This document shows, piece by piece, positions 1-64,000 of a DNA stretch of 64,000 nucleotides (the stretch's first letter is position 1; each line of letters begins with the position of its first letter). The DNA comes from Alistipes sp. Lineage in GTDB: Bacteria > Bacillota > Clostridia > Oscillospirales > Ruminococcaceae. The notes beneath the pieces are model-generated. The model was not told the DNA's origin. It ran no database searches and saw only the letters and a program-made list of their open reading frames with translations. The DNA is taken from NCBI GenBank assembly GCA_023667265.1, contig JAMPAJ010000001.1, positions 21,714-85,713 of the forward strand, in the 5' to 3' direction. The translations under genes and the position numbers were made by a program.

Positions 1-3000
1 ATATTCCTGTAACATGGGATAACCTGGTAGTATCCGATACAAACGGAAACATCATCACTGAAAAGGTAACAGTAAAGCCTGGTAAGATCCTTATCACTCC
101 CAAGGAGACAGATGCTCCTGCAGAGGGAACAGCAACCTGGGTAATTCCCGAGGTAGAAGGAACACCCGGCGAGGCTGTTACAATGGACATCTACGTTGAC
201 GGAGCAAGCGACCTTGCAGTAGCAGGTGCGTCCTACAATGTTGTACCTGGCGACATGGCAACAGCAACAGGCGTAAATGCAGCAAATGCAGCATACGGCA
301 ACGCAAAGATCTTCGGCAATATCGCTGACAACGAGTATGCATGGGCACAGGCTGACGGCGCAGGCTCTGCAGCAGCAGATAAGGCAGTTATCATGAGCGT
401 AACATTCATGGTAAGCGAAGACGCTACAGAGGATATTCCTGTAACATGGGATAACCTGGTAGTATCCGATACAAACGGAAACATCATTACTGAAAAGGTA
501 ACAGTAAAGCCTGGTAAGATCCTTATCACTCCTAAGGAGACTGATCCTGACGCAAAGGGTGAGGCTACATGGAGAATTCTCGATGTAGAGGGAACACCTG
601 GTCAGCCTGTTACAATGCAGGTGATCGTTGACGGCGCAAATGAACTTGCAGTAGCAGGCGCGTCCTACCAGATCATTCCTGGCGATATGGCTACAGCTAC
701 AGGTGCAGGCGCATCCTGCGCAGCATACGGCGACGCAAAGATCTTCGGTAACATCGGCGGAAACGAGTACGCATGGGCACAGGTTGCCGGCGTTGGTTCT
801 GTTGGCGCTGATCAGTCAGTTATCATGACTATCACATTTATGGTAGATGAGAACGCAACTGAGGACATTCCCGTAGATTGGGCAAACGCTGTTATTTCTG
901 ATACAAACGGAAATATCATCACAGATATGGTTACACTTGAGGGCGGTTGGATCCGTATTCCTAAGGTGACAACTACAACAACAACTACAACAGCACCTGC
1001 AACAGAGGCTACAACAACTACAACAGCAGCACCTGCAACAGAAGCTACAACAACTACAACAGCAGCACCTGCAACAGAGGCTACAACTACAACAACAGCA
1101 GCACCTGCAACAGAGGCTACTACAACTACAACAACAGCTCCTGTTACAACTGTTACTACAACTGTAACAACTGCACCTCCTCCGGCTGACGGCTCTGCAC
1201 AGTGGGTAATTCCTACAGTTACAGGCGTTCCCGGACAGCCAGTTACAATGGATATTTACGTATACGGCGACACGAATCTTGCTGTTGCCGGCGCATCCTA
1301 CGGCATTGTTCCCGCTTCCAGCATGGCAGTAGCCAGCGGCGTGGGCGCAACAAACGCTGCATATGGCAATGCTAAGATTTTCGGAAATATCGAGACTAAC
1401 GAGTATGGCTGGGCACAGGCTGACGGCGCAGGCTCAGGCGCATCAAACGGCGCTATCATCATGAGTGTAACATTCATGGTAGATGAAAACGCTACAGAGG
1501 ATATTCCCGTAAGCTGGGCTAACGCAGTTATCTCCGATACAAACGGTTATATCATCACAGACAAGGTTACTCTTACAGATGGTCTTATCAAGATCGTTCT
1601 GCCTGAGACAACCACAACCACAACTACAACAACAGCACCTGCAACAGAGGCTACAACAACTACAACAGCAGCACCTGCAACAGAGGCTACAACAACTACA
1701 ACAGCAGCACCTGCAACAGAGGCTACAACTACAACAACAGCAGCACCTGCAACAGAGGCTACAACAACTACAACAACAGCTCCTGTAACAACAGTTACAA
1801 CAACTACAACAGCTCCCGTTACGATTCCGAAGGGTCATATTGCTTGGAAGATCAGCAACGGCGAGGGTCTCCCTGGAGAGACAGTTACACTTACAATGAC
1901 AGTAGTCGTTCCTGAGGGAACAGAGCTGCCTGTAAGCGGCGGTCAGTTCATACTTATTACTGATCCTGATATCATTGAGGCTGTAGGTACACCTTACGGT
2001 TCAAAGCTCTGGTACAATCCTGATACAAATGAGTTTGCATTCGGCGACGCAAACGGCGCTCTTTCTGACAGCATCAACGGCGCTGAGATGATGCAGATCA
2101 CATTCAAGATTCCCGAGGACGCAGTTCCCGGAACAGAGTACAAGGTTGACTTCGGCAGCCTTATCGTAACAGGCTTCGACGGCGAGAATATCACTGAGTA
2201 CGTAGATGCTCAGGGCGGTATTATCAAGGTTCTTCAGCCTGAAACAACAACAACTACTACAGTAACAACATCCACAGAAGCTCCTGTTGTTATCGAGACA
2301 ACAACTACGACAACTGCTCCTGTTGTTCCGGATACAACTACAACAACTGATCCTGGAATCGTTGCACCTGGTACTGTTACTACAACTACCGAGGCAACTC
2401 CCGGACCTTCAGTAGACATCTTTGCAAAGGTAAAGGTTGTTGACGGATTCTACTTCAGTCACGACCCGAGACCGCTCAAGAAGGATCACGTACAGGCACC
2501 TGCTGAGCAGATCACATATGTTGATGCTGACGGCAAGGTCGTAACAGAAGACTTCGACCTTTCTAAGGTATCGTTCAAGGAAGTGAACTCCGGTTCTGAC
2601 ATTCCTGAGGAGATCTTTGTTGATCCCGGCGAGGGCGCAGCTCCCACATACGAGACCTTTGCATACACAGTAAACGTTTACTACAACGGACTTCCTGTAG
2701 TAGTCGACGAGGACGGCACACCTGCTCAGTTTACAGCTTACATCGGTGTAAAGGGTGATAACGACTTCAACCTGAAGGCTGACGCATCCGACGCATCTAA
2801 CGTACTTGTATACTATGCAAGAGTTTCCACACTTCCTGAGGGTACAGATATTGATGACATTAACGTTGCAAGAATTGCTCCTGTAGCAAATGCACTTGTA
2901 AATGCTCATCCTGACCTTGATATGCTTGGCGCGTTCCTCTGCGATGTAGACCTTGATGTTTACAGCGCAGATAACTGGAGAACAACGAAGAACGATCGTA

Positions 3001-3152
3001 AGATCGACGCTTCCGACGCAAGCTGGATCCAGGTATACTATTCAAAGGTATCCACAGGTACAATTCCTCATACTGCATGGAACGAATCACTTGCTTCTAT
3101 GAACAGAGGCGAAAAGTTCGACGCTTATGTAGCTGACGGTACAGAAGAATAA
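1..3152 (+). CDS. scaB: ScaB-like cellulosomal scaffoldin, 5' end missing
   Basis: The gene is open from the window edge (first full codon at base 3), so its signal peptide and N-terminal modules are outside. Visible modules in order: the tail of one cohesin (to about 105), cohesins at about 130-535 and 550-965, a Thr/Ala/Pro linker (967-1185), a cohesin (1192-1605), a second linker (1608-1815), a more divergent cohesin (1830-2235), a third linker (2240-2405), then an X-module and a dockerin (2410-3152). The dockerin has two calcium-loop segments, one with NLKADASDAS and one with RKIDASDAS. In R. flavefaciens, ScaB carries many cohesins and its X-dockerin docks onto cell-bound ScaE; the following cttA and scaE genes in that order support this name. 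Cohesin 1 to 2 and 2 to 3 are joined by only about ten residues, whereas later joints use long Thr tracts. The exact cohesin total cannot be known from this window. R. champanellensis-type naming may differ. Confidence 0.85.
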   Translation, partial: IPVTWDNLVVSDTNGNIITEKVTVKPGKILITPKETDAPAEGTATWVIPEVEGTPGEAVTMDIYVDGASDLAVAGASYNVVPGDMATATGVNAANAAYGNAKIFGNIADNEYAWAQADGAGSAAADKAVIMSVTFMVSEDATEDIPVTWDNLVVSDTNGNIITEKVTVKPGKILITPKETDPDAKGEATWRILDVEGTPGQPVTMQVIVDGANELAVAGASYQIIPGDMATATGAGASCAAYGDAKIFGNIGGNEYAWAQVAGVGSVGADQSVIMTITFMVDENATEDIPVDWANAVISDTNGNIITDMVTLEGGWIRIPKVTTTTTTTTAPATEATTTTTAAPATEATTTTTAAPATEATTTTTAAPATEATTTTTTAPVTTVTTTVTTAPPPADGSAQWVIPTVTGVPGQPVTMDIYVYGDTNLAVAGASYGIVPASSMAVASGVGATNAAYGNAKIFGNIETNEYGWAQADGAGSGASNGAIIMSVTFMVDENATEDIPVSWANAVISDTNGYIITDKVTLTDGLIKIVLPETTTTTTTTTAPATEATTTTTAAPATEATTTTTAAPATEATTTTTAAPATEATTTTTTAPVTTVTTTTTAPVTIPKGHIAWKISNGEGLPGETVTLTMTVVVPEGTELPVSGGQFILITDPDIIEAVGTPYGSKLWYNPDTNEFAFGDANGALSDSINGAEMMQITFKIPEDAVPGTEYKVDFGSLIVTGFDGENITEYVDAQGGIIKVLQPETTTTTTVTTSTEAPVVIETTTTTTAPVVPDTTTTTDPGIVAPGTVTTTTEATPGPSVDIFAKVKVVDGFYFSHDPRPLKKDHVQAPAEQITYVDADGKVVTEDFDLSKVSFKEVNSGSDIPEEIFVDPGEGAAPTYETFAYTVNVYYNGLPVVVDEDGTPAQFTAYIGVKGDNDFNLKADASDASNVLVYYARVSTLPEGTDIDDINVARIAPVANALVNAHPDLDMLGAFLCDVDLDVYSADNWRTTKNDRKIDASDASWIQVYYSKVSTGTIPHTAWNESLASMNRGEKFDAYVADGTEE

Positions 3153-3159
3153 TTTCTGA

Positions 3160-3189
3160 AAAACAGGGCCTTCGGGTCCTGTTTTTTTG
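3160..3189 (+). terminator. Intrinsic terminator after scaB
   Basis: An 11-bp stem (AAAACAGGGCC paired with GGTCCTGTTTT, one G-U pair) closes on a TTCG tetraloop and runs into seven T residues. It starts 7 bases after the scaB stop, so scaB transcription probably ends here and cttA has its own promoters. Confidence 0.9.
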
Positions 3190-3251
3190 CGAAAAAGCCC
3201 CGGATTCGCGCCGCGGCGACAATTTATTGATTTCCTGCCTTAGATTACCTG

Positions 3252-3280
3252 TTGACAAGGCGAAAAAACCGTGATATAAT
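3252..3280 (+). promoter_or_regulatory. Promoter 1 upstream of cttA
   Basis: TTGACA and TATAAT are separated by 17 bases, with TG one base before the -10 box (extended -10). A transcript from here would have a leader of about 310 nt before cttA. The 3281-3440 stretch is AT-rich and holds only a weak CCG/CGG hairpin near 3386-3400. Confidence 0.8.
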
Positions 3281-3442
3281 GTAGACAGTGAAGGGAAATG
3301 TTTATTAAAAATTAACAAACAATTGCAGAATGATTAACGCGCCGGTGAAATAAATAGCGGAAATATCAGTTAATTGTGCAAAACCGCCAAAAACGGCACT
3401 GATTAATCGTCAATAATTTTTGAATAAAATATGCAGATTTCC

Positions 3443-3471
3443 TTGACTTATTGCAATTTGTGTGATAAAAT
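3443..3471 (+). promoter_or_regulatory. Promoter 2 upstream of cttA, with ~120-nt leader
   Basis: TTGACT and TAAAAT are 17 bases apart with an extended TG. The predicted start near 3478 gives a leader of about 119 nt to the cttA ATG at 3597. The leader contains GGGCAAG near its 5' end and GATGGCAGCCGGGG at about 3554-3568. The latter resembles the 3' part of a c-di-GMP-I riboswitch, but the rest of that fold is not evident. Confidence 0.65.
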
Positions 3472-3596
3472 GTAATTATGAATTTTTGGGCAAGCTATAT
3501 ATTCAGGAGTCTTGTACAAAAATGTTTCTCGGACGAAGCGTGTCAAGGCGGCACGATGGCAGCCGGGGAAAAAATATGTTAGAGAGGTATAGAACG

Positions 3597-5948
3597 ATGA
3601 AGAACTCATTATTCAAGAGAGTTGTTGCGGCAGCTGCTACAGTTCCGCTGGCTCTCACACAGGGCTTGGGCGTTGCAAACGCTATCGACGTTGCAGATAC
3701 TGTTGTAACACTCGACGGAAGTCAGTCTGCTCTTACTTACATTGAGCCCGGTAAGCCGGCAACAGCCCAGAACGACGGCTATGTAAGAGATGAGGAAGCA
3801 AAGACTTTCGAGAAGGATTCCAACTGGAACACAAGACTTTCAGTTATCCTTGCTGATATCGCAGCAGGCGAAAACAAGACAGGTACTATTGACCTCAGCA
3901 GAATCTATGAGACTGCTGTCAATAAGTCTGGCAAGTTCTCTGCTGTAACAGCAAGCCTTATCGAGAAAATCGGCGAAGTAAAGTATGTTGTTTCCGACGA
4001 GGGCGATATCACTATCACAGCTTCACTTGCTGATGTTACTCCTACATTTACAGCCAGCGGTGCAAATACAATCGGCGGCGCAATGAAGGATCTCGCTGCT
4101 CAGTACGGCGTTGAGGATCTCGACGCTCCGGACAACTTCTTCGAGGATGTTGTTATCGGCGGCGATCTGAAGATCGTTGTTAAGTCCTCTGCTCTTGCTG
4201 AAGGAACAAAGGCTGCTGCCGAGCTCTCCTTCACAGACATGGCTACAGGCAAGGTATACAACGGCACTGCTGTTGTTGACTGGGCGCTTGAGAAATTTGA
4301 CGTCCTCAAGACTACAGCTAAGAATGCTTGCGCAGAGTATGCTTCCATGGGCGTTGACGTTGCAGATGCTGAGAAGCAGATCAACGACTCCGTTTCGTTC
4401 TACGTAAACAAGCTCGAGCAGGCTAAGACATACATTGCTAAGGCTGCAACAGTTAACAGAGAGGTTAAGGATTACGGCACTGTAAGTCCTCTTATCGAAG
4501 CTGCTGATAAGAGACTCCAGGCTAACTTCAACAGAAGCCTTCCCGGCACAACTGCTACTGAGATCATGTCAAGCAGCATGGTTGTTGACCTCTACACAGA
4601 CGTTCTCAACCAGCTTAATGCAAAGTCAAGCGTTACATCATTTGATATTTCTGCCGCTGAGCTCGGCGCATTTGCTGACAGCCTCTACGATGTTAAGGCT
4701 GGCGTAAGCGGACAGAAAGCAACATTTGAGGCTAAGTTCGTTGATGCTGAGGCTGCTGAGGCTGAGACATATCTCGAGCAGACATACGTAGGCGTTGACG
4801 TTACAAACGTTTACAAGCAGGTCAACATTGAGATCGACTACAGCGCAGCAGCAGTAAGCGGCGGCTCCGTTCAGGTTGATATCAAGAGAGTTGCTGAATA
4901 CGAAGACGTTGAGATCGTTACTACAACAACATCTACAGCAGTAACAACTACAACAACAGCAGTAGATCCCAGCCAGACAACAACTACAACTGCAGTAGTT
5001 GATCCCAGCCAGACGACGACTACAACTGCAGTGGTTGATCCCAGCCAGACAACAACTACAACTGCGGTGGTTGATCCCAGTCAGACAACAACTACAACTG
5101 CAGTAGTTGATCCCAGTCAGACAACAACTACAACTGCAGTAGTTGATCCCAGCCAGACAACAACTACTACAACTGAGCCCTCCGGCCCTGTTACAGTAAC
5201 AACTGAGATGGCTGTTATTAACTTTGAATTTGATTCAGACGCTGCATTCTACTACAGCATCGACGAGCAGTTCAGCACAGATCAGATCAACACTATCAAG
5301 TACAAGGTTGAAACTGAGATCCTCACACTGGACGAAGACGGCAATATCCTTGACCGTGAGCACGTTCAGGGCGGCAGAAGCATCAGCATCAGCAAGACAA
5401 GACTCAGCTTTGCAGCTACACCTGGCGAGGTATACGACGAGATGGAAGAGTCCGGCGTTAAGCAGTTCAGACACGAGGTAGCAATAGTTGCAAATGAGGA
5501 TATCATGGCTTCTAACGGCGCTATCATTGCAAGAGCTGGTGAGACTCTCAAGGATATCGAGGGTAATGAGCTCAAGGTTGTTGTTTACGTTGGCGTAAAG
5601 GGCGACGCAGACCTTAACCTCAAGGCTGACTCCTCTGATGCTGCAACAGTTCTCGTATGGTACTCAAAGGTATCTACTCTCGAGGACAAGGATATGGTTT
5701 CCCAGCTCCAGTTCAGCAACTCTGATCTCGTAAACATCGAAGAGGATGCTATGCTCGACGAGTTTGCAGCATTCCTTGCTGACGTTAACAACGACGACGC
5801 TGAGAACAACAAGACCACTCTCAAGTCTGATAGAAGAATCGACGCTTCCGACGCATCATTCATCCAGGTTTACTACGGTCTCGTATCAACAGGCAGCGAT
5901 GCAAGCTGGGATACATGGAACAAGGTTCTCAAGAAGGTTGCTGAGTAA
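3597..5948 (+). CDS. cttA: CttA-like secreted X-dockerin protein
   Basis: The frame is open from a GTG at 3462, but the start chosen is the ATG at 3597. It has a GAGAGG ribosome-binding site and begins a clear signal peptide (MKNSLFKR, hydrophobic stretch, cut near ANA). The 783-residue product has a ~410-residue N-terminal region, a Thr/Asp/Pro linker made of six near-identical 12-residue units (VVDPSQTTTTTA type, about residues 440-528), then an X-module and a dockerin from about residue 665 with two loop segments (LNLKADSSDA and RRIDASDAS). In R. flavefaciens, CttA anchors cells to cellulose through carbohydrate-binding modules and docks on ScaE. Position and C-terminal architecture fit. 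I do not recognise a known binding module in the N-terminal region, so cellulose binding is inferred. Confidence 0.75.
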   Translation: MKNSLFKRVVAAAATVPLALTQGLGVANAIDVADTVVTLDGSQSALTYIEPGKPATAQNDGYVRDEEAKTFEKDSNWNTRLSVILADIAAGENKTGTIDLSRIYETAVNKSGKFSAVTASLIEKIGEVKYVVSDEGDITITASLADVTPTFTASGANTIGGAMKDLAAQYGVEDLDAPDNFFEDVVIGGDLKIVVKSSALAEGTKAAAELSFTDMATGKVYNGTAVVDWALEKFDVLKTTAKNACAEYASMGVDVADAEKQINDSVSFYVNKLEQAKTYIAKAATVNREVKDYGTVSPLIEAADKRLQANFNRSLPGTTATEIMSSSMVVDLYTDVLNQLNAKSSVTSFDISAAELGAFADSLYDVKAGVSGQKATFEAKFVDAEAAEAETYLEQTYVGVDVTNVYKQVNIEIDYSAAAVSGGSVQVDIKRVAEYEDVEIVTTTTSTAVTTTTTAVDPSQTTTTTAVVDPSQTTTTTAVVDPSQTTTTTAVVDPSQTTTTTAVVDPSQTTTTTAVVDPSQTTTTTTEPSGPVTVTTEMAVINFEFDSDAAFYYSIDEQFSTDQINTIKYKVETEILTLDEDGNILDREHVQGGRSISISKTRLSFAATPGEVYDEMEESGVKQFRHEVAIVANEDIMASNGAIIARAGETLKDIEGNELKVVVYVGVKGDADLNLKADSSDAATVLVWYSKVSTLEDKDMVSQLQFSNSDLVNIEEDAMLDEFAAFLADVNNDDAENNKTTLKSDRRIDASDASFIQVYYGLVSTGSDASWDTWNKVLKKVAE

Positions 5949-5979
5949 TCGGACAACCGAGTAATTAAACACAATGTCG

Positions 5980-6005
5980 ATCTGCCGTCCAAAGCGGCGG
6001 CAGAT
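5980..6005 (+). other. Intercistronic hairpin between cttA and scaE
   Basis: A perfect 8-bp stem (ATCTGCCG with CGGCAGAT) closes a 10-base loop. It is not followed by a T tract, so it looks more like a 3'-end-stabilising or processing hairpin than an efficient terminator. No separate promoter for scaE is obvious in the 91-bp gap. Confidence 0.6.
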
Positions 6006-6039
6006 AACATAAATATTTATCTGAAAGGAAAATAACACA

Positions 6040-7077
6040 ATGAAGAAGAATTCTTTAAGAAGTGCTATCGGCGCTCTGGCAGTTGCCGCAGTTAGCATGA
6101 CAGCAGCTTCTATGAACGCTTTTGCAGCTCCTGAGGCTGCCAGCCTTGGCTTCACAGATGAGCAGATCGCTGCTTCTGAATCCAAGCCTTATGTAACACT
6201 CACAAAGAAAGTTCTCACTCTTGACGAGGTAAAGGACAGCAACTATGTAGTACGTGTTAGTATGAACGTAACCGGCGCTGCTAAGAAGTACGCTGCTACT
6301 GGTTTCCACGTACACTATGACAACAGAATGACTGTTGCTATTGACGACTTTACGGAGGATCTTGCTATCTATTCAGGCTCAGCTTTTTCTCGTATCTCTC
6401 CTGGCGGTCCTATTGACGATCCTACAGCTTCTGAGCAGGGCATGGCTGGTTTCTTCGTATGCTCTTCCGGTAACGCTAACTACGGTAACGACGGTTCTAT
6501 GTGGGACATCGATATGATCCTTCCCCAGGATACAGCTGAGGGCGACGTATTCCCCTTCGATATCTACTACATCGAGTCCAAGGTTAACGAGGATCTGTTC
6601 GTAAACGTTGAGAAGGACGAGACAGGTAACCTGATGCAGGCATGGACATTCACACAGGGTATCTACAACGAGCTCTGGAATCCTAACTTCGCTGCTGATG
6701 CTGCTGACGTTGCAAGATGTGCAGCTCTGGCTAACATCAACAACACATACGATGGCTACATCGCTATCGAGGATGCTCCCGCACCTGTTGAGACAACAAC
6801 TACAACAGCTGCTCCTGTAACAACAACTACAACAACAGCTGCTCCTGTTGTTATCGAGACAACAACTACAACAGCTGCTCCTGTTACTGCAGCAACATCA
6901 ACTTCTACAACAAAGCCTGTTACAACTGCTAAGCCTGTTACATCTGCTAAGCCTGCTGCAACAACTAAGCCCGCTGGAAGCGCACCTAAGACAGGTGTTG
7001 CTGGTGTTGGCGTAGCTGCTGCTGGTCTTGCTGTAGCTCTCGGCACTGCATTTGTTCTCAGAAAGAAGGAAGACTAA
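6040..7077 (+). CDS. scaE: ScaE-like cell-wall-anchored single-cohesin protein
   Basis: A 345-residue secreted protein with a signal peptide (MKKNSLRSAIG..., cut near AFA), one cohesin-like beta domain at about residues 45-235, a Thr/Ala/Pro linker (about 245-315), and a C-terminal sorting signal: APKTG, a hydrophobic segment, then RKKED. In R. flavefaciens, ScaE is covalently fixed to the wall by sortase and its cohesin receives the X-dockerins of ScaB and CttA, so it is the anchor of the complex. The sortase motif has Ala where the canonical LPXTG has Leu. The ribosome-binding site is AAAGGAAA, and the gene ends at a strong terminator. Confidence 0.85.
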   Translation: MKKNSLRSAIGALAVAAVSMTAASMNAFAAPEAASLGFTDEQIAASESKPYVTLTKKVLTLDEVKDSNYVVRVSMNVTGAAKKYAATGFHVHYDNRMTVAIDDFTEDLAIYSGSAFSRISPGGPIDDPTASEQGMAGFFVCSSGNANYGNDGSMWDIDMILPQDTAEGDVFPFDIYYIESKVNEDLFVNVEKDETGNLMQAWTFTQGIYNELWNPNFAADAADVARCAALANINNTYDGYIAIEDAPAPVETTTTTAAPVTTTTTTAAPVVIETTTTTAAPVTAATSTSTTKPVTTAKPVTSAKPAATTKPAGSAPKTGVAGVGVAAAGLAVALGTAFVLRKKED

Positions 7078-7107
7078 TTAATTAGTCAACTAACTGAAAA
7101 CTAACAG

Positions 7108-7140
7108 AAATGCTGCAACATAACGTTGCAGCATTTTTTT
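7108..7140. terminator. Bidirectional terminator between scaE and ttcA-like gene
   Basis: A 12-bp perfect stem (AAATGCTGCAAC with GTTGCAGCATTT) has a 5-base loop and T/A runs on both sides. It lies between convergent genes and touches the stop codon of the minus-strand gene. Confidence 0.9.
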
Positions 7141-7849
7141 ACCATTTGTCAATGTGCCCCCGTATCATTGCGCCAAGGATGCGTTCCTTGACCCCGCGGC
7201 TGCGATGCTCGAGGTCGTTTATCAGCTCTTTCGTCCGCTGACGGTTTGTATGCCCGTCGGCAGGGCATTTTGATTTGACAACAGGCAGCTCAACAGTCCG
7301 GGCTGCCTTTTTTATTTCCTTCTCATGGCACAGAACAAGAGGTCGGATTATAGTCAGCTGCCTGTCCTCCAGAACAGTGACCGGAGAAAAGCAGCCTATC
7401 CTGCCCTCGGTCAGCAGGTTCATCATAAACGTCTCCACCGCGTCCTCCAGATTATGCCCAAGGGCGAGCTTATTGCAGCCGATCTCCCCGGCAAGACCGT
7501 GAAGCGCGCCTCTCCTCATCCTGGCGCAAAGACTGCACGGGGATTTCTCCCGGCGGACATCAAAAACGATCTCGCCGATCTGCGTCGGAAGAATATGATA
7601 TTCGACGCCTCGGCTGCGGCACAGCTCCGATACTGCCGAATAATCCCCGGACACTCCACCAAACTGCGGATCGACGGTAATAGCTGCGATCTCAAAATCA
7701 ATGCCGAGAAATTTCCGCAGCCGGAAAAGCCCCTCCAGCAGCACAAGACTGTCCTTGCCGCCGGAAACTCCCACTGCGATCTTATCGCCATCTGAAATCA
7801 TGTCATATTGCTGGACAGCCTTTCTCATATCCCCAAGTACACGCTGCAT
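7139..7849 (-). CDS. ttcA: TtcA-family tRNA 2-thiocytidine synthetase-like ATPase
   Basis: A 236-residue PP-loop ATPase. The start at 7849 is preferred because AGGAGG lies just upstream; the frame continues further 5' without one. Visible motifs are SGGKDS (ATP pyrophosphatase loop), a CSLC cysteine pair followed by RMRRG, GHNLEDAVET, and a later KCPADG cysteine. TtcA enzymes use a cysteine-ligated Fe-S cluster to thiolate C32 of tRNA. Many clostridial relatives of this length are annotated only as TtcA-family, so the exact tRNA target is inferred. It is convergent with scaE and divergent from the 8059 gene across an inverted repeat. Confidence 0.75.
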   Translation of the reverse strand: MQRVLGDMRKAVQQYDMISDGDKIAVGVSGGKDSLVLLEGLFRLRKFLGIDFEIAAITVDPQFGGVSGDYSAVSELCRSRGVEYHILPTQIGEIVFDVRREKSPCSLCARMRRGALHGLAGEIGCNKLALGHNLEDAVETFMMNLLTEGRIGCFSPVTVLEDRQLTIIRPLVLCHEKEIKKAARTVELPVVKSKCPADGHTNRQRTKELINDLEHRSRGVKERILGAMIRGHIDKW

Positions 7850-7862
7850 AAAAAACCTCCTG

Positions 7863-7937
7863 ATACTAATTTTCAACCACCCTATAGACAATCTTGACAG
7901 CTATAATTTTGTCTACAGTTTGATTGAAAATTAGTAT
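7863..7937. repeat. Nested inverted repeat in divergent intergenic region
   Basis: Perfect 14-bp outer arms (ATACTAATTTTCAA at 7863-7876 and its complement at 7924-7937) enclose a second pair (TAGACAA at 7885 and TTGTCTA at 7909). The 75-bp unit lies directly upstream of the ttcA-like ribosome-binding site. It could be an operator or a small non-autonomous element. The ATACTAAT ends recur in the 59.8-kb repeat. Confidence 0.75.
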
Positions 7938-7992
7938 GAAAATAGATTATAAATCTATTATACAGCAAAACAGATATTTTTTCAAGTGTGGC

Positions 7993-8021
7993 TTGCTTTT
8001 TTGCAGTTTATATGTTATAAT
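7993..8021 (+). promoter_or_regulatory. Promoter for the DUF2500-like/ung/metF group
   Basis: TTGCTT and TATAAT are separated by 17 bases, preceded by GTGTGGC. The gene starts about 38 bp downstream. It belongs to the TTGC-type -35 set seen elsewhere in the window. Confidence 0.65.
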
Positions 8022-8058
8022 ATAAATTGGAATTTTATTGCAGAAAGGACTGGTAAAA

Positions 8059-8514
8059 ATGACGCCTCAGATGAGGAATCTTTTGATATTATTGGGAGCG
8101 ATCGCGGTCGTTCTTGTACTCGTGGTACTGCTTTTCGGCGGAAAAAGCCCGTTTATGCGCATCATGAACATCTTTCTGGAGGAAACCGACGAAAGCGGAA
8201 CTCCTGTAAAAAAGGAAAAGAAAAAAAAGGGCGAGCCTGTGCAAAAAAACACCTCCCAGCCCATTGTGGAAATGGCAGAGCTTGTCCGGAAGCGCGACGA
8301 CCGCCTGCGTATAATCGAGAGCGACGGCAGGGAAGAGCTGGTGGACGCTTACTACGAGCTGGAATTTGTCACTCGTAAGGGGCAGACGCTGAAAATTCAG
8401 TGTTCCGGAAGTGCATACGGCAAAATTCCCTTCGGTCAGCAGGGCTCGCTTACATATAAGCGGAACACGCTTGTGAAATTCAAGTATTATGAGGACACGG
8501 TTTTCAACGATTGA
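8059..8514 (+). CDS. DUF2500-like single-pass membrane protein
   Basis: The ATG at 8059 follows AAAGGA. The 151-residue product has one N-terminal transmembrane segment (about residues 5-25), a Lys-rich stretch (KKEKKKKGE), and a C-terminal beta domain. The ending (AYGKIPFGQQGSLTYKRNTL then VKFKYY) resembles the DUF2500 pattern, in which a Tyr-x-x-Leu segment is followed by GDxGxLTYQGTRF. Function is unknown in that family. The ung start lies 10 bp beyond its stop, suggesting co-transcription. Confidence 0.6.
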   Translation: MTPQMRNLLILLGAIAVVLVLVVLLFGGKSPFMRIMNIFLEETDESGTPVKKEKKKKGEPVQKNTSQPIVEMAELVRKRDDRLRIIESDGREELVDAYYELEFVTRKGQTLKIQCSGSAYGKIPFGQQGSLTYKRNTLVKFKYYEDTVFND

Positions 8515-8524
8515 CAGGTGAAGT

Positions 8525-9196
8525 ATGGTTAATTTTGGCAACGATTGGGATGAGCTCCTACAGGGTGAGTTCGACAAGGAATATTATCTGAATCTCCGGA
8601 AATTTCTTATTTCCGAGTACAAGACCCGGAAGATATTTCCCGGAATGTACGACATTTTCAACGCAATGAGGCTGACCTCCTACGACAGCGTTAAATGCGT
8701 TATTATCGGTCAGGATCCTTATCACGGCGAGGGACAGGCTCACGGGCTAAGCTTTTCCGTGCGGAAGGGCATAACTCCTCCGCCGTCGCTGGTCAATATT
8801 TTCAAGGAGATACGCGACGACCTGGGCATCGACAACACCGGCAGGCACGGTGAATTGACGAAATGGGCGGAGAGCGGAGTGCTTCTGCTCAATTCCGTAC
8901 TCACCGTCCGGGCGAATCAGCCCAGAAGTCACCGCGGCATGGGCTGGGAGAATTTCACCACCGATGTTATAAAGCTGCTGAATCAGCGCGAAAAGCCTAT
9001 GGTTTTCCTGCTCTGGGGCGCTGATGCCCGTGCAAAGAAGCAGTTTATCACGAATCCCGGACATCTTGTCCTTGAAGCGGCGCATCCGAGTCCGCTTTCG
9101 GCGTATAACGGCTTTTTCGGCTGCCGGCATTTTTCAAAAGCAAATGAGTTTCTCCGCAGCAGCGGTCTGGGAGAAATTCAGTGGTCTATAGATTGA
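8525..9196 (+). CDS. ung: Uracil-DNA glycosylase
   Basis: Removes uracil from DNA at the start of base excision repair. The 223-residue length is normal for family 1. Diagnostic motifs are GQDPYHG (water-activating Asp), LLLNSVLTV, LLWGADA, and HPSPLSAYNGFFGCRHF (catalytic His and minor-groove Leu loop). The ribosome-binding site is AGGTGA. It sits in a compact group with the upstream membrane protein and downstream metF (10-bp gap). Confidence 0.97.
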   Translation: MVNFGNDWDELLQGEFDKEYYLNLRKFLISEYKTRKIFPGMYDIFNAMRLTSYDSVKCVIIGQDPYHGEGQAHGLSFSVRKGITPPPSLVNIFKEIRDDLGIDNTGRHGELTKWAESGVLLLNSVLTVRANQPRSHRGMGWENFTTDVIKLLNQREKPMVFLLWGADARAKKQFITNPGHLVLEAAHPSPLSAYNGFFGCRHFSKANEFLRSSGLGEIQWSID

Positions 9197-9206
9197 GAGG
9201 TCAGAA

Positions 9207-10067
9207 ATGAAGATAAAAGAGATTTTTAACAGCAAAACAGTCTATTCCTTCGAGGTTTTTCCGCCAAAGTCCACAAGCTCCGTCGATGTCATCTTTCAGA
9301 CTCTCGACGAGCTTAACGACCTGAACCCCGACTTTATCAGCGTGACCTACAGCGCAGGCGGAAGCGGAAACAGCAGCCTTGCCCTGGACATTGCCTCGAG
9401 GATAAAGAGCTGCGGCAGGATCCCGGTGCTTCACCTGCCCTGCATCAACTACACAAAGGAGCAGATCGACCAGACTCTCGAGGAGGCGAAGAGGATCGGA
9501 ATCGAGAATATTCTTGCCCTCCGCGGCGACATTAACCCGGATATTCCGCCTGTCGAGGAGTTCAGACACGCCAGCGACCTTATCTCCTACCTGAAATCAC
9601 GGGGAGATTTTGATATAGCCGCCGCCTGCTATCCCGAGGGTCACCCGGACTCCGAGACGCTGGAGGAGGACGTTGACAATCTGAAAATCAAGGTGGAGGC
9701 TGGAGCAGACCACCTGATCTCACAGCTTTTCTTCGACAACGAGTATTTCTATAATTTCCGCGACGTGGCGGCGAAAAAGGGGATAAATGTGCCCATAGAA
9801 GCAGGTATCATGCCTGTAACAAACAAGAAGCAGATAGAGCGCATGGTCACGACCTGCGGTGCGAGTCTGCCCAGAAAATTCGTAAAGATAATGCAGAGGT
9901 ACGAGCATAACCCGGAGGCGCTGCGTGACGCAGGTATCGCATACGCTATCGACCAGATAGTTGACCTGACTGCGGACAATGCTGACGGAATACATCTGTA
10001 TACAATGAATAACTCCTACGTTGCAAGAAGGATCAGCGAAGCGGTCAGGGGAATTATCGGAACATGA
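9207..10067 (+). CDS. metF: 5,10-methylenetetrahydrofolate reductase
   Basis: Reduces methylene-THF to methyl-THF, the methyl donor for methionine synthesis, using a flavin in a TIM barrel. The 286-residue protein shows the family start (SFEVFPPKS), SVTYSAGG, ILALRGD, AAACYPEGH, and LISQLFFDN. It overlaps the next gene, a MetH reactivation domain, by 4 bases (ATGA), so the pair is translationally coupled and supports B12-dependent methionine synthesis. Confidence 0.96.
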   Translation: MKIKEIFNSKTVYSFEVFPPKSTSSVDVIFQTLDELNDLNPDFISVTYSAGGSGNSSLALDIASRIKSCGRIPVLHLPCINYTKEQIDQTLEEAKRIGIENILALRGDINPDIPPVEEFRHASDLISYLKSRGDFDIAAACYPEGHPDSETLEEDVDNLKIKVEAGADHLISQLFFDNEYFYNFRDVAAKKGINVPIEAGIMPVTNKKQIERMVTTCGASLPRKFVKIMQRYEHNPEALRDAGIAYAIDQIVDLTADNADGIHLYTMNNSYVARRISEAVRGIIGT

Positions 10068-10729
10068 TAGAGTTAGAGCCTATTTCCAAGGAGGAGGCTG
10101 CAAGGTACATGGGCGTGTGGACCGAGAAGCCCGACCCTGCAACTGCGGCGCTCCTGGACAAATACGAGCCTGTGGTGCGCAGGACGCTCCGCCCGGCTTA
10201 TGTTTACCGTGAGACTGCGGTAAGATTCCTGGCGGAGGGCGTACAGCTTGAGGGCATGGCGGAGCTGCTTACCGGGGAGGATGTGCGCCGCCATCTGGAG
10301 GGCTGTTCCCGGTGCGTTGTACTGGCTGCCACGGTCTCTACGGCGGCGGACAGGCTTATCCGGCAGACCGGAGTCACGGATACAGCCGGAGCATTTGCGG
10401 TGGACTGCCTTTGCAGCGCGGCGATAGAACAGGTGTGCTGCAAGGCGGAGGAGGAGATATTTGCCGGGATGCAGGAGAAATTCCGGACGTGGCGTTTTTC
10501 TCCCGGCTACGGCGATCTGCCGCTGAATTTGCAGAGCGCGTTCCTGAGCTTTGTCAATGCGCAGCGCAGGATAGGTCTGACTGTTTCCGAGAGCTGTATG
10601 CTGAATCCAACAAAATCGGTAACGGCTCTGATAGGCATTTGCGAGGCTGAGCCTGCATATAGGGAGCGCGGCTGCGATATTTGTGCGCTCCGGGACAGGT
10701 GCGGACGTAATATATGTAATACAATATGA
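10064..10729 (+). CDS. Stand-alone methionine synthase (MetH) reactivation-domain protein
   Basis: The 221-residue protein resembles the vitamin B12-dependent methionine synthase activation domain: RFSPGYGDLPL followed by Q, and LNPTKSVTALIG, match the SAM-binding region that reductively remethylates cob(II)alamin. A cysteine cluster (CDICALRDRCGRNIC) ends the protein and could hold metal. The gene is fused to metF by an ATGA overlap. In many Clostridia, MetH lacks this domain and it is supplied as a separate gene next to metF. No metH is in the window. Confidence 0.85.
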   Translation: MIELEPISKEEAARYMGVWTEKPDPATAALLDKYEPVVRRTLRPAYVYRETAVRFLAEGVQLEGMAELLTGEDVRRHLEGCSRCVVLAATVSTAADRLIRQTGVTDTAGAFAVDCLCSAAIEQVCCKAEEEIFAGMQEKFRTWRFSPGYGDLPLNLQSAFLSFVNAQRRIGLTVSESCMLNPTKSVTALIGICEAEPAYRERGCDICALRDRCGRNICNTI

Positions 10730-10774
10730 AAATAATTCCCAAAAATTCACTATATGTATTATGAAAAATCACTA

Positions 10775-10804
10775 TTGACAATAGCTGCCGAATAATGTTA
10801 TAAT
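10775..10804 (+). promoter_or_regulatory. Promoter for solute-binding protein gene 1
   Basis: TTGACA and TATAAT are 18 bases apart. A short hairpin (GTCTCATCCTCTCGTGAGAC, GTCTCA with TGAGAC) lies in the leader at about 10834-10853. Confidence 0.8.
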
Positions 10805-10886
10805 ATATATGTATGATAATGAATCGTGATCTTGTCTCATCCTCTCGTGAGACAGGGTAGGATATGGTATTATAAGGAGTTTTGTT

Positions 10887-12278
10887 ATGAAAAAAGTCAA
10901 GGCATTATTATGTGCTCTTCTTGTGCTGACAACTGTTTTTGCCGTAACAGGCTGCGGTAAGGAGGAGGATTCCTCTTCCGAAAATCCCTTTGCAAATTTC
11001 GACTTCACCGAAGAAGGAAGAAGTCAGATCAAGGAATACGCCCAGGCTTCCGACTTTTTCACTGTCAAGGAGCTGGAAAACAAGAAAATCAAGTGGCTCT
11101 CGGATTGGGACATCAAGCCTACTGAAAAAGTAGTTTTCGAGGAGATGTACGGCGGCGAGGTCGAGTGGATCCAGTGTACCTTTGCCAACAGATACGAAAA
11201 GCTGGCTGAGCTTATCAACAGCGGCGACGGCGTCGATATGTTCTACGCCGGAAATATGGACGCTTTCCCAAAGGGAGCTGTCCGCGGAATGTTTGCTCCT
11301 GTCGACGACTATATCGACTTCAGCTCACCTCTCTGGGAGGACGTTCAGGAGGTAAACGACAGCCTTATCTGGAACGGAAACCACTACTGTACTGTAGTTC
11401 AGACCACAGGCGACAAGGTTGCCTGCGTTTACAATAAAAAGACTATCGCGGAAGCCGGACTTGAAGATCCTGCCGACCTCTACGAGAGAGGCGAGTGGGA
11501 CTGGGACGCCTTTGAGGGTATGCTCCAGAGCTTCGTTGACGTTGAGAACCAGCATTACGGTATCGACGGCTGGTGGTACGAGTTCGCGCTTATGGCGACT
11601 ACAGGCGTTCCGCCGGTAACTATTGAGGACGGAAAGCTTGTGAGCAACATCGGCTCTCCGGCAATGGAGCGCGTTCAGGACTATATGCTCGACCTGAACC
11701 AGTCGGGCTGCATCGCTATCGGCGTAGGCGACTACGGCTGGACGGCTCACCCGGAGTTCGTTGGAGAGGGAAAGGTGCTCTTCTATCCCGTTGGTCTTTA
11801 TACGTTCTATACTGACGCAGAGGACTGGAAAGGACAGTTCGGCGAGGACGCATTCTTCGTTCCTATGCCGAAGGACCCCAATGCAGACGAGTATTACGTG
11901 CCTGTAGGCATGGAGGCCTACACGCTGATAAAGGGCGCTTCAAATCCCGAGGGCGTGGCGCGTTACCTGGACTGCAAGCGTTTCACTATCCTGGACGAGG
12001 GCACAAAGGCTCTTGCGGATAAGCAGTTCAAGGAGGACTACGGCTGGACTGACGAAATGGTCGAGATGCAGAAGAGTATGCAGGAGCTTGCGGACGAGAA
12101 TCCTTTCCTGGATATTTCTACGGGAATCTCTACAGACTGTGGAAATCTTCTCGATTCCAACCTGAGACTTTCTGCAAAGGGCACGCCCTGGAACGAGACG
12201 TATGAGGCGATCTATGCGACCCTCGATACATACCTTGAAGAGATCAATGCAAACCCTGTTTCCAGCGTTGTGGAATAA
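10887..12278 (+). CDS. Extracellular solute-binding lipoprotein (family 1 type)
   Basis: The 463-residue protein begins with a lipoprotein signal (MKKVKALLCA... VTGC), a Ser/Glu tether and a type I sugar-binding-protein fold (IKWLSDWDIKP; SGDGVDMFYAGNMDAFPKG; GEWDWDAFEGML). Such proteins capture sugars or other small molecules for ABC importers. No permease or ATPase gene accompanies it, so its partner must be elsewhere. The protein at 20882 is a clear paralogue sharing the GEWDW segment and the same overall order. It has its own promoter (10775) and a ribosome-binding site AAGGAG. The substrate is not predictable here. Confidence 0.85.
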   Translation: MKKVKALLCALLVLTTVFAVTGCGKEEDSSSENPFANFDFTEEGRSQIKEYAQASDFFTVKELENKKIKWLSDWDIKPTEKVVFEEMYGGEVEWIQCTFANRYEKLAELINSGDGVDMFYAGNMDAFPKGAVRGMFAPVDDYIDFSSPLWEDVQEVNDSLIWNGNHYCTVVQTTGDKVACVYNKKTIAEAGLEDPADLYERGEWDWDAFEGMLQSFVDVENQHYGIDGWWYEFALMATTGVPPVTIEDGKLVSNIGSPAMERVQDYMLDLNQSGCIAIGVGDYGWTAHPEFVGEGKVLFYPVGLYTFYTDAEDWKGQFGEDAFFVPMPKDPNADEYYVPVGMEAYTLIKGASNPEGVARYLDCKRFTILDEGTKALADKQFKEDYGWTDEMVEMQKSMQELADENPFLDISTGISTDCGNLLDSNLRLSAKGTPWNETYEAIYATLDTYLEEINANPVSSVVE

Positions 12279-12317
12279 TAATCAGACTTTACAGCTACAG
12301 AAAGGATGGTGTGGATA

Positions 12318-13277
12318 ATGCAGAATGTTCTTGTAACAGGCGGATGCGGGCTTATCGGAAAGCATATCTGCTCTGGCTTGCTCAAAAAGGGCTATGCGGT
12401 TATCGCTGCCGACGTTGAGGAGCAGGATTACAACACAGGCAAGCTTAATTATACCTTCGTTCAGTGCAGACCATCCGATAAAAACGGATATGCTGACATT
12501 TTTGAAAACTACCCGATATACGCCGTAATACACGTTGCAAATACTGTTGACAACGACCTTGGGCCTATCGTCACCGAAAAGGAAATGGAGGAGTCCCGGC
12601 AGTGCGATAAGTTTATTTACCGCTATGCTATGACAACCGAGACCGTGGAGAAGTTCATTCTCATAAGTACGGATAAGGTTTACGATTTCCCCAAGACCCG
12701 CGAGCCGCTTCGTGAGGACTCGGATATAAAGACAACGTCTAACTATGCCGTGATGAAGTACGCTTCGGAAAAGGCTCTTGTTGCAGAAATGCAGCATCAC
12801 AAGAAGGTCATGTGCTGTATCTGCCGTGTATCTCCGGTTTATACGCTTAATTTTTACGACAATCTGGTCTCAAAGATAACAGACCCCAAGGACGGAACGA
12901 AATTTGTTTCCGGAAAGGGGCAATACGGATTCCAGATGTGCTGCGTTCACAATCTTGTTGATTTTGCCCTCTGCTTTGTAAAAAATGCCGACGATATGCA
13001 GTATGCCGGAATTTACAACGTAAGCGACAAGCTGCTGACGACGGCTGCGGATATAATTTCCTTTATGAGAGAAAATCATACTCTCGGTACGGTTCTCCAG
13101 AGAACTCCCGGAAGCGGCACGCTTACGAAGATAAAGGGAATGTTCGGCGGAAACAAGGAGGAAAAGACCAATTACCGCTATCTTGATATGAGCAAGCTGG
13201 AAAATAACAATATGCTTGACAATACAAGAGCGATGAAGCTGGCGAATTTCCGCTGGGATATTACGAATACTAAATAA
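12318..13277 (+). CDS. NAD-dependent epimerase/dehydratase (extended SDR)
   Basis: Start ATG at 12318 chosen; an ATG at 12306 abuts the AGAAAGG site and is too close. The 319-residue product has the Rossmann motif VTGGCGLIGKH, STDKVYDF, and the Tyr-x3-Lys catalytic pair in SNYAVMKYASEK. Extended SDRs of this kind act on nucleotide sugars. The second half diverges from UDP-glucose epimerases, so the substrate is unknown. The gene follows the solute-binding protein by 39 bp with no terminator between, and ends at a clear terminator. Confidence 0.8.
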   Translation: MQNVLVTGGCGLIGKHICSGLLKKGYAVIAADVEEQDYNTGKLNYTFVQCRPSDKNGYADIFENYPIYAVIHVANTVDNDLGPIVTEKEMEESRQCDKFIYRYAMTTETVEKFILISTDKVYDFPKTREPLREDSDIKTTSNYAVMKYASEKALVAEMQHHKKVMCCICRVSPVYTLNFYDNLVSKITDPKDGTKFVSGKGQYGFQMCCVHNLVDFALCFVKNADDMQYAGIYNVSDKLLTTAADIISFMRENHTLGTVLQRTPGSGTLTKIKGMFGGNKEEKTNYRYLDMSKLENNNMLDNTRAMKLANFRWDITNTK

Positions 13278-13281
13278 TAAC

Positions 13282-13316
13282 AAAAGCTGGTGCATTTTGA
13301 GGTTGCATCAGCTTTT
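13282..13316 (+). terminator. Terminator after the epimerase gene
   Basis: A 13-bp stem (AAAAGCTGGTGCA with TGCATCAGCTTTT, one wobble) with a 9-base loop ends in TTTTATTATTT. Confidence 0.85.
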
Positions 13317-13332
13317 ATTATTTCTATAAAAA

Positions 13333-13532
13333 GGGGACGCTCTCTCTTGCAGAGCGTCCCCTCTTTCAAAACAGTCCACCGGACTGTTTTGAAATTCACC
13401 CCTTGCAGAGCGCCTAAAGGCATCATCGACCTGCGGTCGATATGGGACTCTGTCCCATGCCCTGCCAGAGGCGCCGCCTCTGGACTCTGCAAAAGGGACA
13501 ACCGTCCCTTTTGAAACCCGGTGTCGCGCATA
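13333..13532 (+). repeat. Multi-hairpin dispersed element, copy 1 (complete reference)
   Basis: The unit is a row of hairpins with little sequence between them: H1 GGGGACGCTCT/AGAGCGTCCCC (13333-13361), H2 TCAAAACAGTCC/GGACTGTTTTGA (13366-13392), H3 GCCTAAAGGC, H4 ATCGACC/GGTCGAT, H5 ATGGGAC/GTCCCAT, H6 CCAGAGGC/GCCTCTGG, and H7 AAAAGGGAC/GTCCCTTTT. It ends GAAACCCGGTGTCGCGC. Other copies lie at 39340-39386, 39540-39832 and 62778-62973. There is no coding capacity that looks real. It fills the 295-bp gap between convergent genes. Confidence 0.85.
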
Positions 13533-13572
13533 GATTATCATTGATTAGAATTTTTCCCCGCGGGCTTCACTG

Positions 13573-13815
13573 TTATTCTATAACAATATAGTTATCCGCC
13601 GCATTTTCCTTAGTGGCATATTCCGTCACGTTCAGAACCTTGACTTTAAGCGGATGTGCTCCCATATTTATCTCGATAACGTCGCCTACCTTTACATCAT
13701 AAGAAGCACGGGCGATTTTTCCGTTTACCACGATCTTCTCCGCGTCGCAGGCGTCATTGGCGACTGTTCTGCGCTTGATAAGCCTTGTTACTTTCAGGTA
13801 TTTGTCCAGTCTCAT
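13573..13815 (-). CDS. rqcP: S4-domain RNA-binding protein RqcP (YabO family)
   Basis: An 80-residue S4 protein (MRLDKYLKVTRLIKRRTVAN..., VVNGKIARASYDVKVGDVIEI). RqcP works with RqcH in ribosome-associated quality control, binding stalled 50S-peptidyl-tRNA complexes during Ala tailing. Its gene is usually beside mazG and an HU gene, as here. A terminator separates it from hup, so partial readthrough or its own promoter is needed. The ribosome-binding site is AAAAGGAG. Confidence 0.88.
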   Translation of the reverse strand: MRLDKYLKVTRLIKRRTVANDACDAEKIVVNGKIARASYDVKVGDVIEINMGAHPLKVKVLNVTEYATKENAADNYIVIE

Positions 13816-13842
13816 TTTCTCATCTCCTTTTCTCCTTTATTG

Positions 13843-13876
13843 AAAAACGGCTGCCGCAGAAAATTGCAGCAGCCGT
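13843..13876 (-). terminator. Terminator after hup (minus strand)
   Basis: Read on the minus strand, an 11-bp stem (CGGCTGCTGCA with TGCGGCAGCCG, one mismatch) with a 6-base loop is followed by TTTTT. It can separate abundant hup mRNA from rqcP. Confidence 0.8.
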
Positions 13877-13904
13877 ATCGAATACGCGAAATCGGAACAA
13901 GCTC

Positions 13905-14180
13905 TTACTTGTTAACAGCGTCCTTGAGAGACTTGCCGGCCTTGAAAGCAGGTGCCTTGCTGGGAGGGCAAATCATCTTCTCCTTAGTTCTGGGGTTGAT
14001 GCAGGTCTTTTCGCCGCGCTCACGAACCTCGAATGTACCGAAGCCTGTGATAGAAACCTTTTCGCCGTTAATAAGAGCTTCCTCGATTGCTGCTACTGTA
14101 GCGTCCAGAGCGGAAGCTGCGTCCTTCTTTGTGCAGTTAGCTTTATCTGCGATAGAATTGATAAGTTCTGTTTTAGTCAT
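13905..14180 (-). CDS. hup: HU-family DNA-binding protein
   Basis: The 91-residue histone-like protein bends and compacts DNA as a dimer. The family pattern is intact: MTKTELINSIADKA at the N-terminus, GFGTFEVRERGEK and RTKEKMICPPSKAPAFKAGK in the DNA-binding arm. Its start overlaps the end of mazG by 8 bases, which indicates coupled translation. Confidence 0.96.
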   Translation of the reverse strand: MTKTELINSIADKANCTKKDAASALDATVAAIEEALINGEKVSITGFGTFEVRERGEKTCINPRTKEKMICPPSKAPAFKAGKSLKDAVNK

Positions 14181-14991
14181 TTTCCTTTTCCTCCATGATA
14201 ATATTCTTTGCTTTGTCCCAGTAAATATCCAGCTTTTCGATGGGCATTTCCTTCATATCCAGTTTGTCTCCCCTGACAAGCTCTTCTGTGACGGCGAACC
14301 GGCGTATAAACTTGTTTGTGGAAGCTCTCAAAGCCTCCTCGGCGTCGATTCCAAGGTGGCGTGCGGCATTTACGCAGGAGAACAGCAGGTCGCCCAGCTC
14401 CTCTTCAGTGTTTGCCCTGTCGCCGGCAGCGATCGCCCTGTCAAGCTCCGCCTTTTCGCTTGCTATACAGGCTACGGCATCTTCCGCACAACGGAAATCC
14501 ATGCCAGCCCTCATCGCGCGCTTTCCGACCTTCTGCGCTCTCATAAGAGCAGGCAGAGTCCTTGCAACGCTTGTAAGGGTGTCCGTGTAGCTTTCCTGTC
14601 CCTTGGTCGCCATTTTTATGGAATCCCAGTTCTGCAGGACCTGGTCAACGGAGTCCGTCTTTACCTCGCCGAAAACGTGGGGATGGCGGATGATAAGCTT
14701 CTTGCAGACCTCGTCGCATACATCGCCGAAGTTGAAGCTGTTCTGCTCCTCTTCGATGCGGCTGTGGAAGACTACCTGGAGAAGCACGTCTCCCAGCTCT
14801 TCCCGGAGAAGCGCGGTATCTGCCAGGTCGATAGCCTCCAGGACCTCGCAGGTCTCCTCAAGAAAATCGCTTCTTATGGATTCGTGAGTCTGTTCACGAT
14901 CCCACGGGCAGCCGCCCTCGCCGCGGAGAAGACGGACGATGTCGAGCAGGTCCCCGATAGAGTATTTATCCTTCTGCTGATATTCAACCAT
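14173..14991 (-). CDS. mazG: Nucleoside triphosphate pyrophosphohydrolase MazG
   Basis: The 272-residue two-domain MazG hydrolyses NTPs to NMP and PPi, limiting damaged nucleotides. It shows LRGEGGCPWDREQTHESI, the metal-binding EETCEVLEAID, and a second MazG domain with EELGDLLFSCVNAARHLG. It heads the mazG-hup transcript. Promoter TTGCAT-17-TATTAT is at 15012-15040 and the ribosome-binding site is AGAGGAAG. Confidence 0.95.
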   Translation of the reverse strand: MVEYQQKDKYSIGDLLDIVRLLRGEGGCPWDREQTHESIRSDFLEETCEVLEAIDLADTALLREELGDVLLQVVFHSRIEEEQNSFNFGDVCDEVCKKLIIRHPHVFGEVKTDSVDQVLQNWDSIKMATKGQESYTDTLTSVARTLPALMRAQKVGKRAMRAGMDFRCAEDAVACIASEKAELDRAIAAGDRANTEEELGDLLFSCVNAARHLGIDAEEALRASTNKFIRRFAVTEELVRGDKLDMKEMPIEKLDIYWDKAKNIIMEEKEND

Positions 14992-15011
14992 TGAAAAAAA
15001 GCACTTCCTCT

Positions 15012-15040
15012 ATAATACCGCAAAAATCCGCAAAATGCAA
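15012..15040 (-). promoter_or_regulatory. Promoter of mazG-hup
   Basis: On the minus strand, TTGCAT and TATTAT are 17 bases apart. The spacer begins TTTGCGGATTTT, nearly the same as the miaB promoter spacer. The remaining 15041-15166 intergenic stretch shows only a weak CCGCAC/GTGCGG inverted repeat. Confidence 0.7.
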
Positions 15041-15166
15041 GAATTTTTTTAAATTTCGTAGGTTTTACGGAATACGGCATTAATAATTTGTAATAATTGT
15101 ATATTTTGACAATAATTCATGCGCTGCCGCACAAAATCGTCAGATGTGCTGCGTGCGGTGATGCCC

Positions 15167-16165
15167 TTAGCGTGCGTCTACAAAGCCGACCTTTCGGTAG
15201 ACCTTTGAAAGCGTCCGCTGCGAGTATCTCAGAGCCTTTTCCGCGCCGGCAGTATAGCATTCCTTCAGGAAAGCCTTATCCTGGGAAATACGTGCAAACT
15301 CCGTACGTACAGGTTCAAGGTGATCTGCGACCGCCTCGCCCACGGCAAGCTTGAAGTCGCCGTAGCCTTTTCCTGCAAATTCGGCTTCGATAGCGGCAAA
15401 ATCCTTGCCTGTCACGCTGGAATAAATGGTCATCAGGTTATTGATGCCGTCCTTGCCCTCGCGGTATACTACCTCAGCCTCGCTGTCGGTAACGGCTCTC
15501 TTGCACTTCCGGATGATCGTGTCCTTGTCGTCCAGGATGAGGATGACTGAATTTGGATTCTCGTCGGATTTCGACATCTTCTTCGCAGGATCCTGGAGAG
15601 ACATTACCTTTGCGCCTACCTTTGGGATATACGCCTCGGGAACTGTGAAAAAGTCGCCATAACGCTGATTGAAACGCTGGGCGATATTTCTTGCAAGCTC
15701 AAGGTGCTGCTTCTGGTCAACGCCTACGGGAACGAGATCTGCGTTATATGCGAGAATATCCGCCGCCATAAGGGAGGGATATGTAAAAAGTCCTGCATTT
15801 ATATCGTCCGGGTGCTTCTGGCTCTTGTCCTTGAACTGCGTCATACGTGAAAGCTCGCCGAACTGCGTATTGCAGCAGAGTATCCAGTTCAGCTCTGCAT
15901 GAGTCTTTACATGGCTCTGAATGAAGAGAATAGATTTCTCCGGGTCGATGCCGCACGCCATAAGCAGGGCGTAGGAGTTAAGAGTGTTCTGTCTCAGCTT
16001 TGCAGGGTCCTGGCGGACTGTAATTGCGTGCATATCCACAACGCAGTAGATGCAGTTGTACTCGTCCTGGAGCGGTCCCCAGTTGCGTACAGCGCCTATA
16101 TAGTTGCCGAGAGTAAATGTGCCGGTTGGCTGAATGCCGCTGAAAATAAGCTTCTTGTCGTCCAT
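15167..16165 (-). CDS. trpS: Tryptophanyl-tRNA synthetase
   Basis: The 332-residue class I synthetase charges tRNA-Trp. The HIGH-type motif is TLGNYIGAV within GIQPTGTFTLGNYIG, and KMSKS is present (KKMSKSDENP). GAGGAGC is the ribosome-binding site. It is the last gene of a three-gene minus-strand group with the hypothetical gene 14 bp upstream. No T-box leader was found. Confidence 0.97.
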   Translation of the reverse strand: MDDKKLIFSGIQPTGTFTLGNYIGAVRNWGPLQDEYNCIYCVVDMHAITVRQDPAKLRQNTLNSYALLMACGIDPEKSILFIQSHVKTHAELNWILCCNTQFGELSRMTQFKDKSQKHPDDINAGLFTYPSLMAADILAYNADLVPVGVDQKQHLELARNIAQRFNQRYGDFFTVPEAYIPKVGAKVMSLQDPAKKMSKSDENPNSVILILDDKDTIIRKCKRAVTDSEAEVVYREGKDGINNLMTIYSSVTGKDFAAIEAEFAGKGYGDFKLAVGEAVADHLEPVRTEFARISQDKAFLKECYTAGAEKALRYSQRTLSKVYRKVGFVDAR

Positions 16166-16179
16166 TTTCGATCAGCTCC

Positions 16180-16695
16180 TCAGGAATTTGCCTTGCGTCT
16201 GTCGGCTTCGTCCTTGAGCTGGCAGCTTCTCAGCTCTGCCATGACCTTCTGGTAGAGCACATAGATCGTCCGCTTTTCGATTTCTGTTTCGGGTATCATT
16301 CCGGGAGCGAACTCTGTTCTGTAAATTCCGCCCTTTGTCAGCAGGAAAACATTCTGAGTTCTTCCCGTGGGCAGGTCGAACTTTGTGGTCTTTTCGCACT
16401 TAGGCAGCAGATGATTGCAGCCTGCAACAAGGTTGTGGGATGCCTGGACGAGGTTTCTGTACTTCTGAGCTGCGCCTGTATACTCGCCGCCGTGGTTGAA
16501 GTAGAGGTTAGCAGCTCCGTTGATGAAGCAAACCATAGTTGTAAGCACATTGTTGGGCATCGGGATGTCGATAACAACGCCGAAAACGTCATTCTTTTTA
16601 AGATTGCCCTGGAAAAAGCCTGCCGGGAAGTTGATCGCCTGACTTCTTGTCATCAGGTACTTCTGAGTAACCGGGTATCTGTTTGTTCTTGCCAT
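16180..16695 (-). CDS. Conserved-looking hypothetical protein in the trpS transcript
   Basis: A 171-residue soluble protein, not recognised. It starts MARTNRYPVTQKYLMTRSQA, contains a hydrophobic middle (VLTTMVCFINGAANLYF) and ends with a charged helix. There is no signal peptide or clear membrane segment. The ribosome-binding site GAGAGGAA and gaps of 14-21 bp to trpS and the aminotransferase indicate an operon gene that is genuinely translated. No function is proposed. Confidence 0.75.
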   Translation of the reverse strand: MARTNRYPVTQKYLMTRSQAINFPAGFFQGNLKKNDVFGVVIDIPMPNNVLTTMVCFINGAANLYFNHGGEYTGAAQKYRNLVQASHNLVAGCNHLLPKCEKTTKFDLPTGRTQNVFLLTKGGIYRTEFAPGMIPETEIEKRTIYVLYQKVMAELRSCQLKDEADRRKANS

Positions 16696-16716
16696 AATTA
16701 AATTCCTCTCAATAAA

Positions 16717-17913
16717 TTATTTATCCAGAATATCTTTAGTCATCTTCGCCAGGAGCTCCATACCCTTTTCGATCTGCTCGTTTGAGGGCGTGGAGTAATT
16801 CAGGCGGAAGGAGTGACTGACTTCTTTTTCGTCGATGCTGAATGAGTTGCCGGGAACGACCGCGACCTTATATTCCTGAACTGCTTTTGTGCAGAACGCG
16901 TTCATATCGCAGCTTTCGGGCAGCGTGCACCAGACGAAGAGACCGCCCTGGGGACGGACATATGTGATCTGCTTTGAAAACTCGTTGTCTATGTAGCCGC
17001 ACATGAGATCGCTCTTCTGCTTATAGATGCCGCGGAGCTTGTTGAAGTGAGCTTCTCTGTCAACGGTTGTCATAAATCTGTGGGAAACGACCTGCGCCCA
17101 GATATTGGAGTGAACGTCGGAAACCTGCTTGCACACAACGATCTTCTGAATTATCGGAGCAGGGGCGGAGACGAAGCCTGTCCGGAAGCCCGACGATATA
17201 AGCTTGGAGAAGGTTGAGGAGTAGATAACGCGTCCTTCTGTGTCCAGGCTTTTTATAGAGGGGACATTTTCTCCGGCAAATCTCAGCTCGCCGTAAGGGT
17301 CGTCCTCCAGAATGATGAAATCATAGCGGCAGGCAAGCTCATAAACTGCCTTGCGCTTTTCGAGGGACATAGTTCTGCCCGTCGGGTTCTGGAAGTTGGG
17401 GATAAGATACAGGATCTTAACGTTTGGCTGAGTTTTCAGCGCATTTTCAAGCTTGTCCAGGTTGATGCCGTCATCGTCCATATCTACGCCCACAAGGTTT
17501 ACGTTATAGGAGCGGAAAGCGTTCAGAGAACCGATAAAGCTGGGCGACTCGCAGAGAAGAGTGTCGCCCTCGTTGAGGAGCACCTTGCAGGAAAGCTCGT
17601 TAGCCTGCTGTCCGCCGGATGTGACGATGAGGTCGTCAAATTCCTTATGGAAGCAGTTTTTTTCAGTCAGCCAGCCTTTCAGGAAGTCACGGAGAGGAGT
17701 ATATCCTTCTGTGATGCTGTACTGGAGAGCAAGGATAGGGTCGTCTCTCAGCAGCTCTGCGGAAATTTCAGCTATACGCTCCGTGGGAAAAGCCTCGGGA
17801 GCTGGATTTCCTGCGGCGAAGGAGATGACCGAGGGGTCAGAGGTGAATTTAAGTATCTCTCTTATAGCAGAAGCCTTGAGACCGCTGACCTTATCGGAAA
17901 ATTTATATTCCAT
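16717..17913 (-). CDS. PLP-dependent aminotransferase, class I/II
   Basis: The 398-residue fold-type I enzyme shows SFAAGNPAPEAFP, SGGQQANEL, NFQNPTGRTMS, EDDPYGELRF, and the Schiff-base lysine in SSTFSKLISSGFR. It resembles the LysN/ARO8-like group of GntR-related aminotransferases (2-aminoadipate or aromatic/branched-chain substrates), without the DNA-binding domain. It leads the group with the hypothetical gene and trpS. The promoter is the TTGCAA-17-TATAAT at 17971-17999. Confidence 0.88.
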   Translation of the reverse strand: MEYKFSDKVSGLKASAIREILKFTSDPSVISFAAGNPAPEAFPTERIAEISAELLRDDPILALQYSITEGYTPLRDFLKGWLTEKNCFHKEFDDLIVTSGGQQANELSCKVLLNEGDTLLCESPSFIGSLNAFRSYNVNLVGVDMDDDGINLDKLENALKTQPNVKILYLIPNFQNPTGRTMSLEKRKAVYELACRYDFIILEDDPYGELRFAGENVPSIKSLDTEGRVIYSSTFSKLISSGFRTGFVSAPAPIIQKIVVCKQVSDVHSNIWAQVVSHRFMTTVDREAHFNKLRGIYKQKSDLMCGYIDNEFSKQITYVRPQGGLFVWCTLPESCDMNAFCTKAVQEYKVAVVPGNSFSIDEKEVSHSFRLNYSTPSNEQIEKGMELLAKMTKDILDK

Positions 17914-17970
17914 TTTTACCAGCCTTTCTGTATATTTTTTAATTAATTAAAGCACAATATGCTATTATTT

Positions 17971-17999
17971 ATTATATCATATATTCTGAAAAATTGCAA
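17971..17999 (-). promoter_or_regulatory. Promoter of the aminotransferase-trpS group
   Basis: On the minus strand, TTGCAA and TATAAT are exactly 17 bases apart, preceded by CGCGTGGG. The same CGCGTGGG-TTGCA arrangement precedes miaB. Confidence 0.75.
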
Positions 18000-18077
18000 C
18001 CCACGCGGAAATAAATTTTAAACTGAAGTATGTTTAACGCGAAATCGCCGGCGGAGGCTCTCCGCCGCAACATAATT
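17994..18077 (-). repeat. Promoter-attached repeat, copy A
   Basis: Read on the minus strand: a hairpin GCGGAGAGCCTCCGC, then CGGCGATTTCGCG, an AT-rich stretch, then TTTCCGCGTGGGTTGCA. The hairpin-to-CCGCGTGGG distance is 57 bases, against 56 in copy B at 42241-42318. The block lies immediately upstream of the aminotransferase promoter and also precedes the divergent flippase gene. Confidence 0.75.
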
Positions 18078-18128
18078 CTGATTTCTGCAACATATATTTT
18101 AGAAAAAGTTTCAGGTGACGGTGATAAA

Positions 18129-19715
18129 TTGAAAAAGCAGAATTTTATAAAAGGCTCGGTCATACTTATGATCTCCGCAATAGCCGCAAAGGGACTTGGC
18201 GCGCTGTTCAAAATACCGCTTACAAATATGCTTGGCGGGATCGGCATGAGCTATTTCAGCTGTGCCTACAGCATCTTCATGCCGGTTTACGCCCTGACAG
18301 TGACAGGTCTTTCAACGGCGGTCGCGCGGCTTACGGCAGAGAGCATGGCTCTCGGAATGTATGAAAATGTCCGGCGAATACGAAAAACAGCCCACTTGCT
18401 TTTTGCCGCGATAGGCATTCTCGGAAGCCTGCTCATACTACTGCTGGCAAGGCCTTTCAGTCTCCTTGCCACGGGAAATACAGAATCCGGACTTGCGATA
18501 GCGATGATAGCTCCGTCGGTGCTTTTCGGCTGCGTTACGGCTGTGGAGCGAGGGTATTACGAGGGTATGAGCAATATGTACCCCACGGCTCTTTCTCAGG
18601 CGGCGGAGGGCGTCGTCAAGGTCGCTGCCGGACTATGGCTTTGCGGCGCTGCGCAAGCTCATTCTCTGGAAATTATGGCGTATTTTCCCGGGATAACCGA
18701 CCCGAGAGCCGTTTCCGCCGGAGCAGGAATCCTTGGCGTAACTCTTTCTACGGTCGGAGCGGCAGTTTTCTTTGCCCTGATAAGCCTGTTCCGCAGGCGT
18801 AAAAAACAGCCGGGAGAAGCTCACCAGCAGGATCGCGGCAGAATTGCTGCAGATCTGGTAAAAACAGCTCTTCCGGTAGGCGTAAGCGCGCTGGTGACGA
18901 ATCTTACCGCTGTTATCGACATGATGACTATAATTGGCTGTATCAGTCATTTCGGACTTCGTGCCGGACTGCCGGTCGGAGTAACGGCAGAGGACGCTCC
19001 GGGCTTTGTGTACGGCTCATTTTCCGGCATCGCGCTGACGGTGTTCAATCTTGTTCCCTCTGTGACAAATATGCTTGGAAAGGGCGTTCTTCCCTCGGTC
19101 ACGGAGGCGTGGGCGGCTGGCGATAAGGTCAGGCTGCGTAGATTTTCCTCCCAGGCGCTTCTGGCGGCGGCGGTAATAGCAGTTCCGGCGGCTGTGGGCT
19201 TGGCGGTGCTGTCGCCATGGGTGCTCCACTTTCTCTTTCCGCGGCAGTGGGACGAGGCGGAGATATGTGTGAACGCGCTCCGGCTGCTGATGCCGGGAAT
19301 GGTGTGCCTGTGCGTGTCGTTTCCGCTTTTCGGTATGCTGCAAGGTATCGGCAGAGCGTCGTCTCCACTGAAAATAATGGCTCTGGGAACGGCGGTAAAG
19401 CTTGCCGGAAATCTGATCTTCATACCTTTCGCAGGTGCAAACGGTGCGGCGATCTCAACATCCATTTGCTATGCCGTGATATTAGCGGTTTCGCTGCGGA
19501 CTTATATCAAGGCGGCAGGGATCTCATTGAAAGCAGAGCCGTTTTTCTCGGTGGTTCTGTCCGGACTGCTCTGCGGAGGAGCTGCGCTGCTTGTGTCGGA
19601 TATATCGGCGAGATACGGAGCAGACGGCATACTTGTCATTCTTTTGTCTGCGCTGGCAGGCGGAGCGGTATATCTTTCGTCGCTGATGTTCATGCAGAAG
19701 GGCGTTGCGAAATAA
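18129..19715 (+). CDS. MurJ/SpoVB-type polysaccharide or lipid flippase
   Basis: The frame is open from 18030, but the first part is the repeat. The TTG at 18129, preceded by AGGTGA, begins a typical start (MKKQNFIKGSVILMISA). The 529-residue protein is strongly hydrophobic with about 14 membrane segments, consistent with the MOP superfamily exporters that flip lipid-linked saccharides or lipid II. FFKIP-like LFKIPLTNMLGGIGMSYF and the repeated bundles fit the SpoVB/stage V group. It ends at a terminator shared with the convergent DUF4352 gene. Substrate is not assigned. Confidence 0.85.
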   Translation: MKKQNFIKGSVILMISAIAAKGLGALFKIPLTNMLGGIGMSYFSCAYSIFMPVYALTVTGLSTAVARLTAESMALGMYENVRRIRKTAHLLFAAIGILGSLLILLLARPFSLLATGNTESGLAIAMIAPSVLFGCVTAVERGYYEGMSNMYPTALSQAAEGVVKVAAGLWLCGAAQAHSLEIMAYFPGITDPRAVSAGAGILGVTLSTVGAAVFFALISLFRRRKKQPGEAHQQDRGRIAADLVKTALPVGVSALVTNLTAVIDMMTIIGCISHFGLRAGLPVGVTAEDAPGFVYGSFSGIALTVFNLVPSVTNMLGKGVLPSVTEAWAAGDKVRLRRFSSQALLAAAVIAVPAAVGLAVLSPWVLHFLFPRQWDEAEICVNALRLLMPGMVCLCVSFPLFGMLQGIGRASSPLKIMALGTAVKLAGNLIFIPFAGANGAAISTSICYAVILAVSLRTYIKAAGISLKAEPFFSVVLSGLLCGGAALLVSDISARYGADGILVILLSALAGGAVYLSSLMFMQKGVAK

Positions 19716-19744
19716 AAAAGGCAGAGAAATCCTCTGCCCTTTTG
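19715..19744. terminator. Bidirectional terminator
   Basis: GGCAGAG and CTCTGCC close a 5-base loop between A and T runs, between convergent genes. Confidence 0.8.
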
Positions 19745-19757
19745 TAGTCATATCATT

Positions 19758-20324
19758 TCAGTTCAGCTTAACAATGCCTGAGCCGTCGACCTTGACCTTC
19801 ACAACGCTTTCCTTGTTGCTCATGTTGTCAAGTGTGGGGAAGAAGCAGACTGTAAAGCTCTTGGTATCATCGGGAATGATGAATCCGCCGATAACCCCGG
19901 AAAAATCGCCGTTTGCCGGGATCTCAAAGGGATTCTCGGCATAGTTGTCAACTGCCTGAGCCGCGTTTATCTGAGTTCTGATGTCGAAATGGGATTCTGT
20001 TCCGTCGTCAAAGAGAATGTAGAAGTTATTGAGACAGTTCATTTCATAGGTCTTGTCCGACGAATTGGAGATCGACACATCAAGATAGATGTATCTTCCG
20101 TCCTTCTGGTCAGATTCGAGGACTCTGTTAAGCTTGAAAACTGTGCTGTTCTCGTCAGCCTCTTCCGCGATGCCGACGGAGATCTCCTTGCTGTGAAGCT
20201 CCTCGTTGCTTGAAACCTGAGTGCGCGAGGAGCTTTGCTCCTTTGTTCCGGAGGAACAGCCGACGGCGGCAGTTCCGGCAAGGGCAGCGGCGAGTATGAG
20301 TGAAATTATCTTACATTTTTTCAT
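19758..20324 (-). CDS. DUF4352-type lipoprotein
   Basis: Start at 20324 is chosen for its GGAGG site and the signal sequence MKKCKIISLILAAALAG, with a lipobox-like AVGC. The mature part is Ser/Thr-rich, then an immunoglobulin-like domain (YIYLDVSISNSSDKTYEMN; GGFIIPDDTKSFTVCF), as in DUF4352/telomeric-repeat-binding-like secreted proteins of Gram-positives. Function is unknown. It is single, 188 residues, on the surface. Confidence 0.75.
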   Translation of the reverse strand: MKKCKIISLILAAALAGTAAVGCSSGTKEQSSSRTQVSSNEELHSKEISVGIAEEADENSTVFKLNRVLESDQKDGRYIYLDVSISNSSDKTYEMNCLNNFYILFDDGTESHFDIRTQINAAQAVDNYAENPFEIPANGDFSGVIGGFIIPDDTKSFTVCFFPTLDNMSNKESVVKVKVDGSGIVKLN

Positions 20325-20458
20325 GATAAGCCTCCGATATACAGAGCGTCCAGCGCTCATATTACATATATTATATCACATATCAGTCGTGGTTGTCAAG
20401 GCAGTCGAAAATATTTCCGGAGTCTGTAATTTTGTAATCTGATGCTAACAAAATTGAC

Positions 20459-20487
20459 TTGATTTTTTTCGGGAAATATGATAAAAT
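20459..20487 (+). promoter_or_regulatory. Ferredoxin promoter
   Basis: TTGATT and TAAAAT are 17 bases apart, about 50 bp before the gene. A TTGACT just upstream is 22 bases from the -10 and is less likely. Confidence 0.65.
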
Positions 20488-20537
20488 AAATGTAACAGGA
20501 TGATATCCTACAAAATTTCCTATGGAGGTACATAATT

Positions 20538-20708
20538 ATGGCATACGTTATTTCTGATGAGTGTGTAAGCTGCGGCGCTTGTGCTGCTGACTGCCCCGCT
20601 GGCGCTATTTCTGAGGGAGATGGCAAGTACGTTATCGACGCAGACGCTTGCGTAGACTGCGGCGCTTGTGCTGCAACCTGCCCTGTTGGCGCTCCTCAGG
20701 CTGAATAA
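20538..20708 (+). CDS. 2[4Fe-4S] ferredoxin
   Basis: A 56-residue clostridial-type ferredoxin. Two CxxCxxCxxxC clusters are visible (CVSCGACAADCP and CVDCGACAATCP) with near-perfect internal symmetry. It carries electrons for fermentative enzymes such as pyruvate:ferredoxin oxidoreductase and hydrogenase. It is monocistronic, with GGAGGT 8 bases before the ATG, its own promoter and its own terminator, consistent with high expression. Confidence 0.97.
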   Translation: MAYVISDECVSCGACAADCPAGAISEGDGKYVIDADACVDCGACAATCPVGAPQAE

Positions 20709-20724
20709 TTCACGCACTTTTTCG

Positions 20725-20752
20725 GCGGCTGTCCTTTGACAGCCGCTTTTTT
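20725..20752 (+). terminator. Ferredoxin terminator
   Basis: GCGGCTGTC and GACAGCCGC form a 9-bp stem with a short loop, followed by TTTTTT. Confidence 0.92.
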
Positions 20753-20792
20753 GTTTCCACTTTCGCAATTATGGTATTTTTTACAAAACTAC

Positions 20793-20822
20793 TTGACAGA
20801 TTTCTATGAAACATAGTATAAT
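20793..20822 (+). promoter_or_regulatory. Promoter for solute-binding protein gene 2
   Basis: TTGACA and TATAAT are 18 bases apart, the same spacing as the promoter of the paralogue at 10775. Confidence 0.8.
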
Positions 20823-20881
20823 AGATGTGAAAAGTATTTCCGGGCAGCCCTCTTGCGCGGAAAAGAAAAGGAGTATTTTAT

Positions 20882-22315
20882 ATGAACAAGCTTAAAAAGA
20901 TTTTAGCCGGCGTAAGTGCGATGGCTATGATGATGACAGCCTCTGTTTCCTGCGGAAAAAAGGATGAGTCCTCTTCCGAGTCCGAGGACAACAGCCGCTA
21001 TGTTGAGGAGGATCAGTTCTCCGTTGACGTCGATGAGGAGGAGATAAAGAGCGATTCCGACGTGGACATCAGCGGACAGACGATAACCTGGCTCTGCGAT
21101 TATGACCTGAATCCGCAGAACAACAAGGACAGATCTGTTGCGCTTTCCCTCTTCGAGGACGTTTACGGCGGCAAGATAAACTACGTACAGGCTACATCTG
21201 ACGATAAGTTCACAAAGCTTGCTTCTATGATAATGAGCGGAGACGAGGTGGATATGTTCCCCTATGAGTGGGACGCAGTTCCCAACGGCGTTGTTAAGGA
21301 TCAGTACCAGCCTCTCGACCCGTATTTCGATATAATGGGCATAAACGACGGACTCTGGGACGACATGGAGGACGTTATTGATATGTTCGAGTATAACGGT
21401 CAGCATTATGTTGTGCCGTACACCATTTCCGATCCGCTGCTCATCACCTACAGCAGAAAGCTTATGCAGGCTGAGGGTCTTGACGATCCCTATGAGCTGT
21501 ACCTTGACGGCGAGTGGGATTGGAATACAATGATGGATATGATGAATCAGTTTGTTTCCGGCGCAGGCGACGGACAGACGCGCTACGGCATCAACGGCTG
21601 GTTCGGTCAGGCTATTATCCAGTCCACAGGACATACTGTTGTAAATTACGAGAACGGAAAGTTTGTAAACAATATTGACGACCCTGAGATCGAAAAGGCT
21701 GAGCTTCTTATGCAGGAGATCAACTCCAAGCAGCTCTATAATCCGACTTGGATAGGCTGCTTCCCGGACGACGAGTCCACGCTCTTCTTCGCTATGGCTG
21801 ACTGGGCGCTGGGCACATCGAACTCAAAGAATCCTGACGGCGACCTTATGATCGTACCTTTCCCCAAGTCTCCCGAGGCTGACGAAAACTACCTCTGCTG
21901 CAACTTTGCCGCAAAGATGCTTGTTGCAGGCTCGACAAAGGGCGAGGCTGTTGCGACTTATCTGAAATGCGAGAGACTTGCTGCTACTCAGGAGGAGTAC
22001 AAGGAGCTTGCTAAGCAGAAGGCTCTCGTTGTGGAGAAGACGGCTTCCGGCATCACGAAGTCATACGTTACAGAAGAGCAGTACGACGCGCTCCAGAGCT
22101 ATCTTGACACCAGAAATATGACTCCTATGTTCGATTTCGGATATGGAATGGGCGCAAGAATGTACGGCGAGGGCGAGTACACCTACGAGACAAGAGGCGT
22201 AATGAACAACCTGACAAGCGCGCTTCTTGAGGGCAGCGAGGCTGTTGACTCATGGGCCACTCTCCGCGACGCATGGACTGGCGTTATCGACGAGGAGATC
22301 GGTAAATTTAACTGA
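20882..22315 (+). CDS. Extracellular solute-binding lipoprotein, paralogue of the 10887 gene
   Basis: The 477-residue protein has a signal sequence with VSCGKK as probable lipidation site, an acidic Ser/Glu tether, and the same order of segments as the 10887 protein (ITWLCDYDLNP, SGDEVDMFPYEWDAVPNG, DGEWDWNTMMDMM, YGINGW). It is likely the binding component of a carbohydrate ABC importer, but no permease is adjacent. A strong AAGGAG site precedes it. Its transcript ends near a hairpin of the dispersed element family. Confidence 0.85.
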   Translation: MNKLKKILAGVSAMAMMMTASVSCGKKDESSSESEDNSRYVEEDQFSVDVDEEEIKSDSDVDISGQTITWLCDYDLNPQNNKDRSVALSLFEDVYGGKINYVQATSDDKFTKLASMIMSGDEVDMFPYEWDAVPNGVVKDQYQPLDPYFDIMGINDGLWDDMEDVIDMFEYNGQHYVVPYTISDPLLITYSRKLMQAEGLDDPYELYLDGEWDWNTMMDMMNQFVSGAGDGQTRYGINGWFGQAIIQSTGHTVVNYENGKFVNNIDDPEIEKAELLMQEINSKQLYNPTWIGCFPDDESTLFFAMADWALGTSNSKNPDGDLMIVPFPKSPEADENYLCCNFAAKMLVAGSTKGEAVATYLKCERLAATQEEYKELAKQKALVVEKTASGITKSYVTEEQYDALQSYLDTRNMTPMFDFGYGMGARMYGEGEYTYETRGVMNNLTSALLEGSEAVDSWATLRDAWTGVIDEEIGKFN

Positions 22316-22350
22316 TCCCGGCAGTTCCGGAGAAATAAAGCGGCACCGGG

Positions 22351-22386
22351 AAGAGGGGACGCTCTGCAAGAGAGAGCGTCCCCTAA
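22351..22386 (+). repeat. Single H1 hairpin of the multi-hairpin element
   Basis: AGGGGACGCTCT and AGAGCGTCCCCT flank GCAAGAG, the complement of the H1 loop in copy 1. Only H1 is present. It is followed by AAAATTTT and may serve as a weak terminator for the upstream gene. Confidence 0.8.
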
Positions 22387-22430
22387 AATTTTAAAGCAGC
22401 AGAAAGAAACAGAAAGGGAATTTTTGGAAT

Positions 22431-24728
22431 ATGTGGTTTGTTTTCGCGGCGGCTTTTATATTGACCGTCACTTGTTCGGGAGCTTTTATAAAATATTTCC
22501 GTAAGGATAATATGCCTGTATGGCTGGAAAACGGTTCGCTTATCGCGGCGGCTGTGCTGCTGTGCGCGGGCATCGGAGACGCTGTCGCCGGCTTCGGAAA
22601 TTTTCGCGGAGCATTTATTCTCATGGGCTTCGGAGCAGCGTTTGAGGCTGCGCTTTATCTGCTTCTGAAAAAGAGAAGCTCCCGGACTCTTGCCTTCATG
22701 GGAAAGCTGCTCCTGGCATCAGTGATCGCGGAACTGACGATCTTTCAGTTTCCCTCATACAGACTTCTTTTCGACGATCACCCCTACATGGCGTTTTCTG
22801 CCGCAGATGCGGAGCTTACGGACTGCGTATATGACGAGGCGCTGGGCGGAGTGCTTACGGAGGATATGAACGAAATAAGCCTTACATACCGGGATATCGA
22901 CAGCAAGATAGGCACTGTCTATGTCAGACTTCATTTCCAGGGTGAAGAAAGCCGCTCGATAAATTTCTTCTGCGATATGACCGATGAGACCGGGCACTAC
23001 TACCGCATGAAGCTCATTGACTCGAAGATCGCTGACGGCAGCGAGAGGTCGCAGTACGCTATGGCGCAGCTTTCGGGAAAGTCGGATACCATAAGATTCA
23101 GATTTTCCGGAATGCTTGAGGAGGACGCCGCAGTCATTGAGGGCATCGAGCTGAACAAGCCAATTCCCTTTGACGTTATGCCCCTGAGAGTGATACTAAT
23201 TGTCCTCATCGGCAGCTTTATCTACGGCTGCTTCTTCTCTCACGAGCTGAGCCGGGAGTATGAAAAGAGCAGATACATATGCCGTGTCGCGGCGACCTGG
23301 CTTACCATTGCGGTCATGTGCCTTGCAATTATGATAGTGCTCCAGCAGATACCAAAGGGCGGCTTCGGAGACAGATTCCGTCTGACTGAGGGCGACCAGA
23401 TAACGGAGGAGCTTGTGACGGCGTTTGAAAACGGACGCTTCGACCTCGACCTTGAAGTCAGCGACGAGCTTGCGGCTATGGAGAATCCCTACGACAACGG
23501 TACGAGGTTCTACAACGAGATAGAATACGAGTGGGATCACGCATATTACGACGGAAAATACTATTCCTATTACGGCATCGCGCCGCTGCTGATATTCGTG
23601 CCCTACCACCTTATCACCGGATATTTCTTCCCGACTGACGTAGCGGTCATGATATTCTCTTCCCTTGGAATACTCTTTCTCTCGATGCTGTATTCGGCGA
23701 TCGTGAGAAAATGGTTCGGGAAAATATCCGCAGCCGCCTATATTTCCGGACTTGCAGTGCTTCTGGTCTCCTGCGGCATATGGTTTTCGCTGGGCAGACC
23801 GCTGTTCTACGAGCTTGCCATATCGGCAGGATTTGCAGCCTGCACCGCCGGCGCATATTTCCTTGTGACCTCGGGCATAATCGACAGCCGGGACAAGATA
23901 AAATATCCCCGGGTAACAGCCTCGTCCCTGCTTCTGGGACTTGCTGTCATGTGCCGTCCGACCCTTGCGCTTTATGCTGTCTGCGGCGTGGTTTTCTGGC
24001 TTTTCGGCGTGAAAAAGGCGAAGGCGGACAAAAAGCTGCTGAAATATCTTGTCTGCGCGTTTTTGCCGATAGGCTTGCTGGGGCTTTTTCAGATGTACTA
24101 CAATTACGCAAGATTCGGCTCGATACTTGAATTCGGCATCAAATATTCACTGACCATAAACGACTTTACACGGACGGAGTTCCACTGGCATTTTGTCTTT
24201 ATCTGCCTTTACAATTTCCTTCTTGCTACGCCTGCGTTTATTCCGGATTATCCGTTTGTTTCCGCGCCCTTTTCCATGCTTGGAGTCAACGGATATATTT
24301 ACAAGGACGAGGGAACGGCTTCGGGAATACTGTTCCTGGCGCTGCCTGTATTCGCATATTTCCTGAGCCGGCGCGCGCTGAAGGCTTTGCCGAAAAAGTC
24401 TCGTCTGAAAACGGCTGTCATGCTTGGTCTGCCATGCCTTGCGATGCCGGTCATTATCGCTGCCTCGGCGTGGGAAAGCGGATATTCTGCGCGGTATATG
24501 GCGGATTTCTCCTGGCAGATAGTAATAGGCGCGATGATGATACTTTTCTTCCTCGGACAGCGTATCAAGGGCAGCCTTGGAAAGAGGATATTCAACGGAG
24601 CAATGGGCGTATGCGCGGCATATTCCCTTATCGTCGGCGCGATCGAGATACACGTGTTCTCTTTCCCTCAGATAAGCTATCCCAGATATGCCGATGTACT
24701 GGAGAGGCTGCTGGAGTTCTGGCATTAG
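22431..24728 (+). CDS. Large polytopic membrane protein, GT-C glycosyltransferase-like
   Basis: A 765-residue protein with several N-terminal membrane helices, an extracytoplasmic domain (about residues 115-250), then about ten further helices. The segment NPYDNGTRFYNEIEYEWDHAYYDGKYYSYYGIAP resembles the loop of a clostridial family of putative GT-C transferases that use lipid-linked sugars; listed key features are WDHAYY and GKYYSYYG. It would decorate envelope glycans or proteins. No donor or acceptor can be named. The evidence is architecture, so an unrelated polytopic protein remains possible. Confidence 0.6.
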   Translation: MWFVFAAAFILTVTCSGAFIKYFRKDNMPVWLENGSLIAAAVLLCAGIGDAVAGFGNFRGAFILMGFGAAFEAALYLLLKKRSSRTLAFMGKLLLASVIAELTIFQFPSYRLLFDDHPYMAFSAADAELTDCVYDEALGGVLTEDMNEISLTYRDIDSKIGTVYVRLHFQGEESRSINFFCDMTDETGHYYRMKLIDSKIADGSERSQYAMAQLSGKSDTIRFRFSGMLEEDAAVIEGIELNKPIPFDVMPLRVILIVLIGSFIYGCFFSHELSREYEKSRYICRVAATWLTIAVMCLAIMIVLQQIPKGGFGDRFRLTEGDQITEELVTAFENGRFDLDLEVSDELAAMENPYDNGTRFYNEIEYEWDHAYYDGKYYSYYGIAPLLIFVPYHLITGYFFPTDVAVMIFSSLGILFLSMLYSAIVRKWFGKISAAAYISGLAVLLVSCGIWFSLGRPLFYELAISAGFAACTAGAYFLVTSGIIDSRDKIKYPRVTASSLLLGLAVMCRPTLALYAVCGVVFWLFGVKKAKADKKLLKYLVCAFLPIGLLGLFQMYYNYARFGSILEFGIKYSLTINDFTRTEFHWHFVFICLYNFLLATPAFIPDYPFVSAPFSMLGVNGYIYKDEGTASGILFLALPVFAYFLSRRALKALPKKSRLKTAVMLGLPCLAMPVIIAASAWESGYSARYMADFSWQIVIGAMMILFFLGQRIKGSLGKRIFNGAMGVCAAYSLIVGAIEIHVFSFPQISYPRYADVLERLLEFWH

Positions 24729-24807
24729 TAAAAATACACAAAAAACGGATGAAATATACAGCAAAGTGTAAAATTTTCAGAATTGGAATAAAAATTTCTG
24801 AAAGTGC

Positions 24808-24836
24808 GTGACATTTTGATCTGAATATGCTATAAT
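24808..24836 (+). promoter_or_regulatory. Promoter for the Big_2 protein gene
   Basis: GTGACA and TATAAT are separated by 17 bases, about 80 bp upstream of the ATG. Confidence 0.65.
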
Positions 24837-24916
24837 TAAATGGAGAAAAGCAGGTATTCCTTGGGCGATAAAGAAAAATCCGAGGATGCTGAGATATAAG
24901 AAGGAAGGAAATCAAC

Positions 24917-25513
24917 ATGGAGAACAACGAACAGAGACCAAGAAAAAGAGTTACAAAAAAACAGCTGAGACAGCGTCAGTTCGGCGCGCTTGCCGTTATA
25001 GCGTTTATTGTACTGATGATTTTTGTATTGATCGCAAACGGATGCAGCAACACCGGAGGCAAAGACAAGGACGGCGAGAACAAACCGACCTCCACAACAA
25101 CGACAGCTCCGGTCACGACAATTGCTCCTCCTTTGACCACTGTTCCTGTAACAACGGAAAATCCGCTTGCGGCTGCGGTCATTCTCTCGAAGAGAGAGAT
25201 GTATCTCGACGTCGGCGCACAGGATGTTTCTATCATCTCTGTGTATCCGGAGGGCTCTTCCGAGCCGAACGAAGTGTGGACGTCCATGGATCCAACAGTA
25301 GCGACAGTTGACAGCCTGGGATATGTTACAGGCGTCGGCAAGGGCGAAACATACATCATCCTCAGCTTCGACAACAACCCCGGAATTGAAATTGCCATAA
25401 GAGTTTCCGTTGCCGGAGGCGCAGACGCTCCCGAGGGCGGAACTGCGACACAAGCTGTCGTTCCCTCTATGATACTGCCGGAGGAGACGGCGACTACTGT
25501 GGCTGGAGTCTGA
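24917..25513 (+). CDS. Membrane-anchored protein with a bacterial Ig-like (Big_2) domain
   Basis: The 198-residue product has a basic cytoplasmic start (RPRKRVTKKQLRQRQ), one transmembrane segment (about 22-42) ending in NGC, a Thr/Pro linker, and a Big_2 domain (WTSMDPTVATVDSLGYVTGVGKGET). The NGC could also be a lipobox. Big_2 domains mediate surface adhesion or act as spacers. The Thr tract resembles the linkers of the sca proteins. Function is otherwise unknown. Confidence 0.75.
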   Translation: MENNEQRPRKRVTKKQLRQRQFGALAVIAFIVLMIFVLIANGCSNTGGKDKDGENKPTSTTTTAPVTTIAPPLTTVPVTTENPLAAAVILSKREMYLDVGAQDVSIISVYPEGSSEPNEVWTSMDPTVATVDSLGYVTGVGKGETYIILSFDNNPGIEIAIRVSVAGGADAPEGGTATQAVVPSMILPEETATTVAGV

Positions 25514-25596
25514 GAACCTGATTTCGTAGAAATTCACAGGCTTTTCGGCTGAAATCCGGAAATTTTGGAAAATATGAGAAAAATTTTCCGAAACAC

Positions 25597-25625
25597 TTGA
25601 TTTCTGCGGCGGAATGTGATATAAT
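25597..25625 (+). promoter_or_regulatory. Promoter of the rimP-nusA-infB operon
   Basis: TTGATT and TATAAT are 17 bases apart, with GTGA before the -10. The transcript would start about 90 nt before rimP. Confidence 0.75.
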
Positions 25626-25647
25626 ATGATATGATGATAGTAAGCTT

Positions 25648-25675
25648 AAGACCGGAAATTTCCGGTCTTTCGTTT
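25648..25675 (+). promoter_or_regulatory. Palindrome in the rimP-nusA leader, possible attenuator
   Basis: AAGACCGGAAA followed at once by its complement TTTCCGGTCTT makes an 11-bp stem that runs into TCGTTT. It lies after the promoter and before rimP, so termination or antitermination in the leader is possible. Confidence 0.5.
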
Positions 25676-25721
25676 ATATTGAAACAAAAAAGAAAATTCT
25701 TTCTGAGAGAGGAGCGATACA

Positions 25722-26198
25722 ATGAAGCTGAAAAAATTCGGCGGAACGGAACAAAAGGTCTACGACATGGTAAAGCCGCTTACAGACAGCATGGGCTATT
25801 ACCTCTGGGACGTGTGCTATGTCAAGGAGGGCGCTGCCTGGTATCTGCGGATATTTATTGACTGCGACGAGGGAATTTCCATTCAGGACTGCGAAAGAGT
25901 GACCGACCCGGTAAACAGGCTTCTGGACGAAAAAGACCCGATCCCACGCAGCTATACCCTGGAGGTAGGCTCTGCCGGTCTGGAGCGCGAGCTGCTTAAA
26001 GAGGATCATTTCGAGGTCTGCATGGGCGATAAGGTGAGGATACGCTTTATCAGAGCCGTTGACGGCGAAAAGGAGATCTGCGCGGTTCTCAGAGGCGCGG
26101 ATAAGAACGGAGTGACCGTGGAGACGGAGGACGGCGAGGAGAAGATCTACGCTTTTTCCGACATCGCTTTCGTTAAGCTTTGGTTTGAATTTGAATAA
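25722..26198 (+). CDS. rimP: Ribosome maturation factor RimP
   Basis: The 158-residue protein needed for 30S subunit maturation. YYLWDVCYVKEGAAWYLRIFID and GSAGLERELLKEDHF match the family. First gene of the conserved rimP-nusA-ylxR-ylxQ-infB-rbfA operon, with a 17-bp gap to nusA and an AGAGAGGAG site. Confidence 0.96.
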   Translation: MKLKKFGGTEQKVYDMVKPLTDSMGYYLWDVCYVKEGAAWYLRIFIDCDEGISIQDCERVTDPVNRLLDEKDPIPRSYTLEVGSAGLERELLKEDHFEVCMGDKVRIRFIRAVDGEKEICAVLRGADKNGVTVETEDGEEKIYAFSDIAFVKLWFEFE

Positions 26199-26215
26199 CA
26201 TTTGGAGGAATCACT

Positions 26216-27460
26216 ATGGATAACTTTTTCGATGCGCTGAAAATGCTCGGTGAAGAGAACAGCGTTGAGACAGAATTGCTTGTGGAAAAGGTAAAATCCG
26301 CTATGCTGAAGGCGGCTAAAAGAGCTTATCCCCACAGCGAGGACAGGATCAGAGTCGAGATCGACCCGGCACAGAAGAAATTCGCTATGTATATCGTGCA
26401 GGAGATAATTGAAGATGAGCCCATCGACGAGAACGAGATAAATATTGCTGCCGCAAGAGCTATCGACCCCAACGCTGTTGTCGGCGGCACTATCCTCAAG
26501 GAGATCGATATCTCCAAGCTGGGAAGAATGGCTGCTCTTTCCGCTAAGCAGTCTATCAAGGGCGACCTGAGAGAGATAAACCGCGAGCAGATGCTCGATA
26601 AGTTCGAGGGCAAGGAGAGAGAGTGCATAACGGCAAGGATTACTCAGATCGAGCCCGGCAGAGGCACGGCTACCGTAATGTACGAGGGAACCGAGCTCTA
26701 CCTCTTCAAGAACGAGCAGATCCCCGGAGAAGTCCTGAAAGAGGATACCTACATCAAGGTATACATCACAGGCATCGTCTGCAAGACAAAAAAGCCTATC
26801 GTCAAGATCTCCCGTACTCACAAGGATCTCGTAAAGCGCCTTTTTGAGATGGAGGTCCCCGAGATCTATGAGGGTACGGTCCAGGTAAAGGCTGTGTCCC
26901 GTGAGGCAGGCTCGAGAACGAAGATCGCCGTATGGTCTACAGACGCCAACGTTGACGCGGTAGGCTCGTGCATCGGCGCGAGAAGATCGAGGATCACAGC
27001 CGTTGTAAACGAGCTGAACGGCGAGAAGATAGACATTATCCCCTGGAGCGAAAAGCCCGAGGAGTTTATAGCAAAGGCTCTTGCTCCGGCAGAAGTGCTC
27101 AAAGCTATCATCACCTCCTATGAGGAAAAGACCTGCACCGTTGTCGTTCCCAATAATCAGCTTTCGCTGGCTATCGGAAACAAGGGTCAGAACGCCAAGC
27201 TTGCGGCTAAGCTGACGGGCTTCAAGATCGACATCAAGCCCCAGTTCGACGCTGCAACAGGCGAGCCTGCACCGGAGCTCAGCGACGATGTGAAGTCTGT
27301 TGAGCCTATGCCAGAGCCGGCAGCAGAGGAGGAGACCGCTGCCGAAAATCCCGGGGAGGTTCAGGAGACTCCGGCTGAGACTGCGGAGAAGGTTGAGTCT
27401 GCCGAGGCTGTTCAGGAAGCGGAGTCAGCTCCGGAAGCTCCAGAGGAGACAGAGGAATAA
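26216..27460 (+). CDS. nusA: Transcription termination/antitermination factor NusA
   Basis: The 414-residue NusA binds RNA polymerase and controls pausing, termination and antitermination. The order is N-terminal RNAP-binding domain, S1 domain (about residues 134-200), KH1 and KH2 (IGARRSRITAVVNELNGEKIDII; LAIGNKGQNAKLAAKLTGFKIDI). The C-terminal 70 residues are a low-complexity Glu/Ala/Pro tail rather than the acidic repeats of proteobacteria. RBS TTGGAGG. Confidence 0.97.
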   Translation: MDNFFDALKMLGEENSVETELLVEKVKSAMLKAAKRAYPHSEDRIRVEIDPAQKKFAMYIVQEIIEDEPIDENEINIAAARAIDPNAVVGGTILKEIDISKLGRMAALSAKQSIKGDLREINREQMLDKFEGKERECITARITQIEPGRGTATVMYEGTELYLFKNEQIPGEVLKEDTYIKVYITGIVCKTKKPIVKISRTHKDLVKRLFEMEVPEIYEGTVQVKAVSREAGSRTKIAVWSTDANVDAVGSCIGARRSRITAVVNELNGEKIDIIPWSEKPEEFIAKALAPAEVLKAIITSYEEKTCTVVVPNNQLSLAIGNKGQNAKLAAKLTGFKIDIKPQFDAATGEPAPELSDDVKSVEPMPEPAAEEETAAENPGEVQETPAETAEKVESAEAVQEAESAPEAPEETEE

Positions 27461-27463
27461 TTT

Positions 27464-27742
27464 ATGGGATCCGGAAAAATACCAATGAGGCTTTGTCTCG
27501 GATGTAACGAAATGAAGCCGAAAAAGGAGCTTATGCGGGTCGTGAGATCCCCGGAGGGCGAAATAAGCCTTGACTTTACAGGCAAGAAAAACGGAAGAGG
27601 CGCATATCTTTGCAAGAGCCGTCAGTGCTTTGACAGAGCACGTAAGGCGAGAAGATTTGAAAAGTCCTTTTCGTGTAAAATAGAAGAAAACGTTTACGAG
27701 GTGATGGCGGATGAGCTTGCAGCAGAAACGGAAAACGGCTGA
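27464..27742 (+). CDS. ylxR: YlxR family RNA-binding protein (DUF448)
   Basis: A 92-residue protein with the DUF448 signature: RLCLGCNEMKPKKELMRVVR and KKNGRGAYLCKS. YlxR is a nucleoid- or RNA-binding operon protein, and in some bacteria acts with RNase P. The gene begins 3 bases after the nusA stop and overlaps ylxQ by 32 bases. Confidence 0.93.
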   Translation: MGSGKIPMRLCLGCNEMKPKKELMRVVRSPEGEISLDFTGKKNGRGAYLCKSRQCFDRARKARRFEKSFSCKIEENVYEVMADELAAETENG

Positions 27743-28028
27743 CCTGCTCTCTGTCTGCTTTAAGGCAGGAAGGGCGGTCAAGGGCTTTGACAGCATGAAA
27801 GAGGCTGTTTTAAGCGGAAATGTCTTTTGCGTGCTTACGGCTGCCGACGCTTCGGAAAAGACTGTTAAGGAAGTGCGGTTTGTCTGCGGAAAAGCCGATG
27901 TGCCCGTATTCGTTACGGAGCTTGAAAAGGCGGATATCGGCAGACTTTGCGGCAAGGATACCGCTGTCATAGCAGTCTGCGACAAGGGCTTTGCCGGAGG
28001 CTTTTCGAAAATTGCGGCTACGGCATAA
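27711..28028 (+). CDS. ylxQ: L7Ae-family RNA-binding protein YlxQ
   Basis: A 105-residue L7Ae/L30e-like protein (CFKAGRAVKGFDSMKEAVL; VLTAADASEKTVKEV) that recognises kink-turn RNA in relatives. It overlaps ylxR and precedes infB as in B. subtilis. GAGGTGATGG upstream serves as ribosome-binding site. Confidence 0.92.
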   Translation: MSLQQKRKTADLLSVCFKAGRAVKGFDSMKEAVLSGNVFCVLTAADASEKTVKEVRFVCGKADVPVFVTELEKADIGRLCGKDTAVIAVCDKGFAGGFSKIAATA

Positions 28029-28199
28029 ACCGTTCTATAACAGCACCGCAAGGTGATAACATATATCATACAGCAGGCTTTAAAGTCTGAGAACCTGAAT
28101 TAATAGGGAGAATGTACGGCTTATCCTATGAATAAAGGTTCTGAAATATTCGTATTCGACCGCCGTATTCTGCGGCATACCAAGGAGGTATATCAGCCT

Positions 28200-30812
28200 A
28201 TGGCAAAAAAAATAAAAATCAGCGACGCAGCAAAGGATCTCAGCATTTCCGCACAGGAGATAGTTGATTTCTTTGCGGCAAAAGGAGATACTAAGAAGAA
28301 GCCTTCGTCCACTCTTACGGAGGCCGAGATGAACAGCCTTTTAGAGTCACAGACAAAGGCTCATGAGGTCAAGTCCTTCGACGATTATTTTGCGGCGAAG
28401 AACGATCCTAAGCCCAGGGCAGAGGAGAAAAAAATCGAGAAGAAGCTGGAAAAGAAGGCAAAGGCAGAGCCGAAAAAGTCCGCCGAGCAGCCCAAGGCAG
28501 AGCCGAAAAAGTCCGCCGAGCAGCCCAAGGCAGAGACGAAAAAATCCGCCGAGCAGCCCAAGGCAGAGCCGAAAAAGTCCGCCGAGCAGCCTAAGTCAGA
28601 GGCGAAGAAGCCTGTCGAGCAGCCCAAGGCAGAGGCAAAGAAGCCTGCCGGGCAGCCTAAGTCAGAGCCTAAAAAGCCCATTGAACAGCCGAAAAAGGCT
28701 GAGGACAAAAAGGCTTCCGACAAGAAAAAGAAGAAAGATAAGGAGCAGGCTAAAGCTCGTGACAGAGGCGCAAGCACTAAGCTGGGCGGCAGCTTCTCCG
28801 AAGAGCAGAAGTCCGCTGCTCCCACACAGCAGTTCCGCACCGTCGATACAAGAGGAAGCTACGTTGACCTTGATAAGTACAACGAGCGTTACGACCAGAT
28901 GGCAAGCGGCAGCAGCCGTAAGCACGGCGGAGAGAATTATTCCTCCAAGAAGCAGAAGATCAACCAGAAATCTGCCCAGAGAAGCCGTCAGCAGTTCTCC
29001 AGAAAGGAATCTGAGGCTGAAAAGCTGAAGAGACTGGAGCTTGAGCGCGCAAGAAAGCAGCAGCTCAAGGTAATGATCCCCGATTCTATCACAGTAGGCG
29101 AGCTTGCCGCACGTCTGAAGGCTACGGCTACGGACGTTATCAAGAAGCTTATGGGTCTCGGTATCATGGCGTCCATAAATCAGGAGATCGACTTCGATAC
29201 GGCGTCTCTCGTTGCAGAGGAAATGGGCGCAAAGGTAGAGAAGGAGGTCATCGTGACTATCGAGGAGCGTCTTATTGACGACAGCGATGACGATGATACG
29301 AACCTTGAGCCGAGATGCCCTGTCGTAGTTGTTATGGGACACGTTGACCACGGTAAGACGTCTATCCTCGACCGCATCAGAAACGCCCATGTTGCCGCAG
29401 GTGAAGCAGGCGGAATCACTCAGCATATCGGCGCTTACCAGGTAAAGGTAAACGGTCAGGACATTACGTTCCTGGATACTCCCGGACACGAGGCGTTCAC
29501 CTCGATGCGTGCCCGCGGTGCGAATATCACCGATATCGCAATTCTCGTTGTTGCGGCAGACGACGGTATCATGCCCCAGACAGTCGAGTCTATCAACCAC
29601 GCAAAGTCCGCAGGAGTACAGATAATCGTGGCTATAAATAAAATGGATAAGGAGGGCGCAAATCCCGACCGTATCAAGGAAGAGCTCACGAAGTATGACC
29701 TTGTCTGCGAGGATTGGGGCGGCGACATCATATGCGTTCCCGTTTCAGCAAAGACAGGCGACGGAATCGACGAGCTGCTGGAGAATGTTCTTCTGGTTGC
29801 AGAGGTACAGGATCTCAAGGCAAATCCCGACCGTCTCGCAAAGGGTACTGTTATCGAGGCTCGTCTTGACAAGGGAAGAGGTCCTATAGCTACGCTTCTC
29901 GTGCAGAACGGTACTCTGAAGCAGGGCGACGTTCTCATTGCAGGCACTGCCGTAGGACGTGTCCGCGTTATGACAAACGACAAGGGAAGAACGGTAAAAT
30001 CCGCAGGCCCGTCCGTTCCTGTTGAGATCACAGGTCTTGCAGAGGTTCCCAGCGCAGGCGATATTTTCAACGCCGTTGAGGATGAGCGTCTTGCACGTGA
30101 GCTTGTTGAGCAGAGAAAGCATGAGCAGAAGCAGGAGCAGTTCAACTCCTACCGCAAGGTCACTCTCGATAACCTGTTCAGCCAGATCGCAGAGGGCGAG
30201 ATCAAGGAGCTGCCTGTGATCGTCAAGGCTGACGTTCAGGGCTCTGTCGAGGCTGTAAAGCAGTCCCTGGAGAAGCTCTCGAACAATGAGGTAAGAGTCC
30301 GCGTTATCCACGGAGCAGTCGGCGCTGTAAAGGAAAGCGACGTTATGCTTGCAAGCGCTTCAAATGCGATCATCGTAGGCTTTAACGTGCGTCCCGATCC
30401 TGTTGCTGCGGAAAATGCCGCAAGAGACGGCGTGGACATCCGCCTGTACCGTATCATCTACGACGCTATTGAGGAGATAAGCACCGCTATGAAGGGAATG
30501 CTCGCTCCGAAGTTCCGCGACGTTGAGCTCGGAAGGATCGAGGTTCGCCAGGTATACAAGATCTCGAATGTTGGTATGGTTGCCGGAAGCTACGTTCTCA
30601 GCGGTAAGGCAGTCAGAAACTGTCAGGTGCGCGTTGTTCGTGACGGTATTATCATTGCGGACGACAAGATCGCCGGACTGAAGCGTTTCAAGGACGATGC
30701 CAAGGAGGTAGCCGAGGGCTACGAGTGCGGTATCAGCCTTGAGAAGTTCAGCGACGTCAAGGAGGGCGATATCTTCGAGGCTTACACAGTTGAGGAATAT
30801 CGCGAGGATTAA
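28200..30812 (+). CDS. infB: Translation initiation factor IF-2
   Basis: The frame is open from 28128, but the ATG at 28200 follows AAGGAGG and gives the normal [14 protein letters not shown] start (870 residues). The N-terminal region contains about seven 11-residue units of the [11 protein letters not shown] type (nt about 28465-28690), a flexible Lys/Glu/Pro stretch. G-domain motifs: [24 protein letters not shown] and SAKTGDG, followed by domains II-IV ([11 protein letters not shown]). It places fMet-tRNA on the 30S subunit. The leader 28029-28199 has only weak hairpins. Confidence 0.97.
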
Positions 30813-30830
30813 GCCTGAGAAAGGAAAATT

Positions 30831-31172
30831 ATGCCGAATTTCAAGAACAGCCGCATGGCTGAGGATATAAAAAGGGAAATGACAGCTCTCGTCCGGGAGC
30901 TGAAGGATCCGAGAATAGATAAGCTGCTTACTGTTGTAAGAGCCGATCTTTCGGGAGATATGTCCGTCTGCAAGGTCTATGTTTCAAGCCTTGGCGGAAT
31001 GGATAAAACTGTCGAATCAGTAAAGGGACTGGAGAGCGCCGCCGGATTTATCCGACGGGAGCTTTTCCGCCGGCTGAAAATGAGAAAGTCTCCCGAGCTT
31101 ACGTTTATCGCCGACAGCTCTATCGAGAGAGGCGCGGAGATAAGCAAGAAATTAAACGATTTGCTGGGATAA
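30831..31172 (+). CDS. rbfA: Ribosome-binding factor A
   Basis: The 113-residue KH-like 30S maturation factor. RMAEDIKREMTALVRELKDPRI and LRMRKSPEL-like RLKMRKSPELTFIADSS match the family. Co-transcribed with infB (18-bp gap). Confidence 0.95.
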   Translation: MPNFKNSRMAEDIKREMTALVRELKDPRIDKLLTVVRADLSGDMSVCKVYVSSLGGMDKTVESVKGLESAAGFIRRELFRRLKMRKSPELTFIADSSIERGAEISKKLNDLLG

Positions 31173-31186
31173 AGAAGAGGTAGGCT

Positions 31187-32137
31187 ATGTATATAGACTT
31201 CAAAGAAGCTGAGACATTCCTCAGAAATTGTGAGGATGCCGTTATTTTAACTCATCAGAGTCCCGACGGAGACTGTATCGGAGCAGGCTTCGGCTTAAAG
31301 GACATTTTAGCGGAGCTGGGCATCAGAAGCCGGGTGGTTTGCAGCGACGAATTTCCTGCACGCTTCGATTTCCTGACAGCCGGCGTCACTATGGAGGACT
31401 TCGAGCCTAAGACGGTTATAGCAGTTGATATCGCCGATACGAAGCTTATGGGCAGATACGAGGAGATATACGGCGGCAGGGTGCAGCTGTGCATCGACCA
31501 CCATGAATCCAATAAGGGCTATGCCGAGAAAACTCTCCTCCGGGAGAACGCCGCGGCAGCCTGCGAGATCATCTACAGCCTTGCAAAATTCATGGGAGTG
31601 AAGATAAGCCGTCACTGCGCTATGTGCCTGTATACCGGAATAGCTACTGATTCCGGCTGCTTCAGGTACTCCTGCACAACTCCGGAGGCGCATGAGATAG
31701 CCGCCGAAATGAAGCGAACGTACGACATAAATTTCGCCCGGATAAACCGCTATATGTTCGAGGTGAAGTCCAGAGGCAGAATGATGCTCGAAGCAAAGTT
31801 TGCCGGACTTATGGAGGAATACCTGGGCGGCAGACTCGTTATTGCGGCCGTGACCCAGGAGCTTATGAACGAGCTTGGCGTAAGCTGGGACGAATTTGAA
31901 GGGCTTGCTCCGCTCACCATACAGCTTGAGGATACAGAGGTCGGCATACTCATGAAGGAGCGCGAGTCCGGAGTTTTCCGCTGCTCGTTCCGTTCGGCGG
32001 AGGATGTGAACGTTTCGGACATCTGTCGTTTACTTGGCGGCGGCGGTCATTCAAAGGCTGCCGGCTGCACGGTGGAGGGCAGTCTTGACGACGCGAAAAA
32101 GCGGCTTATTGCGGCTGTGGAGCAGGTCATGCTATGA
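31187..32137 (+). CDS. nrnA: DHH-family oligoribonuclease/pAp phosphatase
   Basis: The 316-residue NrnA type DHH/DHHA1 phosphoesterase degrades nanoRNAs and 3'-phosphoadenosine 5'-phosphate. Motifs: HQSPDGDCIGAG, VDIADT, IDHHESN and LGGGGHSKAAGC. Its stop overlaps the truB start by 4 bases. Confidence 0.92.
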   Translation: MYIDFKEAETFLRNCEDAVILTHQSPDGDCIGAGFGLKDILAELGIRSRVVCSDEFPARFDFLTAGVTMEDFEPKTVIAVDIADTKLMGRYEEIYGGRVQLCIDHHESNKGYAEKTLLRENAAAACEIIYSLAKFMGVKISRHCAMCLYTGIATDSGCFRYSCTTPEAHEIAAEMKRTYDINFARINRYMFEVKSRGRMMLEAKFAGLMEEYLGGRLVIAAVTQELMNELGVSWDEFEGLAPLTIQLEDTEVGILMKERESGVFRCSFRSAEDVNVSDICRLLGGGGHSKAAGCTVEGSLDDAKKRLIAAVEQVML

Positions 32138-33027
32138 ACGGGATCATCTGCATAAACAAACCCGAGGGCTTTACGTCCTTTGACGTTATCGCAAAGCTTC
32201 GGGGAATAATGAAAATACGCCGTCTCGGACACGGAGGCACCCTCGACCCTATGGCGACGGGAGTGCTTCCGGTATTTGTGGGAACGGCTACGAAAGCCTG
32301 CGATATTATGCCGGACAGCAGCAAAAGCTACCGCGCCGCCTTTGAGCTTGGAAGGATCACCGACACCCAGGACGTTACCGGAACTGTGCTGTCGTCTTCG
32401 GATATGCCGGTGAGCCGCGACAGCGTCCTGGCGATGCTTCCGGAATTTACCGGAAGGATCATGCAGCTTCCGCCTATGTATTCCGCAGTACAGGTAAACG
32501 GTCAGCGGCTTTACGACCTTGCAAGAAAGGGCGTAGAGGTCGAGCGTCAGCCCCGGGAGATAGAGGTGAATAGCCTTGAGCTTACGGATTATGACGAGGA
32601 AAACCGCCGTGGAGTTCTGGAGATAAGCTGCGGAAAGGGAACCTATATCAGGACGATCATCCACGATATAGGCGAAAAGCTGGGCTGCGGCGGTATTATG
32701 ACAAAGCTGGAGCGGACGTCCTCTGGAGGTTTTGTTCTGGCGGACTGCCATACCTTGGCGGAGGTGCAGGCGGCTGCGGAGGAAAACAGGCTCGGGGAGC
32801 TTATACTTCCCATAGAGCGCGTTTTCGACAGTCTGCCGAAGCTGAGGCTCAACGAGGTGCAGACGAGAATGTACAAAAACGGCGTAAAGCTTGACCTTAA
32901 CCGCATAGATCGCATAAAACAGGACGTTTCACGATATTCAGCATACGGCTTTGACGGCTGTTTTATCGGCATTGCGGAGGCAGACCTTGAAAAGCTGGAG
33001 CTGCGTGTTTTTAAAAACTTTATCTGA
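32134..33027 (+). CDS. truB: tRNA pseudouridine(55) synthase
   Basis: The 297-residue TruB makes pseudouridine 55 in the T-loop. INKPEGFTSFDVIAKLR and GHGGTLDPMATGVLPV (catalytic Asp in the second) are complete. ATGA overlap with nrnA. Confidence 0.96.
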   Translation: MNGIICINKPEGFTSFDVIAKLRGIMKIRRLGHGGTLDPMATGVLPVFVGTATKACDIMPDSSKSYRAAFELGRITDTQDVTGTVLSSSDMPVSRDSVLAMLPEFTGRIMQLPPMYSAVQVNGQRLYDLARKGVEVERQPREIEVNSLELTDYDEENRRGVLEISCGKGTYIRTIIHDIGEKLGCGGIMTKLERTSSGGFVLADCHTLAEVQAAAEENRLGELILPIERVFDSLPKLRLNEVQTRMYKNGVKLDLNRIDRIKQDVSRYSAYGFDGCFIGIAEADLEKLELRVFKNFI

Positions 33028-33036
33028 GGTAAAAAG

Positions 33037-33918
33037 ATGAATAAAATAAAAGCTGCCGTTGCCCTTGGACTTTTTGACGGCGTTCATCTGGGGCATTGCG
33101 CCGTGCTGAGGCTTGCCGCAGAGAGCGGTCTTGTGCCCGCTGTGTTCACCTTCGAGCCGGAAACAGTGTGCCTGGCAAAGGGGCAGAGCGGATTTATCTA
33201 TACGGCTGAGGAAAAGGCGAGCCTTCTGCGGCAGTGCGGCATCCGGGATATATACTCGGTCTCCTTCGGGGAGGTCTGCGGTCTCGGCGGAATGGAATTT
33301 GTGAAAAATATTCTCGTTGACAGAATGAACGCGGGATTTATATGCTGCGGAGACAGCTTCCGATTCGGCAAAAAGGCTTCCTGCGGAGCGGAGGAGCTGA
33401 AGGACTTCGGCAGGGAGCTTGGCATTCAGGTCGAGATTGCCGGAGACGTCGTTCGTAACGGCGAGACGGTCTCTTCAACAGCCATAAGAAGGGCTCTTGA
33501 AGCCGGAGACGTCAGGGCAGCTGAAAAGCTGCTGGGACATTACTATTCGATCGAAAAAAAGGTGTGCTCCGGCGCGCATATCGGCAGGACCATCGGCTTT
33601 CCGACTATTAATCAGGTTTACGGCGAGGGGCAGCTTGTCCCGAAGCACGGAGTTTACGCTTCGAGAGTGAGCCTTGGAGGAGAGATCCTTCCGGCTGTCA
33701 CAAATGTTGGCGTGAAGCCGACTGTGAACTACGGCGGCGCGCCTCTGGCGGAGACGCATATAATGGGCTTTTCCGGCGATATTTACGGTGAGATCGTGAA
33801 AACGGAGCTTCTGGAGCTTATCCGTCCGGAGATGAAATTTTCCGCGCTGGACGGGCTGAAAGCGCAGATAAGCCGGGATATGGAGTCCGCAAGGGATATA
33901 TTTAATAAATTTTCGTAA
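33037..33918 (+). CDS. ribF: Bifunctional riboflavin kinase/FAD synthetase
   Basis: The 293-residue enzyme makes FMN and FAD. N-terminal FAD synthetase: ALGLFDGVHLGH, GDSFRFGKKASCG, VSSTAIRRAL. C-terminal kinase: GRTIGFPTINQ and GVYASRVSLGG. Last gene of the operon. rpsO, often next, is absent here. Confidence 0.95.
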   Translation: MNKIKAAVALGLFDGVHLGHCAVLRLAAESGLVPAVFTFEPETVCLAKGQSGFIYTAEEKASLLRQCGIRDIYSVSFGEVCGLGGMEFVKNILVDRMNAGFICCGDSFRFGKKASCGAEELKDFGRELGIQVEIAGDVVRNGETVSSTAIRRALEAGDVRAAEKLLGHYYSIEKKVCSGAHIGRTIGFPTINQVYGEGQLVPKHGVYASRVSLGGEILPAVTNVGVKPTVNYGGAPLAETHIMGFSGDIYGEIVKTELLELIRPEMKFSALDGLKAQISRDMESARDIFNKFS

Positions 33919-33964
33919 TGCTTTCACTTCATTATCACACAGATGGTGTAAAGTGGGAGAGGTG

Positions 33965-33996
33965 TTTCTGCATAGGGTGCAGAAAGATATTTTTGA
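33965..33996 (+). terminator. Probable terminator after ribF
   Basis: TTTCTGCA and TGCAGAAA form an 8-bp stem with a 5-base loop, followed by GATATTTTTGAT. The T tract is short and slightly displaced. Confidence 0.55.
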
Positions 33997-34014
33997 TCAG
34001 GAGGGCTGAGCCAG

Positions 34015-35073
34015 ATGATTGAGGTAAAAAACCTTGTAAAACGCTACGGCGACAAGCAAGCCGTAAACGACATCAGCTTTTCCGTTGGCAAGGGTGAAAT
34101 TCTTGGATTTCTCGGACCGAACGGCGCCGGAAAATCCACAACAATGAATATGCTTACAGGCTATATTTCATCGACTTCGGGAAAGATACTCATTAATAAT
34201 GTGGACATTCTGGAGGATCCGATAAGAGCTAAGTCAAATATCGGCTATCTGCCGGAAATTCCGCCTCTTTATGTGGACATGACCGTTGACGGCTATCTCA
34301 ACTTCATGTTCGATCTGAAAAAATGCAAGCTTTCGAGAAAGGCGCATCTTAAAGAGATATGCGACCTTTGCAAAATATCACACGTGAGAGAGCGTATAAT
34401 CAAGAATCTGTCAAAGGGATATAAGCAGAGAGTCGGTCTTGCACAGGCGCTTATCAATAATCCGCCGGTGCTTATCCTCGACGAGCCCACGGTAGGTCTC
34501 GACCCGAACCAGATAATCGAGATACGTACTCTTATCAAGAAGCTGGGAAAGAACCATACGGTCATTCTTTCTTCTCATATTCTTCCGGAGATACAGGCTG
34601 TCTGCGACAGGATCGTCATTATCAACAAGGGCGTTATCGCTGCTGACGGTACGGCATCTGAAATCGCAGGAAAGCTTACCAACGAACACAAAATGACCGT
34701 CCGCATCGAGGGCTCGACCCACACGGCAAACGACAAGCGCGAGATCGCCGACGCTCTCAAGGCTGTCGACGGCATCAGGTACGTCCGTGCAGATATGGAG
34801 CGCGAAAAGGGCATTTATGACTACGACATCGAGACCGACGAAACGACCGATGTCCGCCGCGCCATCAATACTCTCTGCCGCGAAAACGGCTGGAATATAC
34901 TGATGATGCAGCTGTCCGATATGACTCTGGAGGACATCTTCCTGAAGATCACAACAAGCGACGCAGCCGTAGAATCGGCGAAAAACGAGCCCGATAAGAA
35001 AGTCCTTTCCGGCATGGAAATAAGCTTTGAAAAGGAACAGGACAAAAAGGCTGAAAAAGGAGGCGAGGAATAA
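34015..35073 (+). CDS. ABC transporter ATP-binding protein (GldA-like)
   Basis: The 352-residue ATPase has Walker A GPNGAGKST, the signature LSKGYKQRVGLAQAL, Walker B VLILDEPTVGLD and a switch His in SSHILPE. A ~130-residue C-terminal extension ends with a Lys/Glu tail. It shares one base with the permease gene. The four genes 34015-38980 match the gliding-type (gldA-gldF-gldG) ABC-2 exporters found in non-gliding bacteria. Substrate unknown. Ribosome-binding site CAGGAGGG. Confidence 0.9.
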   Translation: MIEVKNLVKRYGDKQAVNDISFSVGKGEILGFLGPNGAGKSTTMNMLTGYISSTSGKILINNVDILEDPIRAKSNIGYLPEIPPLYVDMTVDGYLNFMFDLKKCKLSRKAHLKEICDLCKISHVRERIIKNLSKGYKQRVGLAQALINNPPVLILDEPTVGLDPNQIIEIRTLIKKLGKNHTVILSSHILPEIQAVCDRIVIINKGVIAADGTASEIAGKLTNEHKMTVRIEGSTHTANDKREIADALKAVDGIRYVRADMEREKGIYDYDIETDETTDVRRAINTLCRENGWNILMMQLSDMTLEDIFLKITTSDAAVESAKNEPDKKVLSGMEISFEKEQDKKAEKGGEE

Positions 35074-35777
35074 TGGGAGCTATATACAGACGTGAAATGG
35101 GCGCATTCTTCACCTCGGGCATCGGTTATGTATTCCTTGCGGTATTTGCGCTTTTCTCGGGACTTTTCTTCTCACTTGGCGTTATCGGCTCGGGTGTTTC
35201 GGATATGTCGCCGATGTTCAGTTCGATGTTCCTCATCGTGCTGTTCCTCATTCCTATCCTCACAATGAGACTTCTCAGCGAGGAAAAGAAAAATCGTACA
35301 GACCAGGGTCTGCTGACCGCACCCGTAAGCCTGCCCTCTATCGTTATGGGCAAGTATTTCGCTGCTCTGACGCTGTTTATCATTGCCGAGAGCATCGTAT
35401 TCATCTATTCGATCATCATCGCTCTCTGCGGCGAGGTCATCTGGTCAACGCTGCTGGGCAACTACTTCGCAATGCTCTTCCTGGGAGCTGCCTTTATCGC
35501 TATCGGACTCTTTATCAGCTCGCTGACCGAGAACCAGATGGCGGCGGCTGTCATAAGTATGTTCGTGCTGTTCATACTTTATCTGCTCGATTCCCTTGCA
35601 GCGTCCGTTCCGTGGGACTTCCTTAAGAACGCTCTGCTTTCGCTTTCATTCTATTCAAGATACACAGAGTTCACAGCCGGATTATTCGACTTCTCAAGCG
35701 TATTATTCTTCCTCAGCACAGCATTTCTCTTCAACTTCTTTACGATAAGAGTGCTTGACAAGAAGCGTTGGGGCTGA
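35073..35777 (+). CDS. ABC-2 permease (GldF-like)
   Basis: A 234-residue permease with six predicted membrane helices. RREMGAFFTSGIGYVFLAVF, RLLSEEKKNRTDQGLLTAPVSL and GKYFAALTLF fit the GldF/NosY-like group. It overlaps the ATPase stop codon and is followed by the GldG-like gene after 21 bp. Confidence 0.9.
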   Translation: MGAIYRREMGAFFTSGIGYVFLAVFALFSGLFFSLGVIGSGVSDMSPMFSSMFLIVLFLIPILTMRLLSEEKKNRTDQGLLTAPVSLPSIVMGKYFAALTLFIIAESIVFIYSIIIALCGEVIWSTLLGNYFAMLFLGAAFIAIGLFISSLTENQMAAAVISMFVLFILYLLDSLAASVPWDFLKNALLSLSFYSRYTEFTAGLFDFSSVLFFLSTAFLFNFFTIRVLDKKRWG

Positions 35778-35798
35778 TGGTGAAAGGAGGATATGAAA

Positions 35799-37442
35799 AT
35801 GAGCAAGAAAGAAAAAGAAAAGGAGATCAACGAGGTCTCCAATGCAGTCGTTGACGACATCTCCGGAAGGAAGGAGAAGAAAAAGGGCGGCTCACGAAAG
35901 CTGAAATTCGGTTCGATGTCCATTGCCGTCGTGATCCTTGTTATCGCTGTCGTGATAGTGTTCAATCTTATGGCGGGACTTCTCATGAACCGCTATCCCA
36001 TTAAGATAGATCTTACCCCGGATAACAGACATGAGATAAGCGAGGATTCGATCGAGGTAATGAAGGATCTGAAAAAGGACGTTGAGATCACGGTAACTAT
36101 GCCCAGGACCTATTTCGATACGATCTCCTCCGAGTATAAGGATCTGTACTATCAGAGCTACGGCATCGTGGTGGAGTGTCCCTATGACATTATTCCCGAG
36201 CTGCTCGACAAATACAGCGTCTATGCAGAATCCGGCGAGGGCAGCGTAAGCGTAAAATATGTTGATATATCCAAGAATCCGGATGTTGTCACAAAGTTCA
36301 GCGAAAATTATAACGGCGAGATACAGCAGGGCAGCATTATCGTTTCCTGCGAGGATAAGGTAAAGGTCATCTCCTATTCCCAGATACTCGCTATGATAAC
36401 GCCCTCGGAGGAGAGCACATACACAAACGTCAATATGCTGTTCGCAGGCGAGAGCACGTTCACCTCTGCTATAAGAGACGTTGCCGACGCAAACCTTGTA
36501 AAGGCTGCTGTTGTTTCGGCTGTAAACGGACAGGCAATTCACGACTCTGTACACAGCTCCATTTCCTATTCAACGGAGAGCTTCCTTTCCAAGAACGGCT
36601 ATGAGTGCGCAGAGATCGACCTGGGTCTTGTGACTGCGGAGGAGCTTATCGCGGATTACGATATGCTTATCGTTGCAGCTCCGGCTATCGACTTCTCTGA
36701 GGATATTATCCAGAAGCTTCAGGATTACCTGAACAACGGCGGAAACTATGGCAAGGACATGATGTATATTCCCAACTTCTACCAGACGAATCTGCCTAAT
36801 ATCACAGCGTTCCTGGACGACTGGAAGCTCCAGGTGGATACTACAATGGTTCTGGACGATGAAAATATGGTTCAGGCTGGAATCAGCGCAATGGGATATC
36901 TGAGCTACGGCGCTGTTCTCGATATTGTAGACAGCGACCTTGCAGCAACCCTTACGAACAGCTCGCTTCCTCTCGTTGCCCCTGCGGCGATACCCGTATC
37001 CGAGGTGACAAAGAACAGCTCGGCAACTGTAACGCCCATTATCGCTTCAAAGGCTACCTCATACACCGCTTCCAGAATAAGCGACGAGGAGTCTGACGAA
37101 AAGCGTTCCTACAACATTGTTATGAAGTCCACAAAGTCTATGGGCGTCGGAACGAGCGTCTACAGCAGCAATCTTCTTGTTGTAGGCTGTCCCTTCATGT
37201 TCGACAGCAATATCCTGGCGTCTACAAACACCTACAGCAACGCAAACGTTATGCTCAACACTGTTAACAGCTTGACAGGCAAGGAAGCCGCCGTTGTCAT
37301 TCCCGAAAAGGCGTTCGAGCTCCACACACTGTCTTTGACAAGCGGCGGAGCAAGAGCTATCCTCGTTGTAGTCGTTGCTGTTATACCGCTTCTGATCGCG
37401 GCAGCAGGCGTAGGCGTTCTGTTATGGAGAAGGAATAAGTAA
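35799..37442 (+). CDS. GldG-family ABC transporter auxiliary protein
   Basis: The second ATG (35799) is preferred because AAAGGAGG is 8 bases away; an ATG at 35793 is only 2 bases from it. The 547-residue protein has a charged cytoplasmic start, one helix (about 45-68), a large extracytoplasmic domain with the GldG/IFT52-like region (LTPDNRHEISEDSIEVMKDL; SFLSKNGYECAEIDL) and a C-terminal helix followed by WRRNK. It probably forms the extracellular part of the transporter. Confidence 0.88.
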   Translation: MSKKEKEKEINEVSNAVVDDISGRKEKKKGGSRKLKFGSMSIAVVILVIAVVIVFNLMAGLLMNRYPIKIDLTPDNRHEISEDSIEVMKDLKKDVEITVTMPRTYFDTISSEYKDLYYQSYGIVVECPYDIIPELLDKYSVYAESGEGSVSVKYVDISKNPDVVTKFSENYNGEIQQGSIIVSCEDKVKVISYSQILAMITPSEESTYTNVNMLFAGESTFTSAIRDVADANLVKAAVVSAVNGQAIHDSVHSSISYSTESFLSKNGYECAEIDLGLVTAEELIADYDMLIVAAPAIDFSEDIIQKLQDYLNNGGNYGKDMMYIPNFYQTNLPNITAFLDDWKLQVDTTMVLDDENMVQAGISAMGYLSYGAVLDIVDSDLAATLTNSSLPLVAPAAIPVSEVTKNSSATVTPIIASKATSYTASRISDEESDEKRSYNIVMKSTKSMGVGTSVYSSNLLVVGCPFMFDSNILASTNTYSNANVMLNTVNSLTGKEAAVVIPEKAFELHTLSLTSGGARAILVVVVAVIPLLIAAAGVGVLLWRRNK

Positions 37443-38980
37443 TGAATAAGACAGTTAAAGGAATTATAGGCCTCAGCGCCGCTCTTGTGGTTCTCGGCGG
37501 AGGCTTTGCGGCATTGAAGCTTACAGAGCCGAAGGAGAAGGAAAACTCCTCACAGCCGGAGACCTCGGAGAACATCGAGCCGACGGTATCTCTTATCAGG
37601 GACGAGACGGTTGAGGGCACAGACCCGAATACCGGAGCAGACCTGAAAGGCGTTGTGAAAAGCGTTCACGTAAAGAATCAGACGGACGAATTTGACGTTG
37701 TGCAGAAGCCGAAGGAAGAGGGGAAGGACTATGTGACCTATACCATCGACGGCTATCAGGACGTTGTCATGAAGGATTCCATCATCGGTACCATGGCACA
37801 TAACGCAAACGGCTTGAGATCTACTCAGACTATTGAGGAAAACTGCTCGGAAAACGGCATCGATATCGCAAAATTCGGACTTGCAGACCCTGTCATCACA
37901 GTTGATCTGACCTATGAAACAGGAGCGGAGTTTACGCTGCTTATCGGAAATGAAACTCCAATGGGCGGAACGACCTATGTTATGATCGAGGGCACGGACA
38001 ATGTTTATACCGTACAGAGCTCGACTCTTGCGAACTACAGCAAGACGATCAACGAGCTTGTGGAGACGGAGCTCCTCGACGCTCCCGACGAGTATCCCAT
38101 TGTCAACAGTCTGCGTATCCGGCGTCAGGATATTGACTATGACCTTGTGCTGGAATATGTGGGCGACAGCGGAACTACCTATGCCGGCGGAACATCGGCG
38201 ACTCACAAAATGGTCGAGCCGACAGAGGCGGAGATCTCCGTGGAGCGTTCGGTCAACGTAACTACCGGAATGTTCGGACTGTCTGCGGAGGACGTATACG
38301 CCGTCCACTGCGACGAGGAGGAAATTGCCGAGGCTGGTCTGAGAGACCCGTTCTGCACAGTCACGATGGACTGCGACGACGGCAATGTTTATAAGCTGCT
38401 GCTCAGCGAGACGTTTATTGACGAGACCTGCGGCAAGTGCTGCTATGCAATGATGGAGGGCGGAAACGTCATCTTTATTGTGACCGCGGACAATGCCGTG
38501 TGGGCGGAGCTGCAGCCTGGCGACGTTCTTTCCGGAATGTACATCTCCAACTATGTATGGAGCATCAGCGAGCTTGATCTGAGCTGCAACGGCGAGAAGT
38601 ACAGCTTCCGCATTTCGCAGGTCGACCCTGACGCGGAGCTGGAAAGCCCCAAGGTCACGGATTTCAGAACGACCCTCAATGGCGCGGAGATAGAGACCGA
38701 GCGTTACAGACAGCTTTACAGCTTTATTCTGGCGTCGGATGCGGAGACCTTCGCTCTGGGCGAGGAGATCCCGGACAGCGATCCGATGGTGGTGCTGGAG
38801 TTCTATGACTGGTACAGAGACGAGAGAGTAAAGGTCGAGTTTTACGAGTATTCTGCAATGTCGGCGCTTGTTGTGATAAACGGAGAGAGCAAATTCTTTA
38901 CCTCCAAGGCTTACGTCAAGACGCTGGCGGAGAATGCGGCGATAGTTACTACAGATCAGGATTACAAAACAACGTGGTAA
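37442..38980 (+). CDS. DUF4340 protein of the GldFG-type transporter
   Basis: A 512-residue protein anchored by one N-terminal helix (IIGLSAALVVLGGGFAALKL) with a repeated beta-rich extracytoplasmic region (GLADPVITVDLTY...; GLRDPFCTVTMDC...), typical of DUF4340, which regularly follows gldG-like genes. It overlaps the previous stop by one base. Its role is unknown; association with the transporter is inferred. Confidence 0.85.
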   Translation: MNKTVKGIIGLSAALVVLGGGFAALKLTEPKEKENSSQPETSENIEPTVSLIRDETVEGTDPNTGADLKGVVKSVHVKNQTDEFDVVQKPKEEGKDYVTYTIDGYQDVVMKDSIIGTMAHNANGLRSTQTIEENCSENGIDIAKFGLADPVITVDLTYETGAEFTLLIGNETPMGGTTYVMIEGTDNVYTVQSSTLANYSKTINELVETELLDAPDEYPIVNSLRIRRQDIDYDLVLEYVGDSGTTYAGGTSATHKMVEPTEAEISVERSVNVTTGMFGLSAEDVYAVHCDEEEIAEAGLRDPFCTVTMDCDDGNVYKLLLSETFIDETCGKCCYAMMEGGNVIFIVTADNAVWAELQPGDVLSGMYISNYVWSISELDLSCNGEKYSFRISQVDPDAELESPKVTDFRTTLNGAEIETERYRQLYSFILASDAETFALGEEIPDSDPMVVLEFYDWYRDERVKVEFYEYSAMSALVVINGESKFFTSKAYVKTLAENAAIVTTDQDYKTTW

Positions 38981-38989
38981 AGGCAATAG

Positions 38990-39008
38990 CCTTTTCCTGG
39001 GGAAAAGG
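38990..39008 (+). promoter_or_regulatory. Hairpin touching the ribosome-binding site of the next gene
   Basis: CCTTTTCC and GGAAAAGG pair across a 3-base loop, directly before GAGG of the ribosome-binding site. Folding could reduce initiation at 39017. Confidence 0.5.
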
Positions 39009-39016
39009 AGGAAAAT

Positions 39017-39298
39017 ATGAGCGAAAAGTTTTTCACATACAAGGGGTATCCGCTTGTAAGAAGCGGAAATCAGATCTACTACGGATATATGTCTGACCCG
39101 TATGTTATATGGATCCAGATACTGGAGACGCAGGAGACAGAGGGTGAGAAGATAACGTCGAAGGTCCGCGTGGTGCAGATGGACACCAATGAGCCGAATC
39201 CGATGAAGGCGTTTGTCAAGAATGCGGAGCGTGACTGCGGTCTTTACGAGGCGTTGGACACGGCGAAGGTATGGCTTGACAAGGCTCTGGCGAAGTGA
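39017..39298 (+). CDS. Small hypothetical protein, end of the ABC operon
   Basis: A 93-residue soluble protein, not recognised. It is beta-rich at first (YKGYPLVRSGNQIYYGYMSDPYVIWIQIL) with a C-terminal helix. AAGGAGG precedes the ATG. It follows the DUF4340 gene by 36 bp and may be co-transcribed. No function is proposed. Confidence 0.75.
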   Translation: MSEKFFTYKGYPLVRSGNQIYYGYMSDPYVIWIQILETQETEGEKITSKVRVVQMDTNEPNPMKAFVKNAERDCGLYEALDTAKVWLDKALAK

Positions 39299-39339
39299 TC
39301 ATCGCATATTAGATAAAATACATCTGCAAGCGTAGATAC

Positions 39340-39386
39340 TGGGTTTCAAAAGGGACGGTTGTCCCTTTTGCGAAGTCCAGAGGCAG
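39340..39386 (-). repeat. Multi-hairpin element, fragment 2a (inverted)
   Basis: Holds GGGTTTCAAAAGGGAC, the H7 hairpin and the start of H6 in reverse orientation to copy 1. The rest is replaced by a different sequence containing GTGGGG/CCCCAC and GCGAG/CTCGC hairpins (39387-39480). Confidence 0.75.
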
Positions 39387-39480
39387 AGGTGGGGCAGCCC
39401 CCACGGGCAGTTTCACGTAGTCGCGAGTACCTCGCTGCTTTATTTGGCAGACGTAGGTGTTCCGCGAACGATATAATTTT

Positions 39481-39509
39481 CCTCCCCGAATAAAAGGGGA
39501 GGATTTTTA
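39481..39509 (+). terminator. Terminator inside the composite repeat region
   Basis: CCTCCCC and GGGGAGG close an 8-base loop followed by ATTTTTAT. It probably ends transcription of the 34-39.3-kb operon. Confidence 0.8.
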
Positions 39510-39539
39510 TATCTTTTGGAATTTGCAGTGGAAATATCA

Positions 39540-39832
39540 GTGGACGCTCTCTCTTGCAGAGCGTCCACTCTCCGAAAACAGTCCACCGGACTGTTACAAA
39601 ATTCACCCTTTGCAGAGCGCCTAAAGGCATAATCGACCTGTGGTCGATATGGGACGCTGTCTCATACCCTGCCAGAGGCACTACACATATATAAATTAAA
39701 ATATCTTGATACGCGGAATAATTTTAAGCAAAATTATATTAGCGAGTTTTCGAGCGGTCACGTGAATCGGCTCGGCGACTCGCCGTGGACTCTGCCAAAG
39801 GAGCATTGCCCCTTTGGAATCCCGGTGTTTAC
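39540..39832 (+). repeat. Multi-hairpin element, copy 2b (interrupted)
   Basis: H1 to H5 match copy 1 (GTGGACGCTCT/AGAGCGTCCAC; AACAGTCC/GGACTGTT; ATCGACC/GGTCGAT). H6 is broken after CCAGAGGC by about 104 foreign bases (about 39681-39784), which include the perfect hairpin ATAATTTT-AAGC-AAAATTAT. The element resumes at TGGACTCTGCC and ends with an H7 variant CCAAAGG/CCTTTGG and CCCGGTGT. The rest of the 779-bp gap to 40077 (39833-39980) shows no further structure before the mannanase promoter. Confidence 0.8.
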
Positions 39833-39981
39833 GCGTGCGGTACGGGTTTGTCGTTTGCTTCTTAAACAAACATAATTTAAGTATGCTTTAATCTGGATTT
39901 GTGTAAAATGCTGCTTTTTAAGGTGCGTTTTGTGCAATGCTACAAAAATAAAAACAAAATGTGAAAGTTTTATAAAACCGA

Positions 39982-40010
39982 TTGAAATTTTTCGCGAAAT
40001 GAAGTATAAT
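39982..40010 (+). promoter_or_regulatory. Mannanase promoter and leader
   Basis: TTGAAA and TATAAT are 17 bases apart. The leader contains a 7-bp hairpin (CTCCGGC at 40031 with GCCGGAG at 40047) before the AGGAGG site. Confidence 0.75.
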
Positions 40011-40077
40011 TAAAGTATAAATATGGCTTGCTCCGGCGGATAGGCTGCCGGAGAGAAAGGGATAATTACAGGAGGTT

Positions 40078-42138
40078 ATGACATTGAAGAAATTGACTGC
40101 AAAAAGACTTGCGGCTGCGGCTTCTGCGGCTGCTCTCAGTGTGTCGGCGCTGCCATTTACGGCTGCCGTAAATGCCGCTGACGGCGATTATACACAGTTC
40201 CCCTACACGATCCAGGGCGAGGACATGGAGGGCGCGACTCTCTGGACTAAGATCTACGAAAATGAAACTCCCGGCTATAACGGCGAGGGCTTTACCTACA
40301 TCACCAGCGGCGAAAATTCATTTACCGTAACCGTGCCCGAGGACGGAATGTATACTCTTTCTGTCCGCGGAATCCAGATCCTCGACGCGAACGGCAGATT
40401 CCAGACCTTTGCGGTAAACGGCGTTGAGTACAGCAAAACCGTGCCCTACTACAGAGAATGGACTGATATTGACCTTGGCGTTGCAAGATTAAAGGCTGGT
40501 GAGAATACTATTTCGTTCCTTAACAAGTACGGCTACCTGGCTATCGACGAGGTCACAATTTCAAAGGCTGAATTCCCGGACGTTACTGTTGCGGACGCTG
40601 TTCCATGCGACCCAAAGGCTACTTCTGAGACAAAGGCTCTTATGAAGTACCTCCACAGCGTTTACGGAAACGGCATCCTTTCCGGTCAGCAGGAGATATA
40701 CGGCGGCGGACACAGCGTTTCCACAGACATTCGCTATGACGCTTCCCAGGACAAGTGCGTTGACGGAAAGGGCAAGGAGTACGTTATCGACCGTGACAGC
40801 GAGGCTGTTGACAAGGACGGCAATAAGTTCTACTGGCACTGCTCCGACGACGTGAGAACCTACACCTACGACGAGCAGAACAGAAACTATAAGTACGATT
40901 ACTACGACCAGGAAATGGACGCCTACAAGGAGATCACAGGCGAGTATCCGGCTATCAGAGGCTTCGATTTCATGAACTATAATCCTCTCTACGGCTGGGA
41001 CGACGGCTCAACGGAGAGAGCTATCGAGTGGGTAAAGGACAGAAACGGCATCGCTACGGCTTGCTGGCATATCAATCTGCCTACCGATTTCGCTAACTAT
41101 ACTCCCGGAGACACTCTTGACTGGACTGCCTGCTCATACAAGAACAATTCCTCCTACAGCGTTGCCAATGCGGTAGTTGCCGGCACAAAGGAGAACGAAT
41201 ACCTGGATATGGCTATCGAGGATCTTGCCGAGCAGTTCCTGAAGCTCCAGGATGCCGGCGTGCCTATCATGTTCCGTCCTTTCCACGAGGCTGAGGGCAA
41301 CGGCGGTCTGAACGGCGAAGGCGCATGGTTCTGGTGGGCTCAGGAGGGCGCGGAGGCGTACAAGGATCTGTACAAGTACCTCTACAACGCTCTTACGGAG
41401 ACATACGGACTCCACAACATCATCTGGCAGCAGAATCTTTATGCATGGTCTGACGAATCGGCAGAGTGGTACGTAGGCGACGACTATGTTGATATCGTGG
41501 GCTTTGATAAGTACGATACCGTATACAACCGCCATGACGGAAAGACCTCCGGTCCTAACGAGGACTGCAACAGCAGCGTTTACTGGTCGCTCCACAAGTA
41601 CACAAACGGCAGGAAGATGAACGCTATCATGGAGAACAGCACTGTTCCCAGTCTTGCGAATATCACTACGGAGCAGGCAACATGGCTCTACTTCTGCACA
41701 TGGTACGATAACGGACAGGATAACTTCCTGACAGGCGATAATTACAACGATCCTGCAACTCTTAAAGAGCTTGGTTCAAGCGATTACTGCGTGAATCTGG
41801 AGGATCTGCCGGCTGATCTGTATGTGTTCGACGGAGAGGTTGATCCGCCTGTAGTGACTACAAAGCCGACAGAGCCCGGCACAACCTCCGCTGTTGCGCC
41901 CGGTACGCCCGTATACGGCGACGCTAACTGCGACGGAGTCGTTGATATTGCCGATGCTACGAGAATACTCCAGTCTATCGGAAATGCCGACAAGTACGGT
42001 CTCGATCCGGAGCAGGCTGCAAATGCCGACTGCTATAACCCCGGAAGCGGCATAACGGCTATGGACGCGCTTGCTGTTCAGAAATTTGATGCAAAGGTTA
42101 TCAAATCGCTTCCCGAGATCGTTGATGAAACTGCATAA
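40078..42138 (+). CDS. Cellulosomal GH26 beta-mannanase with CBM35-like and dockerin modules
   Basis: A 686-residue secreted enzyme. After a signal peptide (cut near VNA) comes a CBM35-like beta-sandwich (about 40-165; IQGEDMEGA, LNKYGYLAIDEVTIS). A GH26 catalytic domain follows (about 195-590) with acid/base Glu in MFRPFHEAEG and nucleophile Glu in NAIMENS, then a short Thr/Pro linker and a dockerin (GDANCDGVVDIADATRI; second loop SGITAMDALAVQKF). It hydrolyses beta-1,4-mannan and should dock on a cohesin of the cellulosome. The ATG at 40078 is only 2 bases after AGGAGG; a TTG at 40084 is better spaced and would give MKKLTAKRL. Confidence 0.92.
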   Translation: MTLKKLTAKRLAAAASAAALSVSALPFTAAVNAADGDYTQFPYTIQGEDMEGATLWTKIYENETPGYNGEGFTYITSGENSFTVTVPEDGMYTLSVRGIQILDANGRFQTFAVNGVEYSKTVPYYREWTDIDLGVARLKAGENTISFLNKYGYLAIDEVTISKAEFPDVTVADAVPCDPKATSETKALMKYLHSVYGNGILSGQQEIYGGGHSVSTDIRYDASQDKCVDGKGKEYVIDRDSEAVDKDGNKFYWHCSDDVRTYTYDEQNRNYKYDYYDQEMDAYKEITGEYPAIRGFDFMNYNPLYGWDDGSTERAIEWVKDRNGIATACWHINLPTDFANYTPGDTLDWTACSYKNNSSYSVANAVVAGTKENEYLDMAIEDLAEQFLKLQDAGVPIMFRPFHEAEGNGGLNGEGAWFWWAQEGAEAYKDLYKYLYNALTETYGLHNIIWQQNLYAWSDESAEWYVGDDYVDIVGFDKYDTVYNRHDGKTSGPNEDCNSSVYWSLHKYTNGRKMNAIMENSTVPSLANITTEQATWLYFCTWYDNGQDNFLTGDNYNDPATLKELGSSDYCVNLEDLPADLYVFDGEVDPPVVTTKPTEPGTTSAVAPGTPVYGDANCDGVVDIADATRILQSIGNADKYGLDPEQAANADCYNPGSGITAMDALAVQKFDAKVIKSLPEIVDETA

Positions 42139-42149
42139 TTGAATTGACA

Positions 42150-42186
42150 GACTGCTGCGGTACTTGGTATCGCGGCAGTTTTTTTG
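42150..42186 (+). terminator. Mannanase terminator
   Basis: ACTGCTGCG and CGCGGCAGT pair (one wobble) with an 11-base loop, followed by seven T residues. Confidence 0.88.
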
Positions 42187-42204
42187 TTCGGATAAATAGT
42201 TTTA

Positions 42205-42318
42205 TGCGTGGGTTGCAATTTTGCTGTAAATATGATATAAGCGGAGAGCCTCCGCCGGCAAGTTCGCGCTATAAATATTGGCGATCAATATTTTTTCCGC
42301 GTGGGTTGCATTTTCGCG
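42205..42318 (+). repeat. Promoter-attached repeat, copy B
   Basis: GCGTGGGTTGCAA with TATAAG 17 bases later (42213-42241), then hairpin GCGGAGAGCCTCCGC, CGGCAAGTTCGCG, an AT-rich stretch and TTTTCCGCGTGGGTTGCA. It is a partial tandem: the GCGTGGGTTGCA motif is present at both ends. The second end is the miaB promoter. Confidence 0.75.
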
Positions 42319-42334
42319 GATTTTATGCTATAAT
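42306..42334 (+). promoter_or_regulatory. Promoter of miaB-ylbF-mutS group
   Basis: TTGCAT and TATAAT are 17 bases apart, preceded by CGCGTGGG. The spacer begins TTTCGCGGATTTT, almost identical to the mazG promoter spacer. Confidence 0.75.
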
Positions 42335-42365
42335 TATATGGTTATAGAAAAATAAGGAGGTGCTG

Positions 42366-43742
42366 TTGAAAAAGATGAGTACGGATAACCGGACGCTCTC
42401 GGAGATAAACGCGATCCTGGGCGATTCTCCGCGGCTTGCATATGTGCGGAGCTTCGGCTGCCAGCTGAACGTTTCCGACGGCGAAAAAATAAAGGGTATG
42501 CTTAAAAAGCTTGGATACGGCTTTACAGAGGACGAGAACCAGGCTGATCTCATAATACTCAACACCTGCGCTGTACGTGAAAGTGCGGAGGACAGGGTTT
42601 TTGGAATAATCGGCAGTATGAAGAAGCTGAAGGAACAGAAACCGTCCCTGATAATCGGGATCTCCGGCTGTATGACTGCGCAGAGCCATATTTCGGAGAG
42701 GATAAAGCAGTCCTACCGGCAAGTGGATTTTGTTGTGGGAACTTCGGCGATAAGCCGCATCCCCGGTCTGCTGCTGGATTGCCTTAAAGGGCGGAAATTC
42801 GGAATGGATATAGAGGAGTACGACGACTTCTCGGAGGCGGCGGAGCAGGTACGGTCGTGCAGCTATAAGGCAAGCGTGCCTATAATGTTCGGCTGCAACA
42901 ATTTCTGCACCTACTGCATCGTTCCATACGTCCGCGGACGCGAGCGGAGCAGGCGGCAGGAGGATATCGTCGCCGAGGTGAAGCAGCTTGCGGCGGAGGG
43001 CTGCAAGGAAATAATGCTTCTTGGGCAGAACGTCAATTCCTACGGTAACGATACAGGCGAGAAAAACGCCTTTCCGAGGCTTCTCCGGGAGCTGAACAGC
43101 ATCGAGGGCGATTTCATCATCCGCTTTATGTCCTCTCACCCCAAGGACGCCTCAAAGGAGCTGATAGACGCGATATTCGACTGCAAAAAGGTGGCGAAGC
43201 ATCTGCATCTTCCTTTACAAAGCGGAAGCAGCAGCGTCCTTGATAGAATGAACCGCCGTTATACGGTCGAAAGATATCTGGAAACTGTTGACGAGATACG
43301 CCGCCGCGACCCGGATTTTTCCCTTACCACCGATATTATCGTGGGTTTTCCAAACGAGACGGAGGAGGAGTTCCAGGGTACTCTCGATGTGATAAAGCGT
43401 GTGGGCTTCGACAACATCTACCCCTTTATCTACTCGAAACGTTCGGGGACAAAGGCTGCCGGGATCGCGGACGAAACTCCCGAGGAGGAGAAATCCGCAC
43501 GTATGCGCCGGCTTCTTGACTTGCAGCACGGTATCACCTCCGAGAATTATAAACGGTTTATCGGCAGAAAGATGCGCGTTCTTGCAGAATCTGCTTCCAA
43601 AAAGCGGAAGGGCTATATTTCGGGAAAAAGCAACGAGTTTATTATAGTCGAATTTGAGGGCGATACCTCCCTTATCGGTCAGTTCGTCGACGTTGAGATA
43701 ATTGACGCTATGAACTGGGCGGTGATAGGCAGAATGATATGA
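42366..43742 (+). CDS. miaB: tRNA-2-methylthio-N6-dimethylallyladenosine synthase
   Basis: A radical-SAM methylthiotransferase that adds a methylthio group to i6A37 of tRNA. N-terminal cluster region: GCQLNVSDGE and NTCAVRESAEDR. Radical SAM CxxxCxxC: CNNFCTYCIVPYVRGRERSR. C-terminal TRAM domain. GGAGG ends at 42360: the TTG at 42366 is best spaced, an ATG at 42375 is 14 bases away, and a GTG at 42360 overlaps the site. Length is normal (about 458). miaA, which makes its substrate, is in the same region. Confidence 0.95.
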   Translation: MKKMSTDNRTLSEINAILGDSPRLAYVRSFGCQLNVSDGEKIKGMLKKLGYGFTEDENQADLIILNTCAVRESAEDRVFGIIGSMKKLKEQKPSLIIGISGCMTAQSHISERIKQSYRQVDFVVGTSAISRIPGLLLDCLKGRKFGMDIEEYDDFSEAAEQVRSCSYKASVPIMFGCNNFCTYCIVPYVRGRERSRRQEDIVAEVKQLAAEGCKEIMLLGQNVNSYGNDTGEKNAFPRLLRELNSIEGDFIIRFMSSHPKDASKELIDAIFDCKKVAKHLHLPLQSGSSSVLDRMNRRYTVERYLETVDEIRRRDPDFSLTTDIIVGFPNETEEEFQGTLDVIKRVGFDNIYPFIYSKRSGTKAAGIADETPEEEKSARMRRLLDLQHGITSENYKRFIGRKMRVLAESASKKRKGYISGKSNEFIIVEFEGDTSLIGQFVDVEIIDAMNWAVIGRMI

Positions 43743-43869
43743 GGAAGCTTCTGTTTTGTGCTCAACGTTTTTGCTCGCAGGCTGTGGTAATAAAACTGCC
43801 GAAAGCAGCATAACTGAGATGACTTCGGAGAGTAAGACTGAATTACAGACAGAAATTCTGACAGAATAA
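43739..43869 (+). pseudogene. Frameshifted remnant of a small lipoprotein
   Basis: An ATG overlapping the miaB stop (ATGA) begins MRKLLFCAQ. In the frame two bases over, FLLAGCGNKTAESSITEMTS follows and runs to a TAA at 43867. Joining the two with a single frame change gives a lipoprotein signal with lipobox LLAGC and a Ser/Thr/Glu tether that ends without a folded domain. It is therefore both frameshifted and truncated. It could also be coincidental spacer. Confidence 0.55.
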
Positions 43870-43896
43870 TAATATAATCAAAAGGAGAAATTTACA

Positions 43897-44301
43897 ATGG
43901 ATATTATCGAAATGACAAGAGAACTGGGCAGGGCTTTGCAGGCAGACGACCGCTTTATCGCCTATACGCTGGCAAAGCAGGCTAACGACAACGATACGGG
44001 GCTCCAGCAGCAGATCAACGACTTTGACAGAATGAGAAACGAACTGAACGCAGAACTCTGCAAGGAGGACAAAAACACCGATAAGATCAAGGAGCTGGAC
44101 GAGGGCATCAAGTCCAACTATAAGAAAATCATGGCAAATAAGAATATGACGGTATTTTCCGCTGCCCAGGGCGCGCTGGAGGCTCTTGTGAACAACATGA
44201 ACCAGATAATCACTCTCTGCGCAAACGGAGAGGATCCCGACACCTGTCAGCCCTCACAGGGCTGCTCCGGAAGCTGCGAGACCTGCGGAGGCTGCGGCTG
44301 A
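43897..44301 (+). CDS. YlbF/YmcA-family regulator with cysteine-rich tail
   Basis: A 134-residue helical protein of the YlbF/YmcA family (MDIIEMTRELGRALQADDRFIAY; FSAAQGALEALVNNMNQII). In B. subtilis YlbF, YmcA and YaaT form an Fe-S complex that modulates RNase Y. Its tail has six cysteines in CQPSQGCSGSCETCGGCG. The position between miaB and mutS matches ymcA in Bacillus and relatives. RBS AAAGGAG. Confidence 0.88.
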   Translation: MDIIEMTRELGRALQADDRFIAYTLAKQANDNDTGLQQQINDFDRMRNELNAELCKEDKNTDKIKELDEGIKSNYKKIMANKNMTVFSAAQGALEALVNNMNQIITLCANGEDPDTCQPSQGCSGSCETCGGCG

Positions 44302-44357
44302 TAACGAATTAAGGCAGCGCCCCACAGAATTGCCATACAAAGAAAGGAGAAGATCTC

Positions 44358-46973
44358 GTGGAAATCGACAGAAGTAAAATTTCACCTATGATGAAGCAGT
44401 ATTTTGAGGTCAAGGATAAGTATAAGGATTGTATTCTCTTCTTCCGGCTGGGAGATTTCTATGAGATGTTCTTCGACGACGCTATCGTTGTTTCAAAGGC
44501 ACTTGAGCTTACGCTTACGGGACGCGACTGTGGTCTGGAGGAGCGTGCGCCCATGTGCGGCGTTCCTTATCATGCGGCTGATATGTACATCAAACGCCTC
44601 ATTGACCTTGGAAAAAAGGTTGCGGTGTGCGAGCAGATGACAGACCCGGCTGAGACAAAGGGCATCGTCGTCAGGGACGTTATCCGGGTCGTTACTCCGG
44701 GTACTCTTACCGAATCGAGTATGCTGGACGATGGCAGAAACAATTATATTTGCAGTATTTTTTACGATGAAAGCAATAAGACCTGCGGCGTCGCTTCGGC
44801 GGATATTTCCACCGGAGAGGCTGACCTGAGCCTTTTCGAGGGCAAGAATGCGGAGGCAGGCGTGATAAACGAGCTTTCGCGCTGTCAGCCGGCAGAAATA
44901 ATATTCCCGGACAGCTTTCTCTCAATGAAAGCTGTTGCGGACTTCATCAAGGTTCGGCTGAGCTGTGCCGTGACTCTCCGGGACAACGAGTGCTTCGATA
45001 CCCGAAAAAACAGCGGCATAGTCTGTGAAATTTTCGGGGTGAAGTCTGTTGCCGAGCTGGGCGTTACCGAGGACGGCGCGGACTGTGCAGCACTGTGCGG
45101 ACTTTTCGATTATATCCGCGAGACCCAAAAAACCTCAGTTTCCGGCTTTACCTCACTTAATTTGCTTAACGGCGAGGCTTTCATGGGACTCGATCTCAAT
45201 GCCCGGCGGAATCTGGAGCTTACGGAAACTCTTCGGAACAAGGAGAAAAAGGGCAGCCTGCTGTGGGTGCTGGATTCCACGAAGACATCTATGGGCAGGC
45301 GTATGCTTAAAAACTGGATAGAGCAGCCGCTGAAAAGTCCGGCAAAGATCATCGAACGCCTTGACGCCGTGGAGGCGCTGTATAAAAAGAGCGTCGTGCT
45401 GTCGGATATTTCCGCTCTGCTGGACAGGACGTTCGATCTTGAACGTCTTATGACGAAGATCATGTACAAGACCGCAAATCCCAGAGATGTGAAGTCTCTT
45501 TCCGCAACGGCTGTGCAGCTTCCGCTTCTGAAAAAGGAGCTGGAGAAGCTGACTGATTCAAAGCTGCTTGCCAGGTACAACAGCGAGATCTCCGACCTTG
45601 GAGAGATCGTCCGGCTCGTTGAGAACGCCATAATGGACGAGCCTCCTGTTTCCGTCAAGGACGGCGGTGTCATCAAGGACGGCTTCAATAAGGAGCTTGA
45701 CGAGCTGCGGCACATTATGGGACACGGCAGGGAAATAATCGACGGCATCGAGCAGAGAGAACGCGAAAATACGGGCATCAAGAACCTGAAAATCGGCTTT
45801 AACCGGGTTTTCGGCTATTATCTTGAGGTAACGCGCTCATATTACGACCTTATTCCCGAGGGGTGGATACGGAAGCAGACCCTTGCAAATGCGGAGCGTT
45901 TTATAACCGAGGAGCTGAAAAATGCCGAGAATACCATTCTCGGAGCGAAGGATAAGGCGCTTAGCCTTGAGGCGGAGATCTTTGCGGAGGTCAGAGATTT
46001 TTTGGCTACAAAGCTTGCCTCGGTACAGCAGACAGCCTCTGCCGTTGCGGCGGTGGATGTGCTCTGCTCCTTTGCGGACACGTCGCTGCGGAATATGTAC
46101 GTGAAGCCGGATATCTCCATTGACGGCGCTATCGACATAATGGGCGGCAGACACCCGGTCGTGGAGCTTATGCTGAACGACGAAATGTTCGTGCCAAACG
46201 ATACATACATCGACACAAGATCAAACCGTATGTCCATCATCACAGGACCGAATATGTCCGGTAAATCCACATATATGCGCCAGACGGCGTTAATTGTGCT
46301 CATGGCGCAGATCGGCTGCTTCGTTCCGGCGGATTCGGCGAAGATCTCGGTCGTGGACAAAATTTTCACAAGAGTTGGAGCTTCCGACGACCTTACCGCC
46401 GGACAGTCAACCTTCATGGTAGAGATGAGCGAGGTCGCGGACATTCTGAAAAACGCCACCCCCGACAGCCTTGTTATCCTCGACGAGGTGGGCCGCGGAA
46501 CCTCTACCTTTGACGGCGTGAGCATCGCGCGGGCTGTGGCGGAGCATATCTGTACAAACCGGAAGCTGGGATGCAAGACTCTCTTTGCAACGCATTATCA
46601 TGAGCTTATAGGGCTGGAGGACGAGATCGAGGGCGTGCGGAATTTCAGCATTGCCGTAAACAAGCACGGCGGAACGATACGTTTTCTGCGTAAGATAGTT
46701 CCCGGCGGAGTTGACGAAAGCTACGGCGTTGACGTTGCAAAGCTTGCAGGACTGCCGCAGAAGGTCATAGACAGGGCGAGAACGCTGCTCGGGGAAATGG
46801 AGGAGGCTCACCGGACGGAAAAGCCGGAAAGAGCTCAGGAGTCCGGGCAGATGAGCTTCGGCGGAGCAAGCCGTGAGGACGCTCTTGCCATGCTTGAGCG
46901 TACAAACATAGACGAGCTGACAGACAGCGAATGCCGCGAGCTTCTCAGGGATATGGCGGCAATGCTGGAATAA
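44358..46973 (+). CDS. mutS: DNA mismatch repair protein MutS
   Basis: The 871-residue MutS recognises mismatches. Mismatch-binding FFRLGDFYEMF (Phe-x-Glu), Walker A GPNMSGKST and ATPase DEVGRGTSTFDG are all present, as is the end segment of family 1 MutS. The start is GTG with AAAGGAGA upstream. Followed by a small unknown gene and mutL. Confidence 0.98.
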   Translation: MEIDRSKISPMMKQYFEVKDKYKDCILFFRLGDFYEMFFDDAIVVSKALELTLTGRDCGLEERAPMCGVPYHAADMYIKRLIDLGKKVAVCEQMTDPAETKGIVVRDVIRVVTPGTLTESSMLDDGRNNYICSIFYDESNKTCGVASADISTGEADLSLFEGKNAEAGVINELSRCQPAEIIFPDSFLSMKAVADFIKVRLSCAVTLRDNECFDTRKNSGIVCEIFGVKSVAELGVTEDGADCAALCGLFDYIRETQKTSVSGFTSLNLLNGEAFMGLDLNARRNLELTETLRNKEKKGSLLWVLDSTKTSMGRRMLKNWIEQPLKSPAKIIERLDAVEALYKKSVVLSDISALLDRTFDLERLMTKIMYKTANPRDVKSLSATAVQLPLLKKELEKLTDSKLLARYNSEISDLGEIVRLVENAIMDEPPVSVKDGGVIKDGFNKELDELRHIMGHGREIIDGIEQRERENTGIKNLKIGFNRVFGYYLEVTRSYYDLIPEGWIRKQTLANAERFITEELKNAENTILGAKDKALSLEAEIFAEVRDFLATKLASVQQTASAVAAVDVLCSFADTSLRNMYVKPDISIDGAIDIMGGRHPVVELMLNDEMFVPNDTYIDTRSNRMSIITGPNMSGKSTYMRQTALIVLMAQIGCFVPADSAKISVVDKIFTRVGASDDLTAGQSTFMVEMSEVADILKNATPDSLVILDEVGRGTSTFDGVSIARAVAEHICTNRKLGCKTLFATHYHELIGLEDEIEGVRNFSIAVNKHGGTIRFLRKIVPGGVDESYGVDVAKLAGLPQKVIDRARTLLGEMEEAHRTEKPERAQESGQMSFGGASREDALAMLERTNIDELTDSECRELLRDMAAMLE

Positions 46974-47010
46974 GAACAAGTTCTAAGAATCTGAACAGGA
47001 GGAAAATAAA

Positions 47011-47439
47011 ATGGCAAAATTCAATCAACAGAACATGATGATATATCTTATGGCGCTGGCTCAGGGTGAGCAGTTCTGGCATCCTATTTACTGCGGATTC
47101 GGCGGACAGGTCGCTTTATCGACCTCAGCTCTCAACAATACGTATGGTTACGCAGGTATAACCTCCGACAACCGACTTATCTATGTGAAATTCAATATGC
47201 TTGGTACGCAGGTGGAAAACGGCTCGCTGTGGCTGGAGAATATGACTTCGATAAAATTCTCGAAATTCATGAGGATGCACACCATAAAAATGACCTTCGA
47301 CCAGGACGGCAAAACGAAAAAGCTGAAGATCAAGGCAAATGAGGTAGTCCACGGCACGGATCTCACAATGCAGGAGACGAATCTGAAAATGTTCATGGAT
47401 GTTCTGAAAAAGTATGGAGATATGTATGGGAGGATATAA
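47011..47439 (+). CDS. Hypothetical protein between mutS and mutL
   Basis: A 142-residue soluble protein, not recognised, with alternating beta strands (AGITSDNRLIYVKFNM; SIKFSKFMRMHTIKMTF; KKLKIKANEVV) and a C-terminal helix. This could be a small PH-like or split barrel fold. RBS CAGGAGG. Its stop shares one base with the mutL start, so it is translated in the same mRNA. No function is proposed. Confidence 0.75.
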   Translation: MAKFNQQNMMIYLMALAQGEQFWHPIYCGFGGQVALSTSALNNTYGYAGITSDNRLIYVKFNMLGTQVENGSLWLENMTSIKFSKFMRMHTIKMTFDQDGKTKKLKIKANEVVHGTDLTMQETNLKMFMDVLKKYGDMYGRI

Positions 47440-49451
47440 TGCCGGCAATTAACATACTCAGCAAGGAAATATCGGAGCTTATAGCCGCAGGAGAGGTGAT
47501 AGAGCGTCCCTCCTCTGTGGTCAAGGAGCTTGTGGAAAATTCAATAGATTCCGGGGCGCGGCACATTACCGTTGAGATAAAAAACGGCGGCTCGACTTAT
47601 ATCCGCGTCACCGACGACGGCTGCGGAATGGCGTTCGAGGACGTTCCGAAGGCGTTTCTTCGTCATGCCACCAGCAAGATAGTCACCAAAAACGACCTGG
47701 ACAATATTTTCACACTGGGCTTCCGGGGAGAGGCTCTTGCATCCATATGCGCAGTCTCGCGGGTGGAGATAATGACGAAGCAGAAAAACGAGACCTACGG
47801 CACGCTCTATAGGATCGAGGGAGGAAATGAAATTTCCCACGAAAAAAGCGGCTGTCCGGACGGTACTACCATAATGATACGCGATATTTTCTACAATGTT
47901 CCGGCAAGGGCAAAGTTCCTGAAAAAGGACGTTACCGAAGCAAATGCTGTCAGCAATATAGTTCAGAAGATCACCCTGTCCCACCCGGAGACGGCGATAA
48001 AAGTGGTTCGCGACAACCGTGTGGAGTTCAATTCTGCCGGGGACGGTGAGCTGTTTTCGGCTATATACGCCGTTTTTGGCAAGGATTTTACCCGGGATCT
48101 GCTGCCTGTCGATCACGAAGCCGGAGACATAAGGATCAAGGGCTATATCGTCAAGCCGCTGTACTCCAAGTTCAACCGCTCGTTCCAGAATTTTTTCATC
48201 AACGGCAGATATGTAAAGTCCCGGCTCTGCTCGGCTGCGGTGGAGAACGCCTATGAAAATATGCTCATGACGGGCCGTTTTCCAGCCTGCGTGCTGATGA
48301 TAGAAATGACGCCCTCGATGCTTGACGTAAATATACATCCTGCAAAGGCGGAGGTGCGCTTCATAGACGAAAAATCCGTTTCCGACGCCATTTTCTTTGC
48401 GGTAAAAAACGCCTTTATAAAGGGCGGACTCCTCTACGAGTTCGACACAAAGCAGCCACGGGACTGGTCGAAGCACGACGAGGAGGTCGGCGCTATCCAG
48501 CAGGAGTTCATGTTCACGCCGATTTCCTCAATTACCGAAAGAGAAGCGGAAATGGCGCGTCAGCGTCAGCGCAGGGAGGAATCGGCTGCTGCGGAGGACA
48601 GGCGTATCCAGGAAAAGCTGGACGAGCTGGAGAGAATGGGCGTTTTCGACGACCCGGCAGAGGCGAAGGATGCTCCTGAGCCTGCACAGGAGAAGCCCTT
48701 GTATGCTCCGCCTCATGAGCCCGCGGCTGCGACCGAGCCTGTGTCCCTGGAGCAGTCTGTTGAAACGGTTGAAAAGCAGGAGGAGACTGTTCCGGGATTC
48801 CGTTATATAACCGGAGATTCGTTTGCGGCTCAGCTGCAGCCTGCCGCAGTTCAGCCAGATCCCGAGCCGATACGCAGCGAAAAGCCCGAAATAAAGGTCA
48901 TCGGCGAAGCGTTCGGACTTTATATCATCGTAGAGCACGAGGGCAGAATGGTTATGATAGACAAGCACGCCGCCCATGAAAGAATAATCTTCGAGCAGCT
49001 GAAAAGCCGGAATTGCCGTCAATACAGCCAGAAGCTGCTTGTCGGCGTGAAGCAGCTCCTCACCTCGGAGGAGATCGACGCTCTGGAAAATAATACTGAG
49101 CTGCTGGAGGATATGGGCTTCGTCTTTGATTTTTCGGAAAGGCCCTATGTTACGGCAACTGCGCTTCCTACCTTTGTCATGGATCTGAATGCGGAGGAGA
49201 TAATCAGCGAGGTGGCGAATAATCTGCGTATGCATAAGCAGAATCCCCAGTCCGGCGCCCTTGACGATATGCTTCACACCGTCGCGTGCAAGGCGGCTAT
49301 AAAGGCAAACGACAAGAACAGTCCGGAGGAGATGCTCGCCCTTGCGGAGCAGGTATTTTCTGACGAAAAGATACGTCACTGTCCCCATGGCAGACCCGTC
49401 ATGTTCACCATGACAAAAAGCAGTATAGATCATCAGTTCAAGAGGACGTGA
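47439..49451 (+). CDS. mutL: DNA mismatch repair protein MutL (endonuclease type)
   Basis: The 670-residue MutL has a GHKL ATPase (VVKELVENSIDSGA, VTDDGCGM, GFRGEALASI). A ~100-residue Glu/Pro-rich linker follows, then a C-terminal domain with the metal-site motif IDKHAAHERI and CPHGRP. The latter two mark nicking MutL proteins of bacteria that lack MutH. The usual Asp-Gln/Met is Asp-Lys here. Confidence 0.96.
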   Translation: MPAINILSKEISELIAAGEVIERPSSVVKELVENSIDSGARHITVEIKNGGSTYIRVTDDGCGMAFEDVPKAFLRHATSKIVTKNDLDNIFTLGFRGEALASICAVSRVEIMTKQKNETYGTLYRIEGGNEISHEKSGCPDGTTIMIRDIFYNVPARAKFLKKDVTEANAVSNIVQKITLSHPETAIKVVRDNRVEFNSAGDGELFSAIYAVFGKDFTRDLLPVDHEAGDIRIKGYIVKPLYSKFNRSFQNFFINGRYVKSRLCSAAVENAYENMLMTGRFPACVLMIEMTPSMLDVNIHPAKAEVRFIDEKSVSDAIFFAVKNAFIKGGLLYEFDTKQPRDWSKHDEEVGAIQQEFMFTPISSITEREAEMARQRQRREESAAAEDRRIQEKLDELERMGVFDDPAEAKDAPEPAQEKPLYAPPHEPAAATEPVSLEQSVETVEKQEETVPGFRYITGDSFAAQLQPAAVQPDPEPIRSEKPEIKVIGEAFGLYIIVEHEGRMVMIDKHAAHERIIFEQLKSRNCRQYSQKLLVGVKQLLTSEEIDALENNTELLEDMGFVFDFSERPYVTATALPTFVMDLNAEEIISEVANNLRMHKQNPQSGALDDMLHTVACKAAIKANDKNSPEEMLALAEQVFSDEKIRHCPHGRPVMFTMTKSSIDHQFKRT

Positions 49452-49464
49452 GCGAGGTGGAAGT

Positions 49465-50406
49465 ATGGCAAAACCGAAGATTTTAGCTGTCTGCGGACCT
49501 ACGGCAAGCGGTAAGACCTGGCTTGGAGTCCAGCTTGCCCTGGCGTATGGCGGAGAGGTCATCTCTGCCGATTCCATGCAGATATATAAGGGAATGGATA
49601 TAGCCTCCGCAAAGCCGACGGCTGAGGAGATGAAGGGCGTGCCTCATCACCTTATAAGCCTTCTCGACCGCGGCACGTCTTTCAGCGCGGCGGACTATGT
49701 GACCCTTGCCAACGAGAAGATACGGGACATTTTAAGCCGCGGCAGGCTGCCCGTTATCGTCGGCGGAACAGGTCTCTACATCGACTCGCTGCTGAATAAT
49801 GTGAATTTTTCCGAGGCAAAAAGCGACGAGGCATACCGGGAAAGACTTTATGGCGTCGCCCGGGAGCAGGGCAATGAGACGCTGTATAAAATGCTGGCAG
49901 ACGCCGATCCGGAGGCTGCCGCTGCAACTCACATGAACAACCTTGTCCGGGTCGTCAGGGCGCTGGAGGTCATTCACACTACCGGGCGCAGATTCAGCGA
50001 GCTCAAAGCTGAGAGCCGCCTTGTGGAAAGCCCTTACGACTCCGTCATTATCGGTCTGAACACCTCCGATCGTGCCGTGCTGTACGAGAGAATTGACCGG
50101 CGTGTGGACGAAATGGCGGCTGCCGGGCTCGTTGAGGAGGCGCGTCAGCTATGGCAGGAGGGCGAAATGAAGACCGCCGCCAACGCCATAGGCTATAAGG
50201 AGCTTATACCCTATTTTGAAAACGATATGCCGCTGGAGGCTTGCATTGATAAAATTAAGCAGGAAACAAGGCGTTATGCCAAGCGTCAGCTGACCTGGTT
50301 TAGGAGAAATGACCGTATCGAGTGGATAATTTTTGATGATTTTAGTGAGAAATGTGAAATTTTAGAAAAATCACAAAAAGCTATAGCAAAATACGGAATA
50401 ATGTGA
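49465..50406 (+). CDS. miaA: tRNA dimethylallyltransferase
   Basis: The 313-residue MiaA transfers dimethylallyl to A37 of tRNA, making the substrate of MiaB upstream. CGPTASGKTWLGVQLA (P-loop), SADSMQIYKGMDI, and VGGTGLYIDSLL are diagnostic, and the C-terminal RRYAKRQLTWFRRN is typical. The gap to mutL is 13 bp. hfq follows, as in many bacteria. Confidence 0.97.
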   Translation: MAKPKILAVCGPTASGKTWLGVQLALAYGGEVISADSMQIYKGMDIASAKPTAEEMKGVPHHLISLLDRGTSFSAADYVTLANEKIRDILSRGRLPVIVGGTGLYIDSLLNNVNFSEAKSDEAYRERLYGVAREQGNETLYKMLADADPEAAAATHMNNLVRVVRALEVIHTTGRRFSELKAESRLVESPYDSVIIGLNTSDRAVLYERIDRRVDEMAAAGLVEEARQLWQEGEMKTAANAIGYKELIPYFENDMPLEACIDKIKQETRRYAKRQLTWFRRNDRIEWIIFDDFSEKCEILEKSQKAIAKYGIM

Positions 50407-50412
50407 TATAAT
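50384..50412 (+). promoter_or_regulatory. Candidate hfq promoter inside the end of miaA
   Basis: TAGCAA and TATAAT are 17 bases apart with GTGA before the -10. It would allow separate expression of hfq. Confidence 0.5.
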
Positions 50413-50476
50413 GTATAATGTGTGTAATTATCTTTAGATGATTGTACCAGATAAAGAAAAAGAATGGAGAATGTGT

Positions 50477-50716
50477 ATGAACAAGACGATCAATTTGCAG
50501 GATGTTTTCCTCAATCAGTGCCGCAAGGAGAAGATCATGGTAACTATTATCCTTACAAACGGATTCCAGTTCAAGGGAATGGTTCGCGGTTTCGACAGCT
50601 ATGTTACCATTTTCGACTGCGACGGCAAGCAGCAGGTAGTATATAAACACGCTATCTCGACAATTATTCCGGCAAGACCCGTTTCTATACTTGATACTGC
50701 CGAAAAGAGCGAATAA
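50477..50716 (+). CDS. hfq: RNA chaperone Hfq
   Basis: The start at 50477 gives the normal [14 protein letters not shown] and 79 residues, with GGAGA 6 bases upstream. An upstream in-frame extension lacks such a site. Sm1 and Sm2 motifs are present ([29 protein letters not shown]). Hfq forms hexamers that pair small RNAs with mRNA. The role in Clostridia is less well known. Confidence 0.95.
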
Positions 50717-50729
50717 GCGGTGATGCCGA

Positions 50730-51983
50730 ATGAAGGCCAACAGATCCGACAGCGGCATTGCGGTAAAGATACTGCGCAACAGCGTTCTCATCCTCGCCGT
50801 TATCGTCTTTGTGAGCATCATCTCCAATTTCCGGAACAAGGCTCCCGACACGGAGACCGCTCTTTTCTCCGACGCCATTGAGGCAAAGGAGTTCAAGGGC
50901 GTATTCATCCGCAGCGAAAAGGTCGTGACCTACAGCGGAGAAGGCGTACTGAGCTATAATGTTGCCGACGGCGGAAAAACAGGCGGCGGCACGGTTATTG
51001 CACAGGTGTATCCCGATGATGAGCAGATCGCACGGAACAGGCAGATAGCACAGCTGGAAAAAGAGCTTGCCGTACTGAAAAAAATACAGAATCCCGGAAC
51101 TCTCGAATCCGCGCAGCCGGCAAGCCTTTCAGAAAATATAGACGAAAGCTTCCGCAGCATGATATACAGCCGCGATATGAAGGACTATTCCGCGCTGAAA
51201 AGCGAGATGGAGGATCTTCTTGTGGAGATGAGCACGTATCAGATCATCACGCAGCAGGCCGAAGGCTTCAAACAGCAGATAATCGACATAAACGCGCAGC
51301 TTGCGGATCTGCGGTCTGCAGCGGTGTCGCCTTCGGAAACGATCAGGTCCGACAGCTCCGCCTATTTTGTGAGCTACTGCGACGGCTATGAGGAAGAGCT
51401 TACTCCCGAGCGGCTGGACAAGCTTACTGCGGCGGAGATAAACAGCATAACCGACCGTAAAAGCGATGATCCGACCGTTGTCGGAAAGCTGATAGACGGC
51501 TACAGCTGGTATCTCGCAGGAGTTATGGACAATTCGAGAAAGCAGTACGCCATCGGAGATGCTGTGAAGCTGAGATTCGACTCCTCCAGCGATGTCTACG
51601 ATGCGGTAATATCAGATATCCGGGATGACGGCGACCCTGCAAAGAGTATAGTTATAATAGAATGCAGCCGGTTCAGCGAGGAGCTTGTCTCCCACAGAGC
51701 CGAAAAATGCGAGCTGATAAAGGGCGAGCATCACGGCCTTAAGGTTCCGAGAGAGGCTATACGCTTCGTGGAGGAAAAACAGCAGACTACCGGAGAAAAC
51801 GGCGAGATCGCGGAGGAATCCTCCTCCAGCATCAAGGGTGTGTATATACTGAAGGGCGAACAGAAGCTCTTCAAAAAAATAGATGTTATCTACGAGGGCA
51901 GCGATTATGTGCTTTCAGAACCGCACGAGGAGGATTCCTCCTATCTTGCCCTGTATGACGATATTATGACAGAGGGTGACTGA
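50730..51983 (+). CDS. HlyD-like membrane-anchored adaptor protein
   Basis: A 417-residue protein with one N-terminal helix (about 14-34), a beta segment (VVTYSGEGVLSYNVADGGKTGGGTVIAQVY) reminiscent of the biotinyl-like half of HlyD adaptors, a long coiled coil (about 90-200), and a second beta region. Similar proteins lie beside yggS and sepF in Clostridia. No export ATPase is adjacent. The role in envelope assembly is inferred from context. Confidence 0.7.
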   Translation: MKANRSDSGIAVKILRNSVLILAVIVFVSIISNFRNKAPDTETALFSDAIEAKEFKGVFIRSEKVVTYSGEGVLSYNVADGGKTGGGTVIAQVYPDDEQIARNRQIAQLEKELAVLKKIQNPGTLESAQPASLSENIDESFRSMIYSRDMKDYSALKSEMEDLLVEMSTYQIITQQAEGFKQQIIDINAQLADLRSAAVSPSETIRSDSSAYFVSYCDGYEEELTPERLDKLTAAEINSITDRKSDDPTVVGKLIDGYSWYLAGVMDNSRKQYAIGDAVKLRFDSSSDVYDAVISDIRDDGDPAKSIVIIECSRFSEELVSHRAEKCELIKGEHHGLKVPREAIRFVEEKQQTTGENGEIAEESSSSIKGVYILKGEQKLFKKIDVIYEGSDYVLSEPHEEDSSYLALYDDIMTEGD

Positions 51984-51988
51984 GCGTA

Positions 51989-52705
51989 ATGGATAACTAC
52001 AGCGGCGAGTTCGTCAGAAAGAATCTTGAGCAGATAAGGCTGGATATTGCGGATGCCTGTGCACAGTCCGGCAGAAGCGCCGACAGTCTGAGAATAATGG
52101 CTGTCACGAAAACAGTGCCGGCGGAAACAGTGAACTGCGTTTTCGGCATGGGTATTGATCTCATAGGCGAGAACCGGGTGCAGGAGTATCTTTCAAAGAA
52201 GGACGCCTATATTTCCGATATTGGCGGAGGAAAATCCCCGGAGGTACATTTTATCGGTCATTTACAGACAAATAAGGTCAAGTATATCATTGATGATATG
52301 ACCATGATACAATCAGTCGACAGCGTAAAGCTGGCACAGGAAATAAACCGCCTCGCAATTGCCCATAATAAAGTCATGGACATTCTGTGCGAGGTAAATA
52401 TCGGCGGCGAGGCTTCAAAAAGCGGAGCCTCTCCCGATGACGTCGCCGCTCTTCTTGAACAGCTTGCCGGAATGGAGGGCATACGGGTAAAGGGTCTTAT
52501 GACAATACCTCCGCCCTCGGAAAGCGACGTCTTCTTAGGCAGGATGGAGGAGCTGTTCAATAAAATAAAGGACAAGAATATAGAGGGCATCGCTATGGAC
52601 GAGCTTTCCATGGGTATGACCCACGACTACGCCGAGGCTGTAAAGCATGGTTCGACTATCGTAAGGATAGGCACGGGACTTTTCGGTGCAAGAAATTATT
52701 TCTGA
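51989..52705 (+). CDS. yggS: YggS-family PLP homeostasis protein
   Basis: A 238-residue PLP-binding TIM-barrel protein (ALR fold). Lys in AVTKTVPAET; GENRVQEYLSKK; HFIGHLQTNKVKYI; SMGMTHDYAEAVKHGSTIVRIG. It buffers PLP in the cell. As in most Gram-positives it is the upstream neighbour of sepF. Confidence 0.95.
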   Translation: MDNYSGEFVRKNLEQIRLDIADACAQSGRSADSLRIMAVTKTVPAETVNCVFGMGIDLIGENRVQEYLSKKDAYISDIGGGKSPEVHFIGHLQTNKVKYIIDDMTMIQSVDSVKLAQEINRLAIAHNKVMDILCEVNIGGEASKSGASPDDVAALLEQLAGMEGIRVKGLMTIPPPSESDVFLGRMEELFNKIKDKNIEGIAMDELSMGMTHDYAEAVKHGSTIVRIGTGLFGARNYF

Positions 52706-52778
52706 AAAATTCGTTTCACGGGCTTTCCGCATTGGCTCTGTGGGACTGATAAGCGAATGCGGAGAATGGAGTTATATT

Positions 52779-53306
52779 ATGAAACTGTTTGATACCGTAA
52801 AGGATTTCTTTCTGTCGGCTGACGAGGAAGACGAAGAGATAACTGATACTCCTGCTCGTGAAAGGAGCGAAAGGAGCGAAAGAACTGAAAGAGGCGACAG
52901 AAGCGAAAGAATTGAGAGAGCCGAAAGAAGCCAGCGCTCCAACAGCCGTTATTCCGATTCAGACGCCGACGAAGAGCAGTTCAGCGACCCTGCAAGAAGA
53001 AACAAGGTAGTCAATATCCAGACTACGGCTCAGCTCCAGGTGGTTCTCGTCAAGCCCTCGGCATTTACCGATGCAAAGCAGATCGCAGACCATCTTATCG
53101 CAAAGAAAACGGTAGTTCTGAATCTGGAGACGGCTTCGCCCGAAAACAAGAGACGTATCATCGACTTCCTGGTAGGCGTTGCATATGCCAACGGCGGCAG
53201 CCTGAAGCCCGTTGCAAACCTCACATACATCATCACACCGTATAATGTTGGATTTATAGGAGAAGACCTGGTGGGGGAGCTGGAAAATAACGGCGTATTT
53301 ATCTGA
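52779..53306 (+). CDS. sepF: Cell division protein SepF
   Basis: The ATG at 52779 begins the amphipathic membrane-binding helix MKLFDTVKDFFLS; an in-frame extension from 52686 has no such feature. The 175-residue protein has an Arg/Ser/Glu repeat linker (RSER units, about residues 30-60), then the SepF core (AKQIADHLIAKKTVVLNLE). SepF organises FtsZ at the membrane. Its stop overlaps the ylmH ATG. Confidence 0.94.
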   Translation: MKLFDTVKDFFLSADEEDEEITDTPARERSERSERTERGDRSERIERAERSQRSNSRYSDSDADEEQFSDPARRNKVVNIQTTAQLQVVLVKPSAFTDAKQIADHLIAKKTVVLNLETASPENKRRIIDFLVGVAYANGGSLKPVANLTYIITPYNVGFIGEDLVGELENNGVFI

Positions 53307-54091
53307 TGAACCCGGATAGTCATATGCCGGACAAGCTCTTTTCGGCGAAGCTTGCCGACCTGGCAAGGCGCTGCGAAAGAGAATGCTGCGGAGTTTTTTC
53401 ACACTTTCTTGACGAAAGACAATGCGCCGAGGCGGAGCTTTGGTGCAGACAATCTCCGGAGCTTTCCGGAGGCGGGCTGAAATACGGATTTTTCGGCGGA
53501 TTTTCCGACGCAAGGAGAAGGATGCTGGGAATCTACCCGGACTATTTCTCTGACTGCATTGAAGAAAGCGTGCCTATAAAATGCCTGACCTTTACCTTCC
53601 GGCAGGAGGACAAGCTGAGCCACCGGGATTTTCTCGGCTCATTCATGGCGCTGCAGCTGAAAAGAGAAACCGTGGGCGATATTGCCGTTGCCCGGGGTAT
53701 GGCGCAGGCGGCGGTTACGGACGTTGCCGCAAGAGATATTGCGTCGGGCATTACGAAGATCGGCAGAGTCGGCGTGAAGGTGACCGGTAGCCGCCCCTTT
53801 GAGCTTACGCTGGAGGGAACGGCTGAATTCAAGGAAACAGGCGGAACAGTGGCGTCTATGCGGCTTGACTGCGTAGTTGCCATTGCCGCGAATATAAGCC
53901 GTGAAAAAGCGGCGCTGCTCATACGGAGCGAAAAAATAAATGTGAATCATTTTACCGTGACCTCGGTGTCCCATGAGCTTAAAGAGGGCGATGTCCTCTC
54001 CGTCCGTGGCTGCGGCAGATTTCTGATTTCGGGTATTAACGGTGTGACAAAGAAAAACCGTATACACATAATTCTGAAAAAATATATTTAG
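53306..54091 (+). CDS. ylmH: YlmH-family S4-domain RNA-binding protein
   Basis: A 261-residue protein in the conserved sepF-ylmH-divIVA order. The C-terminal S4 domain contains SMRLDCVVAIAANISREKAALLIRSEKINVNH. YlmH acts in ribosome quality control in B. subtilis. No good ribosome-binding site is seen, so translation is probably coupled to sepF (TGATGA overlap). Confidence 0.92.
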   Translation: MNPDSHMPDKLFSAKLADLARRCERECCGVFSHFLDERQCAEAELWCRQSPELSGGGLKYGFFGGFSDARRRMLGIYPDYFSDCIEESVPIKCLTFTFRQEDKLSHRDFLGSFMALQLKRETVGDIAVARGMAQAAVTDVAARDIASGITKIGRVGVKVTGSRPFELTLEGTAEFKETGGTVASMRLDCVVAIAANISREKAALLIRSEKINVNHFTVTSVSHELKEGDVLSVRGCGRFLISGINGVTKKNRIHIILKKYI

Positions 54092-54102
54092 AGGTGAATA
54101 TT

Positions 54103-54651
54103 ATGATTACTTCAAGAGATGTAAGAAATAAAAGATTTGAAAAGGCTGCTTTCGGCTATAAGCAGGAGGAGATCGACGAATTTCTCTCTCAGCTGGAGGC
54201 GGAGCTTGACGAAATGGAAAAAGACCGCATCGAAGCCAACAATAAGATCCAGATACTTGCCGACAAGGTAAGAGAGTACATGAAGGACGAGGACGCTCTC
54301 AAGGACGCTCTTCTTGGCGCGCAGAAGCAGGGTCATCAGGTTATAAACGAGGCTACCGCAAAGGCTGAGGAGATCATCGGCGCTGCGCAGGCAAAGGCTG
54401 CCGAGCTGGAGGATGAGGCTGTTCGTCAGCACGCCGAGGCTATGGAGAAGAACAGACTTGAGATCGCAAAGGAGAAGGACGCTCTCACAGACGCACGCCG
54501 CCAGGTCGCAGAGTTCAAGAAGAGCCTTTTCGAGATGTACAAGTCGCATCTGGAGCTCATTTCCTCTATGCCCGAGGAATACGAGGATGATTTTGATATG
54601 ACAGAGACGGCTGAAGAAATTGCCGCTGCTGTTGCTGCAAGCAACGAATAA
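54103..54651 (+). CDS. divIVA: DivIVA-family cell pole/septum protein
   Basis: The ATG at 54103 after GAGGTGA is preferred to a GTG at 54094 that overlaps it. The 182-residue protein has the N-terminal lipid-binding motif (MITSRDVRNKRFEKAAFGYKQEEIDEFL) and a long coiled coil with Glu/Ala heptads. It marks negatively curved membrane. The 49-bp gap to ileS contains a GCCCGG/CCGGGC hairpin without a T tract and no T-box. Confidence 0.94.
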   Translation: MITSRDVRNKRFEKAAFGYKQEEIDEFLSQLEAELDEMEKDRIEANNKIQILADKVREYMKDEDALKDALLGAQKQGHQVINEATAKAEEIIGAAQAKAAELEDEAVRQHAEAMEKNRLEIAKEKDALTDARRQVAEFKKSLFEMYKSHLELISSMPEEYEDDFDMTETAEEIAAAVAASNE

Positions 54652-54700
54652 TAATTAAGCCCGGCAAGCTCCGGGCGTGTTCAAAGGAATGATGGAATAA

Positions 54701-57472
54701 ATGGCACAGGATTACAATGCAACTCTGAACCTTCCCAAGACAGACTTTCCCATGCGCGGAAATCTGCCTAAGAGAGAGCCGGAAACTCTCGAAAAATGGG
54801 AAAACGAAAGACTTTATTATAAGATGATGGAGAAGAATGAGGGTAAGCCTACATTTATTCTCCACGACGGCCCTCCTTACGCAAACGGTGAGATCCACCT
54901 CGGTACGGCTCTTAACAAGACGCTGAAGGACTTTATCGTCAAGTACAAGAATATGAGCGGCTTTAAGTCGCCCTATGTTCCCGGCTGGGACACTCATGGA
55001 CTGCCTATCGAGCTAAAGGCAATGAAGTCCATCGGCGTGGAGAACGGCGCGATCCCTCCGGTAGAGCTGAGAAAACACTGCCACGATTTCGCTATGTCTC
55101 ACGTACAGAACCAGATGAAGCAGTTCAAGAGACTCGGCACGCTTGGCGATTACGACTATCCCTATCTTACTCTCCGCCCGGCATATGAGGCGCGTCAGGT
55201 CGAGGTTTTCGGCGAAATGGCGAAGAGAGGCTATATGTACAAGGGTCTGAAGCCGGTTTACTGGTGTCCGGACTGTAATACGGCGCTTGCCGAGGCTGAG
55301 ATCGAGTACTCAAACGACCCCTGCTACTCAATTTACGTAAAGTTCAACGTGACCGACGACAAGGGAATGTTCACAAAGCTCGGACTTGACCTTTCAAATA
55401 TCTACTTCGTTATCTGGACTACAACTACATGGACTATCCCCGGAAACCTCGCTATCTGCCTTGGTCCGGAGTATAACTATACGCTTGTTCACGCTAACGG
55501 CGAGTACTACGTAATGGCGGAGGAGCTTGTTGCCGCAACAATGGAGACAGCAGGCATAACCGACTATACGACCGAGCACATCTTCACAGGCGCGGAGCTG
55601 GAGGGAATGAAAACAAAGCATCCTCTCTATGACAGATCATCGCCCATTATCGTCGGCGACCATGTAACTCTCGAGAGCGGTACAGGATGCGTTCATACTG
55701 CTCCCGGCTACGGTGTTGAGGACTTTGAGGTCTGCAAGAATTACGACGATATCGGCATCATCGTATGCGTTGACGCAAAGGGAAAGCAGACTGCCGAGGC
55801 AGGCGAGTTCGAGGGAATGGATACAGACCAGGCAAATAAGGCTATCGCTGCAAAGCTTGTCGAGGTCGGAGCGATGCTGGCAACTCAGAAGATCGTTCAC
55901 CAGTATCCTCACTGCTGGAGATGCAACAACCCCATCATCTATCGCGCAACTGAACAGTGGTTCTGCTCTGTAAACGGCTTCAAGGACGAGGCAATAAAGG
56001 CTATCGAGGACGTTCAGTGGATCCCTGAATGGGGCGAGGACAGGATCAAGGGCATGGTAAGAGACCGTTCCGACTGGTGTATCAGCCGTCAGAGAACATG
56101 GGGCGTGCCGATACCTGTAGTTTACTGTAAGGACTGCGGAAAGCCGATCTATAACGACGAGACTATCAGGGCTATCGCCGACCTTTTCCGCAAGGAAGGC
56201 TCGGATTCCTGGTGGATAAGAGAGCCTGAGGAGTTTATCCCCGACACTGTGAAGTGTGAGTGCGGCTGCGGCAGGTTTACCAAGGAATATGACATCATGG
56301 ACGTATGGTTCGACAGCGGCGTTTCACATACTGCCGTTATGGACGATTTTGACGCCCTGACATGGCCTGCCGACCTCTATCTTGAGGGCGCGGATCAGTA
56401 CAGAGGCTGGTTCCAGTCGTCGCTTCTTACATCCGTAGTATACAAGGGAACTGCACCCTACAAGGCTGTCTGCACCCACGGCTGGGTAGTTGACGGCGAG
56501 GGCAAGGTCATGCACAAGTCCCTCGGCAACGGAATTGATCCCCACGAGATCACCGACCAGTACGGTGCGGATATCCTCAGACTGTGGGTCGCTTCTTCCG
56601 ATTATCACAGCGACATCAGGATCTCAAAGACCATTATCGGACAGCTTTCTGATGCCTACAAGAAAATCAGAAATACTGCAAGATATATCCTGGGCAACCT
56701 GGGCAACGGCGCAGGCTTTGACCCGGATAAGGACTGCGTTTCATACGATAAGCTGACAGAGCTTGACAAGTGGGCTATGATGAAGCTTGACGCTCTCATG
56801 GACACTGTCAGGGAGGGCTACGAAAAGTACGACTTCCACATCGCTTTCCACGCTATCCACAACTTCTGCGTTGTTGATATGTCCAACTTCTACCTTGACA
56901 TCATCAAGGACAGACTCTACTGCGAAAAGGAAGCTTCTGAGGCAAGACGTGCCGCACAGACTGTTATGTACAGGATACTCAGCGCGCTGACACGGCTTAT
57001 GGCTCCTATCATTTCCTTTACAGCAGAGGAGATATGGCAGTTTATGCCTCACGGCTCCGAGGACGACACACAGAGCGTTTTCCTGAATCAGATGCCCGAA
57101 AAGTCAGGTATCGGGTTCAGCGGCGAGTTTGCTGCAAAGTGGGAATTTATCTATAATGTCCGTGAGAACGTAAATAAGGTTCTTGAAGAGGCAAGAAACG
57201 CTAAGGTTCTTGGTAAGTCACTTGAAGCTAAGGTAATCATCAAGGCGGCGGACGGCGACTATGACCGCTTTGCAGCAATGGCTGACCAGCTCAAGGAAAT
57301 ACTTATCGTTTCCGACGTAGCAGTTGAAAAGGCAGAGGGCGAGACCTCCTTCGCTGTTGAGAAGGCAGAGGGCGGTAAGTGCGAGCGCTGCTGGTGCTAC
57401 TCAAAGTATGTCGGCACAAACCACGATCACCCCGATCTCTGCGAGAGATGCGCAGTGGCTGTTGAAGTGTAA
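54701..57472 (+). CDS. ileS: Isoleucyl-tRNA synthetase
   Basis: The 923-residue class I synthetase shows the HIGH-type motif PPYANGEIHLGTAL, the editing-domain region (TTTWTIPGNLA), and a KMSKS-type loop reading VMHKSLGN. A C-terminal zinc finger (CERCWCYSK with CERCAV) is present. Order divIVA-ileS-lspA-rluD is conserved in Gram-positives. Translation begins with weak AAAGGAA. Confidence 0.97.
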   Translation: MAQDYNATLNLPKTDFPMRGNLPKREPETLEKWENERLYYKMMEKNEGKPTFILHDGPPYANGEIHLGTALNKTLKDFIVKYKNMSGFKSPYVPGWDTHGLPIELKAMKSIGVENGAIPPVELRKHCHDFAMSHVQNQMKQFKRLGTLGDYDYPYLTLRPAYEARQVEVFGEMAKRGYMYKGLKPVYWCPDCNTALAEAEIEYSNDPCYSIYVKFNVTDDKGMFTKLGLDLSNIYFVIWTTTTWTIPGNLAICLGPEYNYTLVHANGEYYVMAEELVAATMETAGITDYTTEHIFTGAELEGMKTKHPLYDRSSPIIVGDHVTLESGTGCVHTAPGYGVEDFEVCKNYDDIGIIVCVDAKGKQTAEAGEFEGMDTDQANKAIAAKLVEVGAMLATQKIVHQYPHCWRCNNPIIYRATEQWFCSVNGFKDEAIKAIEDVQWIPEWGEDRIKGMVRDRSDWCISRQRTWGVPIPVVYCKDCGKPIYNDETIRAIADLFRKEGSDSWWIREPEEFIPDTVKCECGCGRFTKEYDIMDVWFDSGVSHTAVMDDFDALTWPADLYLEGADQYRGWFQSSLLTSVVYKGTAPYKAVCTHGWVVDGEGKVMHKSLGNGIDPHEITDQYGADILRLWVASSDYHSDIRISKTIIGQLSDAYKKIRNTARYILGNLGNGAGFDPDKDCVSYDKLTELDKWAMMKLDALMDTVREGYEKYDFHIAFHAIHNFCVVDMSNFYLDIIKDRLYCEKEASEARRAAQTVMYRILSALTRLMAPIISFTAEEIWQFMPHGSEDDTQSVFLNQMPEKSGIGFSGEFAAKWEFIYNVRENVNKVLEEARNAKVLGKSLEAKVIIKAADGDYDRFAAMADQLKEILIVSDVAVEKAEGETSFAVEKAEGGKCERCWCYSKYVGTNHDHPDLCERCAVAVEV

Positions 57473-57481
57473 TCATTTAAT

Positions 57482-57525
57482 TTGCCTGCTGTTACAGGAG
57501 TCTTTGCTAACGGCAGGCAAGTTTT
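57482..57525 (+). terminator. Terminator after ileS
   Basis: A 13-bp stem (TTGCCTGCTGTTA with TAACGGCAGGCAA, one wobble) with a 13-base loop, followed by GTTTTG. The weak T tract may allow readthrough to lspA. Confidence 0.65.
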
Positions 57526-57541
57526 GCGTTAAGGAGAAAAT

Positions 57542-58057
57542 ATGACCATAATTTTAATAGCGGCAATTTTCCTTTTCGTGGGAGCAGACCAGCTTGTGAA
57601 ATACTGGGCTGTTCACACGCTCCAGCCAAAGGGCAGCATGGATTTCATCCACTTCGGAGATTTCGAGATACTCGACCTGACATATCTTGAAAACAGAGGC
57701 GCGATCTTCGGCAGTATGGCGGGAAAACGCTGGTTTCTCGTCGGCTTCACCTCGCTGGTTATCGCGGCGGCTGTCGTTTATATGTTCATGTCCTTGAAAA
57801 AGTCGAAATTCCTTTCCTTTTCTGTCATGCTCTTTGCAGCCGGAGGGATCGGTAATCTCATTGACCGTATAAGGCTGGGCTATGTGGTGGATATGTTCGA
57901 GGTGCGGCTGTTCCATTTTGCCATTTTTAACGTGGCGGATATCTGCGTGACCTGCGCATTTGCAATGGTTCTCATTTATGTGATCTTCATAGAGCCCAGG
58001 CAGGAAAAGGCGAAAAAGGCGGCTGCGGCTTCCGGGGAGGCTTCGGCGGATGAGTGA
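57542..58057 (+). CDS. lspA: Lipoprotein signal peptidase
   Basis: The 171-residue membrane aspartyl protease removes signals from prolipoproteins such as the solute-binding proteins here. Four helices; conserved NRGAIFGS, GGIGNLIDRIRLGYVVDMF and FNVADICV contain the catalytic Asp pair. Overlaps rluD by 8 bases. RBS AAGGAG. Confidence 0.96.
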   Translation: MTIILIAAIFLFVGADQLVKYWAVHTLQPKGSMDFIHFGDFEILDLTYLENRGAIFGSMAGKRWFLVGFTSLVIAAAVVYMFMSLKKSKFLSFSVMLFAAGGIGNLIDRIRLGYVVDMFEVRLFHFAIFNVADICVTCAFAMVLIYVIFIEPRQEKAKKAAAASGEASADE

Positions 58058-58958
58058 GATTATTGATCTGTACGCCGAAACGCCGGGAATAAGGATAGAC
58101 AAATTTGTCGCAGAAAATCAGGACGCTCTTACCCGTTCGGCAGTTCAGGGGCTTCTGGAGCAGGGAAGAATCCTCGTTAACGGAAAGACCGTCAACAAGA
58201 ATTACAAGCTGAGAAGCGGCGACCGGATAACGGTCGATATACCAGAGGCGCATCCGATGGACGCTGTCCCGGAGAATATTCCCCTTGATATTGTCTATGA
58301 GGACGACGATCTGCTTGTGGTGAACAAGCCCAAGGGAATGGTAGTCCACCCGGCTCACGGAAATTACTGCGGAACACTCGTAAACGCCCTGCTGTACCAC
58401 TGCGGAGACAGTCTTTCAGGAATAAACGGAGTGATACGTCCGGGCATCGTCCACAGGATCGACAAAAACACCGGAGGACTTCTTATAGTTGCGAAAAACG
58501 ACAAGGCTCACCTGCACCTTGCGGAGCAGATAAAGGCGCACAGCTTTACCAGGGAATACGAGGCGATAGCTTCCGGATATTTCAGAGAAGCCGAGGGAAC
58601 TATTGACGCGCCTGTCGGCAGGCATAAGACCGACAGGAAGAAAATGTGCGTGACAACGGAAAATTCCCGGGGGGCGGTAACTCACTTCACTGTCATAAAG
58701 CAGTACGGCGGATATGCTCATCTACGGCTGCGGCTGGAGACAGGACGGACTCATCAGATACGGGTTCACCTCGCCTACATCGGACACCCGGTGCTTGGAG
58801 ACGACGTGTACGGAAAGCCGTATAGGGGTCTGGAGGGACAATGCCTTTTTGCGCGGAGGATCGGGTTTATTCATCCCTCTACCGGCGAATATCTGGAATT
58901 TGCGGCGGAGCTGCCGGAATGGTTTTCCGCTGTGATAAACAAATTGGAGAAGATGTGA
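58050..58958 (+). CDS. rluD: RluA-family pseudouridine synthase (RluD type)
   Basis: A 302-residue enzyme with N-terminal S4 domain (VQGLLEQGRILVNGKTV) and catalytic Asp in GIVHRIDKNTGGLLIVAKN. It isomerises uridines in 23S rRNA. The conserved lspA-rluD pair supports the call. Substrate position is inferred. Confidence 0.94.
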   Translation: MSEIIDLYAETPGIRIDKFVAENQDALTRSAVQGLLEQGRILVNGKTVNKNYKLRSGDRITVDIPEAHPMDAVPENIPLDIVYEDDDLLVVNKPKGMVVHPAHGNYCGTLVNALLYHCGDSLSGINGVIRPGIVHRIDKNTGGLLIVAKNDKAHLHLAEQIKAHSFTREYEAIASGYFREAEGTIDAPVGRHKTDRKKMCVTTENSRGAVTHFTVIKQYGGYAHLRLRLETGRTHQIRVHLAYIGHPVLGDDVYGKPYRGLEGQCLFARRIGFIHPSTGEYLEFAAELPEWFSAVINKLEKM

Positions 58959-58965
58959 TACGGCT

Positions 58966-59811
58966 ATGGATATAGAAAAAATCATTCTTTTAAGTGACAT
59001 GGACGGAACTCTTCTCACTTCTAAGAAAACAATAAGCGGCGAGGACATGGCTGCCATTGAAAAATTTATCGATATGGGCGGAAAATTCACAGTGGCGACA
59101 GGCAGGACGATACAGTCCTTCCGTCAGTACCGCAGTATTCTGCCTCTTCATATGCCTGTTATAATGTACAACGGCGGAGGTATATACGACTACAGTCAGG
59201 AAAAGCTGCTCTGCAGCAGTCCGCTGCCTGCGGCAAGCCGGGAAATGAGCATGGAGCTTCTGCGGCTTATGCCGGAAACCGGCGGCGAAGTGCTGACGGA
59301 TAAGGGTACATACGTGTTCAGCAACACGGAATATCAGCAGCTCCACACACGGCTCTGCGGCATTACGCCGGAGTACATGAGCCTGCCGGAAATTCCGGAG
59401 GGCGGCTGGCTTAAAGTCCTTTTCGCCCTTGCCCCGGAGGATATACCACATTTGCAGCTTCTCACGGAGCAGCTCGGCTATACCGGAGAGGCAGATTTTG
59501 TCCGCTCCTCGGATATATTTCTGGAGATGCTGCCAAAGGGCGTAAGCAAAGGCTCGGCTCTTGCGGAATACCGGAAATTGGAGGGCATGGAGGACTTCAC
59601 CTTTATCGCTGTCGGCGATTTCGACAACGATCTTGAAATGATACAGGCGGCTGACATAGGCGTGTGTCCTGCAAATGCCGAGGAATCGGTGAAAAACGCT
59701 GCGGATATTGTCCTGACACGCACCAACGACGAGGGTGCGCTGGCAGAGCTTATACAACGTATAACAGACAATTCATTGTCTTATACTAATAACCAATTAA
59801 CCTACGGATAA
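58966..59811 (+). CDS. Cof-type HAD hydrolase
   Basis: A 281-residue sugar-phosphate-type phosphatase: DMDGTLLTSKKTIS (nucleophile), NGGGIYDYS, SKGSALAEYRK (Lys), and GDFDNDLEMIQAADIGVCPANAEESVKNAADIV (acidic motif). The last ten residues (SYTNNQLTYG) and the stop are encoded within the inverted repeat starting at 59783, so the natural C-terminus was probably changed by insertion of that element. Confidence 0.9.
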   Translation: MDIEKIILLSDMDGTLLTSKKTISGEDMAAIEKFIDMGGKFTVATGRTIQSFRQYRSILPLHMPVIMYNGGGIYDYSQEKLLCSSPLPAASREMSMELLRLMPETGGEVLTDKGTYVFSNTEYQQLHTRLCGITPEYMSLPEIPEGGWLKVLFALAPEDIPHLQLLTEQLGYTGEADFVRSSDIFLEMLPKGVSKGSALAEYRKLEGMEDFTFIAVGDFDNDLEMIQAADIGVCPANAEESVKNAADIVLTRTNDEGALAELIQRITDNSLSYTNNQLTYG

Positions 59812-59942
59812 ATCCGCCGTATATACTGCGCCTGCTCTGCGTCAAACGCCCTTGACAGGCGACAGCCTGCCTGCGGTCGTTTTCCTTGATCAGTCACAGT
59901 CTATCCAACGGCTTTATCCATAGAACAATTGGTTATTAGTAT
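59783..59942. repeat. 160-bp element with long imperfect terminal inverted repeats
   Basis: Arms ATACTAATAACCAATT (59783-59798) and the exact complement (59927-59942). Pairing extends inward with mismatches through CTA-GGATAAA-CCG to about 34 bp. The interior shows no gene. It ends the HAD gene and lies 22 bp before transketolase. The structure is that of a MITE-like or long-hairpin element. Confidence 0.8.
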
Positions 59943-59963
59943 TAAATATAACGGAGGAAAAAA

Positions 59964-60806
59964 ATGGAAGCTTCAATGAAAAAGGAACTAATGAAAACAG
60001 CATGCAAAGTGAGAATGGGCGTTATTGAGGGAACATATAACGCAAAGTCCGGACATCCCGGCGGCTCACTTTCGATCAGCGACACGCTGACATATCTCTA
60101 CTTCAACAAGATGAACGTTGATCCGAAAAATCCAGATGATGCTGACAGAGACAGACTTGTTCTATCAAAGGGACATACCGCTCCGGCGCTTTATTCCGTT
60201 CTGGCGCAGAAGGGATATTTTCCGGAGGAGGAGCTGAAGTCTCTCCGTCACATCGGCGCGATGCTCCAGGGACATCCCTGCATCCACACTCCCGGCGTTG
60301 ATATGTCAAGCGGTTCTCTTGGTCAGGGAATTTCCGCAGCGGCAGGTATGGCTCTTGCCGGAAAGCTTAACGGAAAGTCCTACAAGGTATACGCTGTCCT
60401 CGGCGACGGCGAGATCGAGGAGGGTCAGGTCTGGGAGGCTGCTATGTTCAGCGCACATTACAAGCTGGACAACCTGGTGGCTATCGTTGACAACAACGGA
60501 CTCCAGATAGACGGCCCTATCACAGAGGTCTGCTCGCCTGAGCCGATCACAGATAAGTTTGCAGCGTTCGGCTGGCACGTTATCACAATGGACGCTCACG
60601 ATTTCGACAGCATTGAAAAGGCGTTTGACGAAGCCGCAGCGGTTCAGGGAAAGCCTGTTGCGATAATTCAGAAGTCAACAAAGGGCAAGGGTGTGTCCTT
60701 TATGGAAAATCAGGTGGGCTGGCACGGAACAGCTCCCAATAAGGAACAGTATGAACAGGCTATGGCAGAGCTTTCTGCGCAGCTTAATGCAATAGAGGAG
60801 GCGTAA
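59964..60806 (+). CDS. Transketolase, N-terminal subunit
   Basis: The 280-residue TPP-binding half: SGHPGGSLS, GHTAPALYS, GDGEIEEGQVWEA and DNNGLQIDG (TPP diphosphate/Mg site). With the next gene it forms a two-subunit transketolase that interconverts pentose phosphate pathway sugars. GGAGG precedes the ATG. Gap to the C-terminal gene is 4 bp. Confidence 0.95.
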   Translation: MEASMKKELMKTACKVRMGVIEGTYNAKSGHPGGSLSISDTLTYLYFNKMNVDPKNPDDADRDRLVLSKGHTAPALYSVLAQKGYFPEEELKSLRHIGAMLQGHPCIHTPGVDMSSGSLGQGISAAAGMALAGKLNGKSYKVYAVLGDGEIEEGQVWEAAMFSAHYKLDNLVAIVDNNGLQIDGPITEVCSPEPITDKFAAFGWHVITMDAHDFDSIEKAFDEAAAVQGKPVAIIQKSTKGKGVSFMENQVGWHGTAPNKEQYEQAMAELSAQLNAIEEA

Positions 60807-60810
60807 GAAT

Positions 60811-61755
60811 ATGTCAGAGGTAATGAAAAAAGCTACAAGAGAGAGCTACGGCGAGGCATTAAAGGAGCTTGCCGAGGAATATAAGGAGCTTGTCGTTCTG
60901 GACGCAGACCTTGCGGCAGCTACAAAGACAGGAATTTTCAAGAAGGCATATCCCGACCGCTTCTTCGACTGCGGTATTGCGGAGGCTAATATGATGGGTG
61001 TTGCGGCAGGTCTCGCTTCCTGCGGAAAGATTCCTTTCGCAAGCACATTCGCAATGTTTGCGGCTGGAAGAGCATATGAGATCGTGAGAAACTCTATCGG
61101 CTATCCGCATCTGAATGTGAAGATAGGCGCAACTCATGCCGGAATTTCCGTAGGCGAGGACGGCGCGACACATCAGTGCTGCGAGGATATCGCCCTTATG
61201 AGAACGATTCCCGGAATGACTATCATCAATCCCTGCGACGATGTTGAGGCTAAGGCTGCTGTAAGAGCAGCTCTGGACTTCAACGGCCCTGTATATATGC
61301 GTTTCGGCAGACTTGCCGCTCCTGTTATCAATGACAGAGAGACATATAAGTTCGAGCTCGGCAAGGGCGTTGTCCTGAAAGACGGCGGCGACGTGACGAT
61401 TGTTGCAACAGGACTTATGGTCAACGAGGCTATGGAGGCTGCAAAGGCTCTCGAGGCTGAGGGAATTTCCGCAAGAGTGGTAAATATCCACACCATAAAG
61501 CCTCTGGACAAGGAGCTTATCTGCAAGTGTGCAAAGGAGACAGGTCTTATTGTTACGGCTGAGGAGCACAGCGTTATCGGCGGACTCGGCTCGGCTGTTG
61601 CTGAGGCGGTTACAGAGTGCTGTCCTGTTCCCGTTGTAAAAATCGGCGTAAACGACGAATACGGTCATTCCGGTCCTGCTGTAGAGCTGTTGAAGGAATT
61701 TGGACTGTCCGCGGAAAATATCGCTGAGACTGTCAGGACGGCTCTTAAAAAGTAA
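60811..61755 (+). CDS. Transketolase, C-terminal subunit
   Basis: The 314-residue pyrimidine-binding and C-terminal half: VLDADLAAATKTGIF, FDCGIAEANMMGVAAGLA, THAGISVGEDGATHQCCEDI, and the C-terminal EEHSVIGGLGSAVAE. Split transketolases are common in Firmicutes. A GGAGGCAG/CTGCCTCC hairpin lies after the stop (about 61765-61788) without a T tract. Confidence 0.95.
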   Translation: MSEVMKKATRESYGEALKELAEEYKELVVLDADLAAATKTGIFKKAYPDRFFDCGIAEANMMGVAAGLASCGKIPFASTFAMFAAGRAYEIVRNSIGYPHLNVKIGATHAGISVGEDGATHQCCEDIALMRTIPGMTIINPCDDVEAKAAVRAALDFNGPVYMRFGRLAAPVINDRETYKFELGKGVVLKDGGDVTIVATGLMVNEAMEAAKALEAEGISARVVNIHTIKPLDKELICKCAKETGLIVTAEEHSVIGGLGSAVAEAVTECCPVPVVKIGVNDEYGHSGPAVELLKEFGLSAENIAETVRTALKK

Positions 61756-61803
61756 TAATACGTATCGGAGGCAGAAAAACGCTGCCTCCTGAGCTATGTG
61801 AAT

Positions 61804-61958
61804 AGACCTCCTCGGAAACTAAGGTGCGTCATATGGCTGAAGATTTTGTCGTATGGCAAGGCGGACGACGAAAGCGGACTGTCGTCCTCTGAGGAGGACA
61901 ACGCAGCCATATGAAAAAATATTTGACATACGGTGTGCATTAGTTTCCGAGGAGGTCT
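61804..61958. repeat. 155-bp nested inverted repeat carrying the araC ribosome-binding site
   Basis: Perfect 19-bp outer arms (AGACCTCCTCGGAAACTAA at 61804-61822 and its complement at 61940-61958), a perfect 10-bp inner pair (CATATGGCTG at 61830; CAGCCATATG at 61904) and a central GGACGAC/GTCGTCC hairpin. The right arm includes GAGGAGG, 9 bases before the ATG of the AraC gene; the left arm is its exact complement. Confidence 0.85.
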
Positions 61959-61961
61959 GAT

Positions 61962-62741
61962 ATGCAGATAACTAAGATCAGTGTGGGCTTGAAGAAAACA
62001 GGTACATTTGAGCGTCCCGAAACAGGCTCATATTGTCTGTATCTTTTCAGAAGTCCGGTAATAATGTCGATAGGCGGCGCAGAGAGAGTTTTCGGCGGAA
62101 GTACGGCTATTATCAGCACGCCGGGACGACGATGCCGGTTCAGGAGCATTGTGGGAAAGAACGTGAAGTATGATATGATATACTTCCGGCTTTCCACAGC
62201 GGATAAGCAGTATCTTTCGGGAATGGATATACCATTGAATACACCTATAGAGCTTGCCGACGAGTATATGACGGCGTCGGCGATAAAAAATCTCAGCATA
62301 CAGAAAAGCATTGTCGGAAGCCGGAAGGCAGAGCTTGGGGAGCTTTACCTGAGAATAATTTTCATAAGCCTGGAAAGCGCCGCAAAGGGCATAAAACCGG
62401 AGGAGCAGACAGTTCCGAAGTATGCCGGGCTGAAAGAAATACGCAGCGAGATATACGAAGACCCTATGTTCGACTGGATGGTAGACGATATGTGCAGGCG
62501 GCTTGCGGTGAGCAGGACTTACTTTCACAGGATCTATCTGGAGGCGTTCGGCGTGACCTTTCGCCAGGACGTTATCGAGAGCAGACTCAATTACGCGGCA
62601 GAGCTGCTGCTGACAACGGAGCTTTCGGTCAGCGCCGTTGCCGAAAAATGCGGCTATGAAAGCGACTCCTATTTTATGCGTCAGTTCAAGCAGCATCGAG
62701 GCTGTACGCCGTCGGAATACAGAAATATTGCGGCGGAGTAA
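61962..62741 (+). CDS. AraC-family transcriptional regulator
   Basis: A 259-residue regulator. The N-terminal ~130 residues are cupin-like (sugar or effector binding). The C-terminal part has two helix-turn-helix motifs (LAVSRTYFHRIYLEAFG; VSAVAEKCGYESDSYFMRQFKQHRGCTPSEYRN). AraC proteins with this plan often control carbohydrate genes. The target is unknown; neither neighbour is an obvious one. Translation depends on the ribosome-binding site in the inverted repeat. Confidence 0.92.
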   Translation: MQITKISVGLKKTGTFERPETGSYCLYLFRSPVIMSIGGAERVFGGSTAIISTPGRRCRFRSIVGKNVKYDMIYFRLSTADKQYLSGMDIPLNTPIELADEYMTASAIKNLSIQKSIVGSRKAELGELYLRIIFISLESAAKGIKPEEQTVPKYAGLKEIRSEIYEDPMFDWMVDDMCRRLAVSRTYFHRIYLEAFGVTFRQDVIESRLNYAAELLLTTELSVSAVAEKCGYESDSYFMRQFKQHRGCTPSEYRNIAAE

Positions 62742-62777
62742 ACTGCGCGGAGAAAATTATGATAAAAAAATAATCAT

Positions 62778-62973
62778 AGCGCGACATTGGGTTTCAAAAG
62801 GGACTGGTCCCTTTTGCAGAGTCCAGAGGCAGCGCCTCTGGCAGGGTGTGGGACAGAGTCCCACATCGACGGAACGTCGATAATGCCTTCAGGCGCTCCG
62901 CAAAGGGTTAATTTTGTAACAGTCCGGAGGACTGTTACAAAAGAGTGAACGCCCTCTCTTGCAGGGCGTTCTC
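62778..62973 (-). repeat. Multi-hairpin element, copy 3
   Basis: In reverse to copy 1: CGCGACATTGGGTTTC, H7 (AAAAGGGAC/GTCCCTTTT), H6 (CCAGAGGC/GCCTCTGG), H5 (GTGGGAC/GTCCCAC), H4 (ATCGACG/CGTCGAT), H3, H2 (TTTTGTAACAGTCC/GGACTGTTACAAAA) and H1 (GAACGCCCT/AGGGCGTTC). The H1 loop reads CTCTTGC on the plus strand, so H1 is inverted relative to the rest. It fills most of the 282-bp gap. Confidence 0.85.
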
Positions 62974-63023
62974 TTAAAAATATTAAAAAGAAAAGAGAAA
63001 AAAGAACAGAAACGGAGATAAAA

Positions 63024-64000
63024 ATGACACAGGGAGACAAGAGAAGAGGAAAGAGAAAATACCGCATCAGATACGACAGAATTGTAATTCTCGTCCTTAT
63101 AGTTGTGGTTCTCATTGTCCTCATTACATCATGCACAAGCGGCTGCTTCAGAGAGAAAAAGCCTGACGAGGACGGAAAGACGGCGGCTGTCACAACGACC
63201 GCTGCGGAGGCGGAAAAGCCTTCTGATAATACGGGTACAACTGCCGCCACGGTGCAGGACGATAATGCGGAAGAGCCGACGACTCAGCCTGCCGAAAACG
63301 GCGGAAGCCTTGCGCTTGCAGCTGAAGAAGTCCACAAGGGCGACCTTATGCTGGTAAACGCGGAGTATGAGTGCAAGTTCCTGGAAAATACGGACAATTA
63401 TGTTCCGGTATATGAGAACAGAAGCGACCTGTACGAGGCTGGAGACCTGGTTACAAAGCTGGACGGCAATGTTATAACTCAGCTTAATGCTATGATAGAG
63501 GCTTATGCGGCTTATATGAGCATTTCGGACACGGATATTTTTGTCCAGGACGGCTTCCGTACCTTTGACGAGCAGAACGACCGCCATACAAGCGGACGCT
63601 CGACGACCTTCGAGGCTGGTCACTGCGACTATCACACCGGACGCACCTTCGATATCTACCATTACGACAGCTCCAGCGCATACGGATTTTCTCCCATGAC
63701 GGCGGAGGAAAATTACACCTGGTTTGCCGACAACGCCTGCAAATACGGCTTTATCGTGAGATACCCGGAGGGCAAGCAGGAGCAGACAGGGGAGAAGCCA
63801 AGAAGCTATACATACCGCTATGTCGGCGTTCCTCATGCTGTCTATATGAAAGAAAATGATCTTTGCCTTGAGGAGTATATTTCGCAGGTGAAGTCATATA
63901 CTAAGGACGCGCCGCTGGAGATAACGACGGAGAGCGGCAGCTACAGCGTTTACTATATAACTGCTATCGAGGGCAGCACATCTGTTGATGTTCCCACAGA
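63024..64000 (+). CDS. M15-family D-Ala-D-Ala carboxypeptidase, 3' end missing
   Basis: An open frame to the window edge (325 codons). It has a basic start and one membrane segment (IVILVLIVVVLIVLITSC, possibly a lipobox), a Thr/Ala/Glu linker, then a VanY/DacB-type M15 domain. Zinc-site motif HTGRTFD with HCDYH before it, FVQDGFRTFDEQN, YGFIVRYPEGK and YRYVGVPHAVYM are typical. It trims peptidoglycan stems. The end of the protein is outside the window, so further domains cannot be excluded. Confidence 0.9.
   Translation, partial: MTQGDKRRGKRKYRIRYDRIVILVLIVVVLIVLITSCTSGCFREKKPDEDGKTAAVTTTAAEAEKPSDNTGTTAATVQDDNAEEPTTQPAENGGSLALAAEEVHKGDLMLVNAEYECKFLENTDNYVPVYENRSDLYEAGDLVTKLDGNVITQLNAMIEAYAAYMSISDTDIFVQDGFRTFDEQNDRHTSGRSTTFEAGHCDYHTGRTFDIYHYDSSSAYGFSPMTAEENYTWFADNACKYGFIVRYPEGKQEQTGEKPRSYTYRYVGVPHAVYMKENDLCLEEYISQVKSYTKDAPLEITTESGSYSVYYITAIEGSTSVDVPT

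Follow-up and report, generated by a model that had tools for sequence, protein, structure and literature searches.

Does the hairpin-rich sequence that recurs between genes in this DNA specify a structured RNA of use to its host, or is it an interspersed repeat that spreads among intergenic places? The window (the whole stretch of 64,000 nucleotides analysed here) contains hairpin-rich copies at the three places where they had been predicted, found here at 13332-13525, 39539-39832 and 62787-62974, and the stem alleles quoted for H1, H4 (ATCGACC/GGTCGAT and ATCGACG/CGTCGAT), H5 and H7 are present. The first copy is a full unit (13332..13525) and matches covariance model R1, built from 30 copies (alignment A2), with an E-value of 4.1e-60. 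Its hairpins had been read as H1 to H7 on the plus strand; the strand that probably folds is the minus strand. H1 (13333..13361) carries the loop CTCTTGC on the plus strand, which is GCAAGAG on the folding strand, and H2 (13364..13394) has an almost invariant core, ACAGTCC/GGACTGT, and a stem base that covaries. A conserved linker follows (13395..13414, minus strand), reading GCAAGGGGTGAA on the folding strand, and then H4 (13425..13441), H5 (13442..13458), H6 (13465..13483) and H7 (13490..13513). Six of the seven consecutive hairpins originally described are clear; the other, H3, is GCC/GGC and has only 3 bp. H4 and H3 are absent from the copies in Ruminococcus flavefaciens.

The third copy (62787..62974, E 3.7e-51) is likewise a full unit, and unit size in the window is ~190 bp. 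It has the plus strand as its inferred folding strand, with the hairpins ordered H7 to H1, so the hairpin order said to be shared by the three copies holds only between opposite strands and not along one strand. Its H1 loop (62947-62971) is inverted. Folded in the orientation originally proposed, copy 1 and copy 3 lie 9.6 and 8.1 standard deviations below dinucleotide shuffles, and for each of them 0 of 200 shuffles folded as well. The second copy (39539..39832, minus strand) is degenerate, the model matching part of it with E 8.2e-33. Its H2 is made of two different stem alleles joined, its H5 is mismatched (ATGGGAC/GTCTCAT), and ~100 bp stand in place of H6. Tail to tail with it is a partial unit on the plus strand (39335..39384), consisting of H7 and half of H6, and the ~150 bp between the two (39385..39538) is a spacer of the type seen between tail-to-tail pairs, which the sequence in place of H6 resembles by eye. 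A terminator-like GC hairpin with a T run lies inside this spacer at 39480-39508. A stand-alone H1 hairpin is found at 22354..22384 (plus strand, E 1.9e-5, model positions 157-188). The original prediction had overlooked that copy 3 is reversed and copy 2 decayed, that the modularity extends beyond seven hairpins and that, as described below, fillings differ at fixed sites.

The repeat is real, with dozens of copies in gut and rumen Ruminococcus. With 150 of 907 candidates scored, the genome that holds the window (G000) has 78 R1 matches at E<=0.01, of which 44 reach E<=2.2e-41; blastn with copy 1 gave 83 matching pieces there (40 of 77 candidates scored), several of which are small secondary pieces of one copy. 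At E<=1e-5 a match is present in 42 of 60 genomes of the same genus, this one included, and in 26 of 34 good-quality genomes; copy number within the genus runs from 0 to at least 43, some genomes being incomplete. Further copies in the genome and its relatives, set beforehand as a test of the element, are thus plentiful. A survey of the family at E<=1e-8 found matches in 21 of 157 genomes and 17 of 123 genera (the present genome and two other members of its genus included). A pattern scan of named genomes matched at least 115 stretches, and the 80 matches listed come from Ruminococcus, R. flavefaciens, Oscillospiraceae, Clostridiales, Clostridia, Bacillota and unnamed 'bacterium' assemblies, several of the listed titles naming a gut or rumen source. 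Phage and plasmid records gave no match to the element. The viral contig IMGVR_UViG_3300010262_000163 has one unit at its edge (L124:30-61), which may be host sequence. In G018 and G046 some contigs end at copies of the element, which therefore probably breaks assemblies.

Compensatory changes in the stems, the other prediction, are borne out by alignment A3, which consists of 121 model matches (116 distinct) from 100 loci, with L197-L239 and others left out. In this model-fitted alignment, where related rows inflate the double-change counts, standard pairs fill 97.1% of cells, 55 of 69 pairs show a double change, and 957 cells have both partners changed, where shuffles give 250 (sd 14.6). When the pairing partner is slid along, pairing falls to 33.6-55.7%. 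MAFFT alignment A1 has double changes but no one-sided standard changes in its hairpin stems; in the closing helix one-sided standard changes are present.

The same alignments bear on which strand folds. The consensus fold reaches -100.6 kcal/mol in the orientation opposite to the one originally proposed, against -82.9 kcal/mol in the latter, the alignments differing slightly in extent. Distinct stems in which exactly one pair is not Watson-Crick were then counted, each once per alignment. Seen on the strand opposite to the original reading, they include 28 G.U and 8 A.C stems (6:0 in A2 and 22:8 in A3; two-sided binomial p = 0.0012), 30 of the 36 coming from model-fitted A3 and one H6 stem occurring in both alignments. 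The other stems show 28 further single mismatches of other types, and several mismatches in 19 cases. Unpaired columns in the same transition classes give 8:10 (A2) and 15:20 (A3), with no bias of the G.U type, and the excess in the stems is therefore not explained by mutation bias. Unpaired positions on this strand are 66-71% purine. Because of the G.U excess it is this strand, the minus strand of the original reading, that probably folds, as RNA or as single-stranded DNA, which does not prove transcription. A preference for G.U over A.C that is confined to the stems and missing from unpaired columns suggests that a single folded strand is under selection. Selection or templated copying of structure had been proposed as alternatives; the G.U excess speaks in part for the first, and the double changes and inverted loops in part for the second.

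The conserved core consists of the linker GCAAGGGGTGAAT, then H2, then H1 with the loop GCAAGAG. The inner part of H2 (ACAGTCC/GGACTGT) is nearly constant, and its outer pairs covary in several ways. The claim that loops vary freely fails for H1, since among 77 contexts of its two commonest stems GCAAGAG is the loop in 63 (contexts, among which some copies may count twice); other H1 stems have related loops such as GTAAGAG and GCAAGTG. In the other genera viewed (G134, G191 and G283) the 3' two-hairpin core is conserved and the 5' hairpins differ. Units in the genome of the window start on the folding strand with ACA(C/T)(C/T)GGG, and many copies in G018 have extra hairpins upstream of the unit.

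In the R. flavefaciens genome G048, the array lies inside elements with AAATCATAATTT ends. Of 17 copies fetched, 6 share one identical 171-nt core, 10 have cores 1-8 bases away from it, and one carries an extra hairpin; cores so nearly identical point to recent spread. A long left-end pattern is found within 3 mismatches in 15 of the 17, and end-to-end length, including the motifs AAATCA(T/A/G)AATTT and complement, is 296-360 bp (12 of 17 copies measured). Written as AAATYATRATTTA, the end motif gives 64+62 matches in G048 against 1+1 for a reversed control, a count that is high partly because shorter elements share the motif. These shorter elements enclose other palindromic fillings between the same ends: GGGACGCC hairpins, heptamer repeats such as GTTGAGAGTT, and TTAGCC repeats. 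TA adjoins the ends in most R. flavefaciens copies examined, and no empty sites were found. Among the genomes inspected, only those of R. flavefaciens showed terminal inverted repeats; 18 units from the genome of the window and 7 units from G134 showed none beyond swapped-flank controls, and an apparent terminal match in G134, noted by eye, was dropped as no better than swapped flanks. Palindromes built of the heptamer repeats GTTGAGAGTT, TTAGTGATTAG and GAGTAAGTAG (L241-L258) also have AAATCATAATTT ends in R. flavefaciens. Most G048 arrays (L067-L083) have, downstream of H1, TTGAGC, 16 nt and TATAAT, which by eye form a promoter-like sequence directed outward.

Close relatives carry different fillings in the same place. 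The sites compared comprise four from two 20-kb stretches of G048, together with 12 flank pairs queried in four genomes; 3 of these pairs were resolved with another filling, 1 (C10:26418) carries unrelated sequence in G074, and 8 were split between contigs or set aside. At 7 orthologous sites at least one close relative has another filling, and at two of the 7, S4 and S5, a relative has a filling in opposite orientation. At S1 (C8:66542) G048 and G046 both have the array, whose right module is not the same in G046, and G074 has the heptamer filling; G124 has ~160 bp there without a recognisable end, and G044, split over two contigs, was left out. S2 (C8:77492) holds a GGGACG filling in G048 and the heptamer in G046, with G074 and G044 not alignable. 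At S3 (C4:186089) the GGGACG filling of G048 corresponds to the heptamer in G046 and G074 and to a third filling in G044. S4 (C4:201985) has the array in G048 and G074, the heptamer in G046 and, in G044, the two-hairpin core in opposite orientation, on a contig that begins inside this core. At S5 (C4:302953) the array of G048 is matched by the heptamer in G046 and by the heptamer in opposite orientation in G074 and G044. S6 (C8:123571) and S7 (C2:480159) both have the array in G048 and the heptamer in G046, with the left junction deleted. The element at S5 (L073, which is G048:C4:302953; L331, L323 and L325) separates the TATAAT-like promoter of a gene from its ribosome site, and this placement in four genomes of the R. 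flavefaciens group, with the filling different or flipped, could possibly affect expression. Two insertion-like gaps (L260:6641-6920 and 16260-16536) showed no sign of the element on closer comparison.

No empty site was seen among the sites compared in genomes of the R. flavefaciens group, which makes exchange in place a simpler reading of the differing fillings than repeated insertion, and they would then have arisen by such exchange; repeated insertion at one hot spot could mimic it. We consider it probable that the element is a non-autonomous modular palindromic interspersed repeat, within the broad class of MITEs, BOX elements and BIMEs, whose fillings are exchanged in place. Palindromic modules arranged around the conserved two-hairpin core would spread among intergenic places, nearly all of them beside a gene 3' end in the genome of the window, by putative machinery acting in trans, and in the R. 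flavefaciens group fillings would be swapped and flipped between conserved ends. Pairing in the stems would be maintained by a need for one strand to fold, either as RNA or at a single-stranded DNA stage, as the G.U excess suggests, and whole-stem changes would be supplied by template switching and by conversion between copies. It is possible, if rather doubtful, that the strand-specific folded core is itself an exchangeable filling, which replaces or flips fillings at occupied, palindrome-ended sites in the manner of a homing cassette, by way of RNA or single-stranded DNA and without an IS-type transposase of its own.

A classical MITE would instead be moved in trans by a transposase of an IS630-like, IS200/IS605-like or other family, the fillings being independent insertions at preferred TA sites. 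The element is small, has no internal gene and reaches high copy number, and the AAATCATAATTT ends with adjoining TA in most R. flavefaciens copies examined also fit such an origin. However, terminal repeats were not found in the genome of the window, and S3, S4 and S5 are occupied in all four genomes compared. The Pfam families Y1_Tnp (PF01797) and DDE_3 (PF13358) were searched in 24 genomes, 12 of them element-bearing, and gave matches at E<=0.001 in 7 and 6 genomes, respectively. Y1 is above the cut-off in three of the 12 element-bearing genomes (G032, G035 and G046), as a MITE would lead one to expect, with a weaker match in G058; it is also present in the zero-copy genomes G045 and G054, and has 0 matches in G000, G018, G048, G015, G008, G004, G044 and G074. 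DDE_3 matches 0 of the 12 element-bearing genomes and is present only in genomes without the element at E<=1e-5 (G002, G003, G016, G025, G027 and G049). Neither family occurs in the high-copy genomes G000, G018, G048, G015 and G008, which speaks against a classical MITE and makes this origin unlikely. The Y1/RAYT and IS630 transposases, both absent from these five genomes, were accordingly rejected as movers. The search covered these two families only, so a mover of another kind may exist. An autonomous partner was sought in G048, genes being read in two stretches between end motifs, and none was found; no element seen there combines the long left end with a gene. Besides 15 of the 17 copies, the matches to this end were one at the end of a contig, one in a short element and one at the right end of a copy.

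The surroundings of the element bear on whether it serves the host, as a structured RNA or 3'-UTR element (a terminator cluster, mRNA stabiliser or processing site) that by chance was often copied. With flanking ORFs of at least 80 aa taken from our own ORF caller, among which small ORFs beside paired units may be spurious, 36 copies in the genome of the window lie between convergent (17), tandem (18) or divergent (1) genes, and 35 of the 36 are flanked, on one side or both, by the 3' end of a gene. This placement would suit a host RNA, as would the A-rich/T-rich bases of H2 and H7, which resemble two-way terminators in sequence, the conserved H1 loop and linker, the G.U excess on one strand and the purine content of 66-71% at unpaired positions of that strand. 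Against it, genes beside the element in G048 often keep a terminator-like hairpin of their own (by eye), relatives have unrelated fillings at a shared site, one copy has promoter-like sequence on one side and start-codon sequence on the other, and copy number ranges from 0 to at least 43 within a genus in which some genomes are incomplete. A host-beneficial RNA thus seems quite unlikely. About ten tail-to-tail pairs of units occur in the same genome (e.g. G000:C40:46045-46574), with a spacer of ~100-150 bp that is itself a repeat.

Template switching leaves whole-stem changes and loop inversion as its signatures, according to PMC8794818. The H1 loop is inverted in two copies, one being copy 3 of the window and the other lying elsewhere in the same genome. 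At one site common to G018 and G000, matched changes distinguish most stems of one copy from those of the other, and three orthologous places in these genomes, which are too distant for clean empty sites, show one unit in the same orientation with other stem alleles, one rearranged and one without a unit in the window. Both template switching and conversion are compatible with the inverted loops and with double changes of whole stems that leave few intermediates, conversion between copies being an equal alternative. A purely mutational product, in which template switching keeps the palindromes perfect and ectopic conversion spreads them with no selection on folding, would agree with the multi-base double changes of H2 with few intermediates, the two inverted H1 loops and the mechanism described in the same source, but is highly improbable in view of the one-strand G.U excess, the loop and linker conserved across genera, and a high copy number that the mechanism alone leaves unexplained.

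The modular palindromic interspersed repeat with its conserved folded core is apparently undescribed. No named family with this layout had been recognised, and Rfam likewise gave 0 matches at gathering score in the window; within 13280-13600 the lowest E-value was 0.0087, at 20.9 bits where the gathering score is 100. Word and sequence searches of open-licence PMC papers, judged by titles and abstract openings, found no prior description. Like BOX of Streptococcus pneumoniae (PMC3049150), the element is intergenic, high in copy number, modular, foldable and variable in size, and the modular units in variable number of BOX-type repeats are found here as optional and swapped hairpins. Unlike BOX, it has six covarying hairpins around a two-hairpin core and occurs in many genera of the family, a separation made by description and not by sequence, and it has different fillings at the same site. 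RUP is a MITE with terminal repeats like those of IS630-Spn1 (PMC3049150). The element resembles such MITEs in being small and without a gene and in its terminal inverted repeats and TA context in R. flavefaciens; it differs in that the genome of the window is without terminal repeats, 0 of 12 element-bearing genomes have an IS630-type match, and the interior differs at fixed sites. With REP and BIME sequences and their RAYT (PMC3733652, PMC2817692), for which the title of PMC3733652 names GTAG and CGTC tags, it shares extragenic palindromes, arrays and paired units, but its arrays have six hairpins and ~190 nt, and Y1 is absent in the genome of the window and four other high-copy genomes and present in three element-bearing ones. 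The hairpins maintained by template switching in PMC8794818 show the same whole-stem compensatory changes and loop inversion; those are in rRNA, whereas here they are in a dispersed repeat.

With dozens of copies in some genomes, the element offers a natural system in which selection acting on a folded strand can be distinguished from the repair of palindromes by template switching, and in which the movement of bacterial repeats that have no known transposase can be studied. There is a warning in it as well: strong covariation in dispersed repeats alone is no proof of a regulatory RNA.

Other repeats are present in the window. At 59783-59942, inverted arms of 55 nt (78% complementary) with ends ATACTAATAACCAATT and 50 nt between them have the appearance of another MITE-like repeat, and at 61804-61958, inverted arms of 32 nt (81%) with ends AGACCTCCTCGGAAACTAA are separated by 91 nt. 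A second dispersed repeat, with the motifs TTGCAACCCACGCGGA and TATATCATA, occurs in opposite orientations at 17971-18065 and 42194-42334, near the starts of ORFs 18030 and 42360.
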